Source: a virus | Strand: one strand, 5' to 3' | IMG/VR virus record: IMGVR_UViG_3300034198_014928 | Location: 1 to 24,007 of that record | DNA: 24,007 bases | In this document: piece after piece, positions 1 to 24,007 of the stretch | How positions within the stretch are numbered: the first letter of the stretch is position 1 | Layout: each line of letters begins with the position of its first letter | Notes under the pieces: model-generated | Database searches by the model: none | What the model saw: the letters and a program-made list of their open reading frames with translations, nothing else | Told to the model about the DNA's origin: nothing | Program-made: the position numbers and the translations under genes

Positions 1-143
1 AGCGCCTCCAGGCGCTCCAGCCTGGCGAGCACTTCCAGCAGGCAGGACCCGGCGTAGTTGGCGGAGCCCGGGAACTCAGCGCAGTAGAGGCGCAGGCGCT
101 CCCACTGTTCGGGGGTTGCCTGATGCGTGGCGGTGTCAGTCAT
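1..143 (-). CDS. Small hypothetical protein, C-terminus cut by window edge
   Basis: The ATG at 143-141 opens a frame that runs without a stop to the left edge, giving 47 codons. The start overlaps the last 8 bases of the 53-residue gene upstream, the same kind of junction seen elsewhere in this leftward gene chain, which supports it being real. The visible protein begins MTDTATHQATPEQWERL and then becomes Leu/Glu/Arg-rich (LLEVLARLERLEA), suggesting an amphipathic or coiled-coil helix at the point of truncation. I do not recognise a family. It is the most distal visible member of the early leftward operon. Confidence 0.6.
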   Translation of the reverse strand, partial: MTDTATHQATPEQWERLRLYCAEFPGSANYAGSCLLEVLARLERLEA

Positions 144-297
144 GGCGACGAAAAGATCGGTGGGGAAGGTGGTGGCGGCGTTCCGCCAGTTGTTCGCGCT
201 GGCTCTGCCACTGGCGGAAGGTGGTCAGCGTCAAGAGCAGCAGCAGGAGCAGGGCCCAAGCAGACATGACCGTCACCCCTAGCAGGGCGGCAGTCAT
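136..297 (-). CDS. 53-residue single-pass membrane protein, unknown function
   Basis: The start at 297 overlaps the stop of the preceding gene in an ATGA junction, which decides it over an in-frame codon further upstream. Residues 2-25 are a clear hydrophobic segment containing a run of seven leucines (WALLLLLLLTLT), followed by a basic, Gln/Arg/His-rich tail (FRQWQSQREQLAERRHH). The expected topology is one N-terminal membrane anchor with a short positively charged cytoplasmic tail. The shape is superficially like a truncated inner-membrane spanin, but its place in a recombination operon argues against a lysis role. Function unknown. Confidence 0.6.
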   Translation of the reverse strand: MTAALLGVTVMSAWALLLLLLLTLTTFRQWQSQREQLAERRHHLPHRSFRRHD

Positions 298-509
298 GGC
301 TCTGCCCCCAGCCGCTCGGCATCGGCCCACGGGTGCCCCTGCAGGGCCTCCGCGGCGGCCAGCTCGCGCCAGTACCGGCGCCGGGCCGCGGCGGCACGCT
401 GCAGCAGCTGGCGGGCTTCTGCCTCCAACCCAGCAGCCTCACCGCCGTAGAGGTGGGCACGGTTGACCGTTTGGCGGACCAGGCCGGTGAGCAAGCTGTC
501 GGAGCTCAT
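294..509 (-). CDS. Small helical hypothetical protein (71 aa)
   Basis: It starts with an ATGA overlap against the stop of the gene upstream and ends in another ATGA overlap, so it lies in a translationally coupled chain. The sequence is Ala/Arg/Glu-rich (residues about 25-60: GLEAEARQLLQRAAAARRRYWRELAAAEAL), consistent with one long amphipathic helix or a coiled coil. No enzymatic motif is visible and I do not recognise a family. Small charged helical proteins of this kind are typical of phage early accessory regions. Confidence 0.65.
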   Translation of the reverse strand: MSSDSLLTGLVRQTVNRAHLYGGEAAGLEAEARQLLQRAAAARRRYWRELAAAEALQGHPWADAERLGAEP

Positions 510-727
510 TTCGCCACCTCCACCTCAGCCTCAGGCCAGCGATTGCGGGCGTACCGGAGCGCCGCCTGCCGCGATGGCGCCGGCAGTGTCACCCTCATTG
601 GCCGGTTCTCTCGCTGGCGGACGAGCAGGGTGTAGGGCCTGGTCTTTTGGCCCTGGCGGGGCCGGCTCACGCCGTCGCCGAACTTGCCATGCAGCGGCTC
701 GTCCCACTGCAGCACGATCCCATTCAT
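506..727 (-). CDS. Small hypothetical protein (73 aa), basic beta-rich
   Basis: I chose the ATG at 727, which follows the stop of the upstream gene with one base between. A GTG at 736, overlapping that stop, is the alternative and would add three residues. The protein begins MNGIVLQWDEPLHGKFGDGV and has a central segment KTRPYTLLVRQRENRPMRVTLP that looks like two beta strands, then an Arg/Ala helix with RQAALRYARNRWPEAEVEVAK. It is strongly basic, so nucleic-acid contact is possible, but that is only a guess. No family recognised. Confidence 0.6.
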   Translation of the reverse strand: MNGIVLQWDEPLHGKFGDGVSRPRQGQKTRPYTLLVRQRENRPMRVTLPAPSRQAALRYARNRWPEAEVEVAK

Positions 728-728
728 G

Positions 729-956
729 TCAGCCACGGGCCACCTCCAGCAGCCACTGCTGAGCCAGCTCGCCGCAGGTGTTCGGCATCCGGTAGGCAAT
801 GGCAGTCAGGAACCGCCGGTAGGGATTCCAGTCGATGCCGTCACGGATGGCCGCCAGCAGATCAATGTCAGTGACTGGCTGGCGCAGCAGCCTGTCGCCT
901 TCAAACTCTGTGCGGAACGCTGCCAGCAGCGCTCGCTCAAACTCGGTTGGGTTCAT
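729..956 (-). CDS. Small hypothetical protein (75 aa)
   Basis: The ATG at 956 overlaps the stop of the upstream gene as ATGA. The sequence MNPTEFERALLAAFRTEFEG followed by LLRQPVTDIDLLAAIRDGID, a central YRRFLTAIAYRMP and a closing helix ELAQQWLLEVARG predicts a compact all-helical protein. It contains one Cys. I do not recognise the family. It is part of the chain of small coupled genes downstream of ssb. Confidence 0.65.
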   Translation of the reverse strand: MNPTEFERALLAAFRTEFEGDRLLRQPVTDIDLLAAIRDGIDWNPYRRFLTAIAYRMPNTCGELAQQWLLEVARG

Positions 957-1168
957 GCGGGTTCAATGTCAGGTGAGTTGGCAAAGGTGCGCTCCAGGAT
1001 CTCCACCGGCTCTTTGCTCATGGGCGACTTCCGCAGGACCCAGGCAATCGGCAAGGGTGAGCCGTGCACCAGCACGACACGGATTCGCGGCGACCGGAAC
1101 AACAGGCGCAGCAGGAGCACCTCGTACCAGCGCAGAAACGGGTGATGGGTCATGGGGCTGGGCTTCAT
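953..1168 (-). CDS. Small basic hypothetical protein (71 aa)
   Basis: I took the ATG at 1168 (MKPSPMTHHPF), which lies four bases after the stop of the 21-codon ORF upstream. A second ATG at 1153 is also possible. The middle (YEVLLLRLLFRSPRIRVVLVHG) is hydrophobic and Arg-rich and might associate with the membrane, but it lacks an uninterrupted transmembrane stretch. The C-terminus is acidic. It ends in an ATGA overlap with the next gene. Function unknown. Confidence 0.55.
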   Translation of the reverse strand: MKPSPMTHHPFLRWYEVLLLRLLFRSPRIRVVLVHGSPLPIAWVLRKSPMSKEPVEILERTFANSPDIEPA

Positions 1169-1172
1169 GGCT

Positions 1173-1238
1173 TCACCGCAACGTCGGCGCAGCAGCCAGG
1201 GCCAGCGCAGCGGCGCCGGCAACGATAGGAAGGTTCAT
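1173..1238 (-). CDS. Possible 21-residue hydrophobic micropeptide
   Basis: This very short frame reads MNLPIVAGAAALALAAAPTLR and is essentially one hydrophobic helix. It fits exactly between the structured region after ssb and the next gene, ending four bases before that gene's start, as expected for a coupled small ORF. There is no convincing Shine-Dalgarno sequence before its ATG. In a GC-rich genome a 21-codon Ala/Leu frame can arise by chance, so this is tentative. Confidence 0.3.
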   Translation of the reverse strand: MNLPIVAGAAALALAAAPTLR

Positions 1239-1256
1239 GGATTCAACGGGGGTGGT

Positions 1257-1274
1257 GAGCCCATCGGTGGGCTC
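1257..1274 (-). terminator. Hairpin 3 downstream of ssb
   Basis: A perfect 7-bp inverted repeat (GAGCCCA / TGGGCTC) encloses a 4-base loop. It is the third stem-loop in the leftward transcript after ssb. No T-run follows, so termination is not proven. It could instead protect or process the mRNA. Confidence 0.4.
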
Positions 1275-1288
1275 GTGTGCAGGGTAGG

Positions 1289-1312
1289 AGGCCAGCCCCG
1301 AAGGGCCAGCCT
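1289..1312 (-). terminator. Hairpin 2 downstream of ssb, UUCG tetraloop
   Basis: On the minus-strand RNA this reads AGGCUGGCCC, UUCG, GGGCUGGCCU. It forms a 10-bp stem with two G-U pairs closed by a C(UUCG)G tetraloop, one of the most stable RNA loops. On the plus strand the two wobble positions become C-A mismatches, so the structure favours the transcript of the early operon. No T-run follows. Confidence 0.5.
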
Positions 1313-1318
1313 GCCTGT

Positions 1319-1347
1319 GACATTCCGTTACATCAGAACGGAATGTC
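1319..1347 (-). terminator. Hairpin 1 spanning the ssb stop codon
   Basis: A perfect 11-bp inverted repeat (GACATTCCGTT / AACGGAATGTC) has a 7-base loop that contains the ssb stop codon. The upstream arm encodes the last residues of SSB (D-I-P-F), and the downstream arm mirrors it after the stop. It may be an attenuator or 3'-end element, but there is no T-run and therefore no classical intrinsic terminator. Confidence 0.5.
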
Positions 1348-1752
1348 GTCGTCGTGGCCGCCGGCCGCTGGTGCAGCAGCAGGCGCCGGGGCGGGTGCCG
1401 GTGCAGCAGCCGCAGCGGCCGCGGCAGGTGCACCGTCGCGGCTGCTGAACTTCTCGACGTTGGCGTTCTTCAGCACGTTGGCGAAGCCCGGTGTTCCGTC
1501 GCGCTTGGTGAACTCCTCCATGGTGACCGTACCGGCGCAGAACACCGAGTCACCTTTCTTGAGGTAGTTGGCGGCATACTCTGCCGTCTTGCCCCAGACC
1601 TCCACCTTGACCCAATAGGCCGGGGGGTCTTCCCCCTGCCTCTTGGGCTGGCGGACGGCGACCGAAAACGTGGTCACCATCTGCCCGGTACTCAGAGCGC
1701 GGAGTTCGGGGTCTCGGCCGATGTTGCCTGTGAGTTGTCCTTGGAAAGCCAT
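1333..1752 (-). CDS. ssb: Single-stranded DNA-binding protein
   Basis: This protein coats single-stranded DNA during phage replication and recombination and recruits partners through its C-terminal tip. Residues 1-105 form an OB-fold SSB domain starting MAFQGQLTGNIGRDPELR, with the conserved WVKVEVWGKTAEYAANYLKKG segment. Residues 106-132 are a low-complexity Ala/Pro linker, and the protein ends in the acidic tip GGHDDDIPF, a near-perfect match to the bacterial SSB tail. At 139 residues it is slightly short, mainly in the linker. The WGKTAE..AANY motif resembles cyanobacterial SSBs as I remember them, the main host clue here. Its start lies 61 bases inside the upstream helix-turn-helix gene, and its stop codon sits in a hairpin loop. 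It lies with recE/recT-like genes, as expected for a recombination module. Confidence 0.95.
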   Translation of the reverse strand: MAFQGQLTGNIGRDPELRALSTGQMVTTFSVAVRQPKRQGEDPPAYWVKVEVWGKTAEYAANYLKKGDSVFCAGTVTMEEFTKRDGTPGFANVLKNANVEKFSSRDGAPAAAAAAAAPAPAPAPAAAPAAGGHDDDIPF

Positions 1753-1925
1753 GAGGTTGAGATTCGTTCGAATGAGGTGATCCCCTCGACGGGGTAGAGA
1801 ACGCGGGAGCCAACCCGAATGAACGGGGGGCCCTTGCCCGCGTGACGCCAGTTGGCGAGCGTCTGGTGGCTGAGCTTCCAGCGGGAAGCCAGCTCGGGCC
1901 CTGTCAGAAACTTGTCGTCAGACAT
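1692..1925 (-). CDS. Small helix-turn-helix DNA-binding protein (AlpA/excisionase-like)
   Basis: This 77-residue protein begins MSDDKFLTGPELASRWKLS. Residues 7-45 form a winged helix-turn-helix of the MerR/AlpA/excisionase type (helix ELASRWKL, turn, recognition helix HQTLANWRHAGKG, then wing PPFIRVGSRVLYPVE). Such proteins act as phage regulators or as recombination directionality factors. With no integrase in view, local transcriptional regulation is the safer guess. It starts 14 bases after the recT-like stop, with a GAGGGG sequence in front. Its last 20 codons overlap the beginning of ssb in another frame, an unusually long overlap (61 bases), so the tail is probably under weak constraint. 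Confidence 0.8.
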   Translation of the reverse strand: MSDDKFLTGPELASRWKLSHQTLANWRHAGKGPPFIRVGSRVLYPVEGITSFERISTSWLSKDNSQATSAETPNSAL

Positions 1926-1938
1926 GTGCAGTTGCCCC

Positions 1939-2736
1939 TCATAAGAATGGGTCTTCGTCGTTGGTCGGCTGGGGATCCAGGGGGGCAGGCTCTGCCTCAG
2001 CAGCGGGGACGAAATCAGCGTCCTCTATGGCCTCCGCCGGGGCGGGTGGCGCTGCTTTTTTTTTGGTGCTCTTTTGTACCTCAGCATTGAGCTCGCTCAC
2101 AAGATTGTGAGCTGAGTTACCTTCCGTCACTTTGACCTTTTCGACTGGTGCAGCCTGCCCGCGGGAGGCATCTTCCAGTTCTTCACTGGTTCCAAAGCCA
2201 AGTAGAACCTCCGGGCAATACAACCGAATCAGCCATGTTGCGCTGCGATACCGCAGCATCTGCTCGGGAATGCTTCGGTACTTTGGGTTCTTGGTCCAGC
2301 CTTCGGCCTTGGCCATTTCCATTGTCACCGTGACGAAAACCTGCTCGCCCGTGGCTTTAATCACGGCCTGGGCTGACACTTCCAGGCTGTCGCCTTGACC
2401 TTTGCTTTTCCACGTGATTGGGCCGTTAAAGGGCCCGCGGCGATTTGCCAGGGCGATGGCGAATTGAGCATTAAACCCAGGGCGCCCCTGTATGACTGTC
2501 AGATTCTGCAGGGCCAGCAGGTGATTCACCTCCAGCTGCTCTGCCATCAACAGGGCAACCATGCAGTTCTCGGGTTTTCCCTGGAAATGTGGCGGCACCA
2601 TCTGGCTCATACTGAAGGCCTTTGCCACCCGCCAGGTGTGCTCAAAGGACGCGGGATTGGCCAGCAGGCCCGAAGACATGGAGCCAGCACCGGTCGTTGC
2701 CAGGGCTGTGGATTGCGGGGAAAGATCGGGGCTCAT
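1939..2736 (-). CDS. recT: RecT-family single-strand annealing protein
   Basis: It likely anneals complementary DNA strands and pairs with the upstream exonuclease in phage recombination. The start at 2736 overlaps the previous stop as ATGA, giving 265 residues. The core (about residues 30-195) shows RecT-like features: FEHTWRVAKAFSMSQMVPPHFQGKPENC, a helix VALLMAEQLEVNHL, the strand motif LTVIQGRPGFNAQF, and the late block KYRSIPEQMLRYRSATWLIR followed by PEVLLGFGT. Residues 200-265 form a disordered Lys/Ala/Pro/Glu-rich tail ending NDEDPFL, strikingly like an SSB tip. The family call rests on motif pattern and on its place between a RecE-like nuclease and ssb. A Bet/Redbeta or ERF protein is less likely. 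Confidence 0.85.
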   Translation of the reverse strand: MSPDLSPQSTALATTGAGSMSSGLLANPASFEHTWRVAKAFSMSQMVPPHFQGKPENCMVALLMAEQLEVNHLLALQNLTVIQGRPGFNAQFAIALANRRGPFNGPITWKSKGQGDSLEVSAQAVIKATGEQVFVTVTMEMAKAEGWTKNPKYRSIPEQMLRYRSATWLIRLYCPEVLLGFGTSEELEDASRGQAAPVEKVKVTEGNSAHNLVSELNAEVQKSTKKKAAPPAPAEAIEDADFVPAAEAEPAPLDPQPTNDEDPFL

Positions 2737-2882
2737 CGTTGGAATGCTCGTGACAGGACAAGGACGTAGAAGCAACCGGCGGTCGCCGGCCAGAAGAACC
2801 AGTCGAACTGACTGGTCAGGGAATAGCCGCCCACCATTGACAGCACGGCAAGGGCCAGCAGGTTCAGTAGGGCATCAGTCAT
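2733..2882 (-). CDS. 49-residue membrane protein inside the recombination operon
   Basis: The ATG at 2882 overlaps the recE-like stop by 8 bases, and the stop overlaps the recT start as ATGA, so it is coupled on both sides. It begins MTDALLNLLALAVLSMVGGYS and continues with WFFWPATAGCFYVLVLSRAF: two hydrophobic segments separated by a short loop (SQFDW), so a small membrane hairpin is likely. The topology is holin-like, but its position between the two recombination genes argues for another role. No family recognised. Confidence 0.65.
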   Translation of the reverse strand: MTDALLNLLALAVLSMVGGYSLTSQFDWFFWPATAGCFYVLVLSRAFQR

Positions 2883-3684
2883 CGCACCACCTCGGCAGGT
2901 CGATCGGTTGGATCTCGTCGCCGTAGCCTGGCCAGGCATTGGCGGCACGGCATTCCGCCAGCCTGGCAAGGTCGCGGTCTGCAACCCTCCCGCCAGCGGC
3001 CACCATTTCGGGCGTCGCCACGTAGACGCCGACCAGGTACGGCGGCGCCTTCTCCACAGCGATGAAAACGAACTGCTCTGCCCCCAGGCCCCGCAGATAC
3101 CAGGCGGCTTGGACGTGGTAGCGGAACTTCTGGACGGATCGCTGGAAGGCTGCAGGGCTCGCGTCGTCGGTGGTTTTGAGGTCCACGACCAGGCGGCCGC
3201 ACTCGCTCAACCAGTCGGGCCGGCACTTGCAGACCTCGCCGGTGGTTTCGTCGGTCCACTGGTAGCTCTGCTCACAGGCGCCAGGCTTGCCCAGCACCAG
3301 GGCCGCGGCAGGGTGCTCGCGCACTGCAGCAGCAACCGCAGCCGAGAGCTCGTGCTGCTCTGCAGTTAGCACCGTCTTGCCTTTGGCGTCTGCCTGGAAA
3401 GCCTCCCACGCTTCTTTCCCCGCTTTTGTGCGGCGATCGATGGCAGGTGCGACGGCGTATTCCAGCTCGTAGCGGTCAGGCTCTAGCGCTCGGGTGTGCA
3501 CCGCTGAGCCGACCACCATTGCCGGCGTCGGCTCTGGTGGCACCGCCTCGGGGTTGAGGTAGCGGTGCCAGTAGTGCCGAGGGCTGCGGGCAATCAGGTC
3601 GAGGTGGGACTTCGACACGGCCGGCAGCGAGTGATACTCGGCGTTCGTCAGCTGGGGAAGTTTTTCTCCCCTTTCATTCGGCAT
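2875..3684 (-). CDS. recE: RecE-like exonuclease, PD-(D/E)XK fold (exodeoxyribonuclease VIII type)
   Basis: This is the predicted 5'-3' double-strand exonuclease that supplies single strands to the RecT-like partner. With the ATG at 3684 it has 269 residues; a TTG at 3714 would add ten but lies further from a ribosome-binding-like AGG. Motifs fit the RecB/RecE nuclease superfamily: VGSAVH (58-63), a CRPDWLS strand carrying Asp157, LVVDLKTTDDA with catalytic Asp168 and Lys170, and YHVQAAWY (189-196) as the late Q..Y motif. The N-terminal LTNAEYHSLPAVSKSHLDLIARSPRHYWHRYL is typical of the RecE C-terminal domain used alone by many phages. It opens the leftward operon. Confidence 0.88.
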   Translation of the reverse strand: MPNERGEKLPQLTNAEYHSLPAVSKSHLDLIARSPRHYWHRYLNPEAVPPEPTPAMVVGSAVHTRALEPDRYELEYAVAPAIDRRTKAGKEAWEAFQADAKGKTVLTAEQHELSAAVAAAVREHPAAALVLGKPGACEQSYQWTDETTGEVCKCRPDWLSECGRLVVDLKTTDDASPAAFQRSVQKFRYHVQAAWYLRGLGAEQFVFIAVEKAPPYLVGVYVATPEMVAAGGRVADRDLARLAECRAANAWPGYGDEIQPIDLPRWCDD

Positions 3685-3831
3685 ACCTGGGTCTCCCTGG
3701 GGGTACTGCGGCAACCTAGCGGCTCACCGCCCGTCACGCTGCTTCCCGTTACATCCCGTAACAACCGCTTGATTTCGTTGAACAATCGGGCAAGCTGTAG
3801 CTCCGGTCAAGCCCCAACGAACTCCAGCGCC
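3685..3831. promoter_or_regulatory. Divergent control region between leftward and rightward early genes
   Basis: These 147 bases separate the start codons of the leftward recombination operon and the rightward helicase gene, so they must hold promoters for one or both. They contain the palindrome GTTAC-ATCCC-GTAAC at 3748-3762 and a relatively AT-rich stretch at 3762-3787. I could not find a pair of well-spaced consensus -35/-10 hexamers on either strand, so promoter positions are not assigned. Confidence 0.5.
3748..3762. promoter_or_regulatory. Operator-like inverted repeat GTTAC-N5-GTAAC
   Basis: A perfect 5-bp inverted repeat with a 5-base spacer lies in the centre of the divergent intergenic region. 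Position and symmetry suggest a dimeric repressor or activator site, possibly for the small helix-turn-helix protein of the leftward operon. A 5-bp half-site is short, so chance is not excluded. Confidence 0.35.
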
Positions 3832-5376
3832 ATGAAAGTATCTCTTCGCCCCTATCAGGATCAGGGCGTAGCCGAGATCCGCCTGCGGTACATGCAGGGG
3901 AGGAAATCTGTCCTGTTCGTGCTACCCACCGGCGGCGGCAAGACAGTCGTTTTCAGCTACATCACCGAGCTGGCCAGCAAGCTCGGAAATCGCATCTGCA
4001 TCCTTGTTCACCGCGACGAGCTGGTGGAGCAAACCAGCCGCTCGCTGGATGCCATTGGGGTCAGCCACGGCATCATTGCCGCAGGCCGTTCCATGGACCT
4101 GTCGTGCTCCGTGCAGGTTGCCAGCGTCTGGACCCTGTCGCGCCGCCTCCACCGCATCCCCGCCAGCTTCTTTCAGCTGCTGATCGTTGATGAGGCGCAC
4201 CATGCTGTCGCCGGGTCATGGGCCAAGGTGATCGCCCATTACGCGAACGCCCGGGTTCTTGGCGTCACCGCCACCCCCGAGCGGTTTGATGGCAAAGGCC
4301 TCCTCGGCTACTTCGATGACATGGTGATCGGGCCGGATGCAGCTTGGCTCACCGCCAACGGCTTCCTCGCGCCGGCCAAGGTGTTCGCACCACCGTCCAA
4401 GGTGGACACCTCCAAGCTGCGAACCCGCATGGGCGACTTTCGCATGGATGACGCCGAGCGGGCCCTGCAGCAGGGCGGCATCATGGGCGATGCCGTCACC
4501 CACTACCGGCGGCACCTGCAGGGCGGCACCGCGATCGCTTTCTGCTGCTCGGTTGCCCATGCCGAGGCCGTGGCCAAGGCCTTCAACGACCAGGGCATCC
4601 GCGCTCGCTCCGTGGATGGCACCATGGACAAGGCAGAGCGGCGCCGCCTGATCGAGGCCCTTGGCACCGGCGACGTGCAGGTGTTGACCTCCTGCATGAT
4701 CATTTCCGAGGGCACCGATGTTCCCTCAGTCTCCGGCGCCATCCTGCTTCGGCCGACCCAATCGCTCAGCCTCTACCTGCAGATGGTCGGCCGTTGCTTG
4801 CGCCCCGCCCCTGGCAAGGCCGCGGCCATCATCCTCGATCACGTGGGCAACAGCCTCCGCCATGGCCTGCCCACCGATCCCCGCAAATGGTCGCTGCAGG
4901 GCAAGCTCAAGCAGCAGCGCGACGCCGCACCCTCAGTCAAAACCTGCCCGGGCTGCTTTGCCGCCATCCCGTCCGCCTCTCGCACCTGCCCCGAGTGCGA
5001 CCACGTCTTTGAGGCAGAGGGGCGCGACTACATCACCATCGATGGTGACCTGGTGGAGCGCACCTTCAAGGCCGGCGAGGTGGTCGAGTGGCTGCACGGT
5101 GGGCACTGGCAGGGCGGCTGGACCGTCCAAGGTGTGGCGGCCAGCAACCTTGCGACCAGTGTCGTCATCGAGCGGCCTGCCCGCGGCAACCTGGAGGTTC
5201 AGATCGTGGCGCCCCACCAGCTGCGCTATCCCCTGCGCCGCCAGCAGGCCGGCGCTCAAACCTTGGAGGACCTCATCGCCATCGGCCACCAGCGGGGCAT
5301 GAAGAACCCCTACGGCTGGGCTCGGCACGTCATGGCCGCTCGGCAGGCCAAGGGGCAATGGAGGCACCTGGCATGA
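3832..5376 (+). CDS. Superfamily 2 DNA/RNA helicase with C-terminal zinc ribbon
   Basis: This is a predicted ATP-dependent helicase of phage replication or recombination. I start it at the ATG at 3832 (MKVSLRPYQDQGVAEIR) because the Q-like motif RPYQ begins there; the frame stays open for 89 codons upstream, but those residues lie in the intergenic region and antisense to the recE-like gene. In 514 residues the SF2 motifs are in order: TGGGKT (33-38), DEAH (120-123), TATPE (146-150), ISEGTDVPS (290-299) and QMVGRCLRP (317-325). Residues 372-389 hold a CxxC...CxxC zinc ribbon (CPGC...CPEC). Fold and order resemble the UvsW/RecQ-like 'DEAD helicase' genes that precede VRR-NUC nucleases in phages, as here. 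Confidence 0.93.
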   Translation: MKVSLRPYQDQGVAEIRLRYMQGRKSVLFVLPTGGGKTVVFSYITELASKLGNRICILVHRDELVEQTSRSLDAIGVSHGIIAAGRSMDLSCSVQVASVWTLSRRLHRIPASFFQLLIVDEAHHAVAGSWAKVIAHYANARVLGVTATPERFDGKGLLGYFDDMVIGPDAAWLTANGFLAPAKVFAPPSKVDTSKLRTRMGDFRMDDAERALQQGGIMGDAVTHYRRHLQGGTAIAFCCSVAHAEAVAKAFNDQGIRARSVDGTMDKAERRRLIEALGTGDVQVLTSCMIISEGTDVPSVSGAILLRPTQSLSLYLQMVGRCLRPAPGKAAAIILDHVGNSLRHGLPTDPRKWSLQGKLKQQRDAAPSVKTCPGCFAAIPSASRTCPECDHVFEAEGRDYITIDGDLVERTFKAGEVVEWLHGGHWQGGWTVQGVAASNLATSVVIERPARGNLEVQIVAPHQLRYPLRRQQAGAQTLEDLIAIGHQRGMKNPYGWARHVMAARQAKGQWRHLA

Positions 5377-5438
5377 GGCGCGATTACTCTGACCCGGCGC
5401 AACCGACCCCACCCCATGCCGGCAGGCCCCAGCCATGA
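5373..5438 (+). CDS. Possible 21-codon coupling ORF between helicase and nuclease genes
   Basis: The ATG overlaps the helicase stop (ATGA) and the frame ends inside the start of the VRR-NUC gene after 21 codons (MRRDYSDPAQPTPPHAGRPQP). It might carry ribosomes from one gene to the next rather than make a functional peptide. Its Pro-rich composition gives no sign of a fold. It is easily a chance frame. Confidence 0.25.
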   Translation: MRRDYSDPAQPTPPHAGRPQP

Positions 5439-5772
5439 GGCCAAGGTCCAGAACACCATCCGTCTCGCACTTGGCCGCGGCCTGGTTCGCCTGTTCAGGA
5501 ACAACACCGGGGCCCTCAAGGACCAGCAGGGCCGGCTCGTCACCTTTGGCCTTTGCAAGGGCAGCAGCGACCTCATCGGCTGGCGGAGCACCACCGTCAC
5601 TCCAGACATGGTCGGGCGGCAGGTGGCCATCTTTGTCGCGATCGAGGTCAAAGACCGGGGCCGGCCCACGCCCGAGCAGCAGGCATTCGTCGCCCTGGTG
5701 CGCAAGGCTGGCGGCCTCGCTGGCATTGCCCGCAGCATCGTCGAGGCCCAGGCCATCCTCGATGATCTGTAA
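5416..5772 (+). CDS. VRR-NUC domain nuclease
   Basis: This 118-residue protein is a stand-alone VRR-NUC (PD-(D/E)XK superfamily) nuclease, expected to cut branched or flapped DNA during phage replication and recombination. The visible core is SHEAKVQNTIRLALGRGLVRLFRNNTG (helix with the conserved Glu, then RNN), GLCKGSSDLIGW with the catalytic Asp, and FVAIEVKDRGRPTPEQQAFV, where Glu-x-Lys is the catalytic E-V-K. This is the usual size for phage single-domain members. It lies 39 bases after the helicase; the helicase/VRR-NUC pairing is common in phages and suggests joint action on replication intermediates. Confidence 0.9.
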   Translation: MPAGPSHEAKVQNTIRLALGRGLVRLFRNNTGALKDQQGRLVTFGLCKGSSDLIGWRSTTVTPDMVGRQVAIFVAIEVKDRGRPTPEQQAFVALVRKAGGLAGIARSIVEAQAILDDL

Positions 5773-5842
5773 CGGTTTGCAACTGTCCTCGGGTTGCCAT
5801 CGCGCCGCGTCACTACGGTGCCCCTGCACCCGATGGCACCCC

Positions 5843-6082
5843 ATGCCCACCCCGACACCGGCCGAGTGCTTCAAGAAGCTCCGCGGCCTCTACATCGACG
5901 CCAACCGCTGCGAGCCCACTGACGACCACAAGGTCATCGACTGGGCCACGCATCCCGAGCACTGGGCCACCCAACAGATCGCTCACCGCGGCTGGCACTA
6001 CCTCGCCGCCGAGGCGGTGGTCCGCCAGTGCCGCATCCTGCGCAACCGTGCCGCTCGCCACCTGCCGGAGCAGCAGGCATGA
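5843..6082 (+). CDS. Hypothetical protein (79 aa)
   Basis: I start it at the ATG at 5843 (MPTPTPAECFKKLRGLYIDA), because the same open frame further upstream overlaps the VRR-NUC gene out of frame. It is predicted mostly helical and rich in Trp, His and Arg (HPEHWATQQIAHRGWHYLAAEAVVRQCRIL), with three Cys but no paired zinc motif. It ends in an ATGA overlap with the next gene. It is the first of six small coupled genes before the primase-helicase. I do not recognise a family. Confidence 0.65.
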   Translation: MPTPTPAECFKKLRGLYIDANRCEPTDDHKVIDWATHPEHWATQQIAHRGWHYLAAEAVVRQCRILRNRAARHLPEQQA

Positions 6083-6276
6083 CCCTCCCAGTTGTCATTA
6101 CCCCCAAGCCCACCGGGCAGCGCTGCGAAACCTGTCGCTTCTGGTTGTACGACCGCCACGACACCGGCGCCTGCCGTTACAACGCCCCCCAGCTGGGCAA
6201 CGCCCACGGCTGGCCCATCACCCTTTCCCTCGACTGGTGCGGCCAATGGCAGGCCCTGCATGGTGACCAGTCATGA
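6079..6276 (+). CDS. Small zinc-ribbon-like phage protein (65 aa)
   Basis: It starts at the ATGA overlap at 6079. The sequence has the pattern CETCRFW...DTGACRYNAPQLG...WPITLSLDWCGQW. Four Cys placed as CxxC, then C, then C next to a Trp/Gly ending are the hallmark of a family of tiny zinc-binding proteins common in phages and prophages, with no settled function. The Cys residues probably bind one zinc ion. It may contact nucleic acid or a host protein. Confidence 0.75.
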   Translation: MTLPVVITPKPTGQRCETCRFWLYDRHDTGACRYNAPQLGNAHGWPITLSLDWCGQWQALHGDQS

Positions 6277-6452
6277 GCAGCGAAATCCGCCGCATGATCG
6301 CAGAGCACCATGGCCACCACGAAGCCATCAGCGCCTTCTGCACTGAGGCCAGCAGCATCATTGACCAGCTGCTGCAGCGCACCGAGCGCCTGGAGCACGA
6401 GGTCTGCAACCTTCGCGCTCGCGTTGCCGAGTGGGAGACGGGCCCGCGATGA
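6273..6452 (+). CDS. Small coiled-coil protein (59 aa)
   Basis: This gene joins both neighbours by ATGA overlaps. It reads MSSEIRRMIAEHHGHHEAIS, then a heptad-like helix SSIIDQLLQRTERLEHEVCNLRARVAEWE typical of a short coiled coil. A His-rich patch (HHGHH) lies at residues 12-16. No family recognised; the exact coupling on both sides is the best evidence that it is translated. Confidence 0.65.
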   Translation: MSSEIRRMIAEHHGHHEAISAFCTEASSIIDQLLQRTERLEHEVCNLRARVAEWETGPR

Positions 6453-6721
6453 CGAACCGCCTGCTCGAGCTCAACGCACGCCTGCGCCCTTGGCTCGAAA
6501 TCCCTGCTGACCGAGAGGACATCATCATGAGCCTGCCTCCGAACCTCTGGCAGAAGCTGCTCAAGGACACCGTCACCCTCACTGTCCTCACCCGGTACTG
6601 GTTCCGCGCTGGCCTGCTCCGCGCCATCACAGAAATGGAACGCAAGAGCCCGGACGGTGCTCCAGCCTTCCGCACTCGCCAGGAGCTGATCGCCCACCTC
6701 AAGACGATCGAAAACCCATGA
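6449..6721 (+). CDS. Hypothetical helical protein (90 aa)
   Basis: The start at 6449 overlaps the previous stop as ATGA, and the stop overlaps the next start the same way. The protein begins MTNRLLELNARLRPWLEIPA and is predicted to be helical (NLWQKLLKDTVTLTVLTRYWFRAGLLRAITEM), with a charged C-terminus ending in LIAHLKTIENP. No catalytic motif is apparent. Function unknown. Confidence 0.65.
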   Translation: MTNRLLELNARLRPWLEIPADREDIIMSLPPNLWQKLLKDTVTLTVLTRYWFRAGLLRAITEMERKSPDGAPAFRTRQELIAHLKTIENP

Positions 6722-6993
6722 GCCAGCTGTCCGACCTCATCTTCACCGAACTGGTGCACACCCTGCAGCAGCTGCCCAGCATCCACGACAAGAAGCAGGC
6801 TCACGCCATCTGCCTTGCCCTGGCCCGGGCGTTCGCCCCCGACAGGCCCGACTCCATCGCCGCCGGCCGGCAGATCGAACGTGACCGCACCATGGCCCTC
6901 ATTAACCTCCGCCTGGAGCAGCTGGAGGGCCACCCCCGCGAGCGGGCAGAGCTGCTGCTGATTCGTGCTGCCATCCTGGGGGGCCAACCATGA
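6718..6993 (+). CDS. Hypothetical helical protein (91 aa)
   Basis: Coupled by ATGA overlaps on both sides. It begins MSQLSDLIFTELVHTLQQLP and is nearly all helix, with Leu/Arg/Glu-rich stretches (LINLRLEQLEGHPRERAELLLIRAAIL). No metal-binding or catalytic pattern is visible, and no family is recognised. Its place suggests delivery at the same time as the replication genes. Confidence 0.65.
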   Translation: MSQLSDLIFTELVHTLQQLPSIHDKKQAHAICLALARAFAPDRPDSIAAGRQIERDRTMALINLRLEQLEGHPRERAELLLIRAAILGGQP

Positions 6994-7157
6994 CCGCCGA
7001 AGAACTGGCCGATCGCCTGGAGCTGCTCATTGCCGCCCGCATTGACAGCCTGACCTCCAACTGGTCGCCCCCGCTCTTTGGCTGGGCACGCGCCAACGAG
7101 CTGGTCCGCCTGCGCAACCAGGTCCGCTCGATCGTCCTTTTCGATCAACTTCACTGA
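6990..7157 (+). CDS. Small hypothetical protein (55 aa)
   Basis: The ATG overlaps the previous stop as ATGA, and the gene ends six bases before the primase-helicase start. It reads MTAEELADRLELLIAARIDS, a Trp/Pro-containing middle (NWSPPLFGWARANEL) and a basic C-terminal helix (VRLRNQVRSIVLFDQLH). Function unknown. Confidence 0.6.
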   Translation: MTAEELADRLELLIAARIDSLTSNWSPPLFGWARANELVRLRNQVRSIVLFDQLH

Positions 7158-7163
7158 CCCCCC

Positions 7164-9830
7164 ATGGGAAACCTCAACGAGGCGGCCCGCGGACGCTGGC
7201 CTGGAATCCTTGCGTCCCTGGCCGGCTTGTCCGACCAGCAGCTGTCAGACGTTCACCAGCCCTGCCCCCTGTGCGGCGGCGAGGACCGCTACCGCTTCGA
7301 TGACATCGATGGCTCCGGCTCTTGGTTCTGCAACCGCTGCGGCGGCCGCAACCAGACCGGCGGCGCCGGCACCGGCATGGACATGCTCATGCGACGCACC
7401 GGCTGGTCTTTCAAGGACGCAGCCACCCGCGTCGAGCAGCACCTGGGCATCGCCCCGCAAACCGTGCAGGCCCAGGCCAAGGGCCGCCCCGCTCGCACCC
7501 CTGACCGCCCCCCAGCTGACGCACCACCCCCGCCCCTGGACGGTGCTGCTGCTCAGTGGCCCTACACCGACAGCAGCGGCGCCACCCTGTTCTGGATCCA
7601 GCGGGTCAACCTGCGGAAGTCCGGCGGCAAGCTGTTCCTCCACCGCACCTGGATCGATGGCGCCTGGCATCGCCCCAGCAAGAACGACGCCTTCACCTCC
7701 GAGTGGCCCGCACCTCGGCCGCCCTATGGCCTGCACCTGCTAGCCGAGCGGCCTCAGGCCAGTGTGCTCATCGTCGAGGGTGAGGGCACTGCGGACGCCG
7801 CAAGGGCCCTCTTCCCGAACGTGGTCATCCTCGCATGGTGCGGCGGCGCCGGGGGCGTGCTCCGCACTGACTGGTCTGCCCTGGTCGGCCGACGGGTGGC
7901 CCTGTGGCCCGACAACGACGCCCCCGGCCTGCGCACCATGGCCAAGCTTGCGCAGCACCTGCAGGGGCTCGCGCAGGCCCCGACCGTGCGGATCGTGCTG
8001 CCGCCGGCCGATGCGCCTGAGAAGTGGGACCTGGCCGATGCCACCGACTGGACCCCAGCCCATGCCGTCGCGCACGTCAAGGCCAGCACCACCGCCGACG
8101 TCCAGGCCTTCATCGATGCTCACCTGGCACCGGCGCAGCCGGAGCTGGCGCCAACACCCCCCACGCCCGAAGACCCGCAGCCCGCACCCGTCCCCTCCGG
8201 CACCGGCGGTCACTTTCGTTGCCTGGGCTTCGATGGTGATGACTTCTTCTACCTCCCCAGTGCCACCGGGCAGGTCGTGCGCCTCACTGCAGCGCAGCAC
8301 GGCGGCTCCGGCCTGCTTCGCCTGGCTCCCCTGCCGTTCTGGGAAACGCTCTACCCCGGCGGCCGCGGCGGCGTGAACTGGAATGCTGCCATGAGCTCGC
8401 TCTACCAGCAGCAGGCCACGGTCGGCGTCTACGACCCTGATCGCATCCGCGGCCGCGGCGCATGGCGCGACAACGGACGGGTCGTGTTCCACCTGGGCGA
8501 TCGCCTCATCGTGGACGGGCAGGCGCACAGCGTCCTGTCCCCACCGAAGACCCGCTACTTCTACGAGCAGGCCAGGCAGCTCGACGGCCCATCCGATACC
8601 CCCATGGACGACGACACCGCGGCCACCATCCGCGCCATCGCAGAGCGGTTCCGCTGGGAGGTGCCGGCAACCTTTCACCTCCTGCTCGGCTGGATTGTCC
8701 TGGCCCCTGTCTGCGGTGCCCTGGCCTGGCGCCCCCACATCTGGATCACCGGTGGTGCAGGCACCGGCAAGACCACCATCCTCAAGCTGTTCATCCACCC
8801 CCTGCTCGGCGGCATCGTGCAGTCGGCCACCGGTGGCACCACCGAGGCCGGCCTCCGCGGCACCCTCAAGTCCGACGCCATCCCCGTCGTATTTGATGAG
8901 TTCGAACAGAACGAAGCCAAGGACAAGACCATCGTCCAGAACGTCCTGGCCCTGGCCCGGATTGCTAGTTCCGAGGGCGGCAAGATCTACAAGGGCACCA
9001 CCTCAGGCGGAGCCAACTCGTTCGAGATTCGCAGCATGTTCTGCGTCAGCTCGATCAACGTTTCCCTGGTGCAGAAGGCCGACATTGATCGCTTCTGCGT
9101 CCTGGGCCTGCGCAACGCCGGCATGGATAAAGAAGAGTGGCGCGAGTTCCATACCGACATCACCAACGCCTGCACCATTGACGCCGGCCGGGCACTCATT
9201 GCCCGCACCGTGGGGCAGATCCCCACCATCACCGAAAACTCCCGCGTCCTGGCGCAGGCCCTGGGGCGCCGCTTTGGCCAGCGGTTCGGCGATCAACATG
9301 GCACCCTGCTCGCTGGTGCATGGTCCCTTGAGCCCGGCGGCGGCGGCCTGCTGTCTCTGCAGCAGGCGGAGCAGTGGCTCGACCAGATGGATTGGGAGCA
9401 GGCCCAGACCGACTCCACCGATGCCGATGAGGTGAAGTGCCGCGACACCATCCTGCAGGGCCTGGTCCGCATCGGTGGCGGCATGGAGGCCAGCATCGGC
9501 GAGCTCGTGCAGGCTGTGGCCTATCAGCAGATGCTGCACGAGGTGACCTCCTGGTCTGCCCTGGAGCCGGTGCTGGCCCGCCATGGGCTCAAGGTCTACC
9601 GGCCCGGGACCAGGCTGCCGGACAAGGAGCTGACCGACGGCTACTGGCTGGCCGTCAGCAACACGAACCTCCAGCTAAGGCAGGCCCTGCGCGACACCCC
9701 CTGGGCCAATGGCAGCCACAAGAGCAGCCTGCGACGCCTGCCGGGTGCACTGGTGCCGCGGAACCCGGTCCACCTGGGTTCGACGTCCAATCGGGTGACG
9801 CTGATCCCCTTGCCGGACCCAAGCCCTTGA
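7164..9830 (+). CDS. Primase-helicase fusion: zinc finger, TOPRIM and DUF927-type ATPase
   Basis: This 888-residue protein is the likely replication initiator, priming and unwinding phage DNA. Residues 30-62 form a primase zinc domain (CPLCGGEDRYRF ... WFCNRCGG, Cys 34, 37, 56, 59). Residues 200-256 form a TOPRIM domain with VLIVEGEGTADAA supplying the catalytic Glu and ALWPDNDAPG the Asp pair. A Pro-rich linker (about 322-346) leads to a DUF927/superfamily 3-like ATPase with Walker A GGAGTGKT (530-537) and Walker B IPVVFDEFE (573-581). The rest is helical. The order matches P4-alpha-like and DUF927 replication proteins of phages and plasmids. The start at 7164 follows the previous gene by six bases, and a terminator hairpin and a repeat-rich candidate origin follow. 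Confidence 0.92.
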   Translation: MGNLNEAARGRWPGILASLAGLSDQQLSDVHQPCPLCGGEDRYRFDDIDGSGSWFCNRCGGRNQTGGAGTGMDMLMRRTGWSFKDAATRVEQHLGIAPQTVQAQAKGRPARTPDRPPADAPPPPLDGAAAQWPYTDSSGATLFWIQRVNLRKSGGKLFLHRTWIDGAWHRPSKNDAFTSEWPAPRPPYGLHLLAERPQASVLIVEGEGTADAARALFPNVVILAWCGGAGGVLRTDWSALVGRRVALWPDNDAPGLRTMAKLAQHLQGLAQAPTVRIVLPPADAPEKWDLADATDWTPAHAVAHVKASTTADVQAFIDAHLAPAQPELAPTPPTPEDPQPAPVPSGTGGHFRCLGFDGDDFFYLPSATGQVVRLTAAQHGGSGLLRLAPLPFWETLYPGGRGGVNWNAAMSSLYQQQATVGVYDPDRIRGRGAWRDNGRVVFHLGDRLIVDGQAHSVLSPPKTRYFYEQARQLDGPSDTPMDDDTAATIRAIAERFRWEVPATFHLLLGWIVLAPVCGALAWRPHIWITGGAGTGKTTILKLFIHPLLGGIVQSATGGTTEAGLRGTLKSDAIPVVFDEFEQNEAKDKTIVQNVLALARIASSEGGKIYKGTTSGGANSFEIRSMFCVSSINVSLVQKADIDRFCVLGLRNAGMDKEEWREFHTDITNACTIDAGRALIARTVGQIPTITENSRVLAQALGRRFGQRFGDQHGTLLAGAWSLEPGGGGLLSLQQAEQWLDQMDWEQAQTDSTDADEVKCRDTILQGLVRIGGGMEASIGELVQAVAYQQMLHEVTSWSALEPVLARHGLKVYRPGTRLPDKELTDGYWLAVSNTNLQLRQALRDTPWANGSHKSSLRRLPGALVPRNPVHLGSTSNRVTLIPLPDPSP

Positions 9831-9857
9831 TTCAAACGCCCCACCAGGCCGCCCGAC

Positions 9858-9897
9858 AGCCCCGCAACCCTTGGCACGACTGGGGTTTCGGGGCTTT
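9858..9897 (+). terminator. Hairpin terminator after the primase-helicase gene
   Basis: AGCCCCG (9858-9864) pairs with CGGGGCT (9889-9895), and inside it AACCC (9866-9870) pairs with GGGTT (9883-9887), giving a 12-bp interrupted stem followed by TTTC. Its place 28 bases after the primase-helicase stop fits the end of the replication transcript. The T-run is short, so termination may be partial. Confidence 0.6.
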
Positions 9898-10103
9898 CTA
9901 ACGATCTAACGCAAAACGCCAAATGAAACACACACACCCCCTATTAACCCCTCTACCCCCCTGATCCCCTTTTACCCCCTCTACCCTATGTATCTTTATT
10001 TCTTGTAATTATGGTTAGGTTGTTAGGGGCGGGGTCAAAGCCGTTGCCAGCACAAGGGTTTTCGATCTAACGCTCGGCCTTACGCTTTGCCTGACACCGT
10101 TAG
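9898..10103. other. Candidate replication origin: CTAAC/GTTAG iterons around a pyrimidine-rich, AT-rich tract
   Basis: CTAAC occurs at 9898, 9906 and 10067, and its complement GTTAG at 10014, 10022 and 10099. The first two and the middle two are tandem pairs with an 8-base period, in opposite orientation, flanking about 100 bases. The 11-mer CGATCTAACGC is repeated exactly at 9902 and 10063, and CCCCTCTACCC at 9948 and 9976. Between them, 9985-10020 is AT-rich in an otherwise GC-rich genome and could melt easily. It lies next to the primase-helicase gene. The same tract could instead hold the promoter for 10257-10967. It fills most of the 426-base non-coding stretch 9831-10256. Confidence 0.5.
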
Positions 10104-10173
10104 GTGGCTGCCCCGTTGCCGTAATCGGGGCCCAGGCGGCCCGGCAAGGCCTCTGAACCCCGTCCAGGCCACT

Positions 10174-10192
10174 ACCCCCTTGATCGGGGGGT
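10174..10192 (+). repeat. Short inverted repeat upstream of gene 10257
   Basis: ACCCCC (10174-10179) and GGGGGGT (10186-10192) can pair around TTGATC, leaving one unpaired G. No T-run follows. It lies 65 bases before the next start codon and may be part of its leader or an unrelated C/G run. Confidence 0.3.
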
Positions 10193-10256
10193 CACAGGCC
10201 CGTTACAGGCGACCAGGGGCTGCGCCTACGCTGTTCCTGGCAAGGGGGCCCCGGTC

Positions 10257-10967
10257 ATGCTGCGCATCGACATCACCGACACCATCAAGCCCGCTATCGC
10301 CAAGCTCGGGCAGCTCACTGACGTCCAGCTCCGCTACGTCGTTGCCAGTGCCATGACCGAGGCGGGCAAGGCGGCGCAGGAAAGCCTCAAGCAGTCCATG
10401 CCCCGCTACATCGACAGGCCCAACCCCTGGACAATGGGCTCCACCTTCGTCCAGTTCGCCAAGGCCAGCGACCTCACCGTCACCGTGGGCATCCGCGATC
10501 AGGACCGCCGCGGCCGCACCGGTGCCGGGAAGTACCTCGCTCCCCTCATCACTGGCGGGCCGCCCCGTCCCAAGGGCGCTGACCTGTCCGCTTCCGCACT
10601 GGCCGGCACCCGCGGCGTCCTGGTCCCGGCTCGTGGGGCCGTTCGCCTCAACCAGTACGGCAACGTCAGCCTCTCCAACTACGCGAAGATCCTGGGCAGT
10701 GCCCGGGCCAAGGACGCCGGCATCTACGTCGCTCCCGTCAAGGCAGGCCTCTCCACGAAGGCCGTGTTCCAGCGGAAGACCGGCTTCCTCGGGCGCACCT
10801 CCACCCTCGATACCACCACTCGGCGGCTGTTCACCATCGACCCCACCCCCAAGGTGCGGACCGCACGATTCCCCGTGACGCGAATCCTGGAGGACGGCTT
10901 CCGAGAGGCGTTCCCCAACCTGCTCCGCACTGGCCTCCAGGCCGAGCTGGCCAGGCACTTCCGCTGA
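10257..10967 (+). CDS. Putative phage virion or tail-assembly protein (236 aa)
   Basis: The ATG at 10257 follows AAGGGGG with nine bases between. The N-terminus (MLRIDITDTIKPAIAKLGQL) continues with a helix SAMTEAGKAAQESLKQSMPRYI, as in minor tail / gpZ- or gp10-like proteins. The middle has GKYLAPLITGGPPRPKGADL, SASALAGTRGVLVPARGAVR and LNQYGNVSLSNYAKILG, a pattern I recall from phage proteins annotated as hypothetical or minor tail. The C-terminus (FPVTRILEDGFREAFPNLLRTGLQAELARHF) looks like an assembly helix. It is isolated, flanked by non-coding regions with hairpins, away from the other virion genes. The structural call is inference; that it is coding is well supported. Confidence 0.55.
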   Translation: MLRIDITDTIKPAIAKLGQLTDVQLRYVVASAMTEAGKAAQESLKQSMPRYIDRPNPWTMGSTFVQFAKASDLTVTVGIRDQDRRGRTGAGKYLAPLITGGPPRPKGADLSASALAGTRGVLVPARGAVRLNQYGNVSLSNYAKILGSARAKDAGIYVAPVKAGLSTKAVFQRKTGFLGRTSTLDTTTRRLFTIDPTPKVRTARFPVTRILEDGFREAFPNLLRTGLQAELARHFR

Positions 10968-10995
10968 CCCTCGCTACCCTGCCCCGGGAGCGACT

Positions 10996-11031
10996 GGGGG
11001 GGGCTTCGTTGGCACGGGGGGAGCCCCCCCC
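10996..11031 (+). terminator. GC hairpin downstream of gene 10257
   Basis: GGGGGGGGCT (10996-11005) and AGCCCCCCCC (11022-11031) form a perfect 10-bp stem with a 16-base loop, 28 bases after the stop codon at 10967. The following bases are TCTCTCTG, pyrimidine-rich but not a T-run. It probably marks the 3' end of the upstream transcript and insulates the cassette. Confidence 0.5.
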
Positions 11032-11209
11032 TCTCTCTGCTCGTCGGCCAGACGCCTTCCGGTAGAGGTGAACTGCGACGGCCCAGATCCCTTCTGCCGG
11101 AAGCGATCTGAGAGATCGAGGCCGAGGTACTCTCCAGAGAAAAGGCCGATGGTTGTTTGGCAGCCCCGATCTTTGGCTAGCGCCAGGCCTGCAAATCGGT
11201 TCACCAGTT

Positions 11210-11228
11210 GATTCTGAGAATCATTCTC
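11210..11228. promoter_or_regulatory. Fur/Zur-box-like operator upstream of the deazaguanine cassette
   Basis: The site reads GATTCTGAGAATCATTCTC and matches the classical Fur box GATAATGATAATCATTATC at 15 of 19 positions. It contains the perfect palindrome CTGAGAAT-C-ATTCTCAG (11214-11230), with the 7-1-7 architecture of FUR-family sites. It overlaps the spacer of a weak candidate promoter (TTGATT N17 TAACGT) and lies 56 bases before the parB-like start. A phage repressor could also use such a palindrome. Confidence 0.5.
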
Positions 11229-11283
11229 AGTAACGTGGCGCCACCTCTGGCCCTATCCTTCGGGCCGGCAAGTAACGCCGCAG

Positions 11284-11889
11284 ATGTCCGAGGAAGAACA
11301 GGGACCAGACCTCACGGTCAGCATGGCCAAGCGGATCGAGCTCTGGCCCGTTGACCGCCTGGTGCCCTATGCCAAGAACAGCCGCCTCCACAACGATGCG
11401 CAGGTGGCTCAAATAGCCGCCTCCATCACGGAATTTGGCTTCACGAACCCGATCTTGGTCGATAGTTCCGACGGGATCGTTGCTGGTCATGGCCGCCTGG
11501 CTGCTGCTCGCGAGTTGGGGCTGCAAACGGTGCCGGTTGTGGTGCTGGATCACCTCAGCGATCGGCAGCGGCGGGCCTACGTCATTGCGGATAACAAGCT
11601 GGCACTAAATGCCAGCTGGGACGTGGACGTGCTGGCCGGTGAGATCGAGGCCCTGCGCGATGACGGCTTTGACCTCGATCTTGTGGGCTTCACAGAGGCT
11701 GAGCTGGAGGGCCTGTTCAAGGACGGGTGGGACTCCGACATGGAGGCCATCGATAAGATCGAGGCCAAGGACAGCACAGCCAAGGGCAAGCTGACCATCA
11801 GCTTCAACGAGTGGGACCGCGAGCAGGTGCGGGAGGCGGTGACAAACCTGATCGACAGCCTGGGGCTGGAGGGGGTGGAGGTTGGCTGA
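11284..11889 (+). CDS. ParB/sulfiredoxin-fold protein, first gene of the modification cassette
   Basis: This 201-residue protein has a ParB-like N-terminal domain: IELWPVDRLVPYAKNSRLHN, then VAQIAASITEFGFTNPILVD, then the nucleotide-binding GIVAGHGRLAAARELG and a YVIADNKLALNASWD segment. In phages this form often sits beside DNA-modifying enzymes. The C-terminal 75 residues are acidic and have no recognised domain. Here it is followed without a gap by dpdA, whose TTG start lies inside its last codons. It may bring the modification enzyme to DNA. In bacterial dpd clusters, from memory, a ParB-like DpdB helps DpdA. No SD is evident before this gene. Segregation is unlikely, as there is no ParA. 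Confidence 0.85.
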   Translation: MSEEEQGPDLTVSMAKRIELWPVDRLVPYAKNSRLHNDAQVAQIAASITEFGFTNPILVDSSDGIVAGHGRLAAARELGLQTVPVVVLDHLSDRQRRAYVIADNKLALNASWDVDVLAGEIEALRDDGFDLDLVGFTEAELEGLFKDGWDSDMEAIDKIEAKDSTAKGKLTISFNEWDREQVREAVTNLIDSLGLEGVEVG

Positions 11890-12757
11890 CAAGCTCAACA
11901 TCCTTGTCGCCTACCCCTACTTCTCAGAAGGGATCAAGGCCTTCCTGTCCGAGCGCGACCCCAGCACCTTTCGCCTGATCGTGGACTCCGGCGCATTCAC
12001 CGCCTGGAACACCGGCGCCGAGGTAACCATGGAGGGTTACACGAAATTCCTGAAAGGCATTCCCGATCACTGGGACTGGCGGGCGGTGCAGCTGGACGTC
12101 TACGGCGACCCTGAGGGCACCTATGCCAACTGGAAGCGAATGCTCGACATGGGGTGGCGCGACATCATGCCGGTTTTCACCCGTGGCGAGAGCTTTGACC
12201 GCTTGGAGGAGTTCTACCAGGCTACCGACTACATCATGTTTGGCGGCATTGCCTTTGGTGGTGAGAACAAGAACTACATCAAGTTCTTCGCAGAGAAGAA
12301 CGGTGGCCGGCGGGTGCACTGGCTGGGCTTCGTCAACATGCCGTTCATCAAGCACTACCGGCCCGAGTCGGTGGACAGCAGCAGCGTGACCAGTGCGCAG
12401 CGCTACGGCTCGATCGTCTACTACAAGGGGCACGGCGAGCTGAAGACCCTGCAGAAGCTGGACTTTGCCAAGCGGCCGCCTCAGCAGTTCCTGCTGGAGT
12501 GCGAGCGGCGGGGCTTCACGATGGAAGAACTGCGCCGCCTGGGCAGCAACCGGGCATGGACCGGGGCAGTGCGCATCCCTGATTCCAATGACTACCGGGG
12601 GTTTGCCAGCTTTGTCACCTACACCCACCACGTCTGGAGGGGCATCGAGGTAGAGCGCAACCTGGGCACGAAGGTCTACCTGGCCTTCGCTACCGAGGGT
12701 GACATGGCAGGTGCTTTTCACGCCTACGATTTCATGAACCAAAGAGGCCGGCTCTGA
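11882..12757 (+). CDS. dpdA: DpdA-like DNA guanine transglycosylase (TGT superfamily)
   Basis: It is predicted to exchange guanine in DNA for a 7-deazaguanine base, the key DNA step of the cassette. The start is a TTG at 11882 with GGAGG at 11868-11872, nine bases away; it overlaps the parB-like stop. In 291 residues the TGT-like (beta/alpha)8 pattern is visible: LIVDSGAFTAWNTG with Asp35-Ser-Gly, VQLDVYGDPE with Asp72, IMPVFTRGE, YIMFGGIAFGG (glycine-rich base pocket) and PESVDSSSVTSAQRYG with Asp165, the probable nucleophile region. No Cys-rich zinc site of tRNA TGT enzymes is seen, as is usual in phage DpdA. Its neighbours make the substrate. The exact subfamily cannot be set here. Confidence 0.85.
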   Translation: MADKLNILVAYPYFSEGIKAFLSERDPSTFRLIVDSGAFTAWNTGAEVTMEGYTKFLKGIPDHWDWRAVQLDVYGDPEGTYANWKRMLDMGWRDIMPVFTRGESFDRLEEFYQATDYIMFGGIAFGGENKNYIKFFAEKNGGRRVHWLGFVNMPFIKHYRPESVDSSSVTSAQRYGSIVYYKGHGELKTLQKLDFAKRPPQQFLLECERRGFTMEELRRLGSNRAWTGAVRIPDSNDYRGFASFVTYTHHVWRGIEVERNLGTKVYLAFATEGDMAGAFHAYDFMNQRGRL

Positions 12758-13971
12758 TGTGCAGCATCTTCGGCGCCTTCGGTGAGCACGTGAACCGGAA
12801 CGCCCTGGCGATCATTCGCTGCCAGGCAATGGACCGGGGGCGTGACGGGGGGCGACAGGAAACTTTCACCCTGGGTCGTCGCAAGGCAATGATCGGTCAC
12901 TGGCGTGCCACCCCAGCAACGGAGGCCACCGGTGCGCTGAGCCAGCCCTATGGGGGCATCGTGCACAACGGCACCATCGCCAATGACGTGGAGCTGGGCA
13001 ACCCGGCCGGGGCGGTGGACAGCATGGTGCTGGAGCATGTGCTGGATCGCAGCAACCTCAAGTCCCTGGTGCAGAGCCTGGGGCAGGTGCGGGGGAGCTA
13101 CGCGATGGCAGTGGTAGGCGACGACAGCTTGTTTCTGGCGACCAACTACAAGCCGATCTACCTGCTACGCCTGGTCGATGCGTTCTACTTCAGCAGCATG
13201 GAGCGCCACCTGCTGCCCCTATGCGTCACGGGGGTGCGGCCGCAACGCCTGCAGCCCTACAGCGCGATCGACCTGGTGACGCTTGAGGTGGCCAACATCC
13301 CGCGGGAGGACAGCCGGCGGGCGCTGGCAATCTGCAGCTCTGGCCTGGACAGCACGACCGCGGCGTATCAGCTGCGGGCCGAGGGCTGGGACGTAACGCT
13401 CCTTCATTTCACCTACGGCTGCCGGGCAGAAACACGGGAGGTGCAGCGCATCCGGCAGATCGGTGAGCGCATGGGGGCCCCGGTGGTGGTGCTGCCCATC
13501 GACTACAGCCAGTTCCGTGGGCAGAGCCCGCTGTTTGGCGACCAGGTAATTGCCAGTGGCGCTGCAGGGGCCGAGTTTGCCCATGAATGGGTGCCAGCTC
13601 GAAACCTGGTGTTGATCGCCCATGCAGTCGCATACGCCGAGGCCAATGGGTTCGGCGCGGTGGCACTGGGGAACAACCTGGAGGAGGGCGGCGCCTACCC
13701 CGACAACGAGGAGGAGTTCACGCACCTGCTGGACCAGGTGCTGGACTACGCCGTGCACGATGGCGGCCGGGTGCGGCTGCTGGCGCCGGTGGGCAAGCTC
13801 ATGAAGCACGAAATCGTCGAGCTGGGGCTCAAGCTGGGGGTGCCCTACGAGCTGACCTGGTCTTGCTACCGGGCCGGCGAGGTGCATTGCGGCAACTGCG
13901 GCCCCTGCTTCATGCGCCGCGAAGCCTTCCGGCGCAATGGCGTCACAGATCCCACAGAGTACGAGGCATGA
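12757..13971 (+). CDS. queC: Gat-QueC fusion: class II glutamine amidotransferase plus preQ0 synthase
   Basis: This 404-residue protein joins two enzymes. Residues 1-180 are a class II glutamine amidotransferase, with the nucleophile Cys2 right after the start (MCSIFGAFG) and the glutamine-binding HNGTIAN (70-76). Residues 188-404 are QueC: PP-loop SSGLDST (194-200), VPARN (279-283) and a zinc site of Cys370, 378, 381 and 384 ending CGPCFMRREAF. QueC makes preQ0 from CDG using ATP and ammonia. The added amidotransferase is known from archaea and from phages such as 9g, where it is tied to archaeosine-type G+ formation. The start overlaps the dpdA stop as TGATG, and the stop overlaps folE. Confidence 0.95.
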   Translation: MCSIFGAFGEHVNRNALAIIRCQAMDRGRDGGRQETFTLGRRKAMIGHWRATPATEATGALSQPYGGIVHNGTIANDVELGNPAGAVDSMVLEHVLDRSNLKSLVQSLGQVRGSYAMAVVGDDSLFLATNYKPIYLLRLVDAFYFSSMERHLLPLCVTGVRPQRLQPYSAIDLVTLEVANIPREDSRRALAICSSGLDSTTAAYQLRAEGWDVTLLHFTYGCRAETREVQRIRQIGERMGAPVVVLPIDYSQFRGQSPLFGDQVIASGAAGAEFAHEWVPARNLVLIAHAVAYAEANGFGAVALGNNLEEGGAYPDNEEEFTHLLDQVLDYAVHDGGRVRLLAPVGKLMKHEIVELGLKLGVPYELTWSCYRAGEVHCGNCGPCFMRREAFRRNGVTDPTEYEA

Positions 13972-14639
13972 CCGACTCCATTTCCGAGATCATCCGGGGG
14001 CGCCTACAGGCTGCCGGTGCACCCTTCCACGCCAACGACAACATCGCGGAGCACCTGCTCCCGGGCGAGCTCGAGCTGCTGCAGCTGGAGGTTGAGCAGC
14101 GGGTCGAGGCCATGCTGCGCAGCCTGGTGATCGACACCGACAACGATCACAACACTCAGGGCACCGCCAGGCGGGTGGCCAAGATGTTCTTGAGGGAGGT
14201 GTTCGCAGGCCGCTACCACGAGCCCCCATCGATCACCGACTTCCCAAACGCCAAAGAGCTTGACCAGATCTACTCTGTGGGACCGATCACGGTGCGCAGC
14301 GCCTGCAGCCACCACCTCGTCCCCATCCTGGGGAGGTGCTGGGTTGGCATCAAGCCCAGCGATCGGGTGATCGGGCTGTCGAAGTTTAACCGCCTTGCCG
14401 AGTGGGTCTTCAGCCGCCCTCACATCCAAGAGGAAGCGGTCATGATCCTGGCGGACGAGATCGAACGGCTGGTCAACCCTGCCGGCGTCATTGTGATCGT
14501 CCAGGCTCAGCACTACTGCATGAAATGGCGGGGGGTGCGAGAGCCCGACACCAGCATGGTGACGAGCGTTGTGCGGGGTGAGTTCCGCGACGACCCCCAC
14601 ATGAAAGCCGAGTTCCTTCAGCTCATCGGGCTCAAATGA
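13968..14639 (+). CDS. folE: GTP cyclohydrolase I
   Basis: This enzyme opens the pathway, converting GTP to dihydroneopterin triphosphate. The ATG at 13968 overlaps the gat-queC stop as ATGA; the same frame is open far upstream, but those residues are antisense-like filler over queC. In 223 residues it has the type IA zinc site, Cys113-x-His115-His116 in TVRSACSHHLVPI and Cys184 in AQHYCMKWRGVREP, plus the active-site GLSKFNRLAEWVFSRPHIQEEA. Length is normal. A phage copy avoids dependence on host folate flux. FolE zinc enzymes are replaced under Zur control in many bacteria, which bears on the Fur-like site upstream. Confidence 0.95.
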   Translation: MTDSISEIIRGRLQAAGAPFHANDNIAEHLLPGELELLQLEVEQRVEAMLRSLVIDTDNDHNTQGTARRVAKMFLREVFAGRYHEPPSITDFPNAKELDQIYSVGPITVRSACSHHLVPILGRCWVGIKPSDRVIGLSKFNRLAEWVFSRPHIQEEAVMILADEIERLVNPAGVIVIVQAQHYCMKWRGVREPDTSMVTSVVRGEFRDDPHMKAEFLQLIGLK

Positions 14640-15085
14640 CCTACGCCAGCACGAAGACATGGGGCCACGACATCGGCCTCAGCGCCTGCTTCAGGCAGTG
14701 GCGCAGCACTCACAGCCACTGCCGGTTCTTGCACGGCTACGCCCTGGCGGTGCGGCTGGAGTTTGAGGCGGCCACGCTGGACGACCGGAACTGGGTCGTG
14801 GACTTCGGTGGCCTGAAGGATCTGAAGCGCCAGCTGGAGGCCACTTTCGACCACAAGACGGTCGTTGCCCAGGATGACCCCGAGCTGGACTGGTTCCAAG
14901 AGGGGCAGCGCCGGGGCCTGCTGGACCTGGTGATTGTCGAGGCCGTGGGCTGCGAGCGGTTTGCTGAGCTGGTTTGGAACATGGGGCGGGTCTGGCTGCA
15001 AGAGCAAGGCCTGGCGTCCAGGATCAGGCTGGCCATGGTCGAGGTACGGGAGCACGGCGCCAACTCCGCCATCTACCGACCGTGA
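14636..15085 (+). CDS. queD: QueD-family 6-carboxytetrahydropterin synthase, variant metal site
   Basis: It should convert dihydroneopterin triphosphate to 6-carboxytetrahydropterin. In 149 residues it keeps the catalytic Cys29, the LHG His33, WVVDFGGLKDLKRQLE, the FDHK catalytic Asp-His and the late EVREHGANSAIY. Aligned by eye with the E. coli enzyme (AAH, then C, then LHGH), the first and third zinc His become Cys18 (LSAC) and Tyr35 (LHGY). I recall a proteobacterial and phage QueD-like group with the same LS.CFRQW and LHGYAL motifs, so this is probably a subfamily feature, not decay. It is coupled by ATGA to folE and by GTGA to the next gene. Confidence 0.9.
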   Translation: MTYASTKTWGHDIGLSACFRQWRSTHSHCRFLHGYALAVRLEFEAATLDDRNWVVDFGGLKDLKRQLEATFDHKTVVAQDDPELDWFQEGQRRGLLDLVIVEAVGCERFAELVWNMGRVWLQEQGLASRIRLAMVEVREHGANSAIYRP

Positions 15086-15462
15086 GAGTGCTCACCTGGG
15101 ACGAGTTCGATGCCGCGGTGGCCAAGATCGCGGCGAGGGTAGGGGGCAAGGTGACAGGGGTCTACGGGCTGCCCCGCGGGGGCCTGCCGCTGGCGGTGGC
15201 ACTCAGTCACCGCCTGGGGGTGCCCATGCTGCAGGCGCCAGAACCCGGCGCCCTGGTCGTGGACGACGTCTACGAAACCGGCCGGACCCTTGCCCCCTTC
15301 CGTGACGCCCCTTGGCTCGTGGCCGTCTGGATCAGCAAGGCCGAGCCAGCATGGTGGCAGGCGGCCGAGGTGGTCTCCAGCCGCGAATGGCTGGTGTTCC
15401 CTTGGGAGAACCCTGCCACTGCCCACAACGATGAGGAGACCTACCGTGCTTCGCGTGAATGA
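15082..15462 (+). CDS. Type I phosphoribosyltransferase inside the deazaguanine cassette
   Basis: The GTG at 15082 overlaps the queD stop as GTGA and gives 126 residues. The PRPP-binding signature is clear: ALVVDDVYETGRTL (VVDD..xTG.T), preceded by GVYGLPRGGLPLAVALSHRLG, and the C-terminal WLVFPWE seen in xanthine/guanine-type enzymes. It would join a purine-like base to ribose 5-phosphate. Its role here is open: turning the free preQ0 or G+ base into a nucleotide, or salvaging the guanine that DpdA releases from DNA. It overlaps queE by 17 bases and so is part of the operon. Confidence 0.88.
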   Translation: MRVLTWDEFDAAVAKIAARVGGKVTGVYGLPRGGLPLAVALSHRLGVPMLQAPEPGALVVDDVYETGRTLAPFRDAPWLVAVWISKAEPAWWQAAEVVSSREWLVFPWENPATAHNDEETYRASRE

Positions 15463-16099
15463 GATGTTTCCCACCATCCAGGGGGAAGCGGGCTACACCG
15501 GGACGCCAAGCGTCTTCATCCGGCTGCAGGGGTGCCCGGTGGGCTGCAGCTGGTGCGACACGAAACACACCTGGGGCACAAACCCCCGACATGAGGTGTC
15601 GATTGCGGAGATGCTGGCCAAGGTGGACAACGCCCCAACATGGGCATCGATGAACGACCAGCAGGTGATCGAAGCGGCGCAGGCGATGAAGCGCCGGCAC
15701 TTTGTTATCACCGGCGGCGAGCCCTGCACCTACGACCTCTTCTTGCTCTCCGCTGGCCTTGTCACGCTGGGGTCTGTGCAGGTGGAGACAAGCGGCACCC
15801 ATGAGGTTCGTGTTGCGCCTGGCACCTGGGTCACAGTCAGCCCGAAGGTGGGCATGGCCGGGGGCCTGGAGGTGCGCCAGGACGCAATGGAGCGGGCCAA
15901 CGAGATCAAGATGCCGGTGGCCGAGCAGGGGGACATTGACCGCCTGCGGCAGCTGCTGGAGAAAACGGGGGTGCGCAAATCGGTCTGGCTGCAACCGGTG
16001 AGCCAGGGCGAGGCCGCGACAGAGTTGTGCATGGCAACATGTGCCCGCTACGGATGGCGCCTTAGCCTCCAGACCCACAAGTACGCCGGGCTCCGGTGA
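15446..16099 (+). CDS. queE: 7-carboxy-7-deazaguanine synthase (radical SAM)
   Basis: This enzyme converts 6-carboxytetrahydropterin to 7-carboxy-7-deazaguanine. I start it at the GTG at 15446, with GAGGAG at 15433-15438 seven bases before, giving 217 residues that begin MLRVNEMFPTIQGEAGYTG, the standard QueE opening. The radical SAM cluster is C30-x3-C34-x2-C37 in GCPVGCSWCDTKHTW, and GGEP follows at 90-93. Length is typical. It is the last gene of the cassette, ending four bases before the terminase small subunit start, so modification and packaging genes may share a transcript. Confidence 0.95.
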   Translation: MLRVNEMFPTIQGEAGYTGTPSVFIRLQGCPVGCSWCDTKHTWGTNPRHEVSIAEMLAKVDNAPTWASMNDQQVIEAAQAMKRRHFVITGGEPCTYDLFLLSAGLVTLGSVQVETSGTHEVRVAPGTWVTVSPKVGMAGGLEVRQDAMERANEIKMPVAEQGDIDRLRQLLEKTGVRKSVWLQPVSQGEAATELCMATCARYGWRLSLQTHKYAGLR

Positions 16100-16103
16100 A
16101 TGA

Positions 16104-16595
16104 ATGAATGCCGCCCAGTACGCCAGGCACCGCGGAATCTCCAAGGTTCAGGTCGGGAAATACATTGCCGAAGGCAAGATCACGGCCCGGCGGGTGGGGC
16201 GCAGCTGGGACATTGATGCAGATGTGGCAGACCGCGAGCTGGAGGCCAGCCGGTCGCCTGATCGTGGGGGGCGCAACGGTGGCCCTGACGGGTTGGGCGG
16301 CGGCGTGCCGAACGCCGGCGTCAGCTTTGCCCATGCCAGGGCCGTCCGTGAGCAGTATGCGGCCCGCATTCTGCGCCTGGAGTTTGAGCAGCGCAGCGGC
16401 CGACTGGTCGAGAAGAACGAGCTCAAGCTCCGACTGGCGAAGCTGCACCTGGCAGCCCGGGACAACCTGCGCTCGATTCCCGATCGAGTGGCTCCGGTGG
16501 TGGCCGCCGAGACGGACCCGGCCAAGATTCACGCCCTTCTGCTAAAAGAGATCGGCCAGGCGCTGGAGGGCCTGCAGGGATTTGACTGGCGTTGA
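16104..16595 (+). CDS. Terminase small subunit, Nu1-like
   Basis: This 163-residue protein probably recognises the packaging site in phage DNA. Residues 1-50 carry a winged helix-turn-helix like lambda Nu1 (YARHRGISKVQVGKYIAEGKI then RRVGRSWDID). A Gly/Asn-rich linker (50-70) leads to a long charged helix (ARAVREQYAARILRLEFEQRSGRLV) and a terminal domain (KIHALLLKEIGQALEGL), as in other Nu1-type proteins. It overlaps the large terminase gene by 14 bases, the expected order. The run TGAATGAATGAATG at its start offers three ATGs; only the one at 16104 reads this frame. Confidence 0.88.
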   Translation: MNAAQYARHRGISKVQVGKYIAEGKITARRVGRSWDIDADVADRELEASRSPDRGGRNGGPDGLGGGVPNAGVSFAHARAVREQYAARILRLEFEQRSGRLVEKNELKLRLAKLHLAARDNLRSIPDRVAPVVAAETDPAKIHALLLKEIGQALEGLQGFDWR

Positions 16596-18456
16596 CGAGC
16601 TGCTGCTGGCGTGCATCGAGGCCCTGCAGTTCGAAGCAGAGCTGACCGTTAGCGAGTGGGCGGACACGCACCGTGTCCTCAGCGGCAGAGCCAGCAGCGA
16701 GCCGGGGCCCTGGCGAACGGACCGCACGCCATACCTGCGCGAGCCGATGGACTGCCTGAGCACCACGAGCCCGGTTCAGCGGGTGGTGCTGCAGTTTGGG
16801 GCGCAGCTGGGCAAGACCGAGAGCGGCGCAAACTGGCTGGGCTACGTCATCCACCACGCGCCGGGCCCGATGCTGATGGTGCAGCCGACCGTGGACATGG
16901 CCAAGCGCCTGTCGAAGCAGCGGCTCGAAAGCCTCATCACTGAAACGTCGGTCTTGAGCGAGTTAATTGCACCGGCAAGAAGTAGAGATTCGGGAAACAC
17001 AATGTTTTCTAAAGAGTTTCCGGGAGGTATAATGATCCTCACCGGTGCAAACTCTGCAACGGGCTTGCGTTCTTCTCCGTGTCGTTACATCTTCCTCGAT
17101 GAGGTCGATGCGTTTCCTCACGACGTGGACGGCGAGGGCGACCCCGTGACCTTGGCCGAGAGGCGGAGCACGACCTTCAGCCGGCGGAAGATCCTGATGA
17201 CATCCACTCCCACCATCAAGGATCTGAGCCGCATTGAGACGGAGTACCTGCTCAGCGATCAGCGGCGGTTCTTCGTGCCCTGCCCCTGCTGTGGTCACCC
17301 TCAGTGGCTGCAGTGGGGGCAGATGAAGTGGGAAAACAACGAGCCCGAGACGGCCCAGTACGAGTGCGAAAGCTGCCGCGAGCGGTTCAGCGAACAGCAC
17401 AAGACCGCCATGCTGGCCCGCGGGCAGTGGCTGCCCACCGCACCGGGCGATGGTGGCAAGACGGCAGGCTTTCACTTGAGCAGCCTCTACAGCCCACTGG
17501 GGTGGAAAAGCTGGCCCGAGATTGTCGAGGACTTCCTCAAGAGCAAGGGCGACGCGCCGCGGCTGAAGACCTGGGTCAACACCGTGCTCGCTGAAACTTG
17601 GGAAGAGGACTACGCGGCCAAGGTTGGCGCCGACACCCTGCTGGAGCGGGTCGAGTTCTACGAACCGCAGGTTGTGCCCGAGCGGGCGGTGGCGGTCACC
17701 GCAGGGGTGGACGTGCAAGACAATCGCCTGGCGGTGAGCGTCTGGGCCTGGGGACGCGAGGAGGAGGGGTGGCTCATCGATCACCAGGAGATCTACGGCG
17801 ACCCGGCAACCCCGCACCTCTGGAAGCAGCTGGACGAGCTGCTGCTGCGCCCCTTCAACCACGAGATTGGCCAGCCCCTGCGGCCCGACGTGGTGGCAAT
17901 CGATTCAGGGGGGCATTTTACAGCAGAGGTCTATCAATACGCGAGGGAACGGCAGGGCAAGGGCGTCATCGCCATCAAGGGCCAGAGCCAGCGGGGCAAA
18001 CCGCCCCTCGGCAAGCCGACCAAGGTGGACATCAACTGGCGTGGCCGTGCGCTAAAGAAGGGCGCCGAGGTGTTCCCAGTGGGCGGCGACACCATCAAGA
18101 ACACCCTGTTTGCCAGGCTGCGCCACAACGACCCGGGCCCTGGGTTTCTGCACTTCCACCACAAGCTCGACGGCTCTTACTTCGATCAGCTGACGGCAGA
18201 GAAGCAGGTGGTGCGGTTCGTCAAGGGTTTTCCTCACCGCGAGTGGGTGAAGAAACCCTCGGCCCGCAACGAGGCTCTGGACTGCATGGTCTACGCCTAT
18301 GCGGCTCTGCACCGGCTCTATCAGCGCTACGACCGGCGCACGATCTGGGATCAGCTGGAGAAGCGGGCGGAGCCTGCTGCAGCAGAGCAGGGCGGCATCG
18401 CGCCGCTAAGATCCAAGAAGCCGGCCCAGGGCCGCAACTTTGCGACGAGCTGGTGA
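16582..18456 (+). CDS. Terminase large subunit, lambda GpA family
   Basis: This 624-residue motor and nuclease cuts concatemers and pumps DNA into the prohead. The start is a TTG at 16582; GGAGGG lies upstream and conserved sequence (SEWADTHRVLSGRASSEPGPWRT) begins too early for a later start. Motifs: Walker A-like GAQLGKTESG (73-82), Walker B YIFLDEVDAF (169-178), TSTPT coupling motif (207-211), a zinc knuckle CPCCGHP and CESCRERF, and RNase H-like nuclease blocks GVDVQDNRLAVSVWAWG, VAIDSGGHFT and the late NEALDCMVYAYAA. Length matches GpA. Codons for residues 128-165 differ in base composition from the rest (see finding). Confidence 0.97.
   Translation: MTGVDELLLACIEALQFEAELTVSEWADTHRVLSGRASSEPGPWRTDRTPYLREPMDCLSTTSPVQRVVLQFGAQLGKTESGANWLGYVIHHAPGPMLMVQPTVDMAKRLSKQRLESLITETSVLSELIAPARSRDSGNTMFSKEFPGGIMILTGANSATGLRSSPCRYIFLDEVDAFPHDVDGEGDPVTLAERRSTTFSRRKILMTSTPTIKDLSRIETEYLLSDQRRFFVPCPCCGHPQWLQWGQMKWENNEPETAQYECESCRERFSEQHKTAMLARGQWLPTAPGDGGKTAGFHLSSLYSPLGWKSWPEIVEDFLKSKGDAPRLKTWVNTVLAETWEEDYAAKVGADTLLERVEFYEPQVVPERAVAVTAGVDVQDNRLAVSVWAWGREEEGWLIDHQEIYGDPATPHLWKQLDELLLRPFNHEIGQPLRPDVVAIDSGGHFTAEVYQYARERQGKGVIAIKGQSQRGKPPLGKPTKVDINWRGRALKKGAEVFPVGGDTIKNTLFARLRHNDPGPGFLHFHHKLDGSYFDQLTAEKQVVRFVKGFPHREWVKKPSARNEALDCMVYAYAALHRLYQRYDRRTIWDQLEKRAEPAAAEQGGIAPLRSKKPAQGRNFATSW
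16960..17090. other. Low-GC segment inside the large terminase gene
   Basis: Bases 16981-17040 are 24/60 G+C (40 percent), against clearly higher values in the flanking gene. In frame, the segment uses AGT, AGA, ACA, TCT, AAA, GGA and ATA, codons that are rare around it. It lies just before the Walker B motif. It may mark a recombination or conversion tract. It also contains GGAGG followed by TATAATG, which looks like regulatory sequence by chance. Confidence 0.5.
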
Positions 18457-18460
18457 CGCC

Positions 18461-19078
18461 GTGACCATCCCGAGCACGATCAGGGCAGGCGACACGGTTC
18501 AGTGGGTCGATGGCTCGTCCGAGGATCTGCTGGGCAACCCCATCACCAGCACCACGCACTCGCTGACGTACTACCTGCGCACGAACACAAGCGCCGAAGG
18601 GGCCACGGTGTCAGGGGTGGCGCAGGGAACAGGCTGGAAGCTGACCCTATCGGCCGCCACGTCGGCCACGCTCGACACTGGTCAGTGGTACTGGCAGGCG
18701 GTGGCCACCGCCAACGCAGACCAGGCCAAGACAACCGTGGGGTCTGGTCAGCTCACCGTCCTGGCAAGCCTGGGTTACACCGGCACGCCGGCCGCCTTTG
18801 ATGGTCGCAGCCAGGCGCAGAAAGACCTGGACGCCGTGACGGCAGCCATCCGGTCTCTCATGGCAGGTGGCGCCGTTCAGGAGTACCGGATCGGCGGGCG
18901 CAGCCTGCGCCGCTACAACCTGAGCGACCTGCTGGTGCTCCAGGGCCAGCTCAAAGCCGATGTCGTGCGCGAGCAGAAGGCCAACCTCATCGCCAACGGG
19001 CTGGGCAACCCTCATTCCGTCTTCGTGCGCTTTGGCCCGAGGGTCAACGACTACCCTTTCCGCAACGGTAGAGGCTGA
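18461..19078 (+). CDS. Head-tail joining protein, gpW-like C-terminus with beta-rich N-terminus
   Basis: The GTG at 18461, four bases after the terminase stop, is preferred to a TTG at 18440 that would overlap the terminase end. In 205 residues the first 110 are Ser/Thr-rich and beta-like (IRAGDTVQWVDGSSEDLLG, LTYYLRTNTSAEGATVSG, GQWYWQAVATANADQ), resembling an immunoglobulin-like or decoration domain. Residues 115-205 hold AFDGRSQAQKDLDAVTAAIR and EYRIGGRSLRRYNLSDLLVLQGQLKADVVREQ, a pattern similar to lambda gpW, which sits between terminase and portal and closes the filled head. The position here is exactly that of gpW. Confidence 0.65.
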   Translation: MTIPSTIRAGDTVQWVDGSSEDLLGNPITSTTHSLTYYLRTNTSAEGATVSGVAQGTGWKLTLSAATSATLDTGQWYWQAVATANADQAKTTVGSGQLTVLASLGYTGTPAAFDGRSQAQKDLDAVTAAIRSLMAGGAVQEYRIGGRSLRRYNLSDLLVLQGQLKADVVREQKANLIANGLGNPHSVFVRFGPRVNDYPFRNGRG

Positions 19079-20598
19079 TGGGACTTCGCACTCGCGTCAT
19101 GAGGGCCATGGGCTTCGGCCGCAGGGCACCGCAGACGGGGCGGCGCCGGCAGGGCCTGCGCATGTACGCCGGGGCCCGCCTTACGCGCCTCACGGCGGAC
19201 TGGTTCAGCCGCTGGAGCAGCGCCGACGCGGAGATCAAGACGAGCCTGCGGCTGCTGCGCGATCGCTCGCGCCAGCTGGTGCGCGACAACCCCTACGCCA
19301 GGCAGGCCAAGCGCACCACGCAGATCAACGTGATCGGCCAAGGCGTGAAGATGCAGGCGCAGGTGATGCAGCTGCGGGGGCAGAGGCGCGACGATCGCCT
19401 CAACGCCATGATCGAGGCCGGCTGGGAGCGCTGGTGCCGAAAGGACAGCTGCGATGTCGCCGGGCGCAACAGCTTCTTCATGATGGAGCTGCTGGCAGCC
19501 GGTGCCCTGCCGGAGTCAGGTGAGGTGCTGTTCCGCATCGTGCGCCGGCCCTTTGGACGGAGCCGGGTGCCCCTGGCACTGGAAATCCTTGAGTCCGACA
19601 TGCTGGACGAGAACTGGCAGGGCTCGACCCTGGCAGCCGGCAATCAGTGGCGCATGGGGGTTGAGATCGACACCTGGGGGCGCCCGGTGCGCTATGCCTT
19701 CTACAAGAAGCACCCCGGTGATTTTGGCTTCGTCAATGCCCGCCAGGACGATGGCCTGCGGGACTTCATCGACGCCCGGGACATCATTCACCTCTACCTT
19801 CCCGAGCGCCCCGCTCAGACAAGGGGCGTCCCCTGGTTTGCGTCGGTGATGGATGACCTGCACCAGCTGGAGGGCTACGAGCAAGCGGCTGTCGTGCGAG
19901 CACGAGCAGCAAGCTCGCTCATGGGTTTCATCACCTCGCCCGAAGGGGAACTGCAGGGTGATGACGTAGAAGGCCAGCAGCGGGTCAACGAGTTTGAGCC
20001 TGGGGTCTTTCGCTACCTCAACCCCGGCGAAACGGTTTCGGTGCCTCAGATGAGTGCACCGGATGCTCAATACGAAATGTTTGTGCGCTCCAAGGCTCGC
20101 CGGTTTGCCAGCGGCTTCGGTTGCTCGTTTGAAACAGTCAGCCGCGATTTCTCGACCACCAACTACAGCAGCAGCCGGCTCAGCCTGCTGGAGGATCGTG
20201 AGCACTGGCGCATGATCCAGGCCTATCTGATCGAGAACTTCCACCAGCGGGTCTACGAGGAGTGGCTGCTGGCAGCTGTGCTATCTGGCGAGCTGCAGCT
20301 GCCCGACTACGAGCTGCGCCCCGAGCGGTACGAGACGCCACGCTGGCAGCCCCGCGGCTGGAGCTGGGTTGATCCTCTCAAAGAAGTGCAGGCCTACCGC
20401 GAGGCAGAGGCTGCCGGCTACCTCACCAAGAGCCAGATCATTGCCCAGCTGGGCGGCGACATGGAGGACAATTTCCAGCAGCTGGCCCGCGAGCAGCAGC
20501 TGGCCGGGCAGCTCGACCTCAAGCTGGACGCGGACAAGCAGGGCACCCCAACCTCGCCACCGGCCGAGGACGCTCCGCCGCAGGATGCCCAGGCATGA
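19078..20598 (+). CDS. Portal protein, lambda gpB family
   Basis: This 506-residue protein forms the dodecameric ring at the head vertex through which DNA is packaged and ejected. The start overlaps the previous stop as TGATG. Lambda-type features are present: a basic N-terminus (TRVMRAMGFGRRAP), LVRDNPYARQAKRTTQINVIG (about 64-84), a central SGEVLFRIVRRPFGRSRVPLALEILE, IIHLYLPERPAQTRGVPWFA, and a late FETVSRDFSTTNYSSSRLSL. Length is close to that of lambda gpB. It lies between the gpW-like protein and the protease/capsid fusion, the usual order. Confidence 0.95.
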   Translation: MGLRTRVMRAMGFGRRAPQTGRRRQGLRMYAGARLTRLTADWFSRWSSADAEIKTSLRLLRDRSRQLVRDNPYARQAKRTTQINVIGQGVKMQAQVMQLRGQRRDDRLNAMIEAGWERWCRKDSCDVAGRNSFFMMELLAAGALPESGEVLFRIVRRPFGRSRVPLALEILESDMLDENWQGSTLAAGNQWRMGVEIDTWGRPVRYAFYKKHPGDFGFVNARQDDGLRDFIDARDIIHLYLPERPAQTRGVPWFASVMDDLHQLEGYEQAAVVRARAASSLMGFITSPEGELQGDDVEGQQRVNEFEPGVFRYLNPGETVSVPQMSAPDAQYEMFVRSKARRFASGFGCSFETVSRDFSTTNYSSSRLSLLEDREHWRMIQAYLIENFHQRVYEEWLLAAVLSGELQLPDYELRPERYETPRWQPRGWSWVDPLKEVQAYREAEAAGYLTKSQIIAQLGGDMEDNFQQLAREQQLAGQLDLKLDADKQGTPTSPPAEDAPPQDAQA

Positions 20599-22703
20599 GC
20601 ACCGGCGGCAGCTACCCGCCGGGGGCCCGAGCTAACCTGGCCTCTGACAGTGAGATCCAGAGCCTCAACAACGAGATTCCGGGTTTCATCCACTCGACCC
20701 CCCTACAAGCTGAGGTTCCCCGTATGAATCCGACCGGTGTGGGGCAGGCCATGCCCGAGCCTTCCGTGATGAAGGTCGAAGACCTGGCACCGGGCGTCAT
20801 GGACCCGGAAGAGGCTGTCGAGGAAGAGGCAGCCGGCGAGCAGGTGTCCGTCTGCGTTGAAGTAGAGGTCAAGGTGCCGCGATCGGTGGACCTGCAGGAG
20901 CTGCAGGCCCGGGCCGGTGGCAAGAGCCTGGTGCAGCGCCGCGAGGCATCGATGCAGCTGCGGGCCGAGGGGGACGAGCTGTCGTTCAGCTTCTCCAGCG
21001 AGCAGCCGGTAGAGCGCTGGTTTGGGACCGAGGTGCTGAGCCACGACCCAGAAGCAGCGGACCTTTCGCGCCTGAATGATGGCGGGCCCTTCCTCTGGAA
21101 CCACGATCCCAACGCCGTGCTCGGCGTGCTGCGCAGTGCCGCCATGGGCGACGACCGCCGGGGCTACTGCTCGGTGAAGTGGAGCCGGAACGCCATGGCG
21201 CAAGAGAAGCGCCAGGACGTTGAGGACGGCATCCTGCGCAACGTGTCGTTTGCCTACTCGATCGACGACATGGTTGAGCGTGACGGCAACATGGTCGTGA
21301 CAAAATGGACGCCGCTGGAAGTCAGCCTGGTTTCAATCCCAGCTGACAACTCCGTCGGCCTGGGTCGTGCCTACAGCGAAGGCGATAGCATGACTGAGAA
21401 AGCCTCTGGCGAGCCAGGGGAGCCCGCGGCCTCTGCCGCATCACCCAACCCTCAACGTGAGGATTCCATGAGCACCACCCCTGAAGTGGAGGTGATCCGG
21501 GCGGAGGCCACAACGGCCGAACGCAACCGCATCGCCGCCATCACCGCCCTTGGCGAGAAGCTCGGAATGGCCGACCTGGCCGGCGAGCTGATCGATGGCG
21601 GGCGCAGCCTTGACGAGGCCCGCGCCGCCTTCCTTGACCAGCACACCCAGCGAGGCACCGTGACCACCCCTATCTCTGCCCCAGCGCCCGAGATTGGCCT
21701 CTCCGATAAGGAGGTGCGCCGCTTCTCGTTCGTTCGCGCACTCAACTACCTCGTCAACCCTTCTGATGCCAAGGCACGCAACGCCGCGGCCTTTGAAATC
21801 GAGGTGGGCGAGGCTGCCGCCAAGAAGTACGAGCGCAGCTCCAACGGCATCGTTGTTCCCAACGAGGTGCTCCAGCGTGACCTCGTGGTGGGCACCTCCA
21901 CCGCCGGCGGCAACCTGGTCGCCAGCGAGCTGCTGACGGGCTCTTTCATCGACCTCCTGCGGAACCGCATGGCGATGATGCAGGCCGGCGTGACCATGCT
22001 GAGCGGCCTCCAGGGCAACATTGCTATCCCGAGGCAATCGTCCGCGGCGACAGCGTACTGGGTCGGGGAAAACCAGTCGCCCACCGAAAGCCAGCAGGCC
22101 ATCGACCAAGTCAACATGACGCCCAAGACCGTGGGCGCCTATGTGGACTACAGCCGCCGCCTTCTCCTTCAGGCCAGCATCGACGTAGAGGCCATGGTCC
22201 GCAACGACCTCGCCCGCGTGATTGGCCTGGAGCTTGATCGCGCCGCCATCTACGGCACCGGCAGCACAAACCAGCCCCTCGGCCTGGTCAACACCACCGG
22301 CATCGGCAGCCAGACGATCACCACCTACGGAACCTTCGCCGAATACATCAGCATGGAGACGAAGGTGGCCGTGGCAAACGCCGACGCCGGCGCCATGCGC
22401 TACATCATCAACGCAACCGCCCGCGGCACCCTCAAGAGCACTGAAAAGTCGGCCACCTCGACCGCTCAGTTTGTCTACGCCGACGACGAGATCAACGGCT
22501 ACCCCGTGATCGTGTCGAACCAGCTGGGCACGAATGACTGTCTGTTTGGTGACTTCAGCCAGTTCATCGTCGGGATGTGGAGCGGCCTGGATCTGACCGT
22601 AGACCCCTATGCCGGTTCCACCGCTGGCACAGTGCGGATCATCGCCCTGCAGGACGTTGACTTTGCGGTCAAGCAGCCCGGCGCCTTCGTGTTCGGCACC
22701 TGA
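20595..22703 (+). CDS. Prohead protease (S78) fused to HK97-fold major capsid protein
   Basis: This 702-residue fusion carries a capsid maturation protease and the capsid subunit in one frame. Residues 1-85 are a variable acidic segment. Residues 100-270 form an S78 protease with WFGTEVLSHDPEAADLSRLN, catalytic His in PFLWNHDPNAVLGVL, and the catalytic Ser region PLEVSLVSIPADNSVG. Residues 270-380 form a scaffold-like Ala/Glu helix, and 380-702 the HK97-type capsid with SNGIVVPNEVLQRDL, AYWVGENQSPTESQQ and ending AVKQPGAFVFG. The start overlaps the portal stop as ATGA. Lambda-type terminase and portal with an HK97-type protease/capsid are a mosaic. An internal start may also make capsid protein alone. 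Confidence 0.93.
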   Translation: MSTGGSYPPGARANLASDSEIQSLNNEIPGFIHSTPLQAEVPRMNPTGVGQAMPEPSVMKVEDLAPGVMDPEEAVEEEAAGEQVSVCVEVEVKVPRSVDLQELQARAGGKSLVQRREASMQLRAEGDELSFSFSSEQPVERWFGTEVLSHDPEAADLSRLNDGGPFLWNHDPNAVLGVLRSAAMGDDRRGYCSVKWSRNAMAQEKRQDVEDGILRNVSFAYSIDDMVERDGNMVVTKWTPLEVSLVSIPADNSVGLGRAYSEGDSMTEKASGEPGEPAASAASPNPQREDSMSTTPEVEVIRAEATTAERNRIAAITALGEKLGMADLAGELIDGGRSLDEARAAFLDQHTQRGTVTTPISAPAPEIGLSDKEVRRFSFVRALNYLVNPSDAKARNAAAFEIEVGEAAAKKYERSSNGIVVPNEVLQRDLVVGTSTAGGNLVASELLTGSFIDLLRNRMAMMQAGVTMLSGLQGNIAIPRQSSAATAYWVGENQSPTESQQAIDQVNMTPKTVGAYVDYSRRLLLQASIDVEAMVRNDLARVIGLELDRAAIYGTGSTNQPLGLVNTTGIGSQTITTYGTFAEYISMETKVAVANADAGAMRYIINATARGTLKSTEKSATSTAQFVYADDEINGYPVIVSNQLGTNDCLFGDFSQFIVGMWSGLDLTVDPYAGSTAGTVRIIALQDVDFAVKQPGAFVFGT
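21459..21470 (+). promoter_or_regulatory. Possible internal ribosome-binding site and start for free capsid protein
   Basis: GAGGA (21459-21463) lies four bases before an in-frame ATG at 21468, codon 292 of the fusion, directly before MSTTPEVEVIRAEATTAERN. Starting here would give a 411-residue protein made of scaffold domain plus capsid, the length of a normal HK97-type precursor. Spacing is tighter than ideal. Whether it is used cannot be seen from sequence. Confidence 0.4.
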
Positions 22704-22708
22704 TCGCC

Positions 22709-22912
22709 ATGAAGATCGAGATCCTCAGCTCGGTCATGATCTCTGGGGAGCCGGTTGAGGCCGGCTCCTTTATCGAGGTCAGCCCGGCCGACGCCAGACT
22801 ACTGATCGGCATGAACAAGGCTCAGATCGCAGTTGAGCCTGACCCGCAACCGGAGCCCGAGGCTCCCAAGCGGACCCGCAAGTCCACCCCTACCTCCGAG
22901 GCTGAATCGTGA
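22709..22912 (+). CDS. Small head protein, hypothetical (67 aa)
   Basis: It starts five bases after the capsid stop. The first 45 residues (MKIEILSSVMISGEPVEAGS, then FIEVSPADARLLIGMNKAQIA) form a short beta-rich unit seen in many phages right after the capsid gene, followed by a Pro/Glu/Lys/Ser-rich disordered tail. Its exact role is not known; neck or decoration function is plausible. The stop overlaps the next start as GTGA. Confidence 0.7.
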   Translation: MKIEILSSVMISGEPVEAGSFIEVSPADARLLIGMNKAQIAVEPDPQPEPEAPKRTRKSTPTSEAES

Positions 22913-23292
22913 CCATCCTTCGCCAGGCGCTGGACAAGCTCCAGCTGACCGCTTTCCACCCCACTGCCGCCCGCACTGCCACCGGCAACGGCACCGGCAT
23001 CGACGTCCAGACTCTGGACGGCGACATCTTCCTGATCCTGGATTCGGCTGCCGGCACCGGCAGCTCCCCGACCCTGGACGTGAAGGTGCAGTCGTCTGAC
23101 ACCTCTGGCGGCACCTACACCGACATCACCGGCGCAACCTTCACCCAGGTGACCGGCACTGCTGCCCAGCAGGCCATCACCATTTCCAAGGATGAGGCCC
23201 GCCGCTGGATTCGCATCGTCTACACCGTGGGCGGCTCCACCCCCTCCTTCACCTTCTCGGTGAATGGCGTGGGCGTGAAGAAGTACGGCTGA
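22909..23292 (+). CDS. Beta-rich virion protein, probably head decoration or adaptor (127 aa)
   Basis: The GTG at 22909 overlaps the previous stop. The sequence is a chain of beta strands rich in Gly, Thr and Ser (GDIFLILDSAAGTGSSPTLD, YTDITGATFTQVTGTAAQQ, WIRIVYTVGGSTPSFTFSV), with RRWIRIVYTVGG at residues 98-109. Comparable proteins occur after capsid genes in many siphophages and are annotated as head or hypothetical proteins. A jelly-roll or Ig-like fold is likely. No enzymatic motif. A hairpin follows the stop. Confidence 0.65.
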   Translation: MTILRQALDKLQLTAFHPTAARTATGNGTGIDVQTLDGDIFLILDSAAGTGSSPTLDVKVQSSDTSGGTYTDITGATFTQVTGTAAQQAITISKDEARRWIRIVYTVGGSTPSFTFSVNGVGVKKYG

Positions 23293-23309
23293 TCGCAGCC
23301 GGCATGACT

Positions 23310-23335
23310 GCCCCGGCTCAGCGATGGGCCGGGGC
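23310..23335 (+). terminator. Hairpin between head genes
   Basis: GCCCCGGC (23310-23317) and GCCGGGGC (23328-23335) form a perfect 8-bp stem with a 10-base loop, followed by TTAA. It fills the 59-base gap after the 127-residue virion protein gene, one of the few gaps in this module. It probably lowers or ends transcription of the abundant capsid genes; the short T-run makes it weak. Confidence 0.55.
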
Positions 23336-23351
23336 TTAACACCGGAGACGA

Positions 23352-23954
23352 GTGGTGGCTTTCACTGAAGATCTATCCGTCTTCCTGCAGGACTTTGGGG
23401 TTGCCTGCACCGCGGGCAGCGTGACGGCCCTGGGGATTCTGGACATGCCCAGCCAGATCATCTCTGGCGACATGGTGCTCACCACTGACTACACCCTGAC
23501 CGCCCGGGCGGCAGACTTTGGGGGCCTGCTCTACGGCGATGGCATCACCGTGGATGGGGTCAATTACCAGGTGCGCGAGGTGCGCAAGCTGGACGATGGG
23601 ATGATGGTGGAGGTGGGCCTGCAGCGCCTGGCGCCAACGAGCACCGCCCCCGGCGCGAACCCGCGGGAGTTTGGCCTGGCTGACCTTACCGATGTCTCGA
23701 TCACGGATCCCCAAGTCGGCGACAAGCTGATCCGCGAGGCGACGCAGTGGGTCAACTACGCCGAGCCGGAAACGCTCATCGACGCATCCACTGCCGGCGC
23801 GATTTACGTTGGCACCGCCCCAGCTGGCACGGCAGAGGGCGACGCAGCCTGGACAATCATCCGCAGTCTGTTCTCTGCCGCCGGCATCCGCACCGGTAAA
23901 GGCACGTCAACCAATGTGACCTGGACTGGCCGCGCCAGCCACACCTACACCTGA
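23352..23954 (+). CDS. Head-tail attachment protein, gpFII-like N-terminus with extra C-terminal domain
   Basis: The frame opens with GTG GTG at 23352; GGAG at 23343-23346 fits either GTG, the second (23355) at the better distance. In 200 residues the first 95 (VAFTEDLSVFLQDFGVACTA, ADFGGLLYGDGITVDGVNYQ, VREVRKLDDGMMVEVGLQRL) match the pattern of lambda gpFII-like proteins that join head to tail. The remainder, with REFGLADLTDVSITDPQVGD and KLIREATQWVNYAEPE, resembles the 'L.DLTDV...GD.L......W' modules of phage fibre and tail proteins, then a Gly/Ala/Thr-rich end. Place after the capsid genes fits. Confidence 0.65.
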   Translation: MVAFTEDLSVFLQDFGVACTAGSVTALGILDMPSQIISGDMVLTTDYTLTARAADFGGLLYGDGITVDGVNYQVREVRKLDDGMMVEVGLQRLAPTSTAPGANPREFGLADLTDVSITDPQVGDKLIREATQWVNYAEPETLIDASTAGAIYVGTAPAGTAEGDAAWTIIRSLFSAAGIRTGKGTSTNVTWTGRASHTYT

Positions 23955-23957
23955 GCC

Positions 23958-24007
23958 ATGGCACTCCACACGAACAACCCAATCAACCGCGACGGCCACA
24001 CCTATGG
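23958..24007 (+). CDS. Start of a gene cut by the right window edge
   Basis: Three bases after the previous stop, an ATG opens a frame that stays open to the edge (MALHTNNPINRDGHTY). Only 16 codons are visible, so no function can be given. The position after a gpFII-like gene suggests a neck or tail protein. Confidence 0.5.
   Translation, partial: MALHTNNPINRDGHTY

Follow-up and report, generated by a model that had tools for sequence, protein, structure and literature searches.

Repeat array behind the primase-helicase gene

The replication origin is known for only a minority of metagenomic phages, and a dense group of short repeats beside a primase-helicase gene in the viral record IMGVR_UViG_3300034198_014928 raises the question of whether an origin, together with the protein that reads it, can be recognized there. 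The repeats occupy positions 9898‒10103 of the window, i.e., the whole analyzed stretch of 24,007 nucleotides. On the comparisons given below, we consider it highly likely that this region is a phage replication origin whose iteron array is recognized by the upstream-encoded primase-helicase through its C-terminal domain.

The array lies in a gap of 426 nt (9831‒10256) between the primase-helicase gene (7164‒9830, plus strand) on the left and a tail-protein gene (10257‒10967) on the right, in agreement with the earlier note, which had called the region noncoding and adjacent to the primase-helicase gene. It begins 68 nt past the primase-helicase stop codon. CTAAC or its complement GTTAG occurs nine times in the window, and six of these copies are located within 9898‒10103, at 9898 (+), 9906 (+), 10014 (−), 10022 (−), 10067 (+), and 10099 (−). 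Dinucleotide shuffles of the region contain 0.69 copies on average, and none of 2000 reached six, which bears out the earlier claim of a count far above expectation; six copies of any 5-mer not composed of G and C only appear in 2% of the shuffles. As in iteron-type origins, short repeats are clustered beyond chance in noncoding DNA, and an AT-rich element is located beside them.

The two opposed tandem pairs of 8-base period that the earlier note had described were found at 9898/9906 (forward) and 10014/10022 (reverse), with C/pyrimidine-rich and AT-rich stretches between them. The full repeat unit is longer than CTAAC, (T)CTAACG in the window and NNNACG across relatives. The left block consists of two CTAACG iterons on the plus strand (9898‒9903 and 9906‒9911). 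The C/pyrimidine-rich spacer (9948‒9986) and the AT-rich tract (9987‒10013; 15% GC at 9991‒10010) follow, and the latter is a candidate site of first melting by analogy with PICI origins (PMC6092414). The inner reverse copies on the minus strand, CTAACC (10014‒10018) and CTAACA (10022‒10026), both lack the final G of the unit. The right block contains CTAACG (10067‒10072, plus strand), a seventh, variant copy CTTACG (10079‒10084, plus strand), which is the main word in the related loci L003, L004, L012, and L013, and a reverse iteron (10098‒10103, minus strand) that reads CGTTAG on the plus strand. Both exactly repeated 11-mers of the earlier note are present: CGATCTAACGC starts at 9902 and 10063, the second copy enclosing the iteron at 10067, and CCCCTCTACCC, as read from the sequence, forms direct repeat D2 in the spacer (9948‒9958 and 9976‒9986).

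Immediately upstream, a GC-rich hairpin followed by CTTTCT (9855‒9898, plus strand; inverted repeat I3 with 16-nt arms, 88% complementary) probably ends the primase-helicase transcript, as judged from its sequence. The fold of 9831‒9905 has an energy of −30 kcal/mol. L015 and L030 have similar hairpins, but not every relative does, and the hairpin is absent from the list produced by a simple terminator scan. A search of the region against Rfam returned nothing relevant.

Conservation of the array in related loci

Since the intergenic DNA has no match among sequenced phages, conservation was sought through the protein. Two scans of IMG/VR yielded about 95 distinct related loci, with 64 non-redundant viral representatives. 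A clustered iteron array is located within 450 nt past the primase-helicase stop codon in almost all relatives, and for the 64 representatives the density of each locus's own word in the 470 nt that follow the gene is 56 times that found elsewhere in the loci (434 copies in 29.9 kb and 150 copies in 581 kb, respectively). In the shared layout, a forward block and an inverted or mixed block are separated by a spacer, which is AT-rich wherever it was read. Measured from the stop codon, the forward pair is found near +50 to +80 and the reverse copies near +160 to +200, with ~100 nt of spacer between them; a mixed group with steps of ~10‒11 nt occupies +220 to +260.

The words differ by phage and are usually preceded by T, with CTA, CTT, CTC, ATT, CAT, GTA, GTT, GTC, or GTG before ACG. 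Exact CTAAC is present in a minority of relatives (e.g., L008, L015, L028, L030, L033, and Synechococcus phage S-H1), and in several loci its pair of 8-nt period keeps the distance behind the stop codon seen in the window (+67/+75 in L008 and L033, and approximately so in L015 and L030). In other relatives, CTAAC is replaced at the same place by another hexamer of the same form. The absence of CTAAC from most relatives seemed to refute the origin until these other words emerged. Of the conservation in related phages to which the earlier note had tied its reading, the place and the two-block layout are retained, but the exact word is not. Most loci are clearly above their own shuffles, whereas L033, L072, L075, and L103 are not by a simple count, and weak arrays are seen in some relatives (e.g., L072, L075, L103, L131, and L133). 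Behind the gene in the distant Bordetella PY223, Pseudomonas ZRG1 and Dolphis, and Microcystis Mwe-JY13, no clear array was found.

Covariation of residue 870 with the first base of the word

Only DNA was used to assign a word to each locus. In a subsequent alignment of the C-terminal sequences, each column was tested against the first base of the assigned word. The column of residue 870 (His in the window; codon at 9771‒9773, plus strand) is unique among 480 columns in that each of its residues is confined to one word class. Among the 64 representatives, Arg870 occurs with a G-first word in 44 of 44 proteins, and His, Trp, or Tyr (12, 5, and 3 proteins, respectively) occurs with C or A in 20 of 20. 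The rule holds in 95 of 95 when all loci are counted. The normalized mutual information with the first base is 0.68 for column 870 and 0.38 for the next column. The word class switches six times on a tree of the helicase only and at least three times on one built from the C-terminal domain without column 870, and the word and residue 870 switch together at each change. Because trees of short domains are uncertain, three changes is the safer figure. L112, with Arg870, and L117, its closest relative with a C-type word, share 75% identity in the C-terminal domain.

Arg‒guanine is the commonest specific contact between proteins and DNA. Since the replacement word tracks one residue of the protein, the array is tied to the primase-helicase beyond plain conservation; together with the arrays found at the same place in relatives, this favors the assignment of the iterons to the adjacent primase-helicase that the earlier note had made. 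We read the covariation as strongly pointing to recognition of the word by the protein, which by itself does not demonstrate an origin. As a candidate partner of the word's third base, T875 showed only a weak association with C and is not claimed, and the same column comparison gave no clear partner residue for the remaining bases.

Two further patterns were noted. Very similar proteins with His870 (L005, L002, and their relatives compared with L003 and L012) have ATTACG or CTTACG arrays, and the two words are sometimes mixed within a single array. The first base seems to be free between C and A under His870, and words seem to drift where no Arg pins G. The distantly related Acinetobacter phage Acjo_20 (L122), with an Arg at the 870-like position, has a GCGTTACA-type repeat upstream, not downstream, of the primase-helicase gene, and the position of its origin with respect to the gene may have shifted.

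Tests of the rule outside the training set

For loci in bacterial genomes, the rule was fixed beforehand. Sixteen of these loci have a significant NNNACG array, and 14 obey the rule, some of them being near copies of training loci (e.g., L128 and L139). The strongest repeat of the two exceptions, L165 and L173, is not of NNNACG form; that of L165, an Arg protein, is TGTCCCC and fits the rule. L173 and L192 were left out since their words are palindromic and the first-base class is ambiguous. Ten distant or variant members also fit (L124, L142, L156, L158, L164, L165, L166, L169, L174, and L175). The distant members include Arg proteins with TGTTACC (Bdellovibrio phage phi1422), TGTAACC (L175), and TGTGAACC (L174), a Lys protein with TGTTACC (L156), and Tyr proteins with TCTTACC (L166) and TCTGACA (L169); because these words were oriented by eye, they are support rather than proof. 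Distant primase-helicases of the family include K-, S-, and N-types.

In a reverse test, IMG/VR was searched for paired words without any protein information, and the matches were then searched with profiles of the helicase and C-terminal regions, with counts limited to proteins outside the training set. Among the matches listed, all five new proteins near TCTAACG/TCTTACG pairs have Tyr, Trp, Trp, His, and Tyr at position 870, and all 13 near TGTTACG/TGTAACG pairs have Arg, so that the 18 further proteins found from DNA all conform to the rule, with words located ~40‒300 nt past the stop codon. This 5:13 split would arise by chance once in 8568 if residues were independent of words, a figure that assumes independent proteins although some are close pairs. 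L437, in which Arg and a G-type pair agree, was not counted, its site being 3.6 kb distant. Among the matches listed, 63 of the 71 DNA matches to TCTAACG pairs have no helicase, probably reflecting chance occurrences of a 14-base pattern in so large a collection.

The array of the window, with TCTAACG as its unit, probably belongs to a broad family in which origin words and initiator appear to diversify together under the residue rule.

The primase-helicase and its C-terminal domain

The primase-helicase (888 residues) has a zinc-ribbon primase N-terminus, a Toprim-type core (DUF6371), an AAA+/D5-like helicase region, and a C-terminal domain. Pfam detects Zn_Ribbon_Prim (3e-13) and DUF6371 (2e-9) and nothing else, the PHROG match is "DNA primase" (7e-120), and the AF2 model matches DnaG cores. 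A Walker-type GGAGTGKT motif is present. The helicase region has low confidence in the AF2 model, no library settled its class, and we call it D5-like by inference only.

The C-terminal domain (residues 752‒888; 9417‒9827, plus strand), which we propose to bind the iterons, is modeled with a mean pLDDT of 92.8. Its helices and strands are arranged in a way that would suit a winged helix with a second helix-strand unit after it, and residue 870 falls in a predicted strand. No relative of the domain was found in Pfam, PDB sequences, or PDB folds, and Foldseek against the PDB gave no solved DNA-binding relative. All PDB matches, including the winged helices of heat-shock factors, have a probability of at most 0.13; therefore, no fold is claimed. 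Confident structural matches are limited to the end regions of two other phage proteins: a Synechococcus phage S-CAM8 protein and an 838-residue protein of the same length as the phi1422 primase.

The closest isolated phage is S-H1 (46.8% identity), and the closest bacterial loci are from uncultured cyanobacteria and Cyanobium. Therefore, the host is probably a Synechococcus/Cyanobium-type cyanobacterium. Several copies of the primase-helicase gene with an array are present in the single assembly of Cyanobium sp. Cruz-8D1 (L126, L127, and L141), and more than one in that of Vulcanococcus sp. Clear-D1 (L136 and L137), which suggests that a single host contains several prophages or phage-derived elements.

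Proposed mechanism and alternative explanations

In the proposed mechanism, iterons of the form T-X-N-N-A-C-G would be recognized through residue 870 (here His), which would set base X, with Arg870 demanding G and His, Trp, or Tyr going with C or A. Several copies of the C-terminal domain (residues ~752‒888) in a multimer would bind the left forward pair and the right reverse or mixed copies. This binding would load helicase rings to the left and right of the AT-rich tract, the DNA would open at the tract between the blocks, and the primase domain of the same protein would then start synthesis. We infer binding, ring loading, melting, and priming strongly because of the precedents of SaPI Rep, SCCmec Cch2, PICI origins, and PLE RepA discussed below. 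The GC skew, which the earlier note had suggested as a check, gives weak support at best: the cumulative skew of the window is lowest near 11 kb, but in S-H1 no extreme coincides with the array, and the skew was not used as an origin marker because the minimum is not reproduced there. In S-H1, the origin would be expected at about 17.68‒17.95 kb of MK105819.

The array might be an operator, bound by the primase-helicase or a repressor mainly to control transcription across the gap into the late genes instead of to start replication. On its left is a replication gene and on its right one of tail type, there is a hairpin resembling a terminator, and plasmid iteron arrays often double as operators. 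However, 9600‒10500 contains no sigma-70-like promoter, the word tracks a residue of a replication enzyme, and the downstream gene varies among relatives while the array stays behind the primase-helicase gene. Two blocks around an AT-rich tract are, moreover, the layout of PICI origins (PMC6092414), and we regard the operator as improbable. Still less credit is due to a centromere-like partition site for the ParB-like protein encoded 1.2 kb downstream (11284‒11889; Pfam ParB_N, PHROG ParB-like). The gene is close by, and centromeres made of iterons exist elsewhere. In S-H1, however, the array persists with no annotated ParB-type gene in its surroundings, and it is the primase-helicase with which the word covaries. 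The closest PHROGs of the ParB-like protein are, moreover, nuclease/partition families of ParB-like phage proteins and DNA methyltransferase families, not proven partition proteins.

The match between residue and word might be a matter of inherited linkage, with residue 870 marking lineages without touching DNA. Codon 870 and the array are only ~125 bp apart in the window, and related sequences are not independent. However, the match is perfect in one column of 480 only, and His, Trp, and Tyr occur in separate clades, all with non-G words, while Arg occurs with G in all. The rule also extends to new, distant proteins that were reached solely from DNA words, and no specific contact between proteins and DNA is commoner than that of Arg with guanine; we consider linkage unlikely as the explanation. 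That the array merely reflects composition, a low-complexity intergenic stretch repeating a 5-mer, has next to no likelihood. The spacer contains many C-runs, and there are repeats of other words, but the shuffles never reach six copies of CTAAC, and arrays of conserved layout in nearly all relatives already contradict a chance origin. Recognition of the array by the C-terminal domain as part of a replication origin remains our preferred reading.

Comparison with known systems

Iteron origins read by the C-terminal domain of a helicase are of an already known kind. According to PMC7581432, SaPI Rep recognizes, through its C-terminal domain, iterons that directly follow the helicase gene, and the corresponding domain of SCCmec Cch2, a D5/MCM-like helicase, binds 5-nt AAGTG iterons directly behind its gene. 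PICI origins always contain two iteron sets around an AT-rich region, and the PICI pri/rep-ori supports plasmid replication in E. coli (PMC6092414). The present locus resembles SaPI and PICI elements in that the helicase, there sometimes fused to a primase, is encoded directly upstream of the origin (PMC6092414; PMC7581432). The array directly follows the gene here and likewise in relatives, and its two iteron sets flank an AT-rich region. SaPI and PICI elements are satellites without virion genes, whereas we are dealing here with a phage: a minor-tail-type protein is encoded in the window, further ORFs are read from their sequences as large terminase, portal, and capsid, and complete phages such as S-H1 are among the relatives. 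The locus also differs from them in combining a zinc-ribbon/Toprim primase with a helicase and a C-terminal domain that has no Pfam or PDB match, and in that its iterons are short NNNACG words with a first base linked to a single residue.

SCCmec Cch2 shares the short iterons directly downstream of the helicase gene but has three direct iterons only and a separate polymerase/primase, and no word diversity is reported in the passages of PMC7581432 consulted. In the Vibrio PLE, the DNA-binding domain of the initiator RepA covaries with the origin between elements, and the divergence of the iterons is an escape from the phage origin-directed nuclease Odn (PMC8263062). Initiator and origin vary together here as well; however, the RepA_N domain is N-terminal and unrelated, the PLE iterons are semi-palindromic and ~30 bp long, and the covariation there arises by module swap, not through a single residue. 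The origin of pRN1 is likewise located directly downstream of a replication-protein gene, that of ORF904, but is a stem-loop of 100 nt instead of an iteron array (PMC4234260). P4 alpha is named as a parallel in PMC6092414. Within the 3‒10 kb flanks seen, neither the window nor most loci contain a second cluster of the word. Phage P4 requires two separated sites (ori and crr), and its iteron words and binding domain differ from those here; the likeness is that alpha unites primase, helicase, and origin binder in one protein, as is proposed for the present primase-helicase.

In the open-licence literature, no description was found of the phage primase-helicase family, its C-terminal domain, or the one-residue code; since the literature covered was limited to such papers, the novelty of the code is provisional. 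We give an even chance to the view that the C-terminal domain represents a hitherto undescribed type of DNA-binding domain, whose recognition code is simple and evolvable and would serve a large family of phages and prophages to diversify origin words so that co-infecting relatives avoid cross-firing or escape origin-directed attack. Here the probable origin, its reader protein, and a specificity rule are obtained from sequence alone; therefore, origins may be located in phages with this primase-helicase, and the word class may be read from one codon. The family offers a clean case for why initiator‒iteron pairs diversify, be it through incompatibility, satellite parasitism, or origin-directed nucleases, and the C-terminal domain is a good target for a first structure.

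Neighboring genes in the window

The ORF at 10257‒10967, to the right of the array, resembles minor tail proteins. The ParB-like protein (11284‒11889) is encoded directly upstream of DNA-modification genes. Given that its top PHROG matches are to ParB-like nuclease/partition and DNA methyltransferase families, it is as likely to act in DNA modification or as a nuclease as in partition. The modification genes form a 7-deazaguanine cluster (11882‒16099) that encodes a queuine-tRNA-ribosyltransferase/DpdA-like protein (11882‒12757), QueC with an N-terminal glutamine-amidotransferase-like part (12757‒13971), FolE (about 14004‒14639), a QueD-like protein (14636‒15085), and QueE (about 15450‒16099). 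In phage 9g, Gat-QueC and DpdA insert deoxyarchaeosine into DNA (PMC6884629). Since the QueC fusion of the window resembles Gat-QueC of 9g, the phage may, by analogy, carry modified guanines. On the minus strand, opposite to the replication genes, a recombination pair is encoded at 1939‒3714, a RecT-like annealing protein (below the Pfam cut-off) beside a DUF3799/PD-(D/E)XK exonuclease-like protein.

Follow-up and report, generated by a model that had tools for sequence, protein, structure and literature searches.

A predicted deazaguanine DNA-modification cassette in a viral contig and its recurring ParB and phosphoribosyltransferase genes

In the bacterial Dpd systems, DpdB is needed for the insertion of preQ0. 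PMC12839542 describes DpdA in these systems as having a ParB-superfamily partner, the ParB-like ATPase DpdB. In phages, published work on 9g linked Gat-QueC and DpdA to 2'-deoxyarchaeosine (dG+) and resistance to EcoRI. According to PMC6884629, dG+ reached up to 18 ± 10% of Gs in E. coli carrying 9g DpdA and Gat-QueC, and 5.5 and 9.2% in cells without the host queC, whereas a queC mutant of E. coli did not regain queuosine in its tRNA with 9g gat-queC. The same paper gives dPreQ1 as the product of phage Dp-1, which belongs to the dG+ group by gene content, so that gene content can mislead. For the actinobacteriophage CRB2, ORF1 was earlier suggested to be a DpdB-like ParB (PMC6392294).

The cassette described here occupies positions 11284–16099 of the window, by which we mean the whole stretch of DNA analyzed, an entire virus record of 24,007 bases that is probably a genome fragment. 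It lies in a viral contig between a minor tail gene on one side and terminase genes on the other, with TerS starting at 16104, directly after QueE (Table 1). As the first-pass annotation had claimed, there are seven coupled genes, all on the + strand, and adjacent genes overlap by 1–17 bases; all seven reading frames are open. The gene order is repeated, whole or mostly, in other viral contigs, and the arrangement is therefore not due to chance. A nucleotide search with positions 9000–18000 against isolated phages gave no match.

Table 1. Features of the cassette and its upstream region (positions in the window).
Feature	Position	Strand	Basis
Perfect palindrome, 17 bp, upstream of cassette	11214..11230	.	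direct sequence reading
ParB/Srx N-terminal-domain protein, 201 aa	11284..11889	+	PF02195 over cut-off
DpdA, predicted DNA-guanine transglycosylase, 291 aa, TTG start	11882..12757	+	phrog_887, AlphaFold2 model
Gat-QueC, fusion of a class II glutamine amidotransferase with preQ0 synthase, 404 aa	12757..13971	+	PF06508, phrog_10428
FolE, GTP cyclohydrolase I, 223 aa	13968..14639	+	PF01227
QueD-like PTPS-family protein, variant metal site, 149 aa	14636..15085	+	PF01242, phrog_2389
XGPRT-type purine phosphoribosyltransferase (PRT), 126 aa, GTG start	15082..15462	+	AlphaFold2 fold matches
QueE, radical-SAM 7-carboxy-7-deazaguanine synthase, 217 aa, GTG start	15446..16099	+	TIGR04322

The 9g-type pathway (Queuovirinae, Nonagvirus) resembles that of the window in having FolE, QueD, QueE, DpdA and a single QueC fused to Gat. 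Unlike the window, however, 9g had neither a PRT nor a ParB match within the 12.6 kb examined, and its DpdA gene is followed by clamp and DNA polymerase genes, where the window cassette is followed by terminase. The actinobacteriophages CRB2, Bipper and Megan share with the window ParB, DpdA and preQ0 genes followed by terminase, and Megan also has Gat-QueC, but their DpdA proteins fall on other tree branches than the window DpdA, and no Mycobacterium or Microbacterium record was found among the PRT matches. The PRT type of the window is also present in the cassettes of Nipunavirus NP1, Vibrio VpKK5 and Stenotrophomonas Bhz54, although there one gene encodes it together with FolE, with the PRT at the N-terminus, and no ParB match was observed beside DpdA in the DNA examined. 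Phages with a ParB-methyltransferase or with ParB and Mom have the same ParB domain at the same locus before TerS, but with a methylase or Mom rather than DpdA and a base-synthesis pathway. Bacterial Dpd likewise pairs a TGT-fold DpdA with a ParB-superfamily partner, a likeness that concerns the ParB domain only and takes DpdB by its description, whereas domain searches gave no DpdC or restriction gene among the seven genes here.

We hypothesize that the cassette hypermodifies phage DNA with dG+ and that both ParB and the PRT have roles in this process, a reading that we regard as reasonably probable. GTP would be converted to preQ0 by FolE, QueE, the QueD-like protein and the QueC half of the fusion protein, DpdA would remove guanines from phage DNA and put the deazaguanine base in their place, and the Gat half would use glutamine to turn the nitrile into the formamidine of G+, either before or after insertion. 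ParB would load or target the modifying enzyme on DNA, and the PRT would join guanine expelled by DpdA with PRPP to give GMP, which would recover the purine spent by FolE. The purpose would be to shield phage DNA from host restriction: an archaeal-type base, which blocks DNA-cutting enzymes of the host, very likely takes the place of some guanines.

The preQ0 pathway has a gene for every step. FolE matched PF01227 (8.6e-45, above the Pfam cut-off and below that of NCBIfam), and its C113, H115, H116, H182 and C184 were invariant in seven aligned rows (alignment A7). QueE scored 279.3 bits (1.7e-83) with the equivalog model TIGR04322, for which the cut-off is 200, and its CxxxCxxC motif was read directly. 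The QueD-like protein matched PF01242 (3e-16) and phrog_2389 (9.2e-41), but scored 41.4 bits where the cut-off for QueD is 89.25. We take the zinc triad of E. coli QueD to be H16/H31/H33 and its catalytic residues to be C27, D70 and H71; the window protein has F/H/Y at the triad positions, i.e., two of the three zinc histidines are missing, and it retains the equivalents of C27, D70 and H71. Judged by its sequence, it may still function like QueD. All four families named by the first-pass annotation (FolE, QueD, QueE and QueC) are thus present, but QueD only in the broad PTPS sense, and QueC occurs once only, within the Gat-QueC fusion. That the cassette is self-sufficient and does not depend on queuosine precursors of the host, as had been proposed, is an inference from this gene content; the metal site of the QueD-like protein is altered and the contig is probably a fragment. 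These same observations would be expected if the cassette needed host help (e.g., host QueD) or were partly decayed. We consider this quite unlikely, since the seven frames are open and overlapping and the same QueD variant was found in 41 of the 82 QueD matches in the examined loci (a count that takes in the window, L001, which is a copy of it, and near-copies), as well as in Iggy, HD01, immuto and phiST; a variant this widespread is unlikely to represent decay.

Gat-QueC matched PF06508 (6.4e-51, over the cut-off) and phrog_10428 (5.1e-108). It scored 145.3 bits with the NCBIfam QueC model, just below the cut-off of 150.3, and its matches to GATase_6 and GATase_7 were both below their own cut-offs. 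Over its full length, it is 41–42% identical to the Gat-QueC of 9g-type phages, and Cys2, the SxGxDS motif and four Cys were invariant in six rows including 9g (alignment A4). The protein therefore has the features of the archaeosine-synthase type, namely a class II GAT with an N-terminal Cys, a QueC PP-loop and four zinc Cys. As the features of both Gat-QueC and DpdA are as in 9g, dG+, formed via these two proteins, is the best prediction and the likely main product, in keeping with what had been proposed; to find such a cassette in complete form is no novelty by itself, however, because systems of this kind have already been described. It is rather unlikely, in our view, that the cassette modifies DNA through DpdA but yields mainly dPreQ0 or dADG, with the compact Gat domain being weak or inactive and Gat-QueC acting mainly as QueC. 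Such an outcome would fit the length of the Gat part, which, counted up to the QueC PP-loop, is ~65 residues less than in 9g, and the departure of phage products from gene-content predictions (PMC6884629), but within the Gat part Cys2, R50, D88 and the HNGT stretch do not vary among the six phage enzymes. Sister cassettes were observed to have QueF in place of Gat-QueC, often with an acetyltransferase. Four further phage deazaguanines have reportedly been found in one study.

DpdA matched phrog_887 (9.2e-30) and phrog_7068 (1.2e-9). There was no match to DpdA in Pfam or NCBIfam up to E 0.1, no relative in the PDB by phmmer and no matching PADLOC model. Its AlphaFold2 model (pLDDT 89) gave no match with Foldseek alone at E ≤ 0.001. 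With VIA-align, all 50 listed rows were TGT, arcTGT or 7ui4, the structure of the DNA preQ0 insertase DpdA (Z 13.2–13.7, span 228–241 residues, rmsd 3.2–3.8), indicating a TGT-like fold; the assignment became clear only in this second look. The protein is ~24% identical to 9g DpdA, and F39, D72, H146, D165 and S167 were invariant in 15 rows including 9g (alignment A2). In PMC6884629, the His at position 196 of 9g DpdA is reported to be absent from DpdA2. We confirmed that residue 196 of 9g is His and that H146 of the window protein is aligned to it, and the window DpdA therefore does not lack this His as DpdA2 (the Vibrio phage nt-1 type, taken by description) does.

The PHROGs label of the DpdA families is queuine tRNA-ribosyltransferase, and a role in tRNA queuosine was considered for DpdA-less phages (PMC6884629). 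Both would be consistent with a cassette that boosts queuosine in host tRNA and modifies no DNA. We consider this extremely unlikely and dropped it on the position of DpdA in a tree, from which bacterial DpdA sequences were left out, because a 99/97 branch separated 15 bacterial TGTs from the window DpdA. Grouping with tRNA TGTs, which the first-pass annotation had named as an outcome that would refute its reading, did not occur. The zinc site of TGTs consists of three cysteines, and as the window DpdA contains only one cysteine, such a site is impossible. In addition, its gene lies behind a ParB gene of a type that precedes DNA-modifying enzymes. A search of 50,697 phage records (isolates) gave no close relative of this DpdA. 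Systems of this kind are known; the DpdA lineage here is one for which that set contains no phage isolate. A search with phrog_7068 matched no genome, but it shows little because the controls were also silent.

ParB and a phosphoribosyltransferase had been named, without a role, in the earlier annotation, and both identifications stood. ParB matched PF02195 (1.1e-7, above the cut-off), the PADLOC MTase_II model (N-terminal part, 2.5e-46) and the DNA methyltransferase family phrog_498 (N-terminal part, 4.1e-54), and it was observed directly upstream of DpdA at 33 of 35 viral loci. A TerL scan gave 598 confirmed loci, of which the best 80 were kept. In all of the 24 nearest TerL relatives, ParB was upstream of TerS, with four kinds of module; these ParB domains were 67–74% identical to that of the window in 14 and 51–64% in the other 10. 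In most cases a methylase (N6/N4 or C5) or Mom was either joined to the ParB domain or lay directly behind it. Among the 80 loci, 34 had <1.1 kb before TerL (L175–L177 look like near-copies), and ParB was absent at 22 further loci with >1.1 kb there. ParB is a constant partner at the locus, beside which methylase, Mom and deazaguanine modules are exchanged, and its role can thus be tested by natural swaps in one phage lineage. There is about an even chance that it acts as a DNA-side adaptor of the modifying enzyme; it also precedes enzymes that possibly need no partner, and the link may therefore be positional only. Overall, ParB looks like a recurring, overlooked part of phage base-exchange systems.

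The PRT matched PF00156 at 1.1e-5 (25.2 bits, just below the cut-off of 26.3), and the top fold matches of its AlphaFold2 model (pLDDT 91) were XGPRT and purine PRTs. Its RGG, DD..G.T and W...PW residues, the motifs of XGPRT, were invariant with E. coli Gpt in eight rows (alignment A5); presumably, RGG is the PPi loop, DDxxxxGxT the PRPP loop and W(x)nPW the purine pocket. A PRT scan gave at least 600 stretches, of which at least 183 were confirmed and the best 80 were kept (at least three, L015, L068 and L072, share contigs with DpdA-scan loci, and near-copies of one another occur among the 80). At 68 of these 80 viral loci there were preQ0-pathway genes, at 12 the PRT was fused to FolE, and at 12 no preQ0 gene was found in the examined flank. 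Many independent PRT-FolE fusions were considered and dropped, as two changes are required on the PRT tree, which is compatible with one origin. A selection of 37 records (35 viral and two isolates; 14 also with a second query) was searched for DpdA. Of the long PRT records that contain cassette genes, 17 in all, 14 had DpdA; it was not found in the other three, which guanine salvage does not explain. One DpdA match, in the record of L094, has internal stops. A strict link between PRT and DpdA was rejected on the PRT records without DpdA; the PRT was also missing at 8 of the 29 DpdA loci with a judgeable cassette, which, with the 12 PRT loci without a preQ0 gene, means that the link is not strict. 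The PRT looks like a recurring, overlooked part of phage deazaguanine cassettes, and whether it salvages the guanine expelled by DpdA is, in our judgement, evenly poised. What becomes of this guanine is made testable by a guanine-type PRT that recurs next to FolE or joined to it.

Phage phiST, which was deposited as complete, has QueD, QueE, FolE and a PRT of the same type, the last near a ribonucleotide reductase gene; DpdA, TGT and QueC were searched for in phiST and none was found. This gene content, and the modified-dGTP route suggested for some DpdA-less phages (PMC6884629), would be consistent with the PRT making a 7-deazaguanine nucleotide that becomes modified dGTP for the polymerase, with DpdA being secondary. 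For the window we consider this very unlikely, as its DpdA retains the invariant residues, its PRT keeps the XGPRT tryptophan motif, the phiST PRT is ~19 kb away from FolE, and most long PRT records with cassette genes have DpdA. That the PRT, instead of salvaging guanine, joins ribose phosphate to preQ0 or to a 7-deazaguanine related to it, yielding a nucleotide and then modified dGTP, is also quite improbable. If true, such phages would have two deazaguanine loading routes, DpdA base exchange and direct incorporation, and phiST-like phages, with a PRT and no DpdA found, would rely on direct incorporation alone.

The window was also searched for tRNAs, of which none was found, and against Rfam, in which no family reached its gathering score. 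The core pattern of the palindrome upstream of the cassette occurred once in the window and in 0 of 100 shuffles, and the palindrome was also observed upstream of TerS in loci L199, L206 and L214; it is possibly an operator or a packaging-region element. The genome scan gave one cellular relative, in an uncultured Granulosicoccus (L046). For the capsid protein, the best among the matches listed were Synechococcus siphophages (~50%), and for TerL (47–51%) they included Synechococcus siphophages and phages of other hosts, a weak hint that the host may be cyanobacterial.

The window spans its entire virus record of 24,007 bases and is probably a genome fragment. Between its minor tail gene and TerS it carries the seven coupled genes described in the first-pass annotation, all on the + strand and overlapping by 1–17 bases. 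Genes for SSB, RecT, exonuclease VIII, helicase, endonuclease, primase and minor tail protein lie to the left, and TerS, TerL, head-tail joining protein, portal and capsid genes lie to the right (the portal gene being named from its position in the gene order of Synechococcus phage S-LBS1). Domain searches recognised ParB, Gat-QueC (a glutamine amidotransferase fused to QueC), FolE, a phosphoribosyltransferase (PRT) domain and QueE, in agreement with the proposed identities; the gene called QueD proved to encode a PTPS/QueD-like variant, and DpdA was matched by phage families only. Judged from its sequence, the cassette is real, predicted to be of the 2'-deoxyarchaeosine (dG+) type, and probably active. 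It is known in kind, its DpdA lineage is new, and its PRT and constant ParB merit experiments.

By tblastn, the window DpdA matched 165 records of isolated phages, none of which covered 80% of the protein, and identity was at most 32.8% among the 40 matches listed. A viral-contig scan gave 35 DpdA loci, the closest 77% identical. The AlphaFold2 model (pLDDT 89) had weak Foldseek matches; on realignment, all 50 listed rows were TGT, arcTGT or DpdA 7ui4 (Z 13.2–13.7), the last being the solved structure of the DNA preQ0 insertase. F39, D72, H146, D165 and S167 were invariant in 15 aligned DpdAs, including that of the dG+ phage 9g. H146 aligned with residue 196 of 9g DpdA, the position of a His that DpdA2 (the Vibrio phage nt-1 type) lacks according to the accessible part of PMC6884629. 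Clustering of DpdA with tRNA TGTs, named earlier as the case that would count against a DNA enzyme, was not observed: 15 bacterial TGTs split off with support 99/97 in a 47-row tree that was rooted on the TGTs by choice, left out bacterial DpdA and held a very long immuto row. There the window DpdA fell in a group of 15 IMG/VR protein rows (support 100/100) containing none of the 13 isolate rows. Two adjacent DpdA genes were seen behind ParB in Microbacterium phage Megan. The sole cellular-genome relative found in the genome scan, in an uncultured Granulosicoccus assembly, is possibly a prophage.

The proposal that Gat-QueC with DpdA accompanies dG+ agrees with the accessible text of PMC6884629, in which the 9g pair is reported to convert as many as 18 ± 10% of Gs to dG+ in E. 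coli, and 5.5 and 9.2% when host queC was missing. That text also links Gat-QueC in place of QueC to dG+. It reports complementation of E. coli mutants by 9g folE, queD and queE, failure of 9g gat-queC to replace queC in tRNA queuosine synthesis, and production of dPreQ1 by Dp-1, whose gene content groups it with dG+ phages. The window Gat-QueC aligned over its full length with 9g-type enzymes at about 41–42% identity, and Cys2, R50, H70-N71-G72-T73, D88, S194, G196, D198, S199, C370, C378, C381 and C384 were invariant in six phage enzymes.

Gat-QueC was present in four of the 35 DpdA loci. QueF (PF14489, 4.6e-33) took its place in 27, of which 15 also had an acetyltransferase gene, assigned by GNAT families and with four distant matches among isolates; neither Gat-QueC nor QueF was seen in the available flank of four loci, two of which are truncated within DpdA. 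This replacement by QueF and GNAT suggests, on gene content, N-acylated dPreQ1 in DNA, a base of which the literature searched yielded no report. In five loci with QueF and without GNAT, QueC has lost its zinc cysteines (pattern SHTAYDG...G[KR]DHA) and retains the PP-loop.

The window QueD-like protein keeps the equivalents of the catalytic C27, D70 and H71 of E. coli QueD, with F and Y at those of H16 and H33. The same pattern occurred in 41 of 82 QueD matches at the loci (window and near-copies counted) and in the isolates HD01, Iggy, immuto and phiST; the classical set occurred in 37 matches and in 9g, NP1, Megan, CRB2 and Bipper, and four matches were mixed. This recurrence makes decay of the window gene unlikely, and the protein is therefore best described as a widespread variant with a predicted altered metal site.

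ParB lay immediately 5' of DpdA in 33 of the 35 viral loci; of the exceptions, L029 starts within DpdA and L036 has ParB directly 3' of it. The isolates CRB2, Bipper and Megan share ParB before DpdA (with one small gene between in Bipper), and their cassettes precede terminase, as in the window; the CRB2 arrangement was already noted in the accessible part of PMC6392294. Among TerL relatives, of which the best 80 of 598 confirmed were analysed, ParB was upstream of TerS in all 24 nearest (L168–L191). In 18 it is the fusion partner of an N6/N4 methylase (6 by Pfam, 12 by DPPY motif), and it is followed by a C5 methylase in two, by Mom (PF25680) in two and by a deazaguanine cassette in one (L190, the contig of DpdA locus L002), with the module type of one more not assigned. 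The window ParB was 67–74% identical to 14 of these, mostly over residues 8–147, and 51–64% identical to the other 10. ParB was not seen in the other 56 TerL loci, of which 34 have <1.1 kb before TerL and 22 have more. ParB domains are known to accompany phage DNA-modifying enzymes, with function unknown (PMC12783734, accessible part); in the literature searched, we found no description of a whole-chemistry swap at one locus beside a constant ParB.

A palindrome lies 5' of the cassette in the window and 5' of TerS in three terminase relatives, none of which gave a ParB match. Of 31 sequences tested, the window among them, 13 carry the motif GGGTCCYTCC 5' of ParB or TerS; the window does not, and the motif had no other occurrence in 650,962 bases, both strands counted. 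In our analysis the site recalls a lambda-like cos region, and the modification module would therefore occupy the left terminus of the genome as packaged.

Coordinates of features in the window and in related loci (L-numbers)
Feature	Location	Remark
Palindrome	window:11214-11230; L199:4186-4200; L206:36-50; L214:7328-7342	15-17 bp
GGGTCCYTCC	L168:6141; L189:6123; L199:4213; 10 further terminase relatives	
QueD-like variant gene	window:14636-15085	2/3 zinc histidines missing
QueF + GNAT cassettes	L004, L005, L013-L015, L021, L023-L027, L031, others	between DpdA and QueC, e.g. L013:2017-2867
QueC without zinc cysteines	L008, L009, L010, L012, L016	e.g. L008:5262-6014
Adjacent DpdA genes, Megan	L044:670-2543	
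Granulosicoccus assembly locus	L046:9408-13651	ParB-DpdA-QueF-QueC-FolE-QueD-QueE

In fold comparisons the 126-residue PRT (model pLDDT 91) matched XGPRT and purine PRTs best, with Foldseek E values as low as 1.8e-7 and, by VIA-align, Z 16.8 (rmsd 5.1) and Z 16.2 (rmsd 2.3). With E. coli Gpt and two FolE-fused forms it has RGG, DD, G, T and W...PW in common. Among the best 80 of 183 confirmed viral loci from a PRT-only sequence scan, at least one of FolE/QueD/QueE/QueC was in the flank of 68 and at least three in 59, none was in the examined flank of 12, and a PRT-FolE fusion was present in 12; PRT persisted across loci despite widely differing gene order. As controls, the same four genes were found in 0 of 19 loci retrieved by the window RecT and in one of 80 retrieved by TerL (the L002 contig), the latter control being weak because of the 34 loci with <1.1 kb before TerL. 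In phages NP1, VpKK5 and Bhz54 the product of the FolE gene has PRT as its N-terminal portion, and in immuto PRT adjoins FolE; the fusion may have had a single origin.

DpdA was sought in 37 PRT records, with a second query in 14 of them. Twenty are at least 40 kb, and 17 of these had FolE, QueD or QueE; DpdA was present in 14 of the 17 (two matches weak, at 4.5e-8 and 2.8e-6, and one with internal stops) and was not found in the L099 and L124 records or phiST. The remaining three long records yielded neither FolE nor DpdA. PRT was absent from 8 of 29 DpdA loci with a judgeable cassette.

We propose that each DpdA exchange would expel one guanine, that the XGPRT-type PRT would return it as GMP, and that this GMP would refill the pool drained by FolE. 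The literature searched, most subscription papers excepted, gave no report joining DpdA, phage, 7-deazaguanine and phosphoribosyltransferase; the PRTases in the accessible part of PMC7824862 belong to NAD and Ter systems, and the term "phosphoribosyl" is absent from PMC6884629.

Cellulophaga phage phiST (L040, L126), deposited as complete, has FolE, QueD, QueE and PRT, with DpdA and QueC not found in it, and is a candidate for a DpdA-independent route; its PRT lies near a ribonucleotide reductase gene.
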